49,073 bases of DNA from contig JAVHLY010000022.1 in NCBI GenBank assembly GCA_031081585.1, positions 1-49,073 of the forward strand. Direction: 5' to 3'. Of this stretch, positions 1 through 49,073 are shown in pieces; positions within the stretch are counted from its first letter, which is position 1; each line of letters opens with the position of its first letter. A model generated the notes under the pieces. It searched no databases. It saw only the letters and a program-made list of their open reading frames with translations, and was not told where the DNA came from. A program made the translations under genes and the position numbers. This DNA comes from Armatimonadota bacterium. Lineage in GTDB: Bacteria > Sysuimicrobiota > Sysuimicrobiia > Sysuimicrobiales > Humicultoraceae.

Positions 1-557
1 GTCGAGCGGTGCAGGCGCAGGTAGGCGAAGGGGCCGAGGAAGCGCAGCACCGGCTCGTCCTCGTCCGACTCCATCACCGCCAGCGGCGTGGCGTGCTCCT
101 CCAGCAGCGCGTAGACAGCGTCGTCGTGCCAGGAGGGGTGGCGCACCTCCACTGTGCGCGGCCCCGGCGGCAGCAGGTGGAGGAAGTCGCGCAGCAAGCC
201 CACGTCGCGCCGCAGGCTCGGCGGGAGCTGGAAGAGCAGCGGCCCCCGCCGGTCCCGGAGAGGGTCGACCCGCTCGAGCAGGAGCCGCAGCGGCGCCTCG
301 ACGTCGCGCAGGCGCCTCTGGTGGGTGATGACGCGGTGGGCTTTCAGCGCGAAGCGAAACCCCGGCGGGGTGGCCTCGCGCCACGCCTCCACCTGGTGGA
401 TGGAGGGGAAGCGGTAGAAGGTGTGGTTCAGCTCGACGGTGGGCAGGCGGCGGCTGTAGTGGTGGAGCATGCGCGCCGCCGGCAGGTCCGGCGGGTAGAA
501 GTCCCCGCGCCACTCCGGATAGCTGAACCCCGACGTCCCGGCGTAGAGGCGGGCCAC
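1..557 (-). CDS. DUF72 (YecE-like) protein, 3' end cut by the window
   Basis: The first 185 residues of a DUF72/YecE family protein are visible. It opens with LYAGTSGFSYPEWRGDFYP, continues with LNHTFYRFPS, and has the LFQLPPS and VEVRHPSW blocks typical of this TIM-barrel-like family. No biochemical role is established for DUF72. The reading frame starts at a GTG seven bases beyond the stop codon of the upstream cupredoxin gene, in the same frame, so the two are probably co-transcribed with the sulfite oxidase gene. The C-terminal part lies outside the window. The family call is firm; the function is unknown. Confidence 0.82.
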   Translation of the reverse strand, partial: MARLYAGTSGFSYPEWRGDFYPPDLPAARMLHHYSRRLPTVELNHTFYRFPSIHQVEAWREATPPGFRFALKAHRVITHQRRLRDVEAPLRLLLERVDPLRDRRGPLLFQLPPSLRRDVGLLRDFLHLLPPGPRTVEVRHPSWHDDAVYALLEEHATPLAVMESDEDEPVLRFLGPFAYLRLHRS

Positions 558-563
558 GACCCG

Positions 564-950
564 CTACGGCGCGACCTTGAGCGTCCCCACCATCCCGGCG
601 TCCTTGTGGCCCGGCAGGGTACAGACCATCTGGAAGGTCCCGGCCCGCAGGATTACCCGCACCTCCTCGGCGGTGCCCGGCGGGATCACCGCGATCTCGC
701 CGACGGTGCGCCGCGCCCCGTCCTGGATGACGAAGTTGTGCTCGATGGAGCCGACATTGCGGACCACGAAGGTGGTCTCGCCCGGCCGCACCGTGAGCTC
801 TTTGGGCTCGAAGGCGAACTCGCGCGCGCGCACTTCGACGACCTGGGAGGGGGCGGCGGCGACCTGCGATGGGCTACGTGCAGGAAGGGAAGCCGCCAGG
901 GCGACACTCAGGGCCAGGCCCGCCCCAACGGCGCGACCGCCTCGAGTCAT
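564..950 (-). CDS. Exported cupredoxin (type 1 copper protein) coupled to sulfite oxidase
   Basis: A 128-residue small blue-copper-type protein with an N-terminal signal or anchor segment (about residues 8-25). The putative copper ligands are present: His71 in the IEHNF motif, then Cys110, His115 and Met120 in CTLPGHKDAGM. It should carry single electrons outside the membrane. The ATG overlaps the TGA of the sulfite oxidase gene by one base (TGATG), which implies translational coupling. The inferred role is therefore electron acceptor for the sulfite oxidase, taking the place usually held by a c-type cytochrome. Partner choice is inference; the fold and the ligand set are visible. Confidence 0.85.
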   Translation of the reverse strand: MTRGGRAVGAGLALSVALAASLPARSPSQVAAAPSQVVEVRAREFAFEPKELTVRPGETTFVVRNVGSIEHNFVIQDGARRTVGEIAVIPPGTAEEVRVILRAGTFQMVCTLPGHKDAGMVGTLKVAP

Positions 951-2197
951 CACCTCACCGTGAGGGGATGGCCGATCACCGCGTTGAACAGGTAGCCCTG
1001 TTCGTTGAAGGGGACGATGGCCGGCTGGGTGTTGCCGCGCTCGTCCGTGGCCCGCACCCGCAGGCTGTAGGTCCCCGGCCGGGCCTCCCAGACGAAGTCC
1101 CAGCGGGCCCAGGCCCGGGCGATGTTGGGCTCGCGTAGCTGGGCCTGGTGCCACGTGATGCCGCGGTCGAGGCTGTACTCCACCCGGGCGATGCGTCCCA
1201 CGGGCGACCAGGAGCGTCCGCGGACGAGACGCCGCCCCGCCGCGACCTCTCCCTCCCAGGGGAGCTCGAAGGCGCTCTTCAGGTTCTGCAGCGTGAGAAT
1301 GGGGCCGCGAGCCGGGGGCTGGGGCTGGTAGTCCGGGCCGATCATGACGTAGCTGTCCGTGTTCCAGGCGGAGTAGAGCGGTTGCTCGGAAACCTCGATG
1401 CGCCCCACCCACTTGATGTTCGCGATCCCGATCCAGCCGGGCACGAGGACGCGCACCGGGAACCCGTGGTCGGGGGGCAGGGGCTGGCCGTTCATCGCGT
1501 AGACCAGCAGCGTGTCCTCCTCGAGCGCCTTGGCGATGGACATCGGCCGCCGCACCCGCAGCTCGTCGAGGCCCTCCGGCATCACGTCCCGGGCGGTGCG
1601 CTTCAGGCCGGCCCGGTCCAGGACCTCGCGCAGCGGCACCCCGGTCCACTCCGCCACGCCGACGGCCCCGAGGCGCCACTGCGTCCCGGAGGCCCGCCGG
1701 CCGTACGTGGCCTCGAAGAAGCTGCGCCCGTTGCCCGCGCACTCGATGTAGCGGATGACCGAGACCGCCGGCATGGCCAGGATGTCGTCATAGGTGAGCT
1801 CGAGCGGGCGGGCGACACCCGAGCCTTCCACCCTGAGGCGCCACGTGGCCACGTCGATGCGCGGCGTGCGGGTGTGGTTGCGGATGAAGAACAGCTCGTT
1901 GGGGACGAGGTAGCCGCGGCCGTAGAGGTTCTCCCAGCGCATCTCCTTGTTGCTGCCGAAGTCGTAGAACCACTCCGGCGGGGTGGGCTTCACGACCAGC
2001 TCAGCCGGAGCGGGGGCGGCACGGGTCCGTCCCCGCCCGCCGGCCACGCCGGCGAGGGCGGTCGCGGCCGTGCCGGCGGCCAGCACCTGCAGCAGCCGGC
2101 GGCGGGAGATGCCGCGCTGTCGGCTCTCCTGCCACACCCGCTCCTCCCGCCGGGCCTGCAGGTAGAGACCTTCTTCACGGAGATCCTGGTCGTCCAT
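950..2197 (-). CDS. Tat-exported molybdopterin sulfite oxidase/dehydrogenase
   Basis: A 415-residue protein of the sulfite oxidase family. A twin-arginine motif (SRRRLLQ, residues 31-37) and a hydrophobic alanine-rich stretch predict Tat export of the folded Mo-cofactor enzyme. The molybdopterin domain follows, with the Mo-ligand cysteine in YIECAGNGRSF (Cys153), then a C-terminal Ig-like Mo-co dimerisation domain. It should oxidise sulfite to sulfate in the periplasm or at the cell surface. An in-frame extension to 2338 exists, but the ATG at 2197 has a GGAGG seven bases upstream and places the Tat motif near the N-terminus. The 3' end is coupled to the cupredoxin gene. Related sulfite-oxidase-like enzymes could use another substrate. 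Confidence 0.87.
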   Translation of the reverse strand: MDDQDLREEGLYLQARREERVWQESRQRGISRRRLLQVLAAGTAATALAGVAGGRGRTRAAPAPAELVVKPTPPEWFYDFGSNKEMRWENLYGRGYLVPNELFFIRNHTRTPRIDVATWRLRVEGSGVARPLELTYDDILAMPAVSVIRYIECAGNGRSFFEATYGRRASGTQWRLGAVGVAEWTGVPLREVLDRAGLKRTARDVMPEGLDELRVRRPMSIAKALEEDTLLVYAMNGQPLPPDHGFPVRVLVPGWIGIANIKWVGRIEVSEQPLYSAWNTDSYVMIGPDYQPQPPARGPILTLQNLKSAFELPWEGEVAAGRRLVRGRSWSPVGRIARVEYSLDRGITWHQAQLREPNIARAWARWDFVWEARPGTYSLRVRATDERGNTQPAIVPFNEQGYLFNAVIGHPLTVR

Positions 2198-2366
2198 GGT
2201 CACGCCTCCAGTGCTTCCCGGACGCTCACGGTCGGAGTGAGACAGACTCCCGAGGTGGCCTTTTCCCCGTCCCGCGGCCGTCCTCCTGGCGAGACGCTCG
2301 CGCAACCGCTCCCGGCGACCGGTAGCCCTCGCGCCCACGGTGCCGCGGGAAGACCGGGAAGTGCCC

Positions 2367-3995
2367 TCAAGGACGCACCCCTACGCGGCGGAGCACCGCC
2401 TGGGCCGCCATTCGGCCCGTCTCGGCCCCGCCGTTCATGAATCCCTGGAAGTCCAGGCTGCAGTGCTCGCCTGCGAAGAAGAGGTTCCCGACGGGGAGGC
2501 GCTCGGCGCCCCGCACGCTCGTCCACTGCCCGGGCTTCCAGCAGGCGTAGGAGCCCTTCGTGAAGGGGTAGGTGGGCCAGTGCCAGCGCGCGCCGCGGCC
2601 CGTGCGCGCCCGGACGGTCCCCGGGAAGACGCGCTCCACCCCCGGCAGCAGGCGGACCTCCTGCGCCTCGACCGTGCCACGCCCCACCGCCAGCCCTGGC
2701 GTCCCCCCGGAGAAGAGCGTCACCCCACCCACCGGGCCGGGCTGCCCCCGGCTGTTGTCCCAGCACAGCTGGAAGCCCTCGTCGCTGTAGGCCGCTCCCG
2801 AGTATCCCTGCCGGCGCCAGGGCCGCTCCAGGAGCCCGAACATCAGCTTCGCGTTGGTCCCGTAGCCCAGCTCCCGGATCGTCCGCCACTTCCACGCCGG
2901 CAGGTCCACGCCCAGATCGACCTCGCGCAGCACGGTGAAGGGGATCGCCAGCACCGCCAGGTCGGCGCGCACCTCCACCAGTCCCGCACCCCGGCGCTCG
3001 AAGGTCAGGGTGAAGCCGCGCCCGCGGGGGCGGACCGCCACGAGCCGGTGGCTGAGGTGGACCTGCGCCGCCAGCCGGCGCGCCAGGGTGTCCACCACCT
3101 GCTGGTTGCCCCCGCGTACCTTGTACCGCTCGTCGCTGTCGCCCACGATCTTGAACCCCTCGCGCAGGTCGGTGCCGATCATGTCGATGAAGTTGAGCGC
3201 CGACTGCTCCCCGGCATCGAGGCCGAACTCGGTGACGTAGGCCACCTCGAGGAGCTCCCGGATCCATCCGGTCGCGCCGATGCGGCCCAGGTACTCGGCG
3301 AGCGACAGGCGGTCCAGCGCTACGGCCGTTGCCGCCTCCGGGCTGCGGCTCTGCCGGAAGTCGATCTCGTCGGGGAGGCGGTCGGCGTCGGCGGCGATGC
3401 GCCGGGCCAGGGGGCGGAAGGCCTCGATCACCTCCGCCTCCCGGCGGTGCCGGCCGTCGAAGACGTAGGCGTCGCGCAGCGCCGCTTCGCCCGGGCCCTC
3501 CATGTCCATCAGCTCCAGCCCGAAGGCCCGGACGAGGGCGAGCAGGTCGGTGTGGTCGCTGTTGATGAACTCTCCGCCGAACTCGGTGACGAGCCCCGGG
3601 GCCAGCACGTCCCGCCGCGAGAACATCCGCCCGCCGGTCCGCCCGGCCGCCTCGTAGACCTGGGCCTGCACCCCCGCCCGGCGGAGGTGGTAGGCGGCGG
3701 TCAGGCCGGCGATGCCGGCGCCCACGATGACCACGCGGACGTCGGTGCGGCGTGGCGCGCCGAGGAGGGCAGGGGCGAGCGGCCCCGCGGCGGCGCCGGC
3801 CCCGAGCAGGGCGGCCGTCGCTGCGGCCGACCGCAGGAAGCGGCGGCGGGTGAGGCCCTCGCGGGCCAGCTCCGGCAGCTCGTCGACGGGAGGAGCCCCC
3901 GGCCGGTCGGATGCCGCGGCCAGGCGTACGGCACGGCGGAGGGCCGCCAGGAGCGGCGAGTGGGCGCCACCCCGGGCACGTCGCGTCTGGGCCAT
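2367..3995 (-). CDS. Tat-exported flavin-containing amine oxidase
   Basis: A 542-residue FAD-dependent amine oxidase family protein. Residues 50-53 (RRRF) and the following alanine-rich stretch form a Tat signal. The dinucleotide-binding motif VVIVGAGIAGLTAAYHL begins near residue 88, the GRTGGRMFS motif follows, and the C-terminus has the FAD-contacting NLFFAGEHCSLDFQGFMNGG. It probably oxidises an amine or amino acid with release of ammonia and peroxide; the substrate cannot be read from the sequence. The start at 3995 is set by a GGAGG a few bases upstream; the frame stays open to 4214 without a comparable site. It lies on the same strand as the sulfite oxidase gene, 169 bases before it. 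Confidence 0.87.
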   Translation of the reverse strand: MAQTRRARGGAHSPLLAALRRAVRLAAASDRPGAPPVDELPELAREGLTRRRFLRSAAATAALLGAGAAAGPLAPALLGAPRRTDVRVVIVGAGIAGLTAAYHLRRAGVQAQVYEAAGRTGGRMFSRRDVLAPGLVTEFGGEFINSDHTDLLALVRAFGLELMDMEGPGEAALRDAYVFDGRHRREAEVIEAFRPLARRIAADADRLPDEIDFRQSRSPEAATAVALDRLSLAEYLGRIGATGWIRELLEVAYVTEFGLDAGEQSALNFIDMIGTDLREGFKIVGDSDERYKVRGGNQQVVDTLARRLAAQVHLSHRLVAVRPRGRGFTLTFERRGAGLVEVRADLAVLAIPFTVLREVDLGVDLPAWKWRTIRELGYGTNAKLMFGLLERPWRRQGYSGAAYSDEGFQLCWDNSRGQPGPVGGVTLFSGGTPGLAVGRGTVEAQEVRLLPGVERVFPGTVRARTGRGARWHWPTYPFTKGSYACWKPGQWTSVRGAERLPVGNLFFAGEHCSLDFQGFMNGGAETGRMAAQAVLRRVGVRP

Positions 3996-4167
3996 GGGAG
4001 ATCCCTCCTCGGGAGCCCTGGAAGGCATCACGCCACGCACCCGTGGGCGCCTGACGTTGCGGGAGTATTTCGACAGGACCCCGCCGGACCTTTCCGCCGC
4101 CGTTTCCGTGACGCGGGCGGCGGGTAACCTCCTCTGGCGAGGTGAGCGCCATGTCGATGGAGACGGG

Positions 4168-4248
4168 GTGGAGGAGCAGGACGTGCAGGGGGTGGCGCTC
4201 CTGCGCGACGCCATCGCCCGTCAGGTCCGGGAGGACCGGTGGGGGTAG
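4168..4248 (+). CDS. Possible 26-residue small protein
   Basis: This short frame starts at GTG with a GGAG five bases upstream and encodes VEEQDVQGVALLRDAIARQV followed by six more residues. It is charged and probably helical, and its third codon positions are G/C-rich like those of real genes here. It sits in the 364-base gap between the amine oxidase and Ku genes (3996-4359), on the opposite strand from both. A strong 12-bp hairpin stands 26 bases beyond its stop. No family is recognised, and it may be a chance frame. Confidence 0.25.
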   Translation: MEEQDVQGVALLRDAIARQVREDRWG

Positions 4249-4274
4249 GGGGGAGGCTGACCCGACGGTGAGAC

Positions 4275-4306
4275 GACCGGCGCGCCCCCCAGACGGCGCG
4301 CCGGTC
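4275..4306. terminator. Strong hairpin, probable bidirectional terminator
   Basis: GACCGGCGCGCC (4275-4286) and its exact complement GGCGCGCCGGTC (4295-4306) form a 12-bp stem with an 8-base loop. It lies 53 bases past the Ku stop codon on the minus strand and 26 bases past the small plus-strand frame. There is no U tract, so factor-assisted termination or transcript protection is possible. Confidence 0.55.
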
Positions 4307-4359
4307 TGCCCGGAGCCCGGAGTCCCGGAGGCGGCCTGCCCGGAGCCCCGGAGCGGGCG

Positions 4360-5211
4360 CTAGCGGTGCCGCTCCCGCATGGCCGCGGCGGCCTGGGCCC
4401 GGGACGCTCCCCGCCGCGCCGGTCCCGGCTTCTCCTTCTCCTTGCGCGCCAGCTCCAGGCTGCGCCGCAGCGCCTCCATCAGGTCGACCACCTTCTCCGG
4501 CTTGGGCGCCTCGGGGACGACCACGGCCTCGCCCTCGACCTTCGCCTTGATGAGGGCCAGCAGCTTCTCGCGGTACTCGTCCCGGTACTCCTCCGGAGTG
4601 AACGCGTCGGTCATGCCCTCGATGAGCTGGACGGCCATCTTGCGCTCGTTGGGATGGACCTTCGCCTGGACCGGGAACTCCTCCAGGTCCTCCATCTTGC
4701 GGATCTCGTCGGCGTAGAAGAGGATCGACAGGACGAGCCCGTCGCGGTAGGGGCGGACGACCACGAGGTGCTCCTTCTCCCGCAGCACCACCTTGCCCAC
4801 CGCCACCTTGTTGGCCTCGCGCAGGGCCTCCTGCAGCAGGACGTAGGCTTTGGCGCCGCCGTCGCCCGGGGCCAGGTAGTAGGACTTCTCGTAGAAGATG
4901 GGGTCGATCTCCTCCAGGTTGACGAACTCGGCGATGTTCACCGTCTGGGCGGTCTCGAGGGGCACCCGCTCCAGCTCCTCGTCGGTGAGGGTGACGAACT
5001 TGCCGCGCGCGTACTCGTAACCCCGCACGATGTCCTCGTAGGGGACGATGGCTTCGTGGTAGGGGCACCAGCGGCGGTTCTGAATAGGGGTCCCACAGGT
5101 CTTGTGGAGCAGGCGGAAGTGGAGGTCCTTGGGATCCTCCGCTGTGTAGAGCTTCACCGGGATGGTGACCAGCCCGAAGGTCAGGTAGCCTTTCCAGATG
5201 GGCCGAGGCAT
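4360..5211 (-). CDS. ku: Bacterial Ku protein (non-homologous end joining)
   Basis: A 283-residue Ku homologue, of normal length for the bacterial family. It begins MPRPIWKGYLTFGLVTIPVK, the conserved start of bacterial Ku. It then shows LHKTCGTPIQNRRWCPYHEA, the KGYEYARGKFVTLTDEEL-like block (here GYEYARGKFVTLTDEEL) and IDPIFYEKSYYLAP. The C-terminus is a basic, lysine/arginine-rich tail as in many bacterial Ku proteins. It should form a homodimeric ring on DNA ends and recruit a LigD-type ligase; no ligD gene lies in the window. The start at 5211 is chosen because GGAAGGGGG precedes it and family proteins begin at this point; the frame extends to 5271. Transcription probably begins at the repeat-bearing promoter near 5285. 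Confidence 0.93.
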   Translation of the reverse strand: MPRPIWKGYLTFGLVTIPVKLYTAEDPKDLHFRLLHKTCGTPIQNRRWCPYHEAIVPYEDIVRGYEYARGKFVTLTDEELERVPLETAQTVNIAEFVNLEEIDPIFYEKSYYLAPGDGGAKAYVLLQEALREANKVAVGKVVLREKEHLVVVRPYRDGLVLSILFYADEIRKMEDLEEFPVQAKVHPNERKMAVQLIEGMTDAFTPEEYRDEYREKLLALIKAKVEGEAVVVPEAPKPEKVVDLMEALRRSLELARKEKEKPGPARRGASRAQAAAAMRERHR

Positions 5212-5284
5212 GCTCGAGCCCCCTTCCTGCGACACCGGATCGAGCCCGCGTGGCGTCGCGGTCCACTGCACAGACTAATTTTCC

Positions 5285-5324
5285 ATTATAGCCTCTATGG
5301 CTTCTACAGATATAGCCTCTACAG
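5285..5324 (-). promoter_or_regulatory. Ku promoter with three imperfect direct repeats
   Basis: Read on the minus strand, a perfect -10 hexamer TATAAT (5290-5285) lies 73 bases before the Ku start codon in an unusually AT-rich patch. TAGAGGCTATA occurs twice, at 5321-5311 and 5297-5287, exactly 24 bases apart, with a degenerate third copy (TGTAGAAGCCAT) between them. No good -35 hexamer is seen at 17 bases, so an activator bound to the repeats could recruit polymerase. The regulator is unknown. Confidence 0.5.
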
Positions 5325-5434
5325 AGCTGTGCCCCTCATCCCGCTGCTTGTGCCCGTGCGGGCCCCCGGCTGGATCAGAGAGCAGGTGGCTGCGGGCCGG
5401 GCGGCCCGGCCGGCCGGGGGCTGACGGCGGTCGT

Positions 5435-5605
5435 TCAAACGCGGAGGTCGGTGAACAGCCGCTCCTCGAAGGCGATGCCTGAGCTCGAGACCAGGTCTCC
5501 GACCGTGCTGGACACCAGGACCTCGCCGGACCCGGCCATGCCCGCCACCCGCGCCCGCGGAACCGGCGGAGCTCCGCTCGGACCAGCGCGTAGAACCGCT
5601 GGAGG
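5435..5605 (-). pseudogene. Decayed class III adenylate/guanylate cyclase fragment
   Basis: Two matching pieces of a class III nucleotide cyclase are joined out of frame. The upstream piece reads FYALVRAELRRFRGR, which resembles the helix before the catalytic GDGF segment. After a shift in frame, the downstream piece reads ARVAGMAGSGEVLVSSTV and then GDLVSSSGIAFEERLFTDLRV up to a TGA at 5435. This matches the conserved GEVLVSSTVKDLV...GIEFEDRG end of these cyclases. The roughly 60-70 residues normally between the pieces, including the metal-binding aspartates, are gone, and the C-terminus is cut. It is a remnant. The rest of the 582-base gap (5212-5793) shows only the Ku promoter and a TACAAT near 5693. 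Confidence 0.6.
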
Positions 5606-5793
5606 TATCCGACCGGCGATCCGCCGGCCCTCCGTAGACGAGGGCGGTTTGAGATGTCGTCTGAACGGCCAGGAGGACCGTCAGGACGATGTTACAATGG
5701 CGTACTGATGGGACACCCGTCGTGCGTGAGGCCACCGCGGCGGGCGTCGGCCGGCCGGTGGCCCTGCCCGGCCGGGATCGAGAGGAGGCGGAC

Positions 5794-6546
5794 GTGGACC
5801 TCAGCGGCTTCCTGCGCTACTGGTCGCTCACCCTGGCCGTGTTCATCATCTACGCCTTCATGTTCCTGGCCGCCCTGGTCGACTTCGCCATCGAGGTGAA
5901 CGAGCAGATCGCCAAGCGCCGGGCCGCCGCCACCGGCAAGCGCCCCGCGCCGGTGCCGCCCATGCCCGGCAAGACCGTGGCCTCCACCATCGACAGCCCG
6001 GGCCAGGCGCTGGAGGGGAAGCGGCGCTGGGTGTACGAGCACGTCGCGCTGCCCGTGGTACGCGACCTGGGGCTGCACGTCAAAGTCCTCGTCCTGGAGG
6101 ACTCCAAGCACCATCCCTTCGTGCAGCTCTCGGACGGGCAGCGCCTGGTCAGCTACCGGGTCAACCGGGAGGCCGTGGAGCAGGCCATGGCCGGGGAGCC
6201 GGCGCGGATCGAGGAGATCAAGACCTTCCTGCGTCGCCAGCTGGCGGCGGACTTCCTGGGCCGGGAGGAGGAGCGGCCCCCGCGGGTGACCGAACTCCAG
6301 CGCGAGGCGGCGGCGAAGCCGGCGCCGGCGGCACGGGCGGCCGGCGGGGGGACCGCTCCGGCCCCTGCGGCGGCGTCCCCCTCGGGCGCGCCGGCCCGGC
6401 CTCCGGCCGCCCGGGCTTCGGCCGCTGGCCGGGCTTCGGCCCCCCGACCCGCCGGCGAGTCCACACAGGGGTCGGCGGCGCCTGCCCCGGCGGCTCCGGC
6501 TCCGGCCTATGGAGAAGGATCGGACGGGGGCGAAGCCTCCGGTTAG
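5794..6546 (+). CDS. Unknown membrane-anchored protein with Ala/Pro-rich tail
   Basis: A 250-residue protein of unrecognised family. A single transmembrane helix spans about residues 8-31 (LTLAVFIIYAFMFLAALVDF). A short linker leads to a compact mixed domain (about 75-158) containing VYEHVALPVVRDLGLHVKVL and HHPFVQLSDGQRLVSYRV. Residues 172-250 are a low-complexity Ala/Pro/Gly tail. I chose the GTG at 5794 because GGAGG lies seven bases upstream and it places the helix at the N-terminus; the frame stays open to 5689. The 3' end overlaps the convergent broken oxidoreductase gene by four bases. It may tether a ligand- or protein-binding domain to the membrane, but that is inference. Confidence 0.72.
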   Translation: MDLSGFLRYWSLTLAVFIIYAFMFLAALVDFAIEVNEQIAKRRAAATGKRPAPVPPMPGKTVASTIDSPGQALEGKRRWVYEHVALPVVRDLGLHVKVLVLEDSKHHPFVQLSDGQRLVSYRVNREAVEQAMAGEPARIEEIKTFLRRQLAADFLGREEERPPRVTELQREAAAKPAPAARAAGGGTAPAPAAASPSGAPARPPAARASAAGRASAPRPAGESTQGSAAPAPAAPAPAYGEGSDGGEASG

Positions 6547-7243
6547 GCGCGGGCGGTGGTGAAGGCGGGCAGGACTTCCTCGGCGAGCAGGCCCAGCATC
6601 TCCCACTCCCGTCCGTAGGGGAAGAGGAAGATGACCTGGGCGATGCCGAGCGCCTGGTAGGCTGCAAGGCGCTCCCGCACCGCGTCCGGCGTGCCCACCG
6701 TCCCCCCGCGCAGGCGGCGGGCCGTCTCCTCCGGCGACAGGCCCCGGCCCCGCAGCAGCTCGTCCACCAGCGCTTCGACTACACCTGGTAGTGGCGGCCG
6801 CGGACTGTGGCGCGCTCCTGCGTCCACATCGCCCGCACGATCTCCAGCGCGTCCTGCAGTTGCTCCACCCGCACCGGCGCCGGCGGGAACGGGTAGCCAT
6901 AGGCCAGGTACTCCGCCTCTTTCCACCCGGTGCCGATCCCGAACTCCAGCCGGCCGCCGCTCATGACGTCCACGGTGGCCGCCATCTCCGCCAGCAGGCT
7001 GGGCTGGCGGTAGGACTGGGCGGTGACCAGCGGCCCCAGGCGCACCCGGGTGGTGCGCTGGGAGAGGGCGGCCAGCAGCGTCCAGGCCTCCAGGCACGGG
7101 CGGTCCGGCTCGGCGGGGGTGAGGAAGAAGTGGTCGGTCACCCACAGGTGGGTGTAGCCGGCCTGCTCCGCCTCCCGGGCGATGGTGGTGACCGCCTCGT
7201 AGGTGAACCCGAACTGCGGCTCGATCTGCACGCCGAACTCCAT
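6543..7243 (-). pseudogene. LLM-class F420-dependent oxidoreductase broken by internal deletion
   Basis: The N-terminal 154 residues of a luciferase-like (LLM) flavin/F420 oxidoreductase are intact: MEFGVQIEPQFGFTYEAV, THLWVTDHFFL, FGIGTGWKEAEY. They end at HYQV, where a stop occurs at 6781-6779. Directly after it, in another frame, the family's C-terminal helix region resumes with VEALVDELLRGRGLS, GTPDAVRERLAAYQALGI and FPYGREWEMLGLLAEEVLPAF. Family members are about 300-330 residues; here only about 230 remain, so roughly 80-100 central residues were lost and the frame shifted. It would have been an F420- or FMN-dependent oxidoreductase. An assembly error is the alternative explanation. Confidence 0.8.
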
Positions 7244-7339
7244 CCGTCCCACCTCGGGCGGGCTCTGGTCTCAGCACGTCGCGTCCCGCAGGGCATACGC
7301 TCCGGCCCGCGCGCTCCGACCGTCGCCCGGGCCCCCTCC

Positions 7340-8974
7340 TCAGAGGAGGCGGCCGTCGTCGTGCGCCAGCAGCGCCCGGCGCGCCAGCGCCAGCGGCGGC
7401 GCGCCCAGCGCCAGCAGGCGGTCGTGGAAGGCACGCAGCGAGAAGGCCGCCCCCTGCTCCCGCTGCACGTCCTCGCGCAGCTTGCGCAGCGCGAGCTTCC
7501 CCAGCGTGTAGTACAGGTACCCGGGGTCGAAGGTGCCGCGCTGCGCTTCCTTGGACGCCGGCAGCGCCTCCAGGAACGCGCGCTCCATAAAGAGGCGGCG
7601 GGCCTCCTCCAGGGTCATCCCGCGGGTGTGCATGCCGATGGAGACCAGGAAGCGGACCACCCGCACGAGCGCTCCGGTCAGCACGCCCAGCCGGAAGCGC
7701 GGGTCGGGATCCACCCCGACCTCGGCCATCATCTCCTCGCAGTAGTGGGCCCACCCCTCGACGAAGGCGTAGCTGGTGAAGATGCGGGGCGCGCGCGAGG
7801 GGATCCGGCGGACGTGCATGAAGTGGACGAAGTGCCCGGGGTAGGCCTCGTGGATGCTCGTGGCCCGCAGCGAATGGTAGGCGAACTCCGAGAGCCACTC
7901 CTCCCGCTGCTCGGGCGGCCAGGCCGGGTCGGGCGGCGTGACGTAGTAGTACGACTCGGTGGCCCGCTCCTCGAAGGGCCCCGCCGTGTCCATCATGGCG
8001 AAGGCCCAGCGGGCGAAGGGCGGCGTTTCCTCCACGCGCGGGTGGGCGTCCGGGAGCGTGACGATCCCCCGCGCCGCCAGGAAAGCCCGCAGCTCCTCCA
8101 GGGTGCGGCGCGTGGCCTCCAGCAGCTCCGCCTCCGGCGGGTGGTCCCGGGCCAGCCGGCGCAGCACCTCGTGCGGCGTGGCGTGCGGGTCGAGCTCGGC
8201 AGCGGTGCGCGCCACCGCCTCGCTGAGCCGCTCCAGCTCCGCTTCCCCGACCGCCACCAGGCGGTCGAGGGGCAGGTCGAGCAGCTCTCCGGTCTCGAGC
8301 ATGCGGCGGTAGGTGGTCTCGCCGATGGCGAAGGCGTCCACCGCCCGCGGCGCGGCCACCTCGTCGAGCCACGCCAGGAACCGCCGGACGGCCGCGGCGG
8401 CAGAGGCGGCGGCGCGCAGGCAGGCCCCGCGCACCTCCTCGGGGACGTCCCGCACCGCGGTCGGCACCGTCTCCTCGAAGAAGGCGAGGTGGCCGCGGTA
8501 GATCTCCCGCGCGGTCTCCAGGTGTGGTCGGGGCACGGGCTCGGTGAGGTGGCGACGCGCCCCCTCCAGGTACGGCCCCACCCCCTCCAGGTGACGGGTG
8601 AGCGCGCGCACGCGCTCGGCAAGCGGGGCGTAGTCGCGCTTGAGGTAGAGGGTCACGTCCAGCGGGTAGCTGGCCACGATGGGGCTGGAGGTGTGCTGCC
8701 GCCACTCCGTCCACTCGAAGAGCTCGTAGCGCACGGCGGCGTGGACCAGCGCCAGCTCATGACGCTGCTGCGGGCTCAGGGCGTCCAGGGCGACCTCCGC
8801 CAGCCGGCGGTCGAAGGTGCGGAGGTCCCGCACCCGGGCGTCCACGGCTTCCGGGGAGAGGTCGCCGGGCTGGCCGTCGTGCTGGTGCAGCCCCAACCCG
8901 GCGGCATAGGCCGGATAGAAGGCCAGGAAGGCGTCGATGACGGCGTCGAGGAGGGCCTGAAGGTCGGTGGGCAT
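7340..8974 (-). CDS. DUF885 family zinc metallopeptidase-like protein
   Basis: A 544-residue DUF885 protein, of usual family length. The family's zinc motif HEXXXGH is present as HEAYPGH (His375, Glu376, His381), and a downstream FVEGWAHYCEEM supplies a likely third ligand (Glu406). The protein is largely helical, as in M2/M3-like gluzincins. DUF885 proteins are thought to be peptidases, but physiological substrates are mostly unknown. No signal peptide is visible, so it should be cytoplasmic. It starts 42 bases from the divergent gene at 9017 and probably shares that short promoter region. The family call is firm; substrate unknown. Confidence 0.88.
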   Translation of the reverse strand: MPTDLQALLDAVIDAFLAFYPAYAAGLGLHQHDGQPGDLSPEAVDARVRDLRTFDRRLAEVALDALSPQQRHELALVHAAVRYELFEWTEWRQHTSSPIVASYPLDVTLYLKRDYAPLAERVRALTRHLEGVGPYLEGARRHLTEPVPRPHLETAREIYRGHLAFFEETVPTAVRDVPEEVRGACLRAAASAAAAVRRFLAWLDEVAAPRAVDAFAIGETTYRRMLETGELLDLPLDRLVAVGEAELERLSEAVARTAAELDPHATPHEVLRRLARDHPPEAELLEATRRTLEELRAFLAARGIVTLPDAHPRVEETPPFARWAFAMMDTAGPFEERATESYYYVTPPDPAWPPEQREEWLSEFAYHSLRATSIHEAYPGHFVHFMHVRRIPSRAPRIFTSYAFVEGWAHYCEEMMAEVGVDPDPRFRLGVLTGALVRVVRFLVSIGMHTRGMTLEEARRLFMERAFLEALPASKEAQRGTFDPGYLYYTLGKLALRKLREDVQREQGAAFSLRAFHDRLLALGAPPLALARRALLAHDDGRLL

Positions 8975-9016
8975 GGGCCACCAGAGAGTTCGGCACCCGC
9001 AGGGTAAAGTCCTGAT

Positions 9017-9580
9017 GTGACGGTGGACCTCCCGTTGCGTGCCTACCTGGAGGCCCTGGCCACTCCGCCCGGAGCGCCGGGAGCGGAGAGTGCGACGGCC
9101 GTCGCGGCAGCACTCGCCGCGGCGCTCGTCGCCATGGGGATTCGGGCAGTGGGCCCGGTCCAGGAGGCCGAGGGGCGCCGGCGGGGCGAACGGCCCGGGC
9201 CGGAGGGAGAGTTACCCGCGCTGGCGGGCCGGGTCGAGGAGGAGCGCCGCCGCTTCGAGCAGCTGGCCGCCGCGCCGGGGAGCGTCGAGACGCTCCTGCA
9301 GACCGCTGAAGGGGCCGCCCGGACGATCGACCTGGCGCTCCAGGCCTACGGCCGCCTCACCGCACGGCCACCGGCCGCGCTGGCCGGACTGGTCGGCGGG
9401 ATCGCGCTCGCACGGGCGGCGGCGGACGCGGCGGTGCAGGTGGCCCTGGTCCACCTCGAACAGGTGGGAGATCCTCTGGAGCGGGCCGCGGCCAAGACGC
9501 GCGCGACCGGCCTGGCGCAGCGAGCGCGCCGTGCCGAGGCCGAGTTCCTGGCGGCGATGGCCACCGCAGGGACGACCTGA
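9017..9580 (+). CDS. Cyclodeaminase/cyclohydrolase-like (FTCD C-terminal domain) protein
   Basis: A 187-residue all-helical protein resembling the formiminotransferase-cyclodeaminase C-terminal domain. The N-terminal pattern LEALATPPGAPGAESATAVA followed by AAALAAALVAMG corresponds to the family's PTPGGGSAAALAGALGAAL helix, and DLALQAYGRL and ALVHLEQVGDP follow. True members act on formimino- or methenyl-tetrahydrofolate. Here the glycine-rich folate loop is changed (PPGAPGAES instead of PTPGGGS), so activity is uncertain. The GTG start lies six bases after a TAAAGT -10-like hexamer and has no Shine-Dalgarno sequence, suggesting a leaderless message. Confidence 0.6.
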   Translation: MTVDLPLRAYLEALATPPGAPGAESATAVAAALAAALVAMGIRAVGPVQEAEGRRRGERPGPEGELPALAGRVEEERRRFEQLAAAPGSVETLLQTAEGAARTIDLALQAYGRLTARPPAALAGLVGGIALARAAADAAVQVALVHLEQVGDPLERAAAKTRATGLAQRARRAEAEFLAAMATAGTT

Positions 9581-9675
9581 AGAACGACCAAGCCGCCCCT
9601 CGGCGACAGCGTCCGAGGACAGCGCTGGCTCCGTTCACCCCCGAAATCTCAGCGTCCCTTGCCGATCTCTGGGAT

Positions 9676-10704
9676 GTGAGTTTCCTGACGGGCGTCCACA
9701 CGCGCGTCGGCGCGGCAGACAGGGCCGGCCGCGGAGGCAAGGCCTGCGTGGCGGGTGCGCGACGGACCCGAGGGGTGCCGGCGCCGGTCCTGTGCGTGCT
9801 CGGGTTCGTCTCGGGCCTGGTACTGGTCCTCGGTGGAGTGGCCCCTCCCTCTGGACCGGCGCTGGCCCCCGGCCAGCCCGGGCTCGTCTCGGCGCCGGCC
9901 CCGGCGTCCACCCCGGACTCGTCGATCGCGGTGGCGACGGCTGGGTCGCTGGACCCTCCACCCACCGGACCCCCGGTGGGCACGCGCTGCGGTCTCGAGC
10001 TCGCGGTGGTGAACCTGCGCGAGGAGGTGGGCCAGACCATCCGCCTCCGGGGAACGGTGCGCAACCTGGGGGCCCAGCCGGCGTCCGAGGTCGTCGTCGT
10101 GGTCACGCCTCGAGGACGCCCTGCCCCCGCGTGGGGTGGTGGCCCGAGCGAGACGTGGCGCAGCGCCGCCGGTGGTGGCGCGCTGCCTGACCTCCCGGCC
10201 CCCCTGCGGGTGGCGGTCGCGGCCCGGCTCCCATCGGGGGGCGAGGCCGCGTTCACCGTCGACCTAGGCCGGAGGGTCGTCCGCGGCTACGCGCTGCACG
10301 TGGAAGCGCAGGGCCCGCCGTCATCGTGGGCGTCGCCGGCCGTCCGCCGGCATCTCCCACCGACGGCGTATCGGGCGTGGGAGGAGGAGGCGATGGTCTA
10401 CTGCGTCCAGGTGCGGACGGAGGTGTCCGAGCCTGAGGCGTTACCGCGCGGTGAGTTCCGGCGGGCGATCACGCTCCGGGTCGTGCCCCACTGCCCGGCC
10501 TACGCGCGCATCACCGGCGTGGAGGTGGAGGTGCGCTGGACAGTGCTCGGACGGGACGCCGGGCTGCCGGCGCCGCGCGACGGGCGGGTGGTGCGGCTCC
10601 GCCCGCCAGCGTGGACGGCGGTCGTGCCGGTCGCGCACCCGCACCCGTTCACGCTGACGGTCCTGGCGCGCGTCCTCGGCGTCCGCTGGCGCCTGGCGTA
10701 CTAG
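9676..10704 (+). CDS. Membrane-anchored extracellular protein with FxLYD-like domain
   Basis: A 342-residue protein with a basic N-terminus and one hydrophobic segment (about residues 35-55), followed by a Pro/Ala/Ser linker (56-100). The segment after it, IRLRGTVRNLGAQPASEVVV, is the pattern of FxLYD/CARDB-type beta domains found in surface proteins. The C-terminal half is also beta-rich, without a recognised family. Three cysteines (Cys106, one in MVYCVQV, one in VPHCPAY) could form a disulfide. It uses a GTG start. No neighbour suggests a function. Secreted or anchored surface protein; exact role unknown. Confidence 0.65.
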   Translation: MSFLTGVHTRVGAADRAGRGGKACVAGARRTRGVPAPVLCVLGFVSGLVLVLGGVAPPSGPALAPGQPGLVSAPAPASTPDSSIAVATAGSLDPPPTGPPVGTRCGLELAVVNLREEVGQTIRLRGTVRNLGAQPASEVVVVVTPRGRPAPAWGGGPSETWRSAAGGGALPDLPAPLRVAVAARLPSGGEAAFTVDLGRRVVRGYALHVEAQGPPSSWASPAVRRHLPPTAYRAWEEEAMVYCVQVRTEVSEPEALPRGEFRRAITLRVVPHCPAYARITGVEVEVRWTVLGRDAGLPAPRDGRVVRLRPPAWTAVVPVAHPHPFTLTVLARVLGVRWRLAY

Positions 10705-10778
10705 CGCCGTCGGCCTTGCCGGGCCCGGATGCGCCTCCCGCCTCCGGTCCGCTCCCCTCCGTGCCGCGGCGGTCGTGC

Positions 10779-10784
10779 TATACT
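10779..10784 (+). promoter_or_regulatory. -10 element of the tRNA-Pro promoter
   Basis: TATACT lies 11 bases before the first tRNA base. No good -35 hexamer is seen upstream. The same TATACT precedes tRNA-Arg, and TAGAAT precedes tRNA-His. Confidence 0.6.
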
Positions 10785-10795
10785 CGCGGCGGGGT

Positions 10796-10872
10796 CGGGG
10801 CGTAGCGCAGCCTGGAAGCGCGTCTGCTTTGGGAGCAGAAGGTCCCCGGTTCGAATCCGGGCGCCCCGACCA
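10796..10872 (+). tRNA. tRNA-Pro (anticodon TGG)
   Basis: The acceptor arms CGGGGCG (10796-10802) and CGCCCCG (10862-10868) pair perfectly. The anticodon loop TTTGGGA carries TGG within a TCTGC/GCAGA stem, and CCCGG-TTCGAAT-CCGGG forms the T arm. The CCA end is encoded (10870-10872), giving 77 bases in all. It ends 24 bases before pcm. Confidence 0.97.
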
Positions 10873-10896
10873 GTGCGCACCCGGTACGCTTGAGGC

Positions 10897-11532
10897 GTGA
10901 CCGGCACGCCCGAAGATCTTGTTCGGGTGCTCACGGCCGAAGGGGTGCGCGACACGGCGCTACTCCAGGCCTTCAGGGAGATCCCGCGGGCCGCGTTCGT
11001 CCCTCCGGAACTGGTCCACCTCGCCTACACCGACCAGCCGCTGCCCATCCCGCACGGCCAGGTCACCACCCAGCCCTCCCTGATCGCCAGGATGATCGAG
11101 GCGCTCCAGCTCACCGGGTCAGAGAAAGTCCTGGAGATCGGGACCGGGTATGGCTTCCAGACCGCGCTGCTGGCCCGGCTCAGCCGCATGGTGTGGAGCG
11201 TGGAGCGCTGGCCCGACATCGCCGCCACTGCCCGGGCGAACCTGGCGCGCCAGGGTATCCGCAACGCCGTGGTAATCGTCGGCGACGGTACCGAGGGACT
11301 GCCTGGGGAGGCGCCCTTCGAGGCGATCCTGGTCTCGGCCGCCTTCCCCCGTGTGCCCCAGCCCCTCGCCGAACAGCTGGCCCTCGGTGGGCGGCTGGTG
11401 CAGCCCATTGGCTCGGGCGGCGACGAGGTAGTCACCCTCTTCGAGCGCACGCCCGAGGGGTTGGTGAAGCGCCGCGAGATCACGCTGGCCTACTTCGTCA
11501 GGCTCTACGGGAGACACGGCTTCCCCGGCTGA
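10897..11532 (+). CDS. pcm: Protein-L-isoaspartate O-methyltransferase
   Basis: A 211-residue enzyme that uses S-adenosylmethionine to methylate isoaspartyl residues in aged proteins and so starts their repair; cytoplasmic. It shows the PIMT N-terminal helices with REIPRAAFVPPELVHLAYTD, the TTQPSLIARM segment, the SAM-binding motif VLEIGTGYGFQTALLARL and the post-motif ILVSAAFPRVPQPLAEQLALGG. Length is normal. The start is a GTG with TACGCT six bases upstream and no Shine-Dalgarno sequence. It may be read through from the tRNA-Pro promoter or be leaderless. Confidence 0.93.
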   Translation: MTGTPEDLVRVLTAEGVRDTALLQAFREIPRAAFVPPELVHLAYTDQPLPIPHGQVTTQPSLIARMIEALQLTGSEKVLEIGTGYGFQTALLARLSRMVWSVERWPDIAATARANLARQGIRNAVVIVGDGTEGLPGEAPFEAILVSAAFPRVPQPLAEQLALGGRLVQPIGSGGDEVVTLFERTPEGLVKRREITLAYFVRLYGRHGFPG

Positions 11533-11597
11533 TGAGCTCGGCGCCTGGGGTCTCGTCTACGCGACCTCGGCCAGCGGGCATAGGGAGGGTGGGACCA

Positions 11598-11683
11598 GCC
11601 TCCGACAAGGGCAACCTCGAAGCGATTCGAGCGCGCAAAGCCGCGGGTCTCGCATCACGAGATGGCCGGGCTGCCGAAGAGGC
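11598..11683 (+). promoter_or_regulatory. c-di-GMP-I (GEMM) riboswitch
   Basis: The core of the GEMM-I aptamer is complete. P1 is GCCTC (11598-11602) with GAGGC (11679-11683). The ACAAGGGCAACC strand is followed by a CTCGAA/TTCGAG hairpin closed by the GNRA tetraloop GCGA. The invariant GCGCAAAGCC comes next, then the GGGTCTCG/CGAGAT P3 helix and GGCCGGGCTGCCGA. It sits 32 bases before the start of a 49-residue membrane protein gene and should make that gene respond to cyclic di-GMP. Confidence 0.9.
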
Positions 11684-11691
11684 CACCGGGA

Positions 11692-11715
11692 GGCGTCCCA
11701 GGGGAGGGTGACGCC
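11692..11715 (+). promoter_or_regulatory. Shine-Dalgarno-trapping hairpin, probable riboswitch expression platform
   Basis: GGCGTC (11692-11697) pairs exactly with GACGCC (11710-11715), directly in front of the GTG at 11716. The loop holds the ribosome-binding site GGGGAGGG. With no U tract following, this suggests control of translation initiation by the aptamer just upstream. Confidence 0.55.
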
Positions 11716-11865
11716 GTGCTGGAACGATCCCGGTCCGAGGTCCAGGCCGACGCCGCCTCGCTGCGCGAGGAGCTCGAGTTCGGACTCAAGGCCGTGGGGG
11801 TGGCGGTGGGCAGCGTGGCCGCGCTATGGGCGGCGCTGCAGGGAATGAAGCTGCTGGGACTCTAG
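11716..11865 (+). CDS. 49-residue single-helix membrane protein under c-di-GMP riboswitch control
   Basis: A small protein beginning VLERSRSEVQADAASLREEL, a charged amphipathic helix, followed by a glycine/alanine-rich transmembrane helix (about residues 24-48, KAVGVAVGSVAALWAALQGM). No family is recognised. The GTG start is supported by GGGGAGGG eight bases upstream; the frame is open back to 11662, but that would run into the riboswitch. Its position right behind a c-di-GMP-I aptamer and a start-site hairpin argues that it is a real, regulated gene. The likely topology is N-in with a short C-terminus. A role in motility, surface attachment or envelope control would fit c-di-GMP output but is inference. 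Confidence 0.72.
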   Translation: MLERSRSEVQADAASLREELEFGLKAVGVAVGSVAALWAALQGMKLLGL

Positions 11866-11889
11866 GCGCCCGGCCGGCCAGCGTCCGGC

Positions 11890-11934
11890 CGCTCACCGGC
11901 CGGAGGTCACACGCCCGCTCACCGGCCGGAGGTC
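11890..11934. repeat. 19-bp direct repeat upstream of thrC
   Basis: CGCTCACCGGCCGGAGGTC occurs at 11890-11908 and again, identical, at 11916-11934 (26-base period). Each copy carries the self-complementary CCGGCCGG. It lies 84 bases before the thrC start and could be an operator or a recent duplication. Confidence 0.75.
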
Positions 11935-12017
11935 GCACCTGCGCGAGGGAAGGGGGCGGCGGCGCTCCCTTCCGCGTTCTGCGGGGATTTCCGCGTCGGC
12001 GGGCGAAGGGAAGCACC

Positions 12018-13073
12018 ATGGGCTGGCCGGGCGTCATCGAAGCCTACCGCGACTTCCTCCCCGTCTCATCCCGGACCCCGGTCATCACGCTGCTGGAGGG
12101 GAATACGCCGCTGGTGCCCTCGACCCGCCTGGGGCCGCATCTGGGCCTGCGCCTCTTCTTCAAAGTGGAAGGCGCCAACCCGACCGGATCCTTCAAGGAC
12201 CGGGGGATGACGGTCGCTGTCTCCCGTGCGCTGGAAAGGGGTGCCCGCGGAGTCCTCTGCGCCTCCACCGGAAATACGGCCGCTTCGGCGGCCGCCTACG
12301 CGGCCCGAGCGAGGCTGCCCTGTCTGGTCCTGCTGCCGGCCGAGGGGGTCGCCGTCGGCAAGCTGGCCCAGGTCGCGGCGCACGGGGCGCGCCTCGTGCT
12401 GGTGCAGGCGGGGTTCGACGCGGCGATGGCGGCCGTGCGGGCCCTGGCCGCCGAGCTCGCCGTTGCGGTGGTGAACTCGCTCAACCCCGACCGGCTGGCG
12501 GGCCAGCAGACAGCGGCCTTCGAGCTCTGCGAGGCCCTGGAGGGGGCCCCGGACGTCGTCGTCCTTCCGGTGGGCAACGCGGGGAACATCACCGCCTACT
12601 GGCAGGGGTTCCGGGCCTTTCAGGCGGCGGGCCGTATCGCCACGCTCCCGCGGATGGTGGGCGTGCAGGCCGAGGGTGCCGCCCCCCTGGTGCGGGGCGA
12701 GGCCGTCCCGCAACCGGAGACGGTGGCCAGCGCCATCCGGATCGGCCATCCCGTCAGCTGGGACGGTGCGCGGCGGGCGGTGGCCGAGAGCGGCGGGCAG
12801 GTGCTCGCAGTGAGCGACGGGGCCATCCTGCAGGCGCAGCGCGCTTTGGCCGAGGAGGAAGGCCTGCTGGTGGAACCGGCCTCCGCCGCCGCCTACGCGG
12901 GGGTGGAGCGCCTGGCTGTCAGCGGGCTGGCGCGCGGGAGCCTCGTCGTCTGCGTCCTCACCGGCCACGGCCTCAAGGACCCCGACGTCCTCCGGCGCGG
13001 CGTCGCGCTGCCCGAGCCGGTCGCGCCGGACCTGGACACCCTGCGCCAGGTCCTGACCCGCCACCTGGCGTAG
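12018..13073 (+). CDS. thrC: Threonine synthase
   Basis: A 351-residue PLP enzyme converting O-phospho-L-homoserine to threonine. The N-terminal VITLLEGNTPLVPSTRLG block, the PLP lysine in GANPTGSFKDRGM (Lys60), STGNTAASAAAYAARA and the phosphate-cradle loop GNAGNITAYWQGF match the bacterial/archaeal short-form threonine synthase. The start ATG follows GAAGGGAAG. The frame is open far upstream but without a better site. No other threonine genes are near, so it appears to stand alone behind the 19-bp repeats. A related PLP fold-type II enzyme such as threonine dehydratase is less likely given the EGNTPL motif. Confidence 0.92.
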   Translation: MGWPGVIEAYRDFLPVSSRTPVITLLEGNTPLVPSTRLGPHLGLRLFFKVEGANPTGSFKDRGMTVAVSRALERGARGVLCASTGNTAASAAAYAARARLPCLVLLPAEGVAVGKLAQVAAHGARLVLVQAGFDAAMAAVRALAAELAVAVVNSLNPDRLAGQQTAAFELCEALEGAPDVVVLPVGNAGNITAYWQGFRAFQAAGRIATLPRMVGVQAEGAAPLVRGEAVPQPETVASAIRIGHPVSWDGARRAVAESGGQVLAVSDGAILQAQRALAEEEGLLVEPASAAAYAGVERLAVSGLARGSLVVCVLTGHGLKDPDVLRRGVALPEPVAPDLDTLRQVLTRHLA

Positions 13074-13156
13074 GAGACGTCGTCGGCCGAGCGCAGGTTC
13101 CGCCGCTCCGAGGGCGTGTGCGGCCGCTCGTACGCGCCTGACGCCGTTCGTGCGTC

Positions 13157-13176
13157 AACTGGGTCCGGACCCAGTT
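13157..13176. terminator. 20-bp perfect palindrome between convergent genes
   Basis: AACTGGGTCCGGACCCAGTT is fully self-complementary. It lies 84 bases after thrC and ahead of the convergent ABC permease gene, where a bidirectional terminator is expected. A protein-binding site is the alternative. Confidence 0.5.
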
Positions 13177-13225
13177 CCGTTCGGTATGCTGGCGACGGCT
13201 GACGACGGCCGGGCGGCGGCGGACG

Positions 13226-13257
13226 GTCAGGCAGAGGGGACGTCAGGCAGAGGGGAC
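13226..13257. repeat. 16-bp tandem repeat at the end of the ABC permease gene
   Basis: GTCAGGCAGAGGGGAC is repeated head to tail (13226-13241, 13242-13257). A partial third copy, GTCAGGC, begins at 13259 and contains the permease stop codon. It looks like a short tandem duplication of the gene's 3' border. Confidence 0.75.
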
Positions 13258-13259
13258 GG

Positions 13260-14258
13260 TCAGGCTCGCACCTCCTGCCGCTGGAACTGCACGTAGGTCG
13301 CCGCGAAGATGAGCACCATCGCCGCGATCAGCCCGGTGAACTGCGGCCAGGAGAGGAGGAGGCTCTGGCCGAGCGGCAGGGGAGCGCCGAGCAGCGCCCG
13401 CTCGAGCTGGGTGATGAGGACGGGGCCCAGGGCGCGGACTTCGGGGTTGAGCAGCGTGACCACCACCTCGGCGTAGAGGGTGTTGGGGGAGAGGCGGGAG
13501 AGCCACAGCCGCCACTGGGCGTGGGCCAGCTCGCTGAGCGGGTCGAGGGGCGGGCGGAGCACCGAGGCGATGATCCCGGCGATGATGTCCCAGAAGATGG
13601 CGAAGAAGAGCCAGACCGCGATCGCGGCCAGGGCGGACGTGGCCGGCTGGCGGAAGGTCACCGAACAGAGCTGCGCCAGCGCGAGCCAGATGCCGGCGTA
13701 GGCGACGGTGGCCGCTACGTAGAGGAGGCCGCGGGCCACCTCCTCACCGCTCGGTACCACGCCCAGGCGGAAGATGCCGAGCCCGGTGACAAGCAGCCAC
13801 AGCGCCAGCACGACCAGGGCGATGGTGCCGAGCGCGGCCAGGAACTTGCCGAACAGCAGCGCGTCCCGGTAGATCGGCTGCGCCAGCACGCGGCTGAGGG
13901 TGCGGCGGTTGTGCTCGCCGTTCACCGCGTCGAAGCCCAGCGCGATGGCGGTGAGGGGGATGAGGAAGCCGAGGAAGGCGACGAAGGAGTAGGGGAGGGG
14001 TTCCTGGGCCACGGTGAAGAGCTTGAGGAAGAGGAAAGGGTCCTCGGCGACGGTGGTGCGCAGGTTCTGGATGGCGGAGTAGACCGTCCCGAGCGCCACG
14101 AGGAACATCAGCCCCTCGAGCAGCTGCATCCGCACGCTGGAGAGGTGGTCGGCCAGCTCCTTCAGGGCGACCGCCCCGAGGCCTGTCCAGGGGGAGCCGG
14201 CGCGCTGGCGCCCCACGGGCGGGGCGACGGTGGGCGGGGTCTCAGTGCTGACGGCCAT
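13260..14258 (-). CDS. ABC-2 type transporter permease
   Basis: A 332-residue integral membrane protein with about six hydrophobic helices. Examples are [53 protein letters not shown] and [18 protein letters not shown]. The [18 protein letters not shown] segment after the second helix is the coupling region typical of ABC-2 permeases of the NosY/ABC-2 type. It works with the ATPase encoded just upstream, whose 3' end overlaps this gene's start by 17 bases. A GTG at 14261 is an alternative start. Together with the NEW3-domain protein it forms an exporter of unknown substrate. Confidence 0.88.
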
Positions 14259-15201
14259 CACGGGCCTCCTCGAAGTAGCGGGCGTAGACCTCGTCGAGCC
14301 CCAGTTGCTCCAGGCTCAGCTCCAGGAGCTGGGCCCCGGCGGCCACCGCGCGGCGGGCGGCCTCGGCGCGGCAGTCACGCTGCGCCTCCAGGAGGTAGCG
14401 GCCCGGCCCGTCCCGGCGCACGCGCACGACACCGGGCACCTGAGCCAGCACGCCCTCCAGGTCCGGGCCGTCGGTGGCCAGCCGCACCCGGTAGGCGCCC
14501 CCCAGGACCCGGGCGGAGAGCTCCTCCACCCGCCCCTCCAGCACCATGCGGCCGCGGTGGAAGAGGCCCACCCGGTCGCAGACCGCCTGGACCTGGTGGA
14601 GGAGGTGGCTGCTCAGGAGGATGGTGATCCCGTCCGCACGCAGCCCGCGGATGAGGCCGAGGAACTCCAGGGCGGCCTCCGGGTCGAGGCCGATGGTGGG
14701 CTCGTCCAGGATGGCCACCTGGGGGCGCTTGAGCAGGACATCCGCCAATCCCAGGCGCTGGCGCATGCCGCGGGAGTAGGTGGCCACCGGTCGGTCGGCG
14801 ACGTCGGCGATGCCCATGCGCTCCAGCACCTCGGCGATGCGCGCTTCGGCCTCCGCCCGGGGGAGGCCGTTGAGGCGGGCGGTGTAGCGCAGGTTCTCCC
14901 GACCGGTTAGCTCGTCGTAGAAGCCGACCGAGTCGGGCATGTAGCCGACCCGGCGCTTCACCTCCAGCGGCTCCCGCACCGGGTCGTGCCCGAGGACGCG
15001 GGCCTCCCCGGCGGTGGGCTCGGTCAGCCCGAGGAGCATGAGGATCGTCGTCGTCTTCCCCGAGCCGTTGGGCCCGAGCATGCCGAAGACCTCGCCGGCG
15101 TGGACGGCCAGGTCGAGGTGGTCGACCGCCACCGTCGCACCGTAACGCTTGCTGAGCCCCCGCGCCTCGATGACGGGAGCGGGGTGAGGTAGCGTGCTCA
15201 C
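14242..15201 (-). CDS. ABC transporter ATP-binding protein
   Basis: A 319-residue ATPase subunit. It has Walker [11 protein letters not shown], the Q-loop region [18 protein letters not shown], the signature [17 protein letters not shown], Walker [14 protein letters not shown] and the H-loop [11 protein letters not shown]. The C-terminal 90 residues form the extra regulatory region common in NosF/CcmA-like exporters. The GTG at 15201 is preferred because family homology starts there ([12 protein letters not shown]); the frame extends to 15345 inside the neighbouring gene. It overlaps the permease gene and follows the NEW3 gene by ten bases, so the three form one operon. Confidence 0.92.
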
Positions 15202-15211
15202 CGCCGGAGGC

Positions 15212-16372
15212 TCACCGCCGCCCGTAGCGAGCCACGGCCAGCCCCACCACGCTGAGGGCCACGGCCACGAGGAGGATGCCGGTGAGCCCCCACAGGGTGG
15301 AGGTGTACACCGTGATGCGGAAGTCCGCCGACTTGGACTCCCCACCGGTGTTGGCGGTGAGGGTCACCATGTAGTCACCGGCGACGGCCTTGGCGGCCGG
15401 GCGCACGCTCATCACCACCTCGCGTTCCCCGTCCGGCGGGATCTGGTCGATGCGCTCCGGCTCGAAGGTGATCTCCCACCCGCTGGGCGGGCTGGCGGTG
15501 AGCTCGACGTTGCGCGCCACGGCGCTGCCCTGGTTCTTCACCACGAGCTTGATGGCGTTCGTGCGCCCCGCCGTGGCCCGTCCGGAGAGGCGCTCGTCCG
15601 GGGTGGTGATGGAGAGGTCGGGCCGGCCGGTCACCTCCACGCCCAGCGTCGTCTCCGCCCGGGCGTCGCCGGCCACGGCCCGCACCCGTACCTGGTAGCG
15701 TCCGGCCGGGGTGCGCCGGGGCATGGAGACCTCCACGTCGAGGTCCTTCGACTCCCCCGCCTTGACCGGCAGGCTACTCACCTGCTGCCCCACCGACTGG
15801 AACGTCACCTGGAAGGCGCGGGGCGCTTCGGCCTCCAGGTTCACCAGGAGGTCCTGGGCGCTCTGGTTCTCCAGCGTGACGCGGTAGCGGAAGGTGGTTG
15901 TGGCGGGGCCGCTGAGGGAGGGCAGCTCGGGCGTCAGGCGCAGCCGCGCCGGCGAGACCTGCCCCAGCGTGAGTGCCAGCAGCAGCACCGCCTGACCGCG
16001 CTCCCCCTGGGCGACGAGGCGGAAGCGATAGGTGCCGGCGCGCGCGTGGGCCGGGGGCTCCAGCCGGAGAGTGAGCGAGGCCTCACCGTCGGGCAGGACG
16101 TGCACGGCCCCGACGGGCCGTCCTCCGCCGAGGATCGTCGCCTTCCAGCCGGGCGCTGCCTGCTCCACCCGGATCGTCACGGTCTGCGGCGGCAGGCCGT
16201 GATTGCGGACGGTGAGCGGCAGGCTGATGGGCTCGTCTCCCCGCACCGTCTGGCTGGGGTACGGGGTCGAGAGCGAGATCCCCCGAAACGCCTGTGCCCC
16301 GGCCGGTCCGGGCGCGCTCCCTCCGAGCAGCAGGATCAGCACGGCAACGACGGCGGCGAGCCGCAACGACAT
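15212..16372 (-). CDS. Secreted NEW3-domain protein of an ABC exporter operon
   Basis: A 386-residue protein with a signal peptide (residues 1-27), a series of Ig-like beta domains and a C-terminal transmembrane helix ([20 protein letters not shown]) ending in RYGRR. Repeated blocks such as [19 protein letters not shown] and [20 protein letters not shown] mark NEW3/alpha-galactosidase-type accessory domains. Genes of this kind often precede an ATPase-permease pair, as here, and may serve as the extracellular part of the transporter. The ATG at 16372 follows GGGGAGGAGAGG; the frame is open to 16393. Substrate unknown. Confidence 0.82.
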
Positions 16373-16380
16373 TCCTCTCC

Positions 16381-16415
16381 TCCCCTCGTCCATGGTATCG
16401 TCCCCTCGTCCATGG
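16381..16415. repeat. 15-bp direct repeat upstream of the NEW3 gene
   Basis: TCCCCTCGTCCATGG occurs at 16381-16395 and 16401-16415, separated by five bases, in the leader of the minus-strand operon. It resembles the other short border duplications in this window. Confidence 0.7.
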
Positions 16416-16457
16416 CGTGGTCACTGGTGGACGGGCCACGACGCCCCACACAGCAAT

Positions 16458-17291
16458 CTACCAGATGGCCACCACCCGCGTCGGCCCGCCCGAGCCGGCG
16501 ACGACCTTGGGCGCCCCGACGAAGACCCAGGCCCCCGCCGGCGGGATGGCGGCGAGGTTGGCCAGGTTCTCCAGGCCCCACCGCCCGGCCGGCAGCCAGG
16601 TCGTGTGGGTCTTGAAGTCCTTCGACGCCCCGAAGTCCAGGCTGAGCGTGTCCACGCCGATGCCCACGACGTCGCGCTCGTGCAGGAGGAAGGCGGCGGC
16701 GTCCGGGTGGAAGCCGGGGAAGTGCATTACCCCGGCCGCGTCCGGGTTGCGGAAGGCCTGCGCGCTGCCGGCGCGGCGCTCCCACCCGCTGTGCATGAAG
16801 ACCGCCGCCCCACGGGGCAGCCGCCCGTAGCGGCGCTCCCAGGCCCGGAGGTCGTCCACCGTCAGGCGCGTGTCGGGGTCACGGGCGGCCCGCTCGTGGA
16901 TGTGCACGACGGCCACCGGGGCGAAGAGCGTGCCCACCGCCACCTGGTCCACCGTCGGGGCCCCCTCACCGAAGTGGGCCGGGGCGTCCATGTGCGTCCC
17001 CACGTGCTCCCAGTAGCTGAGGTTGAGCCCGTAGTAGCCGTCCTTCTTTACCGTCACGGCGACGTCGGCCTTCAGGGCAGGCTGGCCGCTGAAGGTGGGG
17101 AAGGTCGGCTTGAGGGTGTGGGTGAGGTCCTGCATGCGGGTGATGCGCAGCGTCCGCGGGGCCGCCAGGGCTTCGGCCGGTGCGGCCAGGCGCGCGACGG
17201 CGGCCGCGGCCACGGCCGTCCCGGCGGCCCGCAGGAAGCCGCGCCGGTCTACCTGCCGCTGCACCGCCTCCATCACGATGGGTCCACACAT
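16458..17291 (-). CDS. Tat-exported cyclase-family (kynurenine formamidase-like) hydrolase
   Basis: A 277-residue cyclase-family (PF04199-type) metal-dependent hydrolase. It carries a twin-arginine signal (DRRGFLRAAGTAVAA, residues 15-29). The metal-binding signature HxGTHxDxPxHF is present as HVGTHMDAPAHF, and GIGVDTLSLDFG lies near the C-terminus. Family members hydrolyse N-formylkynurenine or cyclic amides; the substrate here is unknown. The ATG at 17291 has AGGTGATC seven bases upstream. Export by Tat is unusual for the formamidase branch and suggests an extracytoplasmic substrate. A second, non-exported homologue lies at 23423-24262. Confidence 0.85.
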   Translation of the reverse strand: MCGPIVMEAVQRQVDRRGFLRAAGTAVAAAAVARLAAPAEALAAPRTLRITRMQDLTHTLKPTFPTFSGQPALKADVAVTVKKDGYYGLNLSYWEHVGTHMDAPAHFGEGAPTVDQVAVGTLFAPVAVVHIHERAARDPDTRLTVDDLRAWERRYGRLPRGAAVFMHSGWERRAGSAQAFRNPDAAGVMHFPGFHPDAAAFLLHERDVVGIGVDTLSLDFGASKDFKTHTTWLPAGRWGLENLANLAAIPPAGAWVFVGAPKVVAGSGGPTRVVAIW

Positions 17292-17402
17292 CGCCAGATC
17301 ACCTCCGTGCAGCCTGATTGACGGCGCCCGTCGGCATGCCGGTGCCGGGGATGAGTTTCGCGGTCGGCCCCGGCTGGCTCCTCGTCCCTGCTGCCCCGTC
17401 CA

Positions 17403-17435
17403 CGCTAAAGGGCCGTGCTAAGGATTGTGCTAAGG
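17403..17435. repeat. Three 12-bp-spaced direct repeats in a divergent promoter region
   Basis: GTGCTAAGG occurs at 17415-17423 and 17427-17435, and a variant CGCTAAAGG at 17403-17411, giving an exact 12-base period. The array lies between the minus-strand cyclase gene and the plus-strand cupredoxin gene. Such a period suits a response regulator binding side by side on one DNA face; this is inference. Confidence 0.6.
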
Positions 17436-17533
17436 TCGGCCGCTACCTTCAGGGGCCGGAGGGAGGTGTCGGATCGGCGGCGCGGGAGCGACGTCAGGAG
17501 CGGGCGAGGGAGGAGATTGGCCGCCCGGGGCGT

Positions 17534-17995
17534 ATGATGGGAAGGCACCTGCTGGGCCCTGCGGCGCAACAGGTTCCCCAGGACGTCAATCGAAGAGCGC
17601 GTGGTGTGCGAAGGGCTCTGCCGGTCCTTGTCGTGTCCCTGGGTGTGCTCGCCCTTGCCCTCGCCGTCTGGGTGGTGGACCGCGGCCGCGTGGGGGGCAG
17701 CGACGGCGGCCGGGCGGTCGGGGTCGGCGACGACGCGCAGGTCGTCGAGACGAAGGACAACTACTTCGTCCCGGCGGTGCTGACCGTCCGTCCGGGCCAG
17801 CGGGTGCGGTGGGTGAACCGGGGGCAGGTGCCGCATACCGCCACGAGCCTGGACGGGGTCTGGGACTCGAAAACCCTCGCCCCGGGTGGGAGCTACACCT
17901 TCCTCTTCCGCCGGGCGGGGACGTACCGCTACCTGTGCCTGCTCCACCCCCTCCAGGGGATGTACGGCACCGTCGTCGTCGGCGGGAGGGGGTGA
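17534..17995 (+). CDS. Membrane-anchored cupredoxin
   Basis: A 153-residue protein with an N-terminal transmembrane or signal segment (about residues 28-48) and a single cupredoxin domain. Likely copper ligands are His101 in VPHTAT and Cys135, His138 and Met143 in CLLHPLQGM. The NYFVPAVLTVRPGQRVRWVN strand is the family's typical entry. It should be a surface electron carrier. The start is uncertain: ATG at 17534 (or 17537) lacks a close ribosome site, and the GTG at 17603 would give a shorter signal peptide. Its own promoter region carries 12-bp repeats. It is followed 105 bases later by the two-domain cupredoxin. Confidence 0.8.
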   Translation: MMGRHLLGPAAQQVPQDVNRRARGVRRALPVLVVSLGVLALALAVWVVDRGRVGGSDGGRAVGVGDDAQVVETKDNYFVPAVLTVRPGQRVRWVNRGQVPHTATSLDGVWDSKTLAPGGSYTFLFRRAGTYRYLCLLHPLQGMYGTVVVGGRG

Positions 17996-18100
17996 GAGGT
18001 CGGGCAGCCGGTTGGGTGGCTGTCACGATACCTGAAGAGGCCGAATGGGGTTCGAGGTGGCGCACACGAGGTATCAACAGACGCCAAAGGCGTGGTGGGA

Positions 18101-19102
18101 ATGCGACGATGGCTCATCGTGGTGAGCCTGGTACTGCTGGTGGGCTCGCTGTCCACAGCGGCCCGGGCGACGCAGGGCGGTGCACGAACCTGGACGGTGC
18201 TCGCCGGTGGGGGGACGAAGGACAGGGCGGTCGTGGCCAACGCCTTCTTCCCGCGCACGGTCGAAGTCGCCGTGGGCGACACCGTGCGCTGGCAGTTCGA
18301 GGGCTTCCACAACGTGGCGTTCACCAGCGGGCAGCGGCCGCCGGCCATCGAGGTCCACGAGGGCGGCCGGACCTACTTCAACCCGGAGGTTTTCTTCCCG
18401 GTGGGCCCGCGCACGTACGACGGGACGGGCTACCGGAACTCCGGTACGCCCCCGATGGGTCCGGGGGCGTCCCGGCCCTTCACCTACGAGTTGACCTTCA
18501 CCAAGGCCGGGACCTACGAGTACGTGTGCATCCTCCACGGTCCGGCCATGTCGGGGCGGGTGGTCGTGCGCGAGCGGGCCACCGGCTCGCCGGAGGCGGT
18601 GCTCCGGCAGGCCCGCGCCGAGCAGGCGGCCACGATCCGCGCCGGCCAGGCCGCCTGGGCGAAGTACCGGCCGACCCGCGCCGGGCGGACCGTGACCGTC
18701 CCCATGGTCGGGGACGTCCGGGCGGGCTACTCCATCCTGCGGTTCACCCCCCAGCCGTTGCGGGTCCGCGTGGGTACCACCGTCACCTGGACGATGGCCG
18801 ACAACTTTGAGATCCACACGGTGACCTTCCTGGGAGGCCAGCAGCCGCCGGAGTTCGTCCTGCCGCAGCCCCAGGCCCAGGGCCCGCCGCGGCTGCTGCT
18901 CAACCCCAAGGTGGCCCGGCCGACCAGGAGCCAGACCTACAGCGGGACCGGCTACGCCAACTCCGGCGTCCTCTACCCGCCGGCCGCGCCAGCGAGCCTC
19001 CCCAAGCGGTTCAGCCTGACCTTCACTCGCAAGGGGCGGTACGAGTACTGGTGCATCGTGCACGTCCCCGAGGGCATGAAGGGCGTGATCGTGGTGGAGT
19101 GA
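18101..19102 (+). CDS. Secreted two-domain cupredoxin
   Basis: A 333-residue exported protein with a signal peptide (1-23) and two cupredoxin domains in tandem, each with a full type 1 copper ligand set. Domain 1 has His70 (FHNVAF) with Cys143, His146 and Met150 (CILHGPAM). Domain 2 has His239 (EIHTVTF) with Cys318, His321 and Met326 (CIVHVPEGM). The domains share internal similarity, for example YDGTGYRNSG and YSGTGYANSG, so they arose by duplication. Neither shows the His-rich type 2/3 copper motifs of laccases or nitrite reductases, so an electron-transfer or copper-storage role is more likely than oxidase activity. The ATG at 18101 is preferred to the GTG at 18092. Confidence 0.85.
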   Translation: MRRWLIVVSLVLLVGSLSTAARATQGGARTWTVLAGGGTKDRAVVANAFFPRTVEVAVGDTVRWQFEGFHNVAFTSGQRPPAIEVHEGGRTYFNPEVFFPVGPRTYDGTGYRNSGTPPMGPGASRPFTYELTFTKAGTYEYVCILHGPAMSGRVVVRERATGSPEAVLRQARAEQAATIRAGQAAWAKYRPTRAGRTVTVPMVGDVRAGYSILRFTPQPLRVRVGTTVTWTMADNFEIHTVTFLGGQQPPEFVLPQPQAQGPPRLLLNPKVARPTRSQTYSGTGYANSGVLYPPAAPASLPKRFSLTFTRKGRYEYWCIVHVPEGMKGVIVVE

Positions 19103-19126
19103 CGCGGGGCGGGGGGCGCGGGAGAG

Positions 19127-19158
19127 CCCGAGGGGCCGGAGCGGTCCGGCCCCTCGGG
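19127..19158 (+). terminator. Rho-independent-type hairpin after the cupredoxin gene
   Basis: CCCGAGGGGCCGGA (19127-19140) pairs perfectly with TCCGGCCCCTCGGG (19145-19158) around a GCGG tetraloop, 25 bases past the stop codon. It is followed by CGTTCT rather than a long U tract. Confidence 0.8.
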
Positions 19159-19329
19159 CGTTCTGGGGCAGGGTGGGCACCGGCGGACGCAGCGGAGTAG
19201 GGTGAAGGGGGAGATGGCGCCCCGCGGCCGCTCCAGGCCCGGGTCCAACGGGAAAGTTCGGAGGTGGGAGGGCCGCTCGCCCATGCCCGTGCCACGGCCA
19301 CTCCCCAGTTCGATGAAAGGAGGCCACGG

Positions 19330-20538
19330 ATGGACCTCCCTCCCGAGCTCCGCGCTCTGGTCCGCAGCGAGCGTCAGGACGTGCTCTCGCTCTACCTCGA
19401 CGTCGACCCCACCAAGCCCGAGCACCAGTCGACGCACCCCGCCTACCGCATCTGGCTGCGCAACGCCCTGCGCGACCTGGTGGACCACCAGCCCCGGGAG
19501 ACGGCGAAGGTACTGGCCCCGCTCACCGAGCGGGTCCTGGCCCACGTCGAGACCCGTCCGCCGGGAGGGCGCGGGCTCGCCCTCTTCGCCGCCGACGGGC
19601 TGTGGCAGGAGCGCGTGCTGCCGTTCCCGCTGGCCAACCGCCTGAGCTACGGCCGCCCGGACGTCGTGCCCCTGCTCTGGGCCCTGGAGGAGTACAACCC
19701 CTATGCCATCCTGGCCGTGGACCGGGAGCGGGCCCGGTTGCTGGTCGCCTACCTGGGCCGCACGGCGGTCGTCTCCGAGGAGACGCTGGAACTGGACACC
19801 AGCGACTGGCGCTTCAAAGCCGGGCGCCCGCCCTCCTTCGCGCAGCGGCTGGGCACGGCGGCCACCCGGGGCAGCCAGCGGGACACGTTCGTCGCGCGGG
19901 TCGAGGACCACGTCCGCCGCTTCTGGCTCGGCGCGGCCGGCGCGACGGCGCAGTGGATGCGCGACCTGGGCATCGAGCGGCTCGTCCTGGCCGGTCCCCC
20001 GGAGGCGGTCGGCGCGGTCCGGGACCTGCTCCCCGACCCCGTGCGGGGGCGGCTCGTCGCCCAGGTCCACCTCTCGCCCGACGCCGGGGTCCCGGAGATC
20101 GTGGGGCGCACCCTGCCGGTAGCGGTCGAGGCGGAACACCGGCACGAGGCCGAGGTGGTACGGCGGCTCCTCGACGCCGCCGGCGCCGGGTCCGGGGTGC
20201 TGGGCCGCGCGCCCACCGTCGGGGTCCTCGTCCAGGAGCAGGCGATGGTGGTGGTGGCGGACCGCGACGTCGGCGGCGAGGTGTGGCGGTGCCAGGTGTG
20301 CGGCTACGTGGCCGCCGCGCCCCACGACCGCTGCCCGACCTGCGGCGGGCCGGTCGAGGTGGCGCCCGTGCCGCAGGTGCTCCCGCTCCTGGCCCAGCAG
20401 AGCGGCGCCGCGCTCGAGGTCGTCACGGGGACGGCGGCGGAAGCGCTGCGCCCCTACGAAGGGGTGGGCGCCCTCCTGCGCTACGTGCCGGGACCGACCA
20501 GGCCGGGACCGACCACGCCGCGGCCGACCAGGCCGTGA
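19330..20538 (+). CDS. Bacterial aeRF1-type release factor-like protein (baeRF/VLRF1 family)
   Basis: A 402-residue protein resembling the archaeo-eukaryotic release factor 1 fold found in some bacteria. The N-terminal LSLYLDVDPTKPEHQ, the RNase H-like middle segment (YAILAVDRERARLLVAYLGR) and the helix RRFWLGAAGATAQWM fit the baeRF group. The C-terminal L7Ae-like domain ends in the eRF1 hallmark EGVGALLRY. A zinc ribbon with four cysteines (CQVCGY and CPTCGG) is inserted before it. These factors are thought to act on stalled ribosomes or tRNA; no GGQ motif is seen. The start ATG has a full AAAGGAGG. A toxin-antitoxin pair follows 56 bases later. Confidence 0.75.
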   Translation: MDLPPELRALVRSERQDVLSLYLDVDPTKPEHQSTHPAYRIWLRNALRDLVDHQPRETAKVLAPLTERVLAHVETRPPGGRGLALFAADGLWQERVLPFPLANRLSYGRPDVVPLLWALEEYNPYAILAVDRERARLLVAYLGRTAVVSEETLELDTSDWRFKAGRPPSFAQRLGTAATRGSQRDTFVARVEDHVRRFWLGAAGATAQWMRDLGIERLVLAGPPEAVGAVRDLLPDPVRGRLVAQVHLSPDAGVPEIVGRTLPVAVEAEHRHEAEVVRRLLDAAGAGSGVLGRAPTVGVLVQEQAMVVVADRDVGGEVWRCQVCGYVAAAPHDRCPTCGGPVEVAPVPQVLPLLAQQSGAALEVVTGTAAEALRPYEGVGALLRYVPGPTRPGPTTPRPTRP

Positions 20539-20548
20539 GCGACACGCC

Positions 20549-20578
20549 TTGACCCTGGGTGCGACCCTCCTCTAGCAT
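20549..20578 (+). promoter_or_regulatory. Promoter of the MntA/HepT module
   Basis: TTGACC (20549-20554) and TAGCAT (20573-20578) are separated by 18 bases. The mntA ATG lies 16 bases beyond the -10 and has no Shine-Dalgarno sequence, so the leader is very short. Confidence 0.6.
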
Positions 20579-20594
20579 CCAGCCGGTCCGTCCC

Positions 20595-21035
20595 ATGCGG
20601 CACGCCACGACTCTCGCCCTGACGCCCGACCAGCGTGAGCGCCTGGCGCAGGTGGCGCAGCGCCACCGGCTCCGTCTCATCCTGACCTTCGGGTCGGCGG
20701 TGACCGGCCGCACCCACGCGGGCAGCGATCTCGACGTGGCGGTGCTGCCTGAACCGGGCGTGGACCTCTCCCTGCAGGACCTGGGTCGCCTGACGGCCGA
20801 CCTAGCCGACGTCTTCGCCACCGCCGACGTGGACCTCGCGCTCGTCTCACGGGCGGATCCGCTCTTCCTCTGCCGGATCTTCGAGACGGCCGTCCTGCTC
20901 TACGGCGACGAGCGGACCTTCCGCTGGTACCGCGTCTACGCCTTTCGACGCTTCAGCGAGTACCTGCCCTACCTCCATCTGGAGGCGCAGGCCACCCGGG
21001 CCCTGGTCCGACGGCTCGCCGCCCATGCCGGTTGA
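20595..21035 (+). CDS. mntA: MntA-type nucleotidyltransferase antitoxin
   Basis: A 146-residue minimal nucleotidyltransferase. The GSX10DXD active-site motif is exact: Gly33-Ser34, ten residues, then Asp45-Leu46-Asp47 (FGSAVTGRTHAGSDLDVAV). In the type VII toxin-antitoxin system this enzyme adds AMP to the HepT ribonuclease and silences it. The helical C-terminus (FRWYRVYAFRRFSEYLPYL) matches the family. It overlaps the hepT-like gene by 11 bases, the usual arrangement. The frame stays open to 20559, but that would place the start on the promoter. Confidence 0.88.
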   Translation: MRHATTLALTPDQRERLAQVAQRHRLRLILTFGSAVTGRTHAGSDLDVAVLPEPGVDLSLQDLGRLTADLADVFATADVDLALVSRADPLFLCRIFETAVLLYGDERTFRWYRVYAFRRFSEYLPYLHLEAQATRALVRRLAAHAG

Positions 21036-21465
21036 CCGGGACGTCGTCCAGCGGAAGATCACGCTGATCGCCGAGGACCTCGTGCGCCTGCAGCCGCTCG
21101 CCCGCCTGACGCTCCAGGAGTACCTGGCGCGCCTCGAGGCGCAGCTGGCCACGGAGCGGCTGCTGGAGCGCCTGATCGGGAGGATGCTCGACATCAACTA
21201 CCACCTGGCCGTGGAGCTGCGTGGGGTGGCCCCGAAGGACTTTCACGAGTCGTTCCTGAAGCTCGCCGAGCTGGACGTCCTCCCCGCCGACTTTGCACGC
21301 CGGATCGCCCGGGCCGCCGGCCTGCGCAACCGGCTGGCGCACGAGTACAACGAGGTGGACCCCGCGAAGGTGCACGCCGCAGCGGCGGAGGCCCTCACCG
21401 ACGTGCCCCGCTACCTGGAGCACATCCAGCAGTTCCTGGACCGCCTCCCGGACAACACCGGCTGA
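21025..21465 (+). CDS. hepT: HepT-type RNase toxin
   Basis: A 146-residue HEPN-fold protein. The catalytic RX4HXY motif is intact as RNRLAHEY (Arg101, His106, Tyr108). HepT toxins cleave RNA, including tRNA ends, and are neutralised by MntA through AMPylation of the tyrosine in this motif. Both partners therefore look functional. The pair follows a ribosome-associated release factor homologue, which may be chance. The gene ends 19 bases before the convergent SLC13 gene. Confidence 0.88.
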
Positions 21466-21484
21466 CGACCCGGAGTGCGGCCGG

Positions 21485-23275
21485 CTACGGCCGCGGCGGG
21501 ACCAGCGGCCACACCCGGGGGACGAGGAGCACGGCCACGGCGAAGATCAGGATCGTCAGCAGGCCGCCCACCCGCACGAAATCCGAGAAGCGGTAGCGCC
21601 CGGGGCCGTAGACCATCAGGCAGGAGGGCTCCAGCGGGGTGATGTACGACGTGCTCGCCGCCACGGCGATCATCGCGGCGAACGCCCGGGGGTTCAGGCC
21701 GAGCTGCACCGCCGTCTGCACCGCCACCGGCAGGACGACGATGGCGGCGGCCTGGTTCGACATCGGCTGGGTGAGCAGTACGGTCAGGGCGAAGAAGCCG
21801 CCGAGCAGCCACAGCGGGTCGGCGTGCCCGACGGCCGAGGTGATCAGGCCGGCCAGGTAGCGCGCCGCGCCGGTGGTCTCCATGGCGTGCCCCACCGCCA
21901 GCAGGCTGCCGATGAGGACGATCACCTTCCACTCCACCTCGCGGTAGGCTTCCTCCGGCGTCAGGCAGCGGGTGAGGAAGGCCAGCAGCGCCCCGGCCAG
22001 TACCGCCACCGGGAGCGGCAGCACCCCCGCGGTCGCGGCGGCCAGCGTGGCCACGAAGATGAGGACGGCGTGAGGGGCCCGGTGCACGAGGGGCCGGCGG
22101 TCCTCCACGGGCCCCAGGATGCGGAAGGTGTGGCGGCCGGCGATGGCGGCCACGTCGCGCAGCCGTCCCTGGACCAGCAGGACGTCCCCCACGCGCAGCC
22201 GCACGTCGCTGAGCTTCCGCACGAGCACGGCGTCGTGGCGGTGGATCGCCAGCACCTGCAGGCCGAAGCGCTCCCGGAAGCGGAAGGTCTTGAGGGTGCG
22301 GCCCACCAGTGTCGACCCCGGGAGGAGGATGACCTCGGCGATCCCCACGCCGTTCTCGCTCTGGCCGGCGAGCGGCAGGTGGACCTCGGGCTTGATCTCG
22401 ATCCCCGCCCGGTCCTTCACCTTGAGGATGTCCTCGCGCCGCCCCTGGACCAGCAGGATGTCGTTGGGCTGCAGCCGCGTGCGGGCCTGCGCCCGCAGGT
22501 ACTGCTCCTCGGGGCCCCGCACGACGCGGAGGACGGTGAGGTCGAGGTCGCGCCCCAACCCCGCCTCCTCGAGCGTCTTGCCGACGAGCGGGGAGTCCGG
22601 CAGGACCAGTACCTCGGTCAGGTAGGGACGCAGCCCGAAGTCCTCCAGCTCGTCGGGGGGCGTGCGGTCCGGGATGAGGCGGCGGCCCAGGACCCACATG
22701 TAGGCCAGGCCGACGAGCGCCACGGGCAGGCCCACCGGGGCCAGCTCGAACATCCCCAGGGGGGCCATGCGGTAGCGGGTCATGAGCCCGCTCACCACCA
22801 GGTTGGTGGAGGTGCTCACCAGGGTGACCGAGCTGGTCAGGATGGAGGCGAAGGCGAGCGGCATGAGCAGCCGCGAGGGACTGGCGCGCAGGCGGGCCGC
22901 GATGCCCATCGTCACCGGCAGGAAGAAGGCGGTGGCGGCGGTGTTGCTGATGAAGGCGCTCAAGCCTGCAGCCCCCAGCATGACGAAGAGGAGGAGGCGG
23001 TGGGGGTCCTCGCCAGCGCGACGCAGGATCGTCCGCCCGGCCAGGTCGACGACGCCGGTACGCAGCAGGGCCGCGGTGAGGATGAGCAGCCCCAGGATCA
23101 TCATCACCGTCTCGCTGCCGAAGCCGGCGAAGGCGTCCTGGGGCGGCAGGAGGCCGGTGAGGACGAGAGCGAGGAGGAGGCCGAGCGCGACGACGTCGGC
23201 CGGCATCCACTCGAACCAGAAGAGGACCAGCGCGACGGCGATGAGCGAGAGGAGCAGCGCGATCTCGGCCGTCAT
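21485..23275 (-). CDS. SLC13/DASS-type anion transporter with two RCK_C (TrkA_C) domains
   Basis: A 596-residue transporter with about 11-12 helices split by a cytoplasmic insert. The two family hairpin motifs are present: [11 protein letters not shown] in the first half and [13 protein letters not shown] in the second. Two TrkA_C-like regulatory domains lie between the halves (about residues 205-380), one reading [19 protein letters not shown] and the other [19 protein letters not shown]. Members carry sulfate, dicarboxylates or other anions, usually with sodium. The large RCK_C insert is typical of the bacterial SLC13 branch. Sulfate transport would fit the sulfite oxidase elsewhere in the window, but the substrate cannot be read. 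Confidence 0.9.
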
Positions 23276-23422
23276 GGCTCGGGAGCGCCCGCCGGACTAC
23301 GGGCGTGGGCGGTCCGTGATCAGGTCTCCGCGCTGCCTCCCGCCCGTGGCCCGGCACGGCGTCCCCGGCAACGCCGCGGTGGAGCCAGGCCGGCCCTCCC
23401 GGCGGGCATCCTCCCCACGGGC

Positions 23423-24262
23423 CTAGGCCGGGACGAAGGCCACGAACCGGCAGAAGGCCGCCTCACCCCCCTTGAACCGGAAGGGGAAGCAGCCCACCCA
23501 CACACGCTGGTCGAGCACCCGGTCGATCTCGCCGCCGACGTTCTCCACGTGGTAGACGCCGCGGGGGAAGAGCATGGTGTGGGTGGCCTGGTAGTCCCGC
23601 GGCCAGGGGAAGGCCTCCTCGAGCGGCATGCCGATGACGCGCTCCACCTCCGGGATGAGGTCGGGGCGGGCGCGGCGCACGTTGGTGTTGAAGGGGTGGT
23701 CGGTGGAGATGGCGTCCACGGCCAGCCAGCGGATGCCGCGGTCGAGCACCCACTGGCAGAACTCCGCCCGCGGGCCGGGATGGCGCAGGAAGGCGCGCGG
23801 GAGGTCGGCGCGGGCGTCGGCGTGGCGCTCCCGGGTCGCGGGCGACCAGTCCTCGTTGTAGTAGGCGTGGTAGCCGGTGTGGATGACCAGGATGTCCCCG
23901 CGCTCGATGGTGATCCCCGTCTTGCGCTCCCACTGCTCGAAGTGCTCGGGCCCGTAGATGCCGTAGTCGCCGACCCCGAAGGCCTGCAGGTCGACGATGC
24001 AGGCCGGCCCGACCAGCTGGCCGATGGGGATGCCGGCCACGTCCGGCCCGGGGTCGTGGAAGTGCAGCGGGCTGTCCAGGTGCGTGGCGATGTGGTTGGT
24101 GGTGGCGATGTACTGGGCGTTCACGCCCTCGAAGGCCAGCTTCTTCACCCACTTGATGGTGGGGCCGTCGTAGTAGGCAAATGGCGGGGAGTCCACGCTG
24201 AAGTTCTGCGAGAGGTCCAGGACACGCACGCCGCTCAGGTCCACGGCCATCGGCTCATTCAC
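23423..24262 (-). CDS. Cyclase-family (kynurenine formamidase-like) hydrolase, cytoplasmic
   Basis: A 279-residue cyclase-family protein without a signal peptide. The metal site is [12 protein letters not shown], with the usual glycine replaced by alanine (HxATHxDxPxHF). [17 protein letters not shown] and [12 protein letters not shown] also match the family. AGGAGGTGA lies immediately before the ATG at 24262; a second ATG at 24250 is a slightly better start by homology. It is transcribed with the VOC and DUF1116 genes upstream on the same strand, which suggests a small catabolic cluster. Substrate unknown: N-formylkynurenine or a cyclic amide would be typical. Confidence 0.85.
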
Positions 24263-24306
24263 CTCCTGTCGTGGCCCACTTGTCGCCAGCCCTCATCGGA
24301 TGCCTC

Positions 24307-24327
24307 CCCGCCGGACACCGCGGCGGG
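24307..24327 (-). terminator. Small hairpin between VOC and cyclase genes
   Basis: CCCGCCG (24307-24313) and CGGCGGG (24321-24327) form a 7-bp stem with a 7-base loop in the 78-base gap. It could attenuate read-through. There is no U tract. Confidence 0.35.
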
Positions 24328-24340
24328 TCGGTGCCGCCGG

Positions 24341-24700
24341 TCACCGCGACGGTTCGTGCAGCACCACCTGGTTCCCCCACGGGTCCTGGATCCTCACGAG
24401 CTTGCCGTAGGGCTCGCTCATGATGTCCGAGACCTGCAGGAAGCCGGCGCGCCCGGCCTGCTCCAGGGCGCGCCCGATGTCCTCCACCTCGACGGTGACC
24501 ACCGCCCCGTAGCGCACTTCGGTCTTGTCCGTGACCTCCGGGCGGCGGGCGTGCAGGTGGAGCGCCAGCACGCCCCCGTCCAGCGCGAACTCGGTCCAGT
24601 CGTCGTCGCTGTAGCGCGGCTCGCGGTCCAGCAGCTGCCGGTAGACCTCGCGCGCCCGACCCATGTCCCCCACGTAGTAGTGCGCGTTGCCGAACCGCAT
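24341..24700 (-). CDS. VOC (glyoxalase/bleomycin-resistance fold) protein
   Basis: A 119-residue protein of the vicinal oxygen chelate superfamily. It shows the paired beta-alpha-beta-beta-beta modules: FGNAHYYVGDMGRAREVYRQ at the N-terminus, TVEVEDIGRALEQAGRAG in the middle and the closing GKLVRIQDPWGNQVVLHEP. Candidate metal ligands are His residues near the start and in LALHLHA and the late Glu in LHEP. Members include glyoxalases, dioxygenases and resistance proteins; the reaction is not identifiable. The ATG at 24700 is chosen because GGAGGTGGAGGGC lies directly upstream; an ATG at 24709 is also in frame. Confidence 0.85.
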   Translation of the reverse strand: MRFGNAHYYVGDMGRAREVYRQLLDREPRYSDDDWTEFALDGGVLALHLHARRPEVTDKTEVRYGAVVTVEVEDIGRALEQAGRAGFLQVSDIMSEPYGKLVRIQDPWGNQVVLHEPSR

Positions 24701-24732
24701 GCCCTCCACCTCCCTGAGCGCCGGCCGTGGCG

Positions 24733-25971
24733 CTAGGCGAACACCTCCGCCGCCGCCTCCAGCGCGGCCTCGAAGCAGGCCATCGGCGGGCGCACCAGGC
24801 CCGCCCCCACCTGCCCCACGCCCGGCTCGCGGTGGGCGATCCCGGTGTTCACCCGGGGCGTGATTCCGGTGCGCACGACCTTGCGGATGTCGATCCCCGT
24901 CGGCACGCCCCGGAAGTCCAGCGCCGGGATGGCCCAGGCCGGGTTCTCGGCCACGGTGATCTCGTACATCTCCAGGGTGGCCTCCATGGCCATCTGGGGC
25001 GTGCCGCCGACGAACTGCACGATGGCCGGTGCCGCCGCCATGGCGAACGCGCCGATGCCCGCCGACTCGGTGATCGTGGAGTCCCCGATGTCCGGGTTGG
25101 CGTCGGCCTGGGAGAAGCCCGGGAAGAAGAGGCCCACCGGGACCTCGGCCGGTGCGGTGAACCAGCGGTCCCCCAGGCCGCTCACCCGGATGCCGAAGTC
25201 GGTGCCGTTGCGGGCCATGGCGGTGACCAGCGTGCTGTGCGGCACGCCGTGGGCCGGGTCGAGGAGGGCCTTGCAGGCGGCCATCACGGGGTTGAGCACG
25301 GCCAGGTCGTTGTCGGCCAGGTAGCGCAGCACGCGGGCCAGGTCGTCCCGGGCGAGCCTCCCCTCGGCCAGCGCGGGGGCGAGCAGGCGGGCCAGCAGCG
25401 CGGAGCCCGCCTTGTTGCGGTTGTGCCCCTCGTCCCCCATGGTGAGCTGCTGGGCGATCAGGCTCTTCATGTCCAGGCCGCCCAGCCGCCGCAGCGCCTC
25501 GCCCAGGGCCGGTCCCACCGTTCCGTTCAGCCAGCGCAGGCGCTCCAGGACCTCGGGCCCGTACGCCCCGTAGCGCAGCACCCGCCCGTAGCCTTCGTTG
25601 AGGGTGGAGCAGGCCCGGTTCCCGAAGGCGCGGTTCTCCACCACGTAGACCTGCATCGAGGCCGTGGTCACCCCGGCCATCGGCCCCACCGCGCCGTGGT
25701 GGTGGCAGGGGGCGAAGGTGATCTCGCCGGAGGCGGCCAGGCGTGCGGCCTCGGCCTCGTCCCGGGCCAGCCCCTCGTAGAGGAGGGCGCCGATCACCGC
25801 CCCGCGCAGCGGGCCGGACATACGCTCCCAGGTGATGGGCGGCCCGGCGTGCAGGACGAGGGTGGGGCGCATCCCGGGGATCGCCTCCGCCGCGGGGCGC
25901 ACGTCGACGAGCACCGGCTGGCCGGCCAGGATGCGGGAGACGACCTCCTGGTTGGCCTGGTCGATGGTCAC
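24733..25971 (-). CDS. DUF1116 (AllG/YlbE-like) protein
   Basis: A 412-residue DUF1116 protein. Family blocks include ITFAPCHHHGAVGPMAGVTT, NEGYGRVLRYGAYGPEVL, GDEGHNRNKAGSAL, MARNGTDFGIRVSGLGDRWF and NPDIGDSTITESAGIGAFAM. DUF1116 proteins such as AllG form part of oxamate carbamoyltransferase in anaerobic allantoin breakdown, with FdrA/AllF and AllH partners that are absent from this window. Here it may act on another carbamoyl or acyl compound. The GTG at 25971 has AGGAGG seven bases upstream, and this Shine-Dalgarno region is itself duplicated just upstream. The frame runs open to 26274 through the riboswitch region, which is not coding. Confidence 0.85.
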   Translation of the reverse strand: MTIDQANQEVVSRILAGQPVLVDVRPAAEAIPGMRPTLVLHAGPPITWERMSGPLRGAVIGALLYEGLARDEAEAARLAASGEITFAPCHHHGAVGPMAGVTTASMQVYVVENRAFGNRACSTLNEGYGRVLRYGAYGPEVLERLRWLNGTVGPALGEALRRLGGLDMKSLIAQQLTMGDEGHNRNKAGSALLARLLAPALAEGRLARDDLARVLRYLADNDLAVLNPVMAACKALLDPAHGVPHSTLVTAMARNGTDFGIRVSGLGDRWFTAPAEVPVGLFFPGFSQADANPDIGDSTITESAGIGAFAMAAAPAIVQFVGGTPQMAMEATLEMYEITVAENPAWAIPALDFRGVPTGIDIRKVVRTGITPRVNTGIAHREPGVGQVGAGLVRPPMACFEAALEAAAEVFA

Positions 25972-25975
25972 GATA

Positions 25976-26011
25976 CGCCTCCTGGGGTCACTCCGTCCGC
26001 CTCCTGGGGTC
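25976..26011. repeat. 14-bp direct repeat covering the DUF1116 ribosome-binding site
   Basis: CGCCTCCTGGGGTC occurs at 25976-25989 and 25998-26011, and CCTGGGGTCACT recurs from 26011. On the minus strand each copy contains AGGAGG, so the Shine-Dalgarno element exists twice and only the nearer copy can serve the GTG at 25971. Confidence 0.7.
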
Positions 26012-26164
26012 CTGGGGTCACTTCGCCCGCGGGCGGCGAAACCCTCCGGCCGCCTGCGTCCGGTTCGCCCCACCGGCCCGGGCGCTGGGTCCCGCGCGGC
26101 CTTCGTGCCGTCTACCGGCGTCCCCATCCGGGCACAAGAGGGCTGAAAGCCTAGCCGGGCAAGA

Positions 26165-26262
26165 CCCGCGACAAAGGCACGCCGTCCGCGAGGACGGTTC
26201 GCAAAGCCACGGGGGTGGGCGCCCAGGTGCCGGGCCCCCACCCAGCCGGGCTGCCGAACGGG
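26165..26262 (+). promoter_or_regulatory. c-di-GMP-I (GEMM) riboswitch of the pilin operon
   Basis: A second complete GEMM-I aptamer. CCCG (26165-26168) and CGGG (26259-26262) close it. ACAAAGGCACGCC is followed by the CCGTCC/GGACGG hairpin with GNRA loop GCGA. The invariant CGCAAAGCCACGGG, a long GC-rich P3 and CCAGCCGGGCTGCCGA then follow. It lies 47 bases before the first pilin gene. C-di-GMP control of type IV pilin-like genes through GEMM elements is known in other bacteria, so this is probably the operon's switch. Confidence 0.92.
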
Positions 26263-26265
26263 AGC

Positions 26266-26293
26266 GCAAGCCACCCGGCGCGTGGCGTCTTGC
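26266..26293 (+). promoter_or_regulatory. Hairpin after the riboswitch, possible expression platform
   Basis: GCAAG-CCAC (26266-26274) pairs with GTGG (26282-26285) and CTTGC (26289-26293), with a three-base bulge. It lies between the aptamer and the pilin start codon, 16 bases before GTG 26310. No U tract follows. Confidence 0.4.
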
Positions 26294-26309
26294 CTCCGAG
26301 GGGGCGCGG

Positions 26310-26753
26310 GTGAGGCGGCACGCGGTGGTCACAGGCCCCGGCCGCGGGCATCGCGGCATGGGGGGCTTCACCCTCCTCGAGCTTCTGGTCTCCCTCTACC
26401 TCCTCTCCGCCATCGCGCTGTTCATCCTGCAGGTCTTCATCGCGGGCCTCTTCCACTCCGGCCGGGCCAACGAGCGGGCGGCGGCGACGATGCTCGCCTC
26501 CCAGGTGATGGAGCAGGTGCGCGCCAGCGTGAACCCCTATACCATGGTCGGCTTCACCGGGCTGGCCCGCTCGCCCCTGCCGTTGCCCGCGCCCTACGAC
26601 GCCGTGCAGAACCCCTCGCCCTACCCGCTCGAGGTGGCGGTGCTGGTGGCCCCCGACGACGCCCTCACGCTGCGGACGGTCACCGTCCAGGTCTTCCGGG
26701 TCGGGGACACCGCCCCGCTCGTCACGCTGGGGACGCTGCTCGATGACAACTGA
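26310..26753 (+). CDS. PilV/GspI-like minor pilin, cassette copy 1
   Basis: A 147-residue type IV pilin-like protein. The prepilin peptidase motif is GGFTLLELLVSLYLLSAIAL, with cleavage expected between Gly and Phe and glutamate at position +5. The N-terminal helix continues with FILQVFIAGLFHSG. The globular part includes RANERAAATMLASQVMEQVR and ends TLGTLLDDN. It should be processed, inserted in the inner membrane and used in a pilus or pseudopilus tip. It is the first gene after the c-di-GMP riboswitch and overlaps the next gene by 11 bases. The paralogue at 29909 shares the NER..AAT..A.Q.MEQ.RAS.NPY pattern. Confidence 0.87.
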   Translation: MRRHAVVTGPGRGHRGMGGFTLLELLVSLYLLSAIALFILQVFIAGLFHSGRANERAAATMLASQVMEQVRASVNPYTMVGFTGLARSPLPLPAPYDAVQNPSPYPLEVAVLVAPDDALTLRTVTVQVFRVGDTAPLVTLGTLLDDN

Positions 26754-27357
26754 CCGTCCCGGCCAAGCGTGCGTCGGTTGGCCCGGTCCCGCGCGGTCGG
26801 GCGAGCGGGGCCTGACCCTGCTCGAACTGCTGGTCGCCCTCAGCCTGCTGGCCCTCGTCCTGGGCGGGGGGATCTACCGCTTCGTCGTCAGCGGCACCCG
26901 CTCCGCCCGGACGACCAACAGCTTCGTACAGGCCCAATCCCAGGTGCGGGCGGCCCTGGACGCCATCGTCGACGAGGCCCGCTGGGCACAGCGGGTGGTG
27001 GCAGCCGGGCCGACCAGCGTCACGCTCTTCGTCCCCCAGAGCACGCCGTTCAGCGCGGGCAGTCCCTACGCTGTCACCTTCGCTTACGACGCCGCTGCGG
27101 ATGCGGTCACGCGGCAGGAGGACCCGGATGCCGGCGGGCCGCTCCCCCCGGGGCCGGCGGTGGCCGTGGCGTCGGGGATCGTCCAGCGGGACGGCAGCGA
27201 CGGCCTGCGCTTCGTCTACTTCGACAACACCGGCACCAGTCTGGGGAGCGCGCCGGCCGATCCCGCCACGGTGGCACGCGTGCGCGTCATCCTCACGGCC
27301 ACCTGGCGGGGGGTGAGCCGCAGCTTCACCGGTGATGCCGCCCTGCGGGCCCGGTGA
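26743..27357 (+). CDS. PilW/GspJ-like minor pilin, cassette copy 1
   Basis: A 204-residue prepilin with leader ending ERG and mature start LTLLELLVALSLLALVLGGG. Like GspJ/PilW it has a longer beta-rich globular part: RTTNSFVQAQSQVRAALDAI, VTLFVPQSTPFSAGSPYAVT and a C-terminal TWRGVSRSFTGDAALRAR. It probably caps or primes the filament with the I- and X-type partners. It overlaps the preceding pilin gene by 11 bases. The paralogue at 30380 is alike over its whole length, including the last residues GDAALRAR. Confidence 0.87.
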   Translation: MTTDRPGQACVGWPGPARSGERGLTLLELLVALSLLALVLGGGIYRFVVSGTRSARTTNSFVQAQSQVRAALDAIVDEARWAQRVVAAGPTSVTLFVPQSTPFSAGSPYAVTFAYDAAADAVTRQEDPDAGGPLPPGPAVAVASGIVQRDGSDGLRFVYFDNTGTSLGSAPADPATVARVRVILTATWRGVSRSFTGDAALRAR

Positions 27358-27406
27358 GCGGGGGGCGGGAGCCAGGGGGCCAGGTCCGGTGAGAGGGGGG
27401 AGGGGC

Positions 27407-29392
27407 ATGCGAGGCAGTGTGGAGCCGGAGCACGGCATGGCCCTCATGGGGGTCCTCGTCACCGTGCTCGTCCTCACCCTGGTGGGCGGACTGGTCCTCC
27501 ACCTGGTGGGGAAGGAGGTGGCGTTGAGCGCGGTGCGCCTGTACGGCCTGCAGAGCCTGCACGTGGCCGAGGGCGGGGCGTTTGCCGCCCGCGCCGCGCT
27601 GATGGTGCTGATGGGGATCAGCCCCAGCGGGCGGGTCACCGTCGACCCCACCCTCACCGGGACGCTGCTCAGCACCTGGTACGCGGGGGGCGACCGTGCG
27701 CGGCAGAACAGCTTCGCCCTCCTCGACTACCTGGTCCTGGACGGCGCCCGCTACACCCTGGGGGCGACCAGCGCCACGGACAGCGTGACCTTCCAGGTGA
27801 ACTGGGCGCTACCCGGTCCCCACCGCAAGCTCGAGGTGGCGGGCTCCCCGCCGGCCAACCCGCTGGCCGACGGGCGCTACACCGCCACGCTGACCCTGAC
27901 CCGGCGCGCCGCACCCCACTCCAGCTGCGCGCCCGACTCGGCCTGCTACATCCACTGGCTGGGACCGGACGAGTACGAGTACCTCTACACCTACACGGTG
28001 ACGAGCGACGGCGTGGTCCCGCCGCGGGCGCGCCGCCGCGTCGTCCTCGTCCAGGACTTCAGCGTGGTGGTGCGCCGGCAGACCTTCGCCCAGTTCGCCC
28101 TCTTCACGCACGTCCACACCACGCCGGGCGGGTCGCCCATCTGGTTCACCAGCCGGACGAGCTTCGACGGCCCGGTGCACACCAACGGCGAGTACCGCTT
28201 CGCCTTCTTCCCCAAGTTCAGCGACCGGCTCACCAGCGTCTCCACCTACGCCTGGTTCAACAACCGCGGGAGCCCTGTCCGCCAGCAGGCCAACGAGCAC
28301 GTGGTGGGCGGGGTGCGCCGCGACGCCCCGGTGACCTTCGACAATACCCCTGGGGACGTCACGGACGATGGGGACAACCCCCCGGCCAACTTCACCCGCG
28401 GCGTGGCGGTCATCCCCATGCCCACAAACCCCTACAGCCAGAAGGGGGTGGCGGTGGGGCGCGACCCCGCCGACACCTCGCCGGTGACGAACCTGCAGGT
28501 CCGCCAGGCCGTCCCCGAGCTGGCCGACACCTCGGCTGCCGTGCCGAACGGGATCTACGTCCCGGTGGTGGACCAGAACGGGAACGGGCGCTCCGACCCC
28601 GGGGAGCCCCTGGCCGGCGGCATCTACGTCCAGGGGGATCTCACCAGTCTCACGCTGGCTCCCGGCGGGGCCGGGAACGACCTGGCCGTCTACACCTTCA
28701 CGGCCGGCGGGCAGACCGTCACCGTCACGGTGGACCGCGCCGCGCAGACGACCACCGTGACGAACTCCGCCTGGCCGTCGCCTCAGACCCGCACCTTCGC
28801 CGGGGTCCCGCGCGGGTGGCAGGGCGGTCCCGGGAACACCCACGGGACCATCATCTACGTGGAAGGGAACATCCAGTCGCTGGCGGGCACGCTGGAGGAG
28901 CACGAGCAGACGACCATCGTGGCAGCCGGGCGCATCGACATCACCGACCACCTGCGCTACGAAGACCCCCCCGATCCGGCCAATCCGGCCGACAACCCGC
29001 TGAACGTCCTTGGGCTCTACTCGGCGGGCAGTGACATCCGCATCACGACGGCCGCCCCGGACGACCTGGTGCTGCACGGGGTCTTCATGGCCGGCAACCC
29101 GGCCGATGGGTACAACAGCTCGGTCCACGTCCAGAACTACAACGCCGGGTCGCCGCGCGGCACCGTGCGCCTGCTAGGGGGGATCATCGAGGAGTACTAC
29201 GGGGCGTTCGGCACCTTCGACCCCGTGACCGGCAACCCCGTGACCGGCTACGGGCGGGACTTCCGCTTCGACCGCCGGATGCTGCGCGGGTTCGCGCCGC
29301 CCTACTTTCCCACGACCGGCCGCTTCGAGATCGGGGAGGGGAGCGAGCGGCTGGCCAACGTGCGGCCGGCCTGGCGCGAGGCCGCCCCCTGA
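27407..29392 (+). CDS. Large PilX/DUF4900-type pilus-associated protein, cassette copy 1
   Basis: A 661-residue protein with a PilX-like N-terminal membrane helix (GMALMGVLVTVLVLTLVGGL) and a long extracellular part. The segment FTHVHTTPGGSPIWFTSRTS, followed by FDGPVHTNGEYRFAFFPKF, is the DUF4900 domain. Further on are a calcium-loop-like DQNGNGRSDPGE, a beta-helix-like IYVQGDLTSLTLAPGG and TIIYVEGNIQSLAGTLEEHE. Related proteins occur beside minor pilins and may be large adhesive tip subunits. The ATG at 27407 is preceded by GGGGAGGGGC. The paralogue at 30997 is very similar throughout. Confidence 0.82.
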   Translation: MRGSVEPEHGMALMGVLVTVLVLTLVGGLVLHLVGKEVALSAVRLYGLQSLHVAEGGAFAARAALMVLMGISPSGRVTVDPTLTGTLLSTWYAGGDRARQNSFALLDYLVLDGARYTLGATSATDSVTFQVNWALPGPHRKLEVAGSPPANPLADGRYTATLTLTRRAAPHSSCAPDSACYIHWLGPDEYEYLYTYTVTSDGVVPPRARRRVVLVQDFSVVVRRQTFAQFALFTHVHTTPGGSPIWFTSRTSFDGPVHTNGEYRFAFFPKFSDRLTSVSTYAWFNNRGSPVRQQANEHVVGGVRRDAPVTFDNTPGDVTDDGDNPPANFTRGVAVIPMPTNPYSQKGVAVGRDPADTSPVTNLQVRQAVPELADTSAAVPNGIYVPVVDQNGNGRSDPGEPLAGGIYVQGDLTSLTLAPGGAGNDLAVYTFTAGGQTVTVTVDRAAQTTTVTNSAWPSPQTRTFAGVPRGWQGGPGNTHGTIIYVEGNIQSLAGTLEEHEQTTIVAAGRIDITDHLRYEDPPDPANPADNPLNVLGLYSAGSDIRITTAAPDDLVLHGVFMAGNPADGYNSSVHVQNYNAGSPRGTVRLLGGIIEEYYGAFGTFDPVTGNPVTGYGRDFRFDRRMLRGFAPPYFPTTGRFEIGEGSERLANVRPAWREAAP

Positions 29393-29412
29393 GCTCGCCC
29401 TGGGATCGGCCG

Positions 29413-29441
29413 TTGACGCCCGCGGGCGCGGTGGGTAGAGT
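29413..29441 (+). promoter_or_regulatory. Near-consensus promoter of a leaderless gene
   Basis: TTGACG (29413-29418) and TAGAGT (29436-29441) are spaced by exactly 17 bases. The next ATG starts eight bases after the -10, at the expected transcription start, so the message should be leaderless. Confidence 0.8.
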
Positions 29442-29449
29442 CGTCCCCG

Positions 29450-29782
29450 ATGGCCGTCCTCACCTGCGAGGCCTGTGGCTACGAGAACCCCCCGGGCGCG
29501 CTCGTCTGCCGGAACTGCCGGCGCCGGCTGCTCGTGCGGCGGGAGACCGCCCCGGGCCCCCGGCGGGAGACGGAGGCGGAGCTGACCGCCGTCGTCGCCG
29601 CCGAGCTCACCCGCCTGGCCTGGCGGGTCGGCCTCATCCTCGCGCTGGGGGTCCTCCTGGCTCTGCCGCTCTATCGCGGGCGCCTGGAGCCCGGCCTCCT
29701 GGTCATGGCCGGAATCATGCTCCTGGCCGGGGTCCTCGGGCGGTGGCGCTTCTCGCCGGCCCGGGCCCGCCCGGCCGCCTGA
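29450..29782 (+). CDS. Zinc-ribbon membrane protein, leaderless
   Basis: A 110-residue protein. Residues 6-23 form a zinc ribbon with CEAC and CRNC pairs, a basic linker follows, and two transmembrane helices make up the rest (VGLILALGVLLALPLYR and LLVMAGIMLLAGVLG). No specific family is recognised; such zinc-ribbon anchors are common small accessory proteins. It has its own promoter and separates the two copies of the pilin cassette, so it is probably expressed independently of the riboswitch. A tie to pilus assembly is only suggested by position. Confidence 0.75.
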   Translation: MAVLTCEACGYENPPGALVCRNCRRRLLVRRETAPGPRRETEAELTAVVAAELTRLAWRVGLILALGVLLALPLYRGRLEPGLLVMAGIMLLAGVLGRWRFSPARARPAA

Positions 29783-29908
29783 CCCCCGCTCGGCCCGAAC
29801 CTCTCCAGGTCTGCCCGGCAACCTCCCGGCGGTCGCCCGGGACCTTGTCCGCCCACGCCCTGCCCTTCAGGCCCAGGTCTAAGGACGACCGGAGGCGGGT
29901 ATGCCCCG

Positions 29909-30364
29909 ATGGTTGACCAGACGGCGTCATGGGAGGTGGCCGCCACGGCCGCGCGCGGCCGGAGTGACCAGCGGGGATTCACCTTCGTCGAAGTCGTGGT
30001 CTCGCTCTCGCTCCTCGCGGCCGCGGCGATCTTCATCCTCCAGGCCTTCATGGCCGGCCTGGCCCACGCCGGTCGCTCCAACGAGCGGGTGGCGGCGACG
30101 ACCCTGGCCATGCAGATCATGGAGCAGATTCGGGCCAGCGCGAACCCCTACGAGATGGTGAACATGGCCCCGCTCCCCCGGACCCCGCTGCCGCTCCCGG
30201 CGCCGTACGTGGGCGTGGTCAACCCGACGCCGCACACCTTCGAGGCCGCGGTGGTGGTGAACCAGAACCCGAACTTCCGGCTCATCACCGCCACGGTGGA
30301 GGTCTACCGGCCGACCGACGTCACGCCCTTCGTCACCCTGACGACGGTGCTCGACGACCAGTAG
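29909..30364 (+). CDS. PilV/GspI-like minor pilin, cassette copy 2
   Basis: A 151-residue prepilin with cleavage motif QRGFTFVEVVVSLSLLAAAA and the helix IFILQAFMAGLAHAG. The globular part, RSNERVAATTLAMQIMEQIR, PYEMVNMAPLPRTPLPLPAP and the end LTTVLDDQ, follows the paralogue at 26310 closely. It begins the second copy of the three-gene cassette. GGAGGCGGG lies about ten bases before the ATG. No second c-di-GMP aptamer is seen in the 126 bases upstream, so it depends on read-through or on the 29413 promoter. Confidence 0.87.
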   Translation: MVDQTASWEVAATAARGRSDQRGFTFVEVVVSLSLLAAAAIFILQAFMAGLAHAGRSNERVAATTLAMQIMEQIRASANPYEMVNMAPLPRTPLPLPAPYVGVVNPTPHTFEAAVVVNQNPNFRLITATVEVYRPTDVTPFVTLTTVLDDQ

Positions 30365-30379
30365 GAGGGGGGAAGGCTC

Positions 30380-30997
30380 ATGATGTCCGGCACCGGGCCC
30401 TCGACGACCGGGAACCCCGCCACGCCCGGGGGATGGCCCCGGAGTGAGCGGGGGTTCACCCTGCTCGAGACAGTGGCCGCCATGGCGATCCTGGGGATCG
30501 CCCTGGCCGGCATCTACGGGTTCGTGACCTCCGGGCACCGGTCGGCCCGCACCACCAATGACTTCCTGCAGGTCCAGTCGCAGGTGCGCAGCGGGCTCGA
30601 TTCCGTGATCGACGAGATCCGCTGGGCCCAGGCCGTCACTGCGGCCTCGGGGACGGCGGTGACGCTCTTCGTCCCCCAGAACACGCCCTTCTCCGCCTCC
30701 AGCCCCTACACGGTGACCTTCGCCTACGACGCCACCGCCCGGACGCTCACCCGCCAGGAGGACCCGGACGCCTCGGGCCCGGCGGTGCCCGGGGCCCCGG
30801 AGGTCCTGGCCTACGGGGTCGTGCGCGAGGACGGCAGCGCCGGGGTCACCTTCGAGTACTTCAACGCCGCCGGCGACGCGCTGGGCTCGACGCCGCCCGA
30901 CGTGACGGCCATCAGCCGCGTGCGCATCACCATCAGCACGACGCGCAACGGGGTGATGCGCACCTTCGCCGGCGATGCCGCCCTGAGGGCGCGCTGA
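30380..30997 (+). CDS. PilW/GspJ-like minor pilin, cassette copy 2
   Basis: A 205-residue prepilin, leader ending ERG with mature start FTLLETVAAMAILGIALAGI. It shares RTTNDFLQVQSQVRSGLDSV, VTLFVPQNTPFSASSPYTVT and the terminal GDAALRAR with the copy at 26743. The ATG follows AGGAGGGGGGAAGG. Its TGA overlaps the next gene's ATG by one base (TGATG), so translation is coupled to the large DUF4900-type gene, a tighter arrangement than in copy 1. Confidence 0.87.
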   Translation: MMSGTGPSTTGNPATPGGWPRSERGFTLLETVAAMAILGIALAGIYGFVTSGHRSARTTNDFLQVQSQVRSGLDSVIDEIRWAQAVTAASGTAVTLFVPQNTPFSASSPYTVTFAYDATARTLTRQEDPDASGPAVPGAPEVLAYGVVREDGSAGVTFEYFNAAGDALGSTPPDVTAISRVRITISTTRNGVMRTFAGDAALRAR

Positions 30998-33087
30998 TGC
31001 GCCCTGCCCGCCCCGCAGGGCCCCGCCGCTGCGGCCTCGGTTCGGCCGGCGCCCGGCGCGCCCTGGTCGGGGACCAGCGCGGCCTGGCCATGCTCTCCGT
31101 GCTGGCCGTCATCCTGGTCATCGCCCTGCTGAGCGCCCTGGTCCTCTACCTGAGCGGCAAAGAGGTCGGCTTGAGTGCGGCGCGCACGCTGGGTGCCCAG
31201 GCCCTGGCGCTGGCCGAGGGGGGCGGGTTCGCCGCCCGGGCGGCGCTGATGGTCCTCACCGGCGCCGACCCGCTGGGAGTCGTCCAGGTCCACCCCTCGG
31301 TGGATGTCCCTCTGCTCAACAGCTGGTACGCTGCCGGGGACCCCGCCGCCCAGAACAGTTTCCGCATCCTCGACTACCTGGTGCTGGACGGCCAGCGCTA
31401 CACGCTGAACGCCACCCCCAGCACGAACAGCGTGACCTTCGTGGTGAACTGGGGGGTGCCCCAGACCTATCGGAAGCTCCAGGTGGGGGTGCCGGCCCCG
31501 GCCAACCCGCTGGGGAACGGCAGCTACACCGCTACCGTCACCCTGACGCGCCGGCTGGCCCCGCACCCCTCCTGCAGCGGCGGCGGGAGCTGCTACGTCC
31601 ACCGCCTGGCCGCCGACGAGTTCGAGTTCATCTACTCCTACGCCATCACCAGCGACGGGATGGTGCCGCCGCGGGCGCGGCGGCGGGTGACGCTGGCCGG
31701 GGACTTCAGCATGCGCATCCGACGGCAGAACTTCGCCCGCTACGCCCTCTTCACCCACATCCACACCACCCCGGCGGGCCAGGACATCTGGTTCACCAGC
31801 CAGACGAGCTTCGACGGCCCGGTGCACACCAACGGTGAGTTCCGGTTCGCCTTCTTCCCCAAGTTCGGAACGCCCGACAGCGGCAGCCCGTGTGACCCGG
31901 CGCGCATCACCTCGACCACGCTCACGAGCGTGAGCACCTACGCCTGGTTCAACAACAACGGGAGCCCGCGCCGGCTCCAGGCCAACGAGAACGTCGTGGG
32001 CGGCAACCGCCGCGACGCGCCGGTCCTGCCCGACTGCACCCCGGGGAACATCGCCGACGACAACGACAACCCGGCCGCCAACTTCACCCGCGGGGTCGCC
32101 GCCATCCCCATGCCTCCCAACCCCTACAGCCAGAAGGGGGTCTCCATCGGCCGCGCCCCCACCGACACCTCGCCGGTGACAAACGCCCAGATCCGCGCCG
32201 CCGTCCCCGAGTTGGCGGACAACACGCTGCCGATCCCGCCCGGGGTCTACGTCCCCGTGACGGACGCCGACGGCGACGGCGTCTCCGACCCCGGGGAGTC
32301 GCTGGCCGGGGGGATCTACGTGCAGGGCGACCTGACCAGCCTGACGCTGGGGATCGGGGGACCGTCGAACAACCTGGCCGTCTACACCCTCCAGGCGCCC
32401 GGCCAGACCGTCACGGTGACCGTGGACCGGGACGCCAACGTCACCACAGTGACGAACACCAGCTGGCCCGCGCCCCAGACCCGCACCTTCAGCGGCGTGC
32501 CCAGGGGGTGGCAGGCAGGCGGCAGCGCCTACAACAACGCGACCATCATCTACGTGGAGGGGAACATCCTCGGACTCGGTGGGACGCTCGAGGAGAAGGA
32601 GCAGACCACCATCGTGGCCGCCGGCCGCATCGACATCACCGACCACCTGCGCTACGAGGACCCGCCCAACCCCACCGACCCCGCCGACAACCCCCTCAAC
32701 GTCCTGGGGCTGTACACCGCCAACAGCGACATCCAGGTGCGGGTGACGGCCCCGCCGGACATCGAGCTGCACGGGGTGATGATGGCCGGCACCCCCGGCG
32801 ACGCCTGGAACAGCTCGGTCTTCGTAGAGGACTACAACCTGGGGACGCCGCGCGGCACGGCGCACATCCTGGGCGGCTTCATCACCGAGTACTACGGGCC
32901 CTTCGGTACCTTCAACCCTCGCACCGGCCTGCAGGTCAGCGGCTATGCCCGCGACTTCCGGTACGACCGGCGCATGAGCCGCGGCCTGGCGCCGCCCTAC
33001 TTCCCCACGACCAGTCTCTTCGAGGTCCTCCCCGGCGGCCAGCCGCTGGCGGGCGTGCGGCCGGTGTGGCGCGAGGCCCAGCCCTGA
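30997..33087 (+). CDS. Large PilX/DUF4900-type pilus-associated protein, cassette copy 2
   Basis: A 696-residue paralogue of the protein at 27407. The N-terminal helix is RGLAMLSVLAVILVIALLSA. The DUF4900 segment reads FTHIHTTPAGQDIWFTSQTS, then FDGPVHTNGEFRFAFFPKF. A calcium-loop-like DADGDGVSDPGE replaces the asparagine-rich loop of copy 1. An extra stretch after FFPKF (GTPDSGSPCDPARITSTT) with a cysteine, and another cysteine in LPDCTPG, give a possible disulfide that copy 1 lacks. It probably forms a surface-exposed tip or adhesin-like subunit. Confidence 0.82.
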   Translation: MRPARPAGPRRCGLGSAGARRALVGDQRGLAMLSVLAVILVIALLSALVLYLSGKEVGLSAARTLGAQALALAEGGGFAARAALMVLTGADPLGVVQVHPSVDVPLLNSWYAAGDPAAQNSFRILDYLVLDGQRYTLNATPSTNSVTFVVNWGVPQTYRKLQVGVPAPANPLGNGSYTATVTLTRRLAPHPSCSGGGSCYVHRLAADEFEFIYSYAITSDGMVPPRARRRVTLAGDFSMRIRRQNFARYALFTHIHTTPAGQDIWFTSQTSFDGPVHTNGEFRFAFFPKFGTPDSGSPCDPARITSTTLTSVSTYAWFNNNGSPRRLQANENVVGGNRRDAPVLPDCTPGNIADDNDNPAANFTRGVAAIPMPPNPYSQKGVSIGRAPTDTSPVTNAQIRAAVPELADNTLPIPPGVYVPVTDADGDGVSDPGESLAGGIYVQGDLTSLTLGIGGPSNNLAVYTLQAPGQTVTVTVDRDANVTTVTNTSWPAPQTRTFSGVPRGWQAGGSAYNNATIIYVEGNILGLGGTLEEKEQTTIVAAGRIDITDHLRYEDPPNPTDPADNPLNVLGLYTANSDIQVRVTAPPDIELHGVMMAGTPGDAWNSSVFVEDYNLGTPRGTAHILGGFITEYYGPFGTFNPRTGLQVSGYARDFRYDRRMSRGLAPPYFPTTSLFEVLPGGQPLAGVRPVWREAQP

Positions 33088-33088
33088 G

Positions 33089-33535
33089 ATGGCCAGGGCG
33101 CGCGGGCGGCAGACGTGGGACGAGGCGGGGCTCGGGGTTCTGGAGCTCGTGGCCACCACCGTCATCGTGGCGGTGCTGCTGGGCCTGTCGCTGACCCACT
33201 GGAACGGCTACCGGGCCCAGCAGCGGCTGCGCTACGGGACGGCTCAGCTGGCCACCGACCTGCGGCAGGCCCAGGAGCGCGCGAAGATGGAACGCCGGCA
33301 GTACACCGTCACGCTCACGGCGGGGTCGCGGGCGTACCAGATCACCTCGGCGGATGGCGCCTTCGTCGAGAACGCCACCCTGCCCGACGGGGTGACCCCC
33401 ACCGCCTCGACCACCGTGGTCTTCCAGCCGTTTGGGCAGCCGGCCTCGGCCTACACCCTCACCGTCCAGAACAGCACCGGCACCGGCACGGTCACCGTCA
33501 CCCTGCGCGGCGGCATCACCTACGCGACCCCCTGA
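33089..33535 (+). CDS. GspH/FimT-like pseudopilin
   Basis: A 148-residue pilin-like protein. The N-terminal motif is AGLGVLELVATTVIVAVLLG, a prepilin-type helix with glutamate at +5 after Gly-Val. RYGTAQLATDLRQAQERAKM is the typical GspH/FimT helix, and the beta-rich C-terminus ends TVTLRGGITYATP. It follows the second cassette by one base and closes the operon, supplying the H-type minor pilin. Secretion ATPase, platform protein and peptidase genes are not in the window. Confidence 0.83.
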   Translation: MARARGRQTWDEAGLGVLELVATTVIVAVLLGLSLTHWNGYRAQQRLRYGTAQLATDLRQAQERAKMERRQYTVTLTAGSRAYQITSADGAFVENATLPDGVTPTASTTVVFQPFGQPASAYTLTVQNSTGTGTVTVTLRGGITYATP

Positions 33536-33578
33536 GGCCGGGCCGACCCTGCACGGCCTCCTGAGGCCGGGCCGACCC
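33531..33578. repeat. 19-bp direct repeat at the end of the pilin operon
   Basis: CCTGAGGCCGGGCCGACCC occurs at 33531-33549, where it includes the stop codon of the pseudopilin gene, and again at 33560-33578. It is another border duplication. Confidence 0.75.
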
Positions 33579-33640
33579 CGGGTGGTTCCCGGATCGGGCC
33601 GCGGAACTCCCACCCGCGCCGCCCCGTCCAAGGGGCGTCG

Positions 33641-33669
33641 TTGACCCTCGTTCGGGGTAGTGATTAGAT
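33641..33669 (+). promoter_or_regulatory. Promoter of the MoxR operon
   Basis: TTGACC (33641-33646) and TTAGAT (33664-33669) are 17 bases apart. The moxR-like GTG follows 27 bases later, with AGGAGGG as ribosome site. Confidence 0.7.
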
Positions 33670-33696
33670 GTAGGCAAACTTCCAGGAGGGCTTCCC

Positions 33697-34737
33697 GTGG
33701 ACGTCTCCCTCAGCACGGTGCAGCAGGCCTCGGCGACGATGCGCCGGGTGCTCTACGAGATCAAGCGGGTCATCGTCGGTCAGGACCTCATGCTGGAGCG
33801 CATCCTCGTCGCCCTGCTGGCGCGCGGGCACGTGCTCATCGAGGGGGTCCCGGGGCTGGCCAAGACGCTGGCCATCAAGACGACGGCGGCGGCCATCGAT
33901 TGCCAGTTCAAGCGGATCCAGTTCACCCCGGACCTGGTCCCCGCCGACCTCATCGGGACCCGGATCTACAACCAGCACACCGGCTCCTTCGAGGTGGAGC
34001 TGGGCCCGGTCTTCGCCAACTTCGTCCTGGCCGACGAGATCAACCGGGCCCCGGCCAAGGTGCAGTCGGCCCTGCTCGAGGCGATGCAGGAGCGGCAGGT
34101 GACCATCGGCAAGCAGACCTTCCGCCTGCCCGACCCCTTCCTGGTCATGGCCACCCAGAACCCCATCGAGAGCGAGGGGACCTACCCGCTTCCCGAGGCG
34201 CAGGTGGACCGCTTCATGTTCAAGGTCGTCATCAGCTACCCGTCCTTCCACGAGGAGATGGGGGTGGTGGAGCGGGTTACGGCCAGCCTGCCGGAGATCA
34301 GCCCGGTGGTCCGCGCCGCAGACCTGCTCCAGATGCAGCAGGTCTGCGACCGCATCTACGTCGACCCCAAGGTGATGGAGTACGCGGTGACCCTGGCCAA
34401 CGCCACCCGGCGCCCGCAGGAGTACGGGCTGGGCGACCTGGAGCGCTACATCGCTTACGGGGCCAGCCCGCGGGCCTCGGTGAACCTCATCCTGGGCGCC
34501 AGGGCCCTGGCGCTGCTGCGCGGGCGCGAGTACGTCATGCCCGAGGACGTCCGCGACCTGGCCCCCGAGGTGCTGCGGCACCGCTTCGTCCTCTCCTACG
34601 AGGCGCTGGCCGACGAGGTCGGGCCCGACCGGCTGGTGGAGCGCGTCCTCGACGCCGTGGCGCCGCCTCGCGTGCACATCGGCGACCCCTACGAGGCCCG
34701 GCCCGGCGAGGTGGCGCCGCCCGCCGCGCCCGCCTGA
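33697..34737 (+). CDS. MoxR-family AAA+ ATPase
   Basis: A 346-residue MoxR ATPase. It has Walker A GVPGLAKT (residues 50-57), the FTPDLVPADLIGTRIY segment, Walker B FVLADEINRAP, the ALLEAMQERQVTIG block and the sensor motif ATQNPIESEGTYPLPEAQVDRF. MoxR proteins act as chaperone-like ATPases with DUF58 and von Willebrand A (VWA) proteins, which follow directly here. The GTG start has AGGAGGG upstream. The operon continues with five genes spaced by at most 12 bases. Confidence 0.93.
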   Translation: MDVSLSTVQQASATMRRVLYEIKRVIVGQDLMLERILVALLARGHVLIEGVPGLAKTLAIKTTAAAIDCQFKRIQFTPDLVPADLIGTRIYNQHTGSFEVELGPVFANFVLADEINRAPAKVQSALLEAMQERQVTIGKQTFRLPDPFLVMATQNPIESEGTYPLPEAQVDRFMFKVVISYPSFHEEMGVVERVTASLPEISPVVRAADLLQMQQVCDRIYVDPKVMEYAVTLANATRRPQEYGLGDLERYIAYGASPRASVNLILGARALALLRGREYVMPEDVRDLAPEVLRHRFVLSYEALADEVGPDRLVERVLDAVAPPRVHIGDPYEARPGEVAPPAAPA

Positions 34738-34747
34738 GGGCCCGGCC

Positions 34748-35644
34748 GTGAGCGTCCTGGAGGCCCCCGAGCGGGTCCTGCGCCGGCTGGAGTTCACCGT
34801 CGTCCGGCGCCTGGACGGTTTCCTCTTCGGGGACTACACGGGGCTCTTCTACGGGCCCAGCCTCGACCTGGCCGAGGTGCGCGAGTACCAGCCGGGGGAC
34901 GAGGTCAAGCGCATCGACTGGAACGTCACCGCCCGGATGCACCGCCTCTTCGTCCGCCAGTACCGCGAGGAGCGGGAGCTGACGGCGTGGCTGCTCGTGG
35001 ACCTCTCGCCCTCGATGCGCTTCGGCACGCGGCGCCACCTGAAGCGGGAGACCGCGGTGGAGTTTGCCGCCGTGGCCGCCTACATCATCACGCGCCACGG
35101 CGACAAGGTGGGCGCCATGGCCTTCCCGGGGCGGCTGCCGGTCGTCCCGCCGCGCACCGGGCGGGTGCAGGCCCTGCGCATCCTGCACGTGCTGCGACGG
35201 GCCGCCGAGGGGGACGGCGGGCTCACCGACCTGGGGCGCGTGCTGCGGGAGGCCGGGCGCCTCCTGCGGCGGCGGCACCTGGTCTTCGTCGTCAGCGACT
35301 TCCTCTCGGCCCCCGGCTGGGAACGGGCCCTGGCCGAGCTCGCGCGCCGCCACGACCTCATCGCCGTGTGGGTGCGCGACCCCGCGGAAGAGGTCCTGCC
35401 CGACGTGGGCCTGCTGCCGGTGCGCGACCCCGAGACGGGGCAGCAGCTCTGGGTGGACACCTCCGACCGGCGGGTGCGCGCCGCCTACGAGGCGCTGGTG
35501 GCGGCGCAGCAGGCCCGCCTTCGCGAGACGTTCCGACGGGCGGGGGTGGACGTGCTGGAACTGTCGACGGCGGGTTCCCTGGTCGAGCCGCTGGTGCGCT
35601 TCGTGACGCGGCGCCGGCGCCGCGGCCTGGTGGCGCGCCGCTAG
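34748..35644 (+). CDS. DUF58 protein (MoxR partner, VWA-like)
   Basis: A 298-residue DUF58 protein. The family core is plain: DYTGLFYGPSLDLAEVREYQ, PGDEVKRIDWNVTARM and RELTAWLLVDLSPSM, the last including a metal-site DxSxS (DLSPS). A VWA-like domain follows, with VFVVSDFLSAPGWERAL. No transmembrane segment is seen, so it should work in the cytoplasm or at the membrane face, coupling MoxR to the membrane-bound VWA proteins downstream. It starts with GTG, ten bases after the moxR stop. Confidence 0.9.
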   Translation: MSVLEAPERVLRRLEFTVVRRLDGFLFGDYTGLFYGPSLDLAEVREYQPGDEVKRIDWNVTARMHRLFVRQYREERELTAWLLVDLSPSMRFGTRRHLKRETAVEFAAVAAYIITRHGDKVGAMAFPGRLPVVPPRTGRVQALRILHVLRRAAEGDGGLTDLGRVLREAGRLLRRRHLVFVVSDFLSAPGWERALAELARRHDLIAVWVRDPAEEVLPDVGLLPVRDPETGQQLWVDTSDRRVRAAYEALVAAQQARLRETFRRAGVDVLELSTAGSLVEPLVRFVTRRRRRGLVARR

Positions 35645-35656
35645 CGGGGGAGGCGC

Positions 35657-36757
35657 ATGGACTTCGGCTGGCCGATGATGCTGTGGGGGCTGGTGGCCCT
35701 GCCGCTCCTCGCGTGGGGCTACGCCTGGATGGGTCGCCGCCAGCGCACCGTCCAGCAGCGCCTGGCCGACCTCCACCTGCTGCCGGCTCTCTTCCGGCCG
35801 GCTGCGGCGTGGCGGCGCCACCTGCCCATGGCCTGCTACTTCCTGGCCGTCCTCTTCCTCGTGGTGGCGATGGCGCGGCCCAGCGCCGCCATCCCGCTGC
35901 CGGTGAACCGCGCCGCGCTGGTCATCGCCATCGACACCAGCGGGAGTATGATGGCCGAGGATGTCAAGCCGACGCGCCTGGAGGCGGCGCGGGAGGCGGC
36001 CCGCACGCTCGTGCGCGCCATCCCCGGCAGCACGCTCGTGGGCCTGGTGGCCTTCAGCGACTACGGCACGGTGCTGGTCCCGCCGACCACCGACCGGCAG
36101 GCCTTCGAGGAGGCGCTGCGCGAGCTGCGGCCCCGCCAGGCCACGGCGGTGGGGTCGGCCATCGCCGAGGCTCTGCGCGTCCTGCCCCTGCGCGAGCGCT
36201 TCCTGGGCGACCGGCTGCGCCAGCTCCGTGGCCCGGGACCGCAGTCGGCGCCCGGCGCGCCGGGCGCCCCCGGGCCCTTTGGCGTCCCAGCCCCCGGCGC
36301 GCCCGCTCCCGGCGCCCCCGGGCCGGCGCCCACGCCGTCCGGCCCGCCACCCGACGTGAGCGAGCTGCCCCCGGCGGCCATCGTCATCTTCTCGGACGGG
36401 GTGAGCAACCTGGGCGCCGATCCGCGCGCCGCCGCCGCCCTGGCCAGTGAGGCGCGGGTGAAGATCTTCGCCGTGGGGATGGGCCAACCCGGCGGCACGG
36501 TGATGACCCACCAGGGACGGCTCGTCTTCGTCCCCTTCGACCCGACGCTGCTCCAGCAGGTGGCCCAGGCCACGGGAGGCGAATACTTCGCCGCCACCGA
36601 CCGGGAGGCGCTGCGCCGGATCGCCCGCCAGCTCGGACGGTCGATCGGCTGGGAGCGTCGGCGCACGGAGATCACCTCCCTGCTCAGCGGGACGGCGGGC
36701 GCGCTGATGCTGGCCGGCGGGCTCCTCTCGCTGTGGTGGTTCCGGCGGCTGCCGTGA
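35657..36757 (+). CDS. BatA-like membrane VWA-domain protein
   Basis: A 366-residue protein with two N-terminal transmembrane helices (about 5-24 and 57-75), a VWA domain and a C-terminal helix (about 343-362). The metal-ion-dependent adhesion site is intact (IDTSGSMMAED, residues 92-102), with later FSDYGTV and IFSDGVSNLG. Residues 191-233 are an inserted Pro/Gly/Ala repeat absent from the next gene's product; it probably forms a flexible loop. BatA/BatB-like proteins pair with MoxR in envelope or aerotolerance functions. The gene overlaps the next VWA gene by four bases. Confidence 0.88.
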   Translation: MDFGWPMMLWGLVALPLLAWGYAWMGRRQRTVQQRLADLHLLPALFRPAAAWRRHLPMACYFLAVLFLVVAMARPSAAIPLPVNRAALVIAIDTSGSMMAEDVKPTRLEAAREAARTLVRAIPGSTLVGLVAFSDYGTVLVPPTTDRQAFEEALRELRPRQATAVGSAIAEALRVLPLRERFLGDRLRQLRGPGPQSAPGAPGAPGPFGVPAPGAPAPGAPGPAPTPSGPPPDVSELPPAAIVIFSDGVSNLGADPRAAAALASEARVKIFAVGMGQPGGTVMTHQGRLVFVPFDPTLLQQVAQATGGEYFAATDREALRRIARQLGRSIGWERRRTEITSLLSGTAGALMLAGGLLSLWWFRRLP

Positions 36758-37737
36758 CCGTGACCTTCCTGTGGCCGAGCATGCTGTGGGGGCTGTGCCT
36801 CGTCCCCGCGCTGGCGGCCGGGTACGTGTGGTGGCTGCGACGTCCCCCCCGCCATCCGGTGACCTTCGCCGGCGGGGCGACCCTGGCGGCCGCGGCGGCA
36901 CGCGGCGTCCGCTGGCGCCGGCACTTCCCGGCGGCCCTCTTCCTGGCCGCCCTGGCCGCGGTCATCCTCGCTGTGGCGCGGCCGGTGGCCCCCATGCCGG
37001 TCCCCTCCACTCGGACGGTGGTGATGCTCTCCATCGACGTCAGCCGCTCCATGCTGGCGCAGGACCTGCCGCCCAACCGCATGGAGGCGGCCAAGGCGGC
37101 GGCGCAGGAGTTCGTCCGGACGCTGCCGCACGGCCTGCGCGTCGGACTGGTGACGTTCAGCTCCTACGCCACCCTGATCGTCCCGCCCACGACCGACCAC
37201 GGCCGCGTGCTCGACGCCATCGGCATGCTGGCCACCGAATTCGCCACCGCCATCGGGGACGGGCTGCTCGAAGCGGTCTGGGCGCTGCCGGGACGCGAGC
37301 GCCCCGCCGACCTCTCCCAGCCTCCGCCGCCGCCGGCGCGCCCCCTGCCGCCCGCCACGGTAGTGCTCCTGTCGGACGGGCAGAGCAACCGGGGAGTCTT
37401 ACCCCACGAGGCCGCCCGCATCGCCCGCGACCAGCAGGTGAAGGTCTACACGGTGGGCGTGGGGACGCCGGAGGGGACCTTCCTCACGCTGGGCGGGCGC
37501 AGCATCTGGGTGCGGCTGGACGAGGCGACGCTGAAGGAGATGGCCGAGATCACCGGCGGCGCCTACTACCGGACCACGACGGTCGGCGAGTTGCGGCGCG
37601 TCTACCGCAGCCTGGGCCGGTCCATCGGGTGGGAGCGGCGGCCGACCGAGGTGACGGGCCTGGGCGCGGCCGCAGCGGGTCTGCTGCTGCTCGGCGCCCT
37701 CGTGCTCTCCTTCCTCAGCGTGCACCGGGTCGCCTGA
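36754..37737 (+). CDS. BatB-like membrane VWA-domain protein
   Basis: A 327-residue paralogue of the preceding protein. It has the same layout: two N-terminal helices, a VWA domain with MIDAS IDVSRSMLAQD (residues 94-104) and a C-terminal helix. The shared ending GRSIGWERRPTEVTGL marks a duplication of the upstream gene. The GTG start shares bases with the upstream TGA (GTGA), giving coupled translation; an ATG at 36733 is further inside the upstream gene. No BatD- or TPR-type partner gene follows; an S41 peptidase does. Confidence 0.88.
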   Translation: MTVTFLWPSMLWGLCLVPALAAGYVWWLRRPPRHPVTFAGGATLAAAAARGVRWRRHFPAALFLAALAAVILAVARPVAPMPVPSTRTVVMLSIDVSRSMLAQDLPPNRMEAAKAAAQEFVRTLPHGLRVGLVTFSSYATLIVPPTTDHGRVLDAIGMLATEFATAIGDGLLEAVWALPGRERPADLSQPPPPPARPLPPATVVLLSDGQSNRGVLPHEAARIARDQQVKVYTVGVGTPEGTFLTLGGRSIWVRLDEATLKEMAEITGGAYYRTTTVGELRRVYRSLGRSIGWERRPTEVTGLGAAAAGLLLLGALVLSFLSVHRVA

Positions 37738-37740
37738 CCC

Positions 37741-39087
37741 ATGGCCGGCGGGGCCCTGGCTCAGGCGCTCGCCCTCCTGGTCGCCCTGACCCTCGCCGGA
37801 CCGGCTCCCGCGGTCCGGGCCCAGACGCCCGTCGAGCCCGCCCCCCCGGCGTGGGCACAGACGCTGGACCTGGGGGCCCAGGCCTTCGAGGCCGCCTACC
37901 TCATCCTGAGCCGCCAGCACCTCCGGATCCTGCCCCCGCGTGACCTCCTCCAGGCGGCGGTGAACGGGCTCAACCTCTTCCTGCGCGACCGGGGGATGGC
38001 GTACATCGCCGTCACGCTCTCTGGGGTGGAGAGCCGGGACCTGCCCGCGGTACGCGAGGCGGTCGCCCGTGTGGGGATGCGGCTCGGGACGCCGGCGCTG
38101 GCGCTGGACGCCGGCCATGCGGCCATCGAGGGGATGATCCGCGCTCTGGAGGACCCCTTCACCCGGCTACTCCATCCCACCACCGGCCGCCAGGTGCAGC
38201 CGGCGGGCTACGGTGGCGTCGGGGTTGTGCTCGACTTGACCGTCCACCCGCCGGTGGTGACGCAGGTGACCGAGGGCGGACCGGCCCAGCGGGCAGGGGT
38301 GCGCCGCGGGGACATCGTCATGGAGGTGGACGGGCGCTCCACCGTGGGCATGCCGCCCCAGGACGTGGTGCGCCGGCTGCGGGGCCTGCCGGGGACCACC
38401 GTGACCATCCGCCTGCGCCGGGGCGGCCACGATGTCGTGGTCACGCTGGTGCGCGAGCTCATCGGGGTGACGCTCACCACCTACCGGCGCATCGAGACGG
38501 TTGGGTACATGCGCCTGCGGGAGTTCGAGCAGGGGGCCGGCGAGGAGGCCGCCGCGGTCCTGGCCGAGCTCATGCGCGCCCCGCTCACCGGCGTGATCCT
38601 GGACCTGCGCGGCAACCCGGGCGGGTACGTGGAGGAGGCGGTCCGCGTGGCCAGCCTCTTCCTCGCCCCCGGCGCGCTGGTCACGACGCTGGTGGACCGG
38701 CGGGGCGACCGCGCCCGCTACCCGGCTGTGCCCATGCCGGTGCGCTGGTCGGGGCCGGTGGTGGTGCTGGTGGACCGGGAGAGCGCCAGCGCCGCAGAGA
38801 TGGTGGCGGGAGCGCTGCAGGACGCGGGCGCGCCCGTGGTCGGGGTGCGGACGTTCGGCAAAGGGACGGTGCAGGTGACGCGTCGCCTCCCGGGCGGCTC
38901 CGTGCTGCGCCTCAGCGTGGCCCGCTACCTCACCCCCCACGGCACGCTGGTGGATGGCATGGGGATCCAGCCGGGCATCGAGGCCGAGGCGGCGGGCGGG
39001 GCCATCGGCTCAGACGATGACCGGGCGCTGCTCGCCGCCCTGCAGCTGCTCGGCGCCCGAGCCTTGGGCATGCAGGCGGCGGCCTGA
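37741..39087 (+). CDS. C-terminal processing peptidase (S41, CtpA-like)
   Basis: A 448-residue exported serine protease. It has a signal peptide (1-27), a helical N-terminal domain, a PDZ domain (about 155-235) with the carboxylate-binding loop at YGGVGVVLDL, and the S41 catalytic core with ILDLRGNPGGYVEEAV. The catalytic pair is likely Ser350 in RESASAAEM and Lys374 in TFGKGTVQ. It would trim envelope proteins from the C-terminus. It begins three bases after the VWA gene's stop, so it belongs to the MoxR operon, an uncommon addition. An 18-bp palindrome follows. Confidence 0.9.
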   Translation: MAGGALAQALALLVALTLAGPAPAVRAQTPVEPAPPAWAQTLDLGAQAFEAAYLILSRQHLRILPPRDLLQAAVNGLNLFLRDRGMAYIAVTLSGVESRDLPAVREAVARVGMRLGTPALALDAGHAAIEGMIRALEDPFTRLLHPTTGRQVQPAGYGGVGVVLDLTVHPPVVTQVTEGGPAQRAGVRRGDIVMEVDGRSTVGMPPQDVVRRLRGLPGTTVTIRLRRGGHDVVVTLVRELIGVTLTTYRRIETVGYMRLREFEQGAGEEAAAVLAELMRAPLTGVILDLRGNPGGYVEEAVRVASLFLAPGALVTTLVDRRGDRARYPAVPMPVRWSGPVVVLVDRESASAAEMVAGALQDAGAPVVGVRTFGKGTVQVTRRLPGGSVLRLSVARYLTPHGTLVDGMGIQPGIEAEAAGGAIGSDDDRALLAALQLLGARALGMQAAA

Positions 39088-39130
39088 CGGACCCGGCGGA
39101 GCCGTCGGGGCCCGGCAGGACGTCCAGGGT

Positions 39131-39162
39131 GCCGACCACGTGGTCGGCGCGTCCGGTATACT
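39131..39162 (+). promoter_or_regulatory. 18-bp palindrome plus -10 element of tRNA-Arg
   Basis: GCCGACCACGTGGTCGGC (39131-39148) is a perfect palindrome. TATACT (39157-39162) follows 8 bases later and 14 bases before the tRNA. The palindrome sits where a -35 would lie, so it could be an operator; as a hairpin it could instead end the S41 peptidase transcript. Confidence 0.5.
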
Positions 39163-39176
39163 GAAGGCAGTGGTGC

Positions 39177-39253
39177 GGGCCCGTAGCTCAATCGGATAGA
39201 GCCACGACCTTCTAAGTCGTCACGTGGGGGTTCGAGTCCCTCCGGGCCCGCCA
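39177..39253 (+). tRNA. tRNA-Arg (anticodon TCT)
   Basis: Acceptor GGGCCCG (39177-39183) pairs with CGGGCCC (39243-39249). The anticodon loop CTTCTAA within ACGAC/GTCGT gives TCT, reading AGA. The T loop is GTTCGAGTC. CCA is encoded at 39251-39253, and the total is 77 bases. Confidence 0.96.
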
Positions 39254-39260
39254 GGCGCCG

Positions 39261-39292
39261 AGGCCCTGACCCGCGACGCCGGGTCGGGGCCT
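39261..39292 (+). terminator. Terminator hairpin after tRNA-Arg
   Basis: AGGCCCTGACCC (39261-39272) pairs with GGGTCGGGGCCT (39281-39292) over 12 positions with one G-T wobble and an 8-base loop, then TCGCGTGT. It begins eight bases after the tRNA CCA. Confidence 0.75.
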
Positions 39293-39392
39293 TCGCGTGT
39301 CGGTCGTCCCGTGGCGGCCCTGTGACCCCAGCAAAGGCCCGGCCGCCGCGCGGCGGGGTTCTGATCATCCGACCAAGTGGGAGGGAGGGGGC

Positions 39393-40649
39393 GTGGACCG
39401 GATGCGGGCAGACGCCAGGGACATCCAGGTGAACGAGGCCCGGCTGCGGCAGACGCTGGAGCGCCTGGCCGAGATCGGGGCGACAGCCGGGGGCGGCGTC
39501 ACGCGCCTAGCACTGTCGGACGAGGACCGGGCCGCGCGCGACCTGCTGGCCGCCTGGATGGCGGATGCCGGGCTGGCCGTCCGCGTCGACGACGTGGGCA
39601 ACCTGTACGGCCACCGTCCCGGGACCACTCCGCAGGCCGACCCGGTCCTCTTCGGCTCCCACCTCGACACGGTGATCCGCGGCGGGCGGTTCGACGGGGC
39701 GCTCGGCGTGGCGGCCGCGCTCGAGGTGGTCCGTAGCCTCCAGGACGCCGGCGTGCGCACCGCCCGCCCGCTGGTGGTGGTCAACTGGACCAACGAGGAG
39801 GGCGTGCGCTTCCAGCCCGGCATGCTCGGCAGCGGTGTCGTGGCCGGGCGGTTCGACCGGGCCTTCGCAGACAGCCGCACTGACGCCACCGGCGTGACCT
39901 TCGGCGAAGCCCTGGAGCGGATCGGCTACCGCGGGGAGCCCGCGGCCCGGGTGAGCCGCTTCGCCGCCTACCTGGAGCTGCACATCGAACAGGGCCCCCG
40001 GCTGGAGGACGCCGGTGCGGCCATCGGCGCGGTGGAGGGGATCGACGGCATCGTCTGGTCCCGCTACACCCTCACCGGCCGCGCCGGCCACGCCGGGACC
40101 ACGCCCATGGACCGGCGGTGCGACGCGCTCCTGGCCGCAGCCGAGCGGGTGCTCGCCGCCGCCCGGCTACCCGACGAGTTCGGTCGGGACGTGCGGGCGA
40201 CAGTCGGGGCGTTGACGGTCCTCCCCGGGGCGGTGAACGTCATCCCCGAACAGGTCACCTTCACCCTGGACCTGCGCGCGCCGGACCGGGAGACGCTGGA
40301 GGCGGCCGCCACAGCCTTCCACACCGGCACCGAGGCCCTGGCCGCGCGGGGATACACGGTCCACCACGAGCGGCTCCAGTTCACCGAGCCGACGCGGTTT
40401 CCCTCCGCGGTGGTGGAACGGGTCGAGGCCGCGGCCCGGCGGCGCGGGCTCCCTGTCCTGCGCCTGACCTCCGGTGCCGGCCACGATGCCAAGTACATGG
40501 CGGACCTCGGACCCACCGCCATGATCTTCGTCCCCTGTCGGGGCGGCGTGAGCCACGCTGAGGACGAGTTCGTCACCTGGAGGAGCGCGGCCCAGGGGGC
40601 GCAGGTGTTGCTGGACCTGGTGCTGGACCTGGCCGGGAGCGGGCTGTAG
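39393..40649 (+). CDS. M20-family N-carbamoyl amino acid/allantoate-type amidohydrolase
   Basis: A 418-residue zinc hydrolase of the hydantoinase/carbamoylase branch of M20. Metal-binding and family blocks are LFGSHLDTVIRGGRFDGALG, WTNEEGVRF, YLELHIEQGP, GHAGTTPMDRR and TSGAGHDAKYMADLGPTAMI. Enzymes of this type remove the carbamoyl group from N-carbamoyl amino acids, allantoate or ureidoglycine; the sequence does not decide which. The GTG at 39393 follows GGGAGGGAGGGGGC. It converges on the ABC importer operon 46 bases away, which might bring in a related nitrogen compound. Annotations as beta-ureidopropionase are possible. Confidence 0.88.
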   Translation: MDRMRADARDIQVNEARLRQTLERLAEIGATAGGGVTRLALSDEDRAARDLLAAWMADAGLAVRVDDVGNLYGHRPGTTPQADPVLFGSHLDTVIRGGRFDGALGVAAALEVVRSLQDAGVRTARPLVVVNWTNEEGVRFQPGMLGSGVVAGRFDRAFADSRTDATGVTFGEALERIGYRGEPAARVSRFAAYLELHIEQGPRLEDAGAAIGAVEGIDGIVWSRYTLTGRAGHAGTTPMDRRCDALLAAAERVLAAARLPDEFGRDVRATVGALTVLPGAVNVIPEQVTFTLDLRAPDRETLEAAATAFHTGTEALAARGYTVHHERLQFTEPTRFPSAVVERVEAAARRRGLPVLRLTSGAGHDAKYMADLGPTAMIFVPCRGGVSHAEDEFVTWRSAAQGAQVLLDLVLDLAGSGL

Positions 40650-40695
40650 GGCGGTGACCACATCGTGGCGGACATCGCTGTGGTGGACGCGCGCC

Positions 40696-42180
40696 TCACA
40701 ACAGCAGGTAGCGCCGTCGCACCTCGTGGTTCGCCTGCAGGGCCTCCACGGTGCCCTCGAACCGGATCCGGCCATCGTCGATGACGTAGCCGCGGTCCGC
40801 GAGCCGCAGCGCCGCCCCCACGTTCTGTTCGGCCAGCAGCACGGTGAGGCCGGTGGCTTTGAGCTGGCGGATGCGATCCTCCAGGACCCGGACCAGCCGC
40901 GGCGCAAGCCCCTCCATGGGCTCGTCCAGCAGGAGGAGGTCCGGATTGCCCACCAGCGCACGGGCGATGGCCAGCATCTTCTGCTCGCCCCCCGAGAGGT
41001 GGCTGCCCCGGTGGTGCCGCTTCTCCCGCAGGACCGGGAACAGCTCGAAGACGCGGTCGAAAGTCCAGTACCCCTGGCCGCGGGCGGCCACCTCCAGGTT
41101 CTCCCACACCGTCAGGTCGGGGAAGATGCGCCGGTCGTCGGGCACGTACCCCGCGCCCAGGCGGGCCACCGTGTGGGGCGGCAGCCCCACCACGTCCCGG
41201 TCCCGGTAGCGGACGGCCCCGCGCCGGGGCGGCACCAGCCCCACCACGCTCTTCAGGGTGGTGCTCTTCCCCGCGCCGTTGCGGCCCAGCAGGAAGACCG
41301 CCTCGCCCTCCCGCACCTGCAACGAGACGTCGAACAGCACGTGGCTCAACCCGTAGTAGGTGTGTAGCCCCTCCGCCTGGAGCAGGGGTTTGCCTGCCCT
41401 GCCCGCGGTCTCGGAGCGGACCGCCGGGGCCTCGGCCTCCTCGCCACCCAGGTAGGCTCGCTGCACCTCCGGGTCGGCCCGGACCTGGTCGGGGGACCCG
41501 GCAGCGATGGTCCGTCCCTGGTGCATGACCACCACGCGGTGGGCGGTGGAGAACACCACCTCCATGTCGTGCTCGCAGAACAGGACCGAAAGCCCCCGTT
41601 CCCGGTTCAGGCGGGTGATGAGCTGCAGGGTGGAGGCGGTCTCCTCAGGGGACATCCCCGCGGTGGGCTCGTCCAGCACCAGCAGCCGCGGTCGGCTGGC
41701 CAGGGCCAGGGCGATTTCCAGGATGCGCTGGTCCCCGTGGGACAGGGTCCCCGCCAGCCGGTGCGATTGGCCGTGCAGGCCCGTCACCTCCAGGATTTCC
41801 CGGGTCTGGTCCACCGCGAACCGGCTCGCGGGCCGGACCAGCTCAAAGCCCTTGCGGGCGTGGGCCAGGCACGCGGCGTGCACGTTCTCGAACACCGACA
41901 GCCGCGAGAACACGTTGGCGATCTGAAAGGTGCGCCCTACACCGGCGCGGCACCGGCGGTGGGCGGGCCAGCGGGTCACGTCCACCCCGCCGAACACCAC
42001 CCGGCCCCGATCCGGCCGCAGGACTCCCGTGACGAGGTTGAAGAGGGTGGTCTTGCCCGCGCCGTTGGGCCCGATGACCGCCACCACCTCGCCCGCGTGC
42101 ACGGACAGGGAGGCCCCGCGCACCGCGGGAAACCTCTGGAAGGAGCGGTGCAGGTCGTCGACGCGGAGCAGTTCAGCCAC
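40696..42180 (-). CDS. Fused LivG-LivF-type ABC ATPase
   Basis: A 494-residue protein holding two complete ATPase domains. The N-terminal half is LivG-like (Walker A GPNGAGKT at 37-44, signature LSHGDQRILEIALAL, Walker B LLVLDEPTAGMSPEE). The C-terminal half is LivF-like (GRNGAGKS, LSGGEQKMLAIARALV, LLLLDEPMEGLAPRLV). A linker of about 20 residues with EEAEAPAVRSETAGRAG joins them. These subunits are normally separate; here one gene powers the LivH-LivM channel. It starts with GTG, overlapping the livM stop by eight bases. An exact substrate cannot be given; the family carries branched-chain amino acids, amides and related compounds. Confidence 0.92.
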   Translation of the reverse strand: MAELLRVDDLHRSFQRFPAVRGASLSVHAGEVVAVIGPNGAGKTTLFNLVTGVLRPDRGRVVFGGVDVTRWPAHRRCRAGVGRTFQIANVFSRLSVFENVHAACLAHARKGFELVRPASRFAVDQTREILEVTGLHGQSHRLAGTLSHGDQRILEIALALASRPRLLVLDEPTAGMSPEETASTLQLITRLNRERGLSVLFCEHDMEVVFSTAHRVVVMHQGRTIAAGSPDQVRADPEVQRAYLGGEEAEAPAVRSETAGRAGKPLLQAEGLHTYYGLSHVLFDVSLQVREGEAVFLLGRNGAGKSTTLKSVVGLVPPRRGAVRYRDRDVVGLPPHTVARLGAGYVPDDRRIFPDLTVWENLEVAARGQGYWTFDRVFELFPVLREKRHHRGSHLSGGEQKMLAIARALVGNPDLLLLDEPMEGLAPRLVRVLEDRIRQLKATGLTVLLAEQNVGAALRLADRGYVIDDGRIRFEGTVEALQANHEVRRRYLLL

Positions 42181-43129
42181 GGACGTTTCCCGCGGTCGCC
42201 GGCCGGGCGGAGGGGGTCCGGTGCGCGGTCCACCGTTGCTGCAGGTGGCCCATGATGCCCTCGGGGAGGAAGAAGATGAGGAGGATGAGCAGCATGCCCA
42301 GCGCGAGCGTCCAGTACTCCGTGTGGCGTCCCAACAGGGTCCGCAGCCCCACCACCACCGCCGCGCCCACCAGGGGCCCGGAGAAGGTGAACCACCCGCC
42401 CAGCAGGCACATCACCAGGATCTCCAGGGACAGGACCCAGAACAGCATGCTGGGGAACACGGACCGCTCCAGGGCCACGTACAGCACCCCCGCTACGCCC
42501 GCGAAGAAGGCCGCCAGCACGATGGCCGCCAGCTGGTGGATTCGCACGTCCACGCCCATCACCTCGGACCGCTGCGGGTTGTCGCGGATGGCCTGCAGGG
42601 TGAGCCCGAAGGGCGACCGCACCACAGCCCACAGGGCGCCCAGGGAGGCGGCCACGCCCCCGGCCACCAGGGCGTACGCGCCCGGAAGGGTCTGCAGGAC
42701 GGGCGGCAGGGGGATCCCGTGGATCCCGTTGTCTCCGCCCGTGACGGGGTACCACCGCAGGGCCACGATCCACACGAAGGACCCGAGGGACAGCTGCAGC
42801 ATGCCGAAGTACAGGCGCGACAGCCGCACGCAGAAGAAGCCGATCACGAGCCCCGCTACCCCTGCGGCCAGCGGACCCGAAAGGAAGGCCAGCCATACGG
42901 GCCAGCCCAGGCGCGTGATCCCCACCGCGGCGGTGTATGCGCCGATCCCGTAGAACACGCCGTGGTGGAACTGGTACAGCCCCCCGTAACCGAGCACCAG
43001 GTTCAGACTGGTGGCCAGCAACCCCGTCACCAGCACCAGGGCCAGCAGGTACAGGAAGAAGGGCGGCAGGATCGCGGGAGCCGCCGCCAACGCGGCCAAT
43101 GCGAGCCCCAGGAGGATCCGGCCGCTCAC
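42173..43129 (-). CDS. livM: LivM-type ABC permease
   Basis: A 318-residue membrane protein of the LivM family. Blocks include LNLVLGYGGLYQFHHGVFYG, IGFFCVRLSRLYFGMLQLSL and the coupling segment QAIRDNPQRSEVMGVDVRIH. About eight to ten helices are visible, such as ILPPFFLYLLALVLVTGLLA. The GTG start shares bases with the livH TGA (GTGA), and a GTG three bases earlier is also possible. The frame extends far upstream inside livH in another frame, which is not coding. It pairs with LivH and the fused ATPase. Confidence 0.9.
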   Translation of the reverse strand: MSGRILLGLALAALAAAPAILPPFFLYLLALVLVTGLLATSLNLVLGYGGLYQFHHGVFYGIGAYTAAVGITRLGWPVWLAFLSGPLAAGVAGLVIGFFCVRLSRLYFGMLQLSLGSFVWIVALRWYPVTGGDNGIHGIPLPPVLQTLPGAYALVAGGVAASLGALWAVVRSPFGLTLQAIRDNPQRSEVMGVDVRIHQLAAIVLAAFFAGVAGVLYVALERSVFPSMLFWVLSLEILVMCLLGGWFTFSGPLVGAAVVVGLRTLLGRHTEYWTLALGMLLILLIFFLPEGIMGHLQQRWTAHRTPSARPATAGNVRG

Positions 43130-44016
43130 CACGCGGACCGCAACAGGCCTGTGGGCCGCACCAGCAGCACCGCCGCGGTGACCGCGTAGGGGAACGCCAC
43201 GGCGAACTGCGGCCAGACCAGCAGGCCCACAGACTGGGTGACCCCGAATAGCAGGGAACCCGCCAGGGCGCCCCACAGGTTGCCCAGGCCGCCCACGATC
43301 ACGATGAGGAAGCTGTCGATGAGCAAGCTGTGGTCCATGCCCAGCATGATGCTGGTGGTGGGCGCCACCAACGCCCCGCCCAGGCCGGCCAGGAAGCAGC
43401 CCAGGGCGAAGGCCATCCCGAAGACCCGGTTCACGTCCACGCCCAGCACCGCCACCATGTCCCGGTCGGTCGCGGCGGCCCTGGCAACCCTGCCCGCCCG
43501 GGTGCGGTGGGTGAACAGCCACAGGCCCAGACCCACCAGCGGCCCGGCAGCCAGCAGCACCAGGTTGAACGTGGGCAGGGCGACCCCCAGGACGGTCACC
43601 GCGCCCTGCAGCGACGGTGGCGGCACCAGGGACCGGTAGGTGGGTCCCCACAGCAGCTTCACCGCGTCATTGAGGATCAGCATCACCCCGAAGGTGAACA
43701 GGATGAGCATGAGGTGCTCGCGGTGGTACAGCCGCGAGAGCAGGAGCCGCTCCAGGACCAGGCCCACGGCCGCGGTGACCAGGGGGGCGGCGGCCAGGGC
43801 CAGCCACAGGCCCGCGGGGTGGGCGCCGACGGCCTCGGCCACCGTCCACGCCACGAAGGCGCCCAGCATGTACAGAGACCCGTGGAACACGTTGGGCACC
43901 CGCAGGACGCCCAGGATCAGGGTGAGCCCCGCCGAGACGATGAACAGGATCATCGCCCGGCTGAGACCCACGAGAACCTGGCCAAGGACAGCAGGCAGAT
44001 CCACGCCCGCAACCAC
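43126..44016 (-). CDS. livH: LivH-type ABC permease
   Basis: A 296-residue membrane permease. The LivH hallmarks are GLTLILGVLRVPNVFHGSLY near the N-terminus, VGLVLERLLLSRLYHREHLM, TRAGRVARAAATDRDMVAVL and LGGALVAPTTSIMLGMDHSL. Helices fill most of the rest. The start is GTG at 44016; GTG at 44004 (VDLPAVLGQVL) is an alternative. It lies 33 bases after the GH88-like gene on the same strand, so the importer genes are split by that enzyme gene: binding protein, hydrolase, then channel. Confidence 0.9.
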   Translation of the reverse strand: MVAGVDLPAVLGQVLVGLSRAMILFIVSAGLTLILGVLRVPNVFHGSLYMLGAFVAWTVAEAVGAHPAGLWLALAAAPLVTAAVGLVLERLLLSRLYHREHLMLILFTFGVMLILNDAVKLLWGPTYRSLVPPPSLQGAVTVLGVALPTFNLVLLAAGPLVGLGLWLFTHRTRAGRVARAAATDRDMVAVLGVDVNRVFGMAFALGCFLAGLGGALVAPTTSIMLGMDHSLLIDSFLIVIVGGLGNLWGALAGSLLFGVTQSVGLLVWPQFAVAFPYAVTAAVLLVRPTGLLRSAW

Positions 44017-44049
44017 CCCGCCCTCGCCGACGCCTCAGCCCGGCAAGGT

Positions 44050-45216
44050 CTAGCCTCTATATCCCGTCGACCTGAGACTCAGCAGGGTCTCGAGCAAGTA
44101 GAAGTCTCCCCACAACAGCTCGTGCTCGGGGGCCACCCCGGCGTTCCGGTTGAAGCAGCCGGCGAGCACCATGCCGGGTGGCCTGGGATCCCCGCGTCCC
44201 AAGGGGGTCAGGTAGCCCTGGACCACACAGCGCGCCAGCTCGACCCCCGCCCGCGCCAGCGGGCGCAGCCGGGCCTCCTCGTCCAGGACCCTTGCCAGTT
44301 CCACCAATCCCGCGGCCGCCACGACAGCGGCCGAGGTGTCCACCGGGCACGCGGGAATGTTGGGGTCTGTGAGGTCCCACCAGGGCACGCCCGTGGGGGC
44401 CCGGTGGGCCATGAGGAAGCCCACTGCCTGCTCCAGGGCCTCCAGGTAGCGCGACCAGCGCGTGTGCAGATACGCCAGGACGAGGCCATGGATGAACCAA
44501 GCCTGCCCGCGGGCCCACGTGGAGTCGGCACTGTAGCCGAGCAAGGTCCACCGGCCCTGGGGGGCGCCGGTCTCCGGGTGGAAGTCGATGAATTCCCACG
44601 TGGATCCATCCGGACGCATGAACCACTCCACGGTGCGGTCCGCGTGGGCCGCGCACAGGTCCCGGTACCAGGCCTCCCCGGTTTCCCTCCAGGCCCACCA
44701 GGGCAGCAGCAGGTTGATGTAGATGTTGTCCACCGCCGTGATGAAACTCCCGTGTGTACCCCAGCGCGTCTGCCCGCCTCCTGCGTCGGAGGCGCCCCGC
44801 ACGCGCACCTGGTGGCCCACCGGGGACTGACGGGCACGGGGGTTGTACATGCCCGCAACCTTGGGGGCCACCCGGAGGGCGTGCTGACGCAGGGCCTCGT
44901 CGCCGAACAGCTGGTACCCCCGCGCGCAGGAAAAGTAGTACAGCGCAGACCGGAACATGTCGTCCTGGTCCTGGTACGTCAGCAGCTCTTCGGTCAGCCG
45001 CAGGCCCAACGTCCGGAGGTCCTCCCGCCCACGGTGGAGCGCGGCGTACCACAGGGCGCACACCCAGTGGCCCCCACACCACTCGCTCTCCTCGGTGGAG
45101 AGCCATTCGCCCGTGTCCGGGTCGGCGTAGTAGGGAAACCGATCTCCCACCGCAGCCGCTGTGGACTCGACCCGGTCCAGACAGCGTTCCAGCGCCTCCT
45201 CCGCCCAGTCTGCCAT
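44050..45216 (-). CDS. GH88-like (unsaturated uronyl hydrolase-type) glycoside hydrolase
   Basis: A 388-residue protein with an (alpha/alpha)6-barrel pattern. TWARGQAWFIHGLVLAYLHT, CPVDTSAAVVAAAGLVELAR and the C-terminal ELLWGDFYLLETLLSL match the GH88 family. Early segments DRFPYYADPDTGEWLSTEES and WCGGHWVCALWYAA fit too. No signal peptide is seen, as expected for an enzyme that splits imported unsaturated disaccharides. It sits inside a branched-chain amino acid type importer operon, between the binding protein and livH, which is unexpected and may point to an amino-sugar or glycoconjugate substrate. Catalytic aspartates were not assigned with certainty. GH105 is the closest alternative. 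Confidence 0.75.
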   Translation of the reverse strand: MADWAEEALERCLDRVESTAAAVGDRFPYYADPDTGEWLSTEESEWCGGHWVCALWYAALHRGREDLRTLGLRLTEELLTYQDQDDMFRSALYYFSCARGYQLFGDEALRQHALRVAPKVAGMYNPRARQSPVGHQVRVRGASDAGGGQTRWGTHGSFITAVDNIYINLLLPWWAWRETGEAWYRDLCAAHADRTVEWFMRPDGSTWEFIDFHPETGAPQGRWTLLGYSADSTWARGQAWFIHGLVLAYLHTRWSRYLEALEQAVGFLMAHRAPTGVPWWDLTDPNIPACPVDTSAAVVAAAGLVELARVLDEEARLRPLARAGVELARCVVQGYLTPLGRGDPRPPGMVLAGCFNRNAGVAPEHELLWGDFYLLETLLSLRSTGYRG

Positions 45217-45242
45217 GCCGGACTTCCCCGGACGGGCGGGCG

Positions 45243-46475
45243 CTAGCGTGCCTGCCGCCGCGATCGCTCGATGTCCTCGCAGGTGGGCATCACGTCGCTG
45301 GGCGGAACCGTGACGAGGTCACCTCCCACCAGAAAGGGAAAGCGGGGGTCGCGTCGGGTCACCCCGAAGATCATGGGGAGGACCACTTGGTGATCACAAG
45401 CGCGCATCTCCACCTCTCCCACGGGGCTGGGGATCCGCAAGTTTTCCAGGGCGTCCACGAACCGTTCGCGGTCCAGAGACCGGGCCCGGCGGTAGGCTTC
45501 CGCGATGAGGTGAGCGGTGACGTAGCCGTGGAAGGCCGGGAACCCGGGCGGGGTACCGTAGGCAGCCTGGAAGTCCTGCACGAACTTCCGGTTCGCGGGG
45601 GTGTCCGGGTAGTAGAACAGGTAGTCCGTGGTTCCCATCACGCCTTCCGGGGCTGCGGCGCCCAGCGGTCGCAGCACCGTGGCATCGATGGCGGTGTGGA
45701 TGGCGGCGGGGATCCGCTCCGCGAACCCGATCACCTTCATGGTGCGGAGCACGTTGGCCATGCCCCCTCCACCCGTCCCGAAGAACACCGCCTGCGGCCG
45801 CGCCTGCAGGATCTGGGTCAGGTAGGGAACCAGGTCTGGCTCGCCCAGCCTCCACCAGGTCTGGCCCAGGAGCTGTACCTCCGGGTTCTTCCGCTTCATG
45901 AAGCGCACGAAGGATCGCGTGATCTGCTGGCCGTACTCGTAGTCCTCGGCACCGATCCAGAATCTGGTGTAGCCCTTCCGGGCCACACCTTCCGCCAGGG
46001 CCTTGCCCGCCATGGCAGTGTTCTCCGTGGTGCTGAACACGTACCGGTGGCCCTTGGCCCCCGTGATGTCCTCGCTCTTGGCGATCCACACGAAGAGGGG
46101 CACGCGTTGCTCCCGTGCGAAGACGGACACCGCGAGGGCGGTGGAACTGCTCAGAATCCCGGCGAGGAGGTCCACCCGCTCCTGCAGGACCAGCTCCCGC
46201 GCCATGCTCAGCCCGATCTCCGGGCTGAACTTCTCGTCCCGGGTGACGAACTCGATGCGGGCGCCGTGGATCCCGTCCCGGTTGATCTCCTGCAGGGCCA
46301 GCTTGAACCCGTTGAGGGCGTCGTTAGCGAACACCGCGGCCGGGCCGCTGTAGGTGTCCACGATCCCCACCTTGATGTTGCGGTCCAGGCGCACTGCGGG
46401 GGCTGCGCTGGCACCGGCTACAGCTGCCGCCGCCAGCGCGCCCACGGTTACCAGCACCCACGCCCTACGGCGCAT
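45243..46475 (-). CDS. ABC transporter substrate-binding protein (Leu/Ile/Val-type)
   Basis: A 410-residue periplasmic-binding protein of the LivJ-like class. The signal peptide covers residues 1-25. The mature part opens IKVGIVDTYSGPAAVFANDA, then ALQEINRDGIHGARIEFVTR and SPEIGLSMARELVLQERVDL. The Ser/Thr-rich ligand loop GILSSSTALAVS and AFHGYVTAHLIAEAYRRA also fit the family. The ATG at 46475 follows AAGGGGGCTGGGCG; the frame is open to 46541. It delivers an unknown ligand to LivH-LivM and is encoded upstream of the GH88-like gene, 27 bases away. Confidence 0.9.
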   Translation of the reverse strand: MRRRAWVLVTVGALAAAAVAGASAAPAVRLDRNIKVGIVDTYSGPAAVFANDALNGFKLALQEINRDGIHGARIEFVTRDEKFSPEIGLSMARELVLQERVDLLAGILSSSTALAVSVFAREQRVPLFVWIAKSEDITGAKGHRYVFSTTENTAMAGKALAEGVARKGYTRFWIGAEDYEYGQQITRSFVRFMKRKNPEVQLLGQTWWRLGEPDLVPYLTQILQARPQAVFFGTGGGGMANVLRTMKVIGFAERIPAAIHTAIDATVLRPLGAAAPEGVMGTTDYLFYYPDTPANRKFVQDFQAAYGTPPGFPAFHGYVTAHLIAEAYRRARSLDRERFVDALENLRIPSPVGEVEMRACDHQVVLPMIFGVTRRDPRFPFLVGGDLVTVPPSDVMPTCEDIERSRRQAR

Positions 46476-46554
46476 GTCGCCCAGCCCCCTTTCGACGTTG
46501 CGTTCTCTGCAGTGCTCGGTAGTTCTGCACGGAGGGAGCACGGGCCTGCCGGCC

Positions 46555-47706
46555 TCAGCCCCCCGCGGGTATCACGTCACGCAGGGCCGTCTCGAACCGG
46601 TCGACCTCCACAGGGGTGCCCACGGAGACCCGGATCCACGTGGCCCCTGGGGGCCCCGGCCGGACGACGACCCCACGGCGCAGGAGGTCGCGCCCCACCT
46701 GATCCGCGGGCCGACCCACGTCGAGCCAGACGAAGTTCGCCACGCTCGGGTAGGTGCGCAGGTGGAGCCGTTCGGCCAGCTGGTGCAGCCGGGTCCGTCC
46801 CTCCGCCACCACCTGCAGGGTGCGCGCCACGTGGTTCTGGTCCCCCAGGGCCGCGAGGGCCGCCGCCTGTGCAGGGGAGGAGACCTGGAAGGGCTCCCGC
46901 ACCCGCACCACGGCCTCCACGACCTCCGGAGGTGCCACGAGGTACCCGACCCGCAGGCCCGCGAGCCCGTACACCTTGGAGAAGCTGTGCAGCACAGCCA
47001 CCCGTCGACCGTCGCGGACCCAGCGCACGCCGTCCGGGTAGTCCGGTGCCGCAGCCCGGGCGAACTCCGCGTACGCTTCGTCCAGCACCACCAGGGCGTC
47101 CTCCGGCACTCGGTCCAGGAACGCCCCAAGCTCCGCCTCCGACACGTAAGTCCCGGTGGGGTTGTTGGGATTGCACACCATCACCAGGCTCGCGCCCCTG
47201 GCTGCCTCGGCCATCCGGGCCAGGTCATGACGGCCGCCGCCGTCCAGGGGGACCCGGACCTCCACCGCCTCCTGCAGCCGTGCGGTCGCCGGGTACATGG
47301 GGAAGCTGGGCCACGCGTACACCGCCGTCCGGCCGGCGTCCAGGTACGCCTCTGCCAGGAGCTTGAGCAACGCAGCACTGCCTGCCCCCACGACCACGTG
47401 CGCGGCAGAGACTCCGTGCCGTGCGGCCAGCGCCTCCCGCAGCTCAGCACAGTCGTCGTCGGGGTAGCGGGCCCACTTCGAGCTCGCGTGGGCTGACGCC
47501 TCCAGGGCCAGCGGGGAAGGGCCCAGAGGGTTCTCGTTGGACGCCAGGTACACCAGGGAGGCTGAGCCCTCCGCGCGGACAGGGAAACGCTCCCCCGACA
47601 CGTACGCGGGGATGTCTTTGAGCACGGCCCTGGCATGGGGATCCATCGCCGCCCCGGCGAAGATGGGGTTCGCCCCGATCCGGCCGCTTCCTTGTGGGGT
47701 CGCCAT
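46555..47706 (-). CDS. hisC: Histidinol-phosphate aminotransferase-like enzyme
   Basis: A 383-residue PLP-dependent fold-type I aminotransferase. It shows LASNENPLGPSPLALEA, the RYPDDDCAELREALAARHGV block, VMVCNPNNPTGTYVSEAELG, VLDEAYAEFA and the PLP lysine in HSFSKVYGLAGLRVGY, all standard for HisC. No other histidine genes are near. In this place, upstream of an importer operon on the same strand, it might act on an imported amino compound. The ATG at 47646 (MDPHARAVLKDIPAYVSG) would give 363 residues and fits the family start better; neither start has a clear ribosome site. Confidence 0.87.
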   Translation of the reverse strand: MATPQGSGRIGANPIFAGAAMDPHARAVLKDIPAYVSGERFPVRAEGSASLVYLASNENPLGPSPLALEASAHASSKWARYPDDDCAELREALAARHGVSAAHVVVGAGSAALLKLLAEAYLDAGRTAVYAWPSFPMYPATARLQEAVEVRVPLDGGGRHDLARMAEAARGASLVMVCNPNNPTGTYVSEAELGAFLDRVPEDALVVLDEAYAEFARAAAPDYPDGVRWVRDGRRVAVLHSFSKVYGLAGLRVGYLVAPPEVVEAVVRVREPFQVSSPAQAAALAALGDQNHVARTLQVVAEGRTRLHQLAERLHLRTYPSVANFVWLDVGRPADQVGRDLLRRGVVVRPGPPGATWIRVSVGTPVEVDRFETALRDVIPAGG

Positions 47707-47749
47707 GCAATTTCGGTGGGGGCGTCAGCGGGGGTGCGAGAGGCCGTGC

Positions 47750-47755
47750 TAGAAT
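47750..47755 (+). promoter_or_regulatory. -10 element of tRNA-His
   Basis: TAGAAT lies 13 bases before the tRNA. The region is shared with the divergent hisC-like gene. No clear -35 is seen. Confidence 0.5.
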
Positions 47756-47768
47756 GGATGGCGAGTGC

Positions 47769-47847
47769 GGTGGCCGTAGCTCAGTCCGGTTAGAGCGCCT
47801 GGCTGTGGCCCAGGAGGTCGCGGGTTCGAATCCCGTCGGTCACCCCA
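47769..47847 (+). tRNA. tRNA-His (anticodon GTG)
   Basis: Acceptor GTGGCCG (47770-47776) pairs with CGGTCAC (47837-47843) with one G-T pair. The extra G-1 (47769) faces C73 (47844), the mark of tRNA-His. The anticodon loop CTGTGGC within CCTGG/CCAGG gives GTG. The T arm is CGGGTTCGAATCCCG, and CCA is encoded at 47845-47847. Confidence 0.96.
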
Positions 47848-48004
47848 GAGCGCATCCTTTCGCGGTCCACCAGGATCCGGTCCTGCCTCCAACGGTTTAG
47901 GGAAGTGGTCCAACCCTCACACCGCGCCCCCAGACCCTCGCCGACCGACGGTGAGCGAGGTTGCGCCACCGGGACGTCAACACGCTCAGCGGGAGGAGAC
48001 CCAC

Positions 48005-48547
48005 GTGCTCGAGGTACTCAGGACCCTGCTGGTCAACCAGTACGGAGCGGCCCTGAGCACGCTCAAGGCCGCCGTGGACGCCTGCCCCGACACCGCCTGG
48101 GACGCGCCCGTGGTGAACCATACCTTCTCGCAGGTGGTCTTCCACACACTCTACTTCACCGACCTCTACCTCGGGCGCGACGACGAGGCCGCCTTCCGAC
48201 GGCAGCCCTTTCACCGCCAGCTCGCCCCCCTCTTCGCCGACCTTCCCGTAGAGGTCGAGCCGTTCGAGGTCCCCCCGCGCCCGTACAGCCGGGCCGTGCT
48301 CCTCACCTACTGGGACGCCTGCCGGTGCAAGGTGGGTGAGGTCCTGGCCGCGGAGACGGCGGAAAGTCTCGGCGCCGCTGACAGCTTGGGCGGGCCGTTC
48401 ACCCGGGCGGAGCGGCATGTCTACAACATCCGCCATATCCACCACCATGCCGCGCAACTGGGACTCCGGTTGAGACTCGACACGGGCACGGGGGTCCGAT
48501 GGGTGGGATCGGGATGGCGTGAGGGGACACCGGGCGAGCGTCCCTGA
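48005..48547 (+). CDS. DinB-family (four-helix metal-binding) protein
   Basis: A 180-residue protein of the DinB/YfiT-like superfamily. It opens with VLEVLRTLLVNQYGAALSTL, has HTFSQVVFHTLYFTDLYLGR with the first metal histidine, and near the end HVYNIRHIHHHAAQLGLRLR with the paired histidines that complete the site. Members include thiol-dependent transferases and stress proteins; the reaction is unknown. The GTG at 48005 has GGGAGGAG eight bases upstream; the frame is open to 47951. It seems to be transcribed alone, after tRNA-His and ahead of two hairpins. Confidence 0.85.
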   Translation: MLEVLRTLLVNQYGAALSTLKAAVDACPDTAWDAPVVNHTFSQVVFHTLYFTDLYLGRDDEAAFRRQPFHRQLAPLFADLPVEVEPFEVPPRPYSRAVLLTYWDACRCKVGEVLAAETAESLGAADSLGGPFTRAERHVYNIRHIHHHAAQLGLRLRLDTGTGVRWVGSGWREGTPGERP

Positions 48548-48598
48548 GCGTCCCGTCGGCGTCGGAGACCGCGGGCAGTCCCGGCATGGACTCAGCCC

Positions 48599-48661
48599 GG
48601 GCCAGGACAGGCGACGGCCCTGGCCCCTGTCCGCACGATCCGTGGCGGAGCGATCTCCGCC
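48599..48661 (+). terminator. Two hairpins after the DinB gene
   Basis: GGGCCAGG (48599-48606) pairs with CCTGGCCC (48619-48626). A second stem, GGCGGAG (48644-48650) with CTCCGCC (48655-48661), has a 4-base loop. The first begins 52 bases past the stop codon. Neither is followed by a U tract. Confidence 0.5.
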
Positions 48662-48706
48662 CGCATCACCGTTCCGACGCTCCCTGCGGGGAAATACGTA
48701 TCCGCA

Positions 48707-48724
48707 CGGCCACCATGGTGGCCG
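48707..48724. promoter_or_regulatory. 18-bp perfect palindrome
   Basis: CGGCCACCATGGTGGCCG is fully self-complementary and lies in the intergenic stretch after DinB, 46 bases before a possible small gene. It could be a dimeric regulator site or a hairpin. Confidence 0.4.
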
Positions 48725-48769
48725 GGAGTTCACCTGCGCGGTGAACAAACGCCGCGCCGGCAAGGAGCA

Positions 48770-48865
48770 GTGGAGCGCGCCACCGAGAGAGCCCAGCGGC
48801 GCCGCCTCGTCCAGGTCCTGGAGGAGATGCTCGGGGAGCTCAGGCGGGAGCTGCAGGAGGCATGA
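48770..48865 (+). CDS. Possible 31-residue helical protein
   Basis: A short frame from GTG with AAGGAG three bases upstream. It encodes VERATERAQRRRLVQVLEEM and then LGELRRELQEA, a strongly amphipathic charged helix with G/C-ending codons. No family is recognised. It lies in the 526-base stretch (48548-49073) that otherwise holds hairpins, a palindrome and a tandem repeat. It may be a real small protein or chance. Confidence 0.3.
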   Translation: MERATERAQRRRLVQVLEEMLGELRRELQEA

Positions 48866-48957
48866 AGTCGGGAGGGCAGAGGGCCTGCCGGAAGCGGGGG
48901 AGGCGGGGAGAGGAGTTCAGGGGCCCGGTCCAGAATTCAAGAGAAGTACCCGGAACG

Positions 48958-48991
48958 ATAGAGAACCATAGACAATAGAGAACCCTAGACA
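48958..48991. repeat. 17-bp tandem repeat near the window end
   Basis: ATAGAGAACCATAGACA (48958-48974) is followed directly by ATAGAGAACCCTAGACA (48975-48991), 16 of 17 bases alike, in an AT-richer patch. TTCAAG (48937-48942), a 17-base spacer and TAGAGA suggest it overlaps a promoter reading out of the window. Confidence 0.7.
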
Positions 48992-49073
48992 GGAGAGGCC
49001 CCGGCCAGCAGGGTTCATCCCCTGGCACGACCTACCCTGCACGACCACGGAGGCCCGTGGCCGGTCATCTGCC

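Follow-up and report, generated by a model that had tools for sequence, protein, structure and literature searches.

A c-di-GMP-I riboswitch upstream of a predicted 49-residue membrane protein in a Sysuimicrobiales bacterium

Results

The window, a stretch of 49,073 nucleotides from an Armatimonadota bacterium of the order Sysuimicrobiales (GenBank assembly GCA_031081585.1, contig JAVHLY010000022.1), contains a c-di-GMP-I (GEMM-I) riboswitch aptamer directly upstream of a small gene that probably encodes a single-helix membrane protein of 49 residues. All the features of this locus described below lie on the forward strand. The computational evidence establishes the aptamer, a promoter motif in the company of pilus genes, and the coding character of the small frame. 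Our reading of the whole locus, to which we give an even chance, is a translational c-di-GMP-I OFF switch that acts on a small membrane protein belonging to the type IV pilus programme. The locus brings an orphan membrane peptide, under a switch open to testing, into the c-di-GMP regulon of an order of bacteria that has been little studied.

The aptamer and its class

The cmscan match spans 11601-11679, and P1, composed of GCCUC (11598-11602) and GAGGC (11679-11683), extends it to 11598-11683. An earlier reading made from the letters alone (hereafter the sequence-only reading) had placed a GEMM-I aptamer exactly between these borders. The covariance search agrees with it: the score for RF01051 is 56.4 bits, well above the gathering threshold of 35. 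The three ligand-contacting bases G20, A47 and C92, numbered as in the Vibrio Vc2 structure, are all present when read off the alignment. These conserved contacts suggest that the ligand is c-di-GMP.

The score for RF03167 (c-di-GMP-I-GGC) is higher, 60.3 bits, with a margin of 1.3 bits over the gathering threshold of 59. Position 47, where the RF03167 consensus has G, is A in this aptamer (CGCAAAGCC), and A47 and C92 are found in all 69 aptamers of the family. The label c-di-GMP-I-GGC was rejected because the G of the variant is absent. With A at position 47, the ordinary name c-di-GMP-I is right despite the higher RF03167 score.

Covariance searches revealed seven c-di-GMP-I aptamers in this genome, and 43 of the 46 genomes searched (this one and 42 others of the order) contain the class. 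Position 20 is G in nearly all aptamers of the family; it is A in L122 and L155, and C in L164, which belongs to the same genome as the window. A at this position favours 3',3'-cGAMP. The second riboswitch in the window is also c-di-GMP-I (26166-26258, 45.5 bits). A GTCTA/GGGCA promoter pair lies upstream of it, and the genes that follow form a run with prepilin N-terminal motifs.

A promoter motif also found before type IV pilus genes

Upstream of the aptamer, GTCTA (11555-11559) and GGGCATA (11576-11582) are separated by a 16-base spacer. This pair, at 11555-11582, implies an RNA start at about 11588-11592. No sigma-70 promoter was observed near the 11598-11683 element.

The motif GTCTA-N15/16-GGGCA was read from the aligned sequences upstream of the 69 family aptamers, and for counting, within 90 bases of an aptamer, one letter of the first box was allowed to be T or A (G[TA]CTA). 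It precedes 20 of the 69, where the remainder of this DNA would lead one to expect 0.11, and five of the seven aptamers in this genome. The two aptamers of the window are among these five (pairs at 11555-11580 and 26110-26134). As the motif was taken from the aptamer set itself, sites outside that set weigh more. In this genome, the pair also precedes pilT (L181), a pilB-like gene with MshEN (L189) and a gene for a PAS-domain protein (L195). In sister genomes, the genes that follow the pair are pilT (L215), pilA-like pilins (L217 and L223) and pseudopilin-like genes (L208 and L214), all named directly from their translated sequences. Among the 23 GEMM elements from other families of the order, none is preceded by the pair, which indicates that it is specific to this family. 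It is probable that the promoter pair marks a type IV pilus regulon common to pilus genes and GEMM riboswitches.

GTCTA-N15/16-GGGCA resembles GTTTA-N-GGGTA, the kind of promoter used by sigma factors of the SigB/SigF type, and a factor of this type probably reads the pair. A gene for a SigB/SigF/SigG-like factor (L166) is located behind another GEMM element of this genome, and its product is the natural candidate reader. The promoter motif connects c-di-GMP riboswitches in the order with pilus genes and with this candidate sigma factor.

The 49-residue protein

The small gene (11716-11865) consists of 49 codons (11716-11862) with a GTG start and a stop at 11863-11865. Its codon score, 0.353, is at the mean of the true genes in the window (0.35) and is reached by 0.2% of wrong-frame 49-codon windows. 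The five other frames of the same DNA score from -0.16 to -1.06. Among 112 frames of comparable length, 0.9% have a hydropathy peak as high as its 1.69. AlphaFold2, run on the single sequence, predicts one helix covering residues 2-47 with a mean pLDDT of 90.9. This model fits a protein whose N-terminal half is polar and whose C-terminal half spans the membrane, and is silent on function.

The searches of Pfam, NCBIfam and PHROGs showed no family above threshold, which bears out the earlier remark that the protein matches no recognized family. PDB sequences contained nothing significant. DUF5955 (PF19380) was rejected, with 15.9 bits against the Pfam cut-off of 27.1 (E = 0.018). In a whole-genome search of 61 genomes, including 43 of the order, no homologue was found. 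The sequence-only reading had proposed to look for the protein behind GEMM elements of relatives and had named a lack of conservation there as a result that would speak against it; the 43 order genomes, a set which includes no other species of the host's genus, gave that result. As a positive control, the 33-residue GEMM-linked membrane protein of G005 was recovered by the same search, indicating that a conserved protein of such size is visible to it. The 49-residue protein is therefore genus-restricted or fast-diverging.

The protein had also been proposed to be a direct c-di-GMP effector. It shows no sign of nucleotide binding, and the pilus-regulon promoter is a better lead to its function. 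The neighbouring genes, pcm and a PALP-enzyme gene, have no homologue near the other GEMM elements of the family. Two copies of a 20-bp direct repeat, CCGCTCACCGGCCGGAGGTC, were seen by eye at 11889-11935, downstream of the small gene and ahead of the enzyme gene that starts at 12018; the repeat finder did not report them.

Tiny membrane proteins are easily missed in annotation. A riboswitch together with a promoter offers separate evidence for telling which of them are genuine and to which systems they belong. The orphan peptide and the pilus-regulon promoter are the mildly exciting parts of this locus.

The leader and the predicted helix exchange

The distance between the aptamer and the GTG codon is 32 bases. 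The Shine-Dalgarno sequence GGGGAGGG (11701-11708), found in the sequence and the ORF scan, has its GGAGG 8 bases before the start. It is placed in the 12-base loop of a hairpin at 11692-11715, whose 6-bp arms, GGCGUC (11692-11697) and GACGCC (11710-11715), pair perfectly, and the GUG codon adjoins at 11716. This hairpin had been described in the sequence-only reading, with correct coordinates. A perfect 6-bp stem ending on the last base of the leader appears in 2.3% of dinucleotide shuffles of the leader. The total folding energy is ordinary, 25% of the shuffles folding as well, and thus the case for a switch rests on a specific exchange of helices.

Two other helices were predicted by folding. 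The 5' strand of an alternative helix (11590-11603) consists of UGGGAC, a 2-base bulge and GCCUCC, and shares 11598-11602 with P1. Its 3' strand, GGAGGCGUCCCA (11689-11700), shares bases with the 5' arm of the hairpin that holds the Shine-Dalgarno sequence. The helix has 12 pairs and a predicted energy of -21.2 kcal/mol, and is equalled in 1.9% of leader shuffles and 7% of shuffles of the 5' strand. Because it takes a strand from each, the 5' strand from P1 and the 5' arm from the hairpin, neither structure can form alongside it. Its 5' edge coincides with the RNA start implied by the promoter. The other is a 7-bp enclosing helix (11685-11734) between ACCGGGA (11685-11691) and UCCCGGU (11728-11734), which can cover the ribosome site. 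It forms once the RNA runs past 11734 and is dominant in many set-ups.

When the aptamer was enforced, the predicted probability of the hairpin rose from 0.01-0.13 to 0.97 for RNAs starting at 11586-11590 and ending near 11722. For RNAs starting at 11592-11594, the hairpin is likely even without enforcement. The predicted cost of opening 11701-11728 increased with the aptamer formed in nearly all the combinations of ends folded. In the four set-ups compared with shuffled leaders, the increase was 2.7-4.6 kcal/mol, and it was equalled in 0.7%, 8%, 3.3% and 0 of 60 shuffled leaders, respectively. No intrinsic terminator was found in or after the leader, up to 12018. The predictions support a translational OFF switch, in which formation of the aptamer would make the ribosome site harder to open. 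As the folds vary with the RNA ends chosen, this direction is a prediction of moderate confidence. OFF is the most common direction among riboswitches (PMC11477304). The proposal in the sequence-only reading that the aptamer switches translation stands in that the leader can alter access to the ribosome site by folding; the switching itself is a prediction.

Other small proteins linked to GEMM elements in the order

A membrane protein of 29-33 residues with the pattern MRWK...GKW (L102, L107 and L199; also L200 and L202) was observed in several genera from three families of the order. The 33-residue member from G005 is matched in G001 and G014, and more weakly in G023 and G017; GEMM-I is upstream in G001, G005 and G014. 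The gene that follows is DUF5317 by family search in G001 and looks alike in G005 and G017. In G001, DUF5317 is followed by a MASE9-HD_5 protein. This c-di-GMP-linked small protein is conserved and apparently undescribed.

In three genomes of the family (L136, L137 and L167), GEMM-I is followed by a terminator-like hairpin and then by a frame of 84-94 residues with ...WEFWAGVLLAG... at its start, possibly another small membrane protein. At L140 (G006:C24), a hydrophobic frame of 63 residues starts about 9 nt after the aptamer, and the 3' strand of P1 is its Shine-Dalgarno sequence. A response regulator with an HD_5 domain is encoded downstream of it.

Discussion

Proposed mechanism

Under the reading outlined at the start, transcription would begin near 11590 from the GTCTA-N16-GGGCATA promoter. 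When c-di-GMP is absent, the 5' end of the RNA would pair with 11689-11700 and block the Shine-Dalgarno hairpin, and the 49-residue protein would be made. When c-di-GMP is present, P1 of the aptamer would form and free 11689-11700. The hairpin, or the larger enclosing helix, could then shut the ribosome site and reduce translation. The exchange of the 11590-11603/11689-11700 helix for P1 and the hairpin is a folding prediction. The company of the promoter suggests a role for the protein in pilus or surface behaviour. Several results weigh against this reading: no homologue of the protein was found in the order, the folds depend on the RNA ends chosen, the leader as a whole folds no better than its shuffles, and the promoter pair is missing before the 23 GEMM elements of other families.

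A bolder version can be put forward only tentatively, and we consider it rather unlikely. In this version, the peptide would be a membrane protein, new and restricted to its lineage, that regulates type IV pili and is made only at low c-di-GMP. It would be one of several unrelated tiny membrane proteins which the order has independently placed under c-di-GMP-I riboswitches.

Alternative explanations

The direction of the switch could be the opposite, with a hairpin stabilized by the ligand presenting the Shine-Dalgarno sequence in its loop and the alternative or enclosing helix representing the inhibited state. With the aptamer enforced, 11701-11706 is indeed unpaired with a predicted probability of about 0.7-1.0 (starts 11585-11596, end 11720). 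However, the stem of the hairpin abuts the start codon, and the ribosome site as a whole is costlier to open with the aptamer in nearly all set-ups. An ON switch is accordingly unlikely, although it is the strongest of the alternatives. Slightly less probable is that the 49-residue frame is not a target, or not a gene, and that the riboswitch either acts through read-through on the PALP enzyme gene (12018-13073) or has lost its target and is left as an orphan. The failure to find a homologue in the order and the lack of a terminator before 12018 are compatible with this explanation. Against it, the codon score equals that of true genes and exceeds 99.8% of wrong-frame stretches, the Shine-Dalgarno sequence is good, and the promoter keeps the company of pilus genes. 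Nor is there a PALP homologue behind any of the other 68 GEMM elements of the family.

Two further explanations concern the nature of the protein and of the ligand. The protein could be the hydrophobic toxin in a toxin-antitoxin pair of type I, with c-di-GMP setting its level of expression; the small size and the single helix agree with this general type. Two c-di-GMP-I riboswitches of C. difficile precede type I antitoxin RNAs (PMC7699646), but it is the antitoxin RNA and not the toxin that follows the riboswitch there. No toxin family in Pfam, NCBIfam or PHROGs matched the protein. We regard a toxin as improbable. The least probable explanation by our estimate, and a very improbable one, is that the aptamer belongs to the c-di-GMP-I-GGC variant class and binds another ligand. 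The order of the two covariance scores is in its favour, but the better score barely passes its cut-off, and A replaces G at position 47 both here and throughout the family. The OFF switch on the small membrane protein is the preferred reading.

Comparison with known systems

The element resembles c-di-GMP-I (RF01051) in score, helices, the GNRA loop on the first hairpin, contact bases and pilus/surface context. It differs in having the 49-residue frame as its probable target and in a platform that would be translational rather than a terminator. Its likeness to c-di-GMP-I-GGC (RF03167) is limited to an overall score above the gathering threshold, as G47 of the variant is missing. Within the order, the MRWK...GKW protein has the same arrangement, being a tiny single-helix membrane protein encoded behind GEMM-I. 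Its sequence is unrelated to that of the 49-residue protein, and unlike the latter it is conserved across families and adjoins DUF5317.

In C. difficile, c-di-GMP-I riboswitches are located before the small hypothetical proteins CD1424, CD1981.2, CD1990.3, CD2309 and CD3368.2 (PMC11477304), and others serve flagellar and antitoxin genes (PMC11477304, PMC7699646). Most of these elements act by transcription termination (PMC7699646), whereas the leader in the window shows no terminator. The likeness is one of arrangement, a c-di-GMP-I element directly before an uncharacterized small protein. Given these precedents, the element in the window belongs to a kind already known: it is plausibly a familiar switch acting on a new target, the 49-residue gene, and does not amount to a novel type of system.
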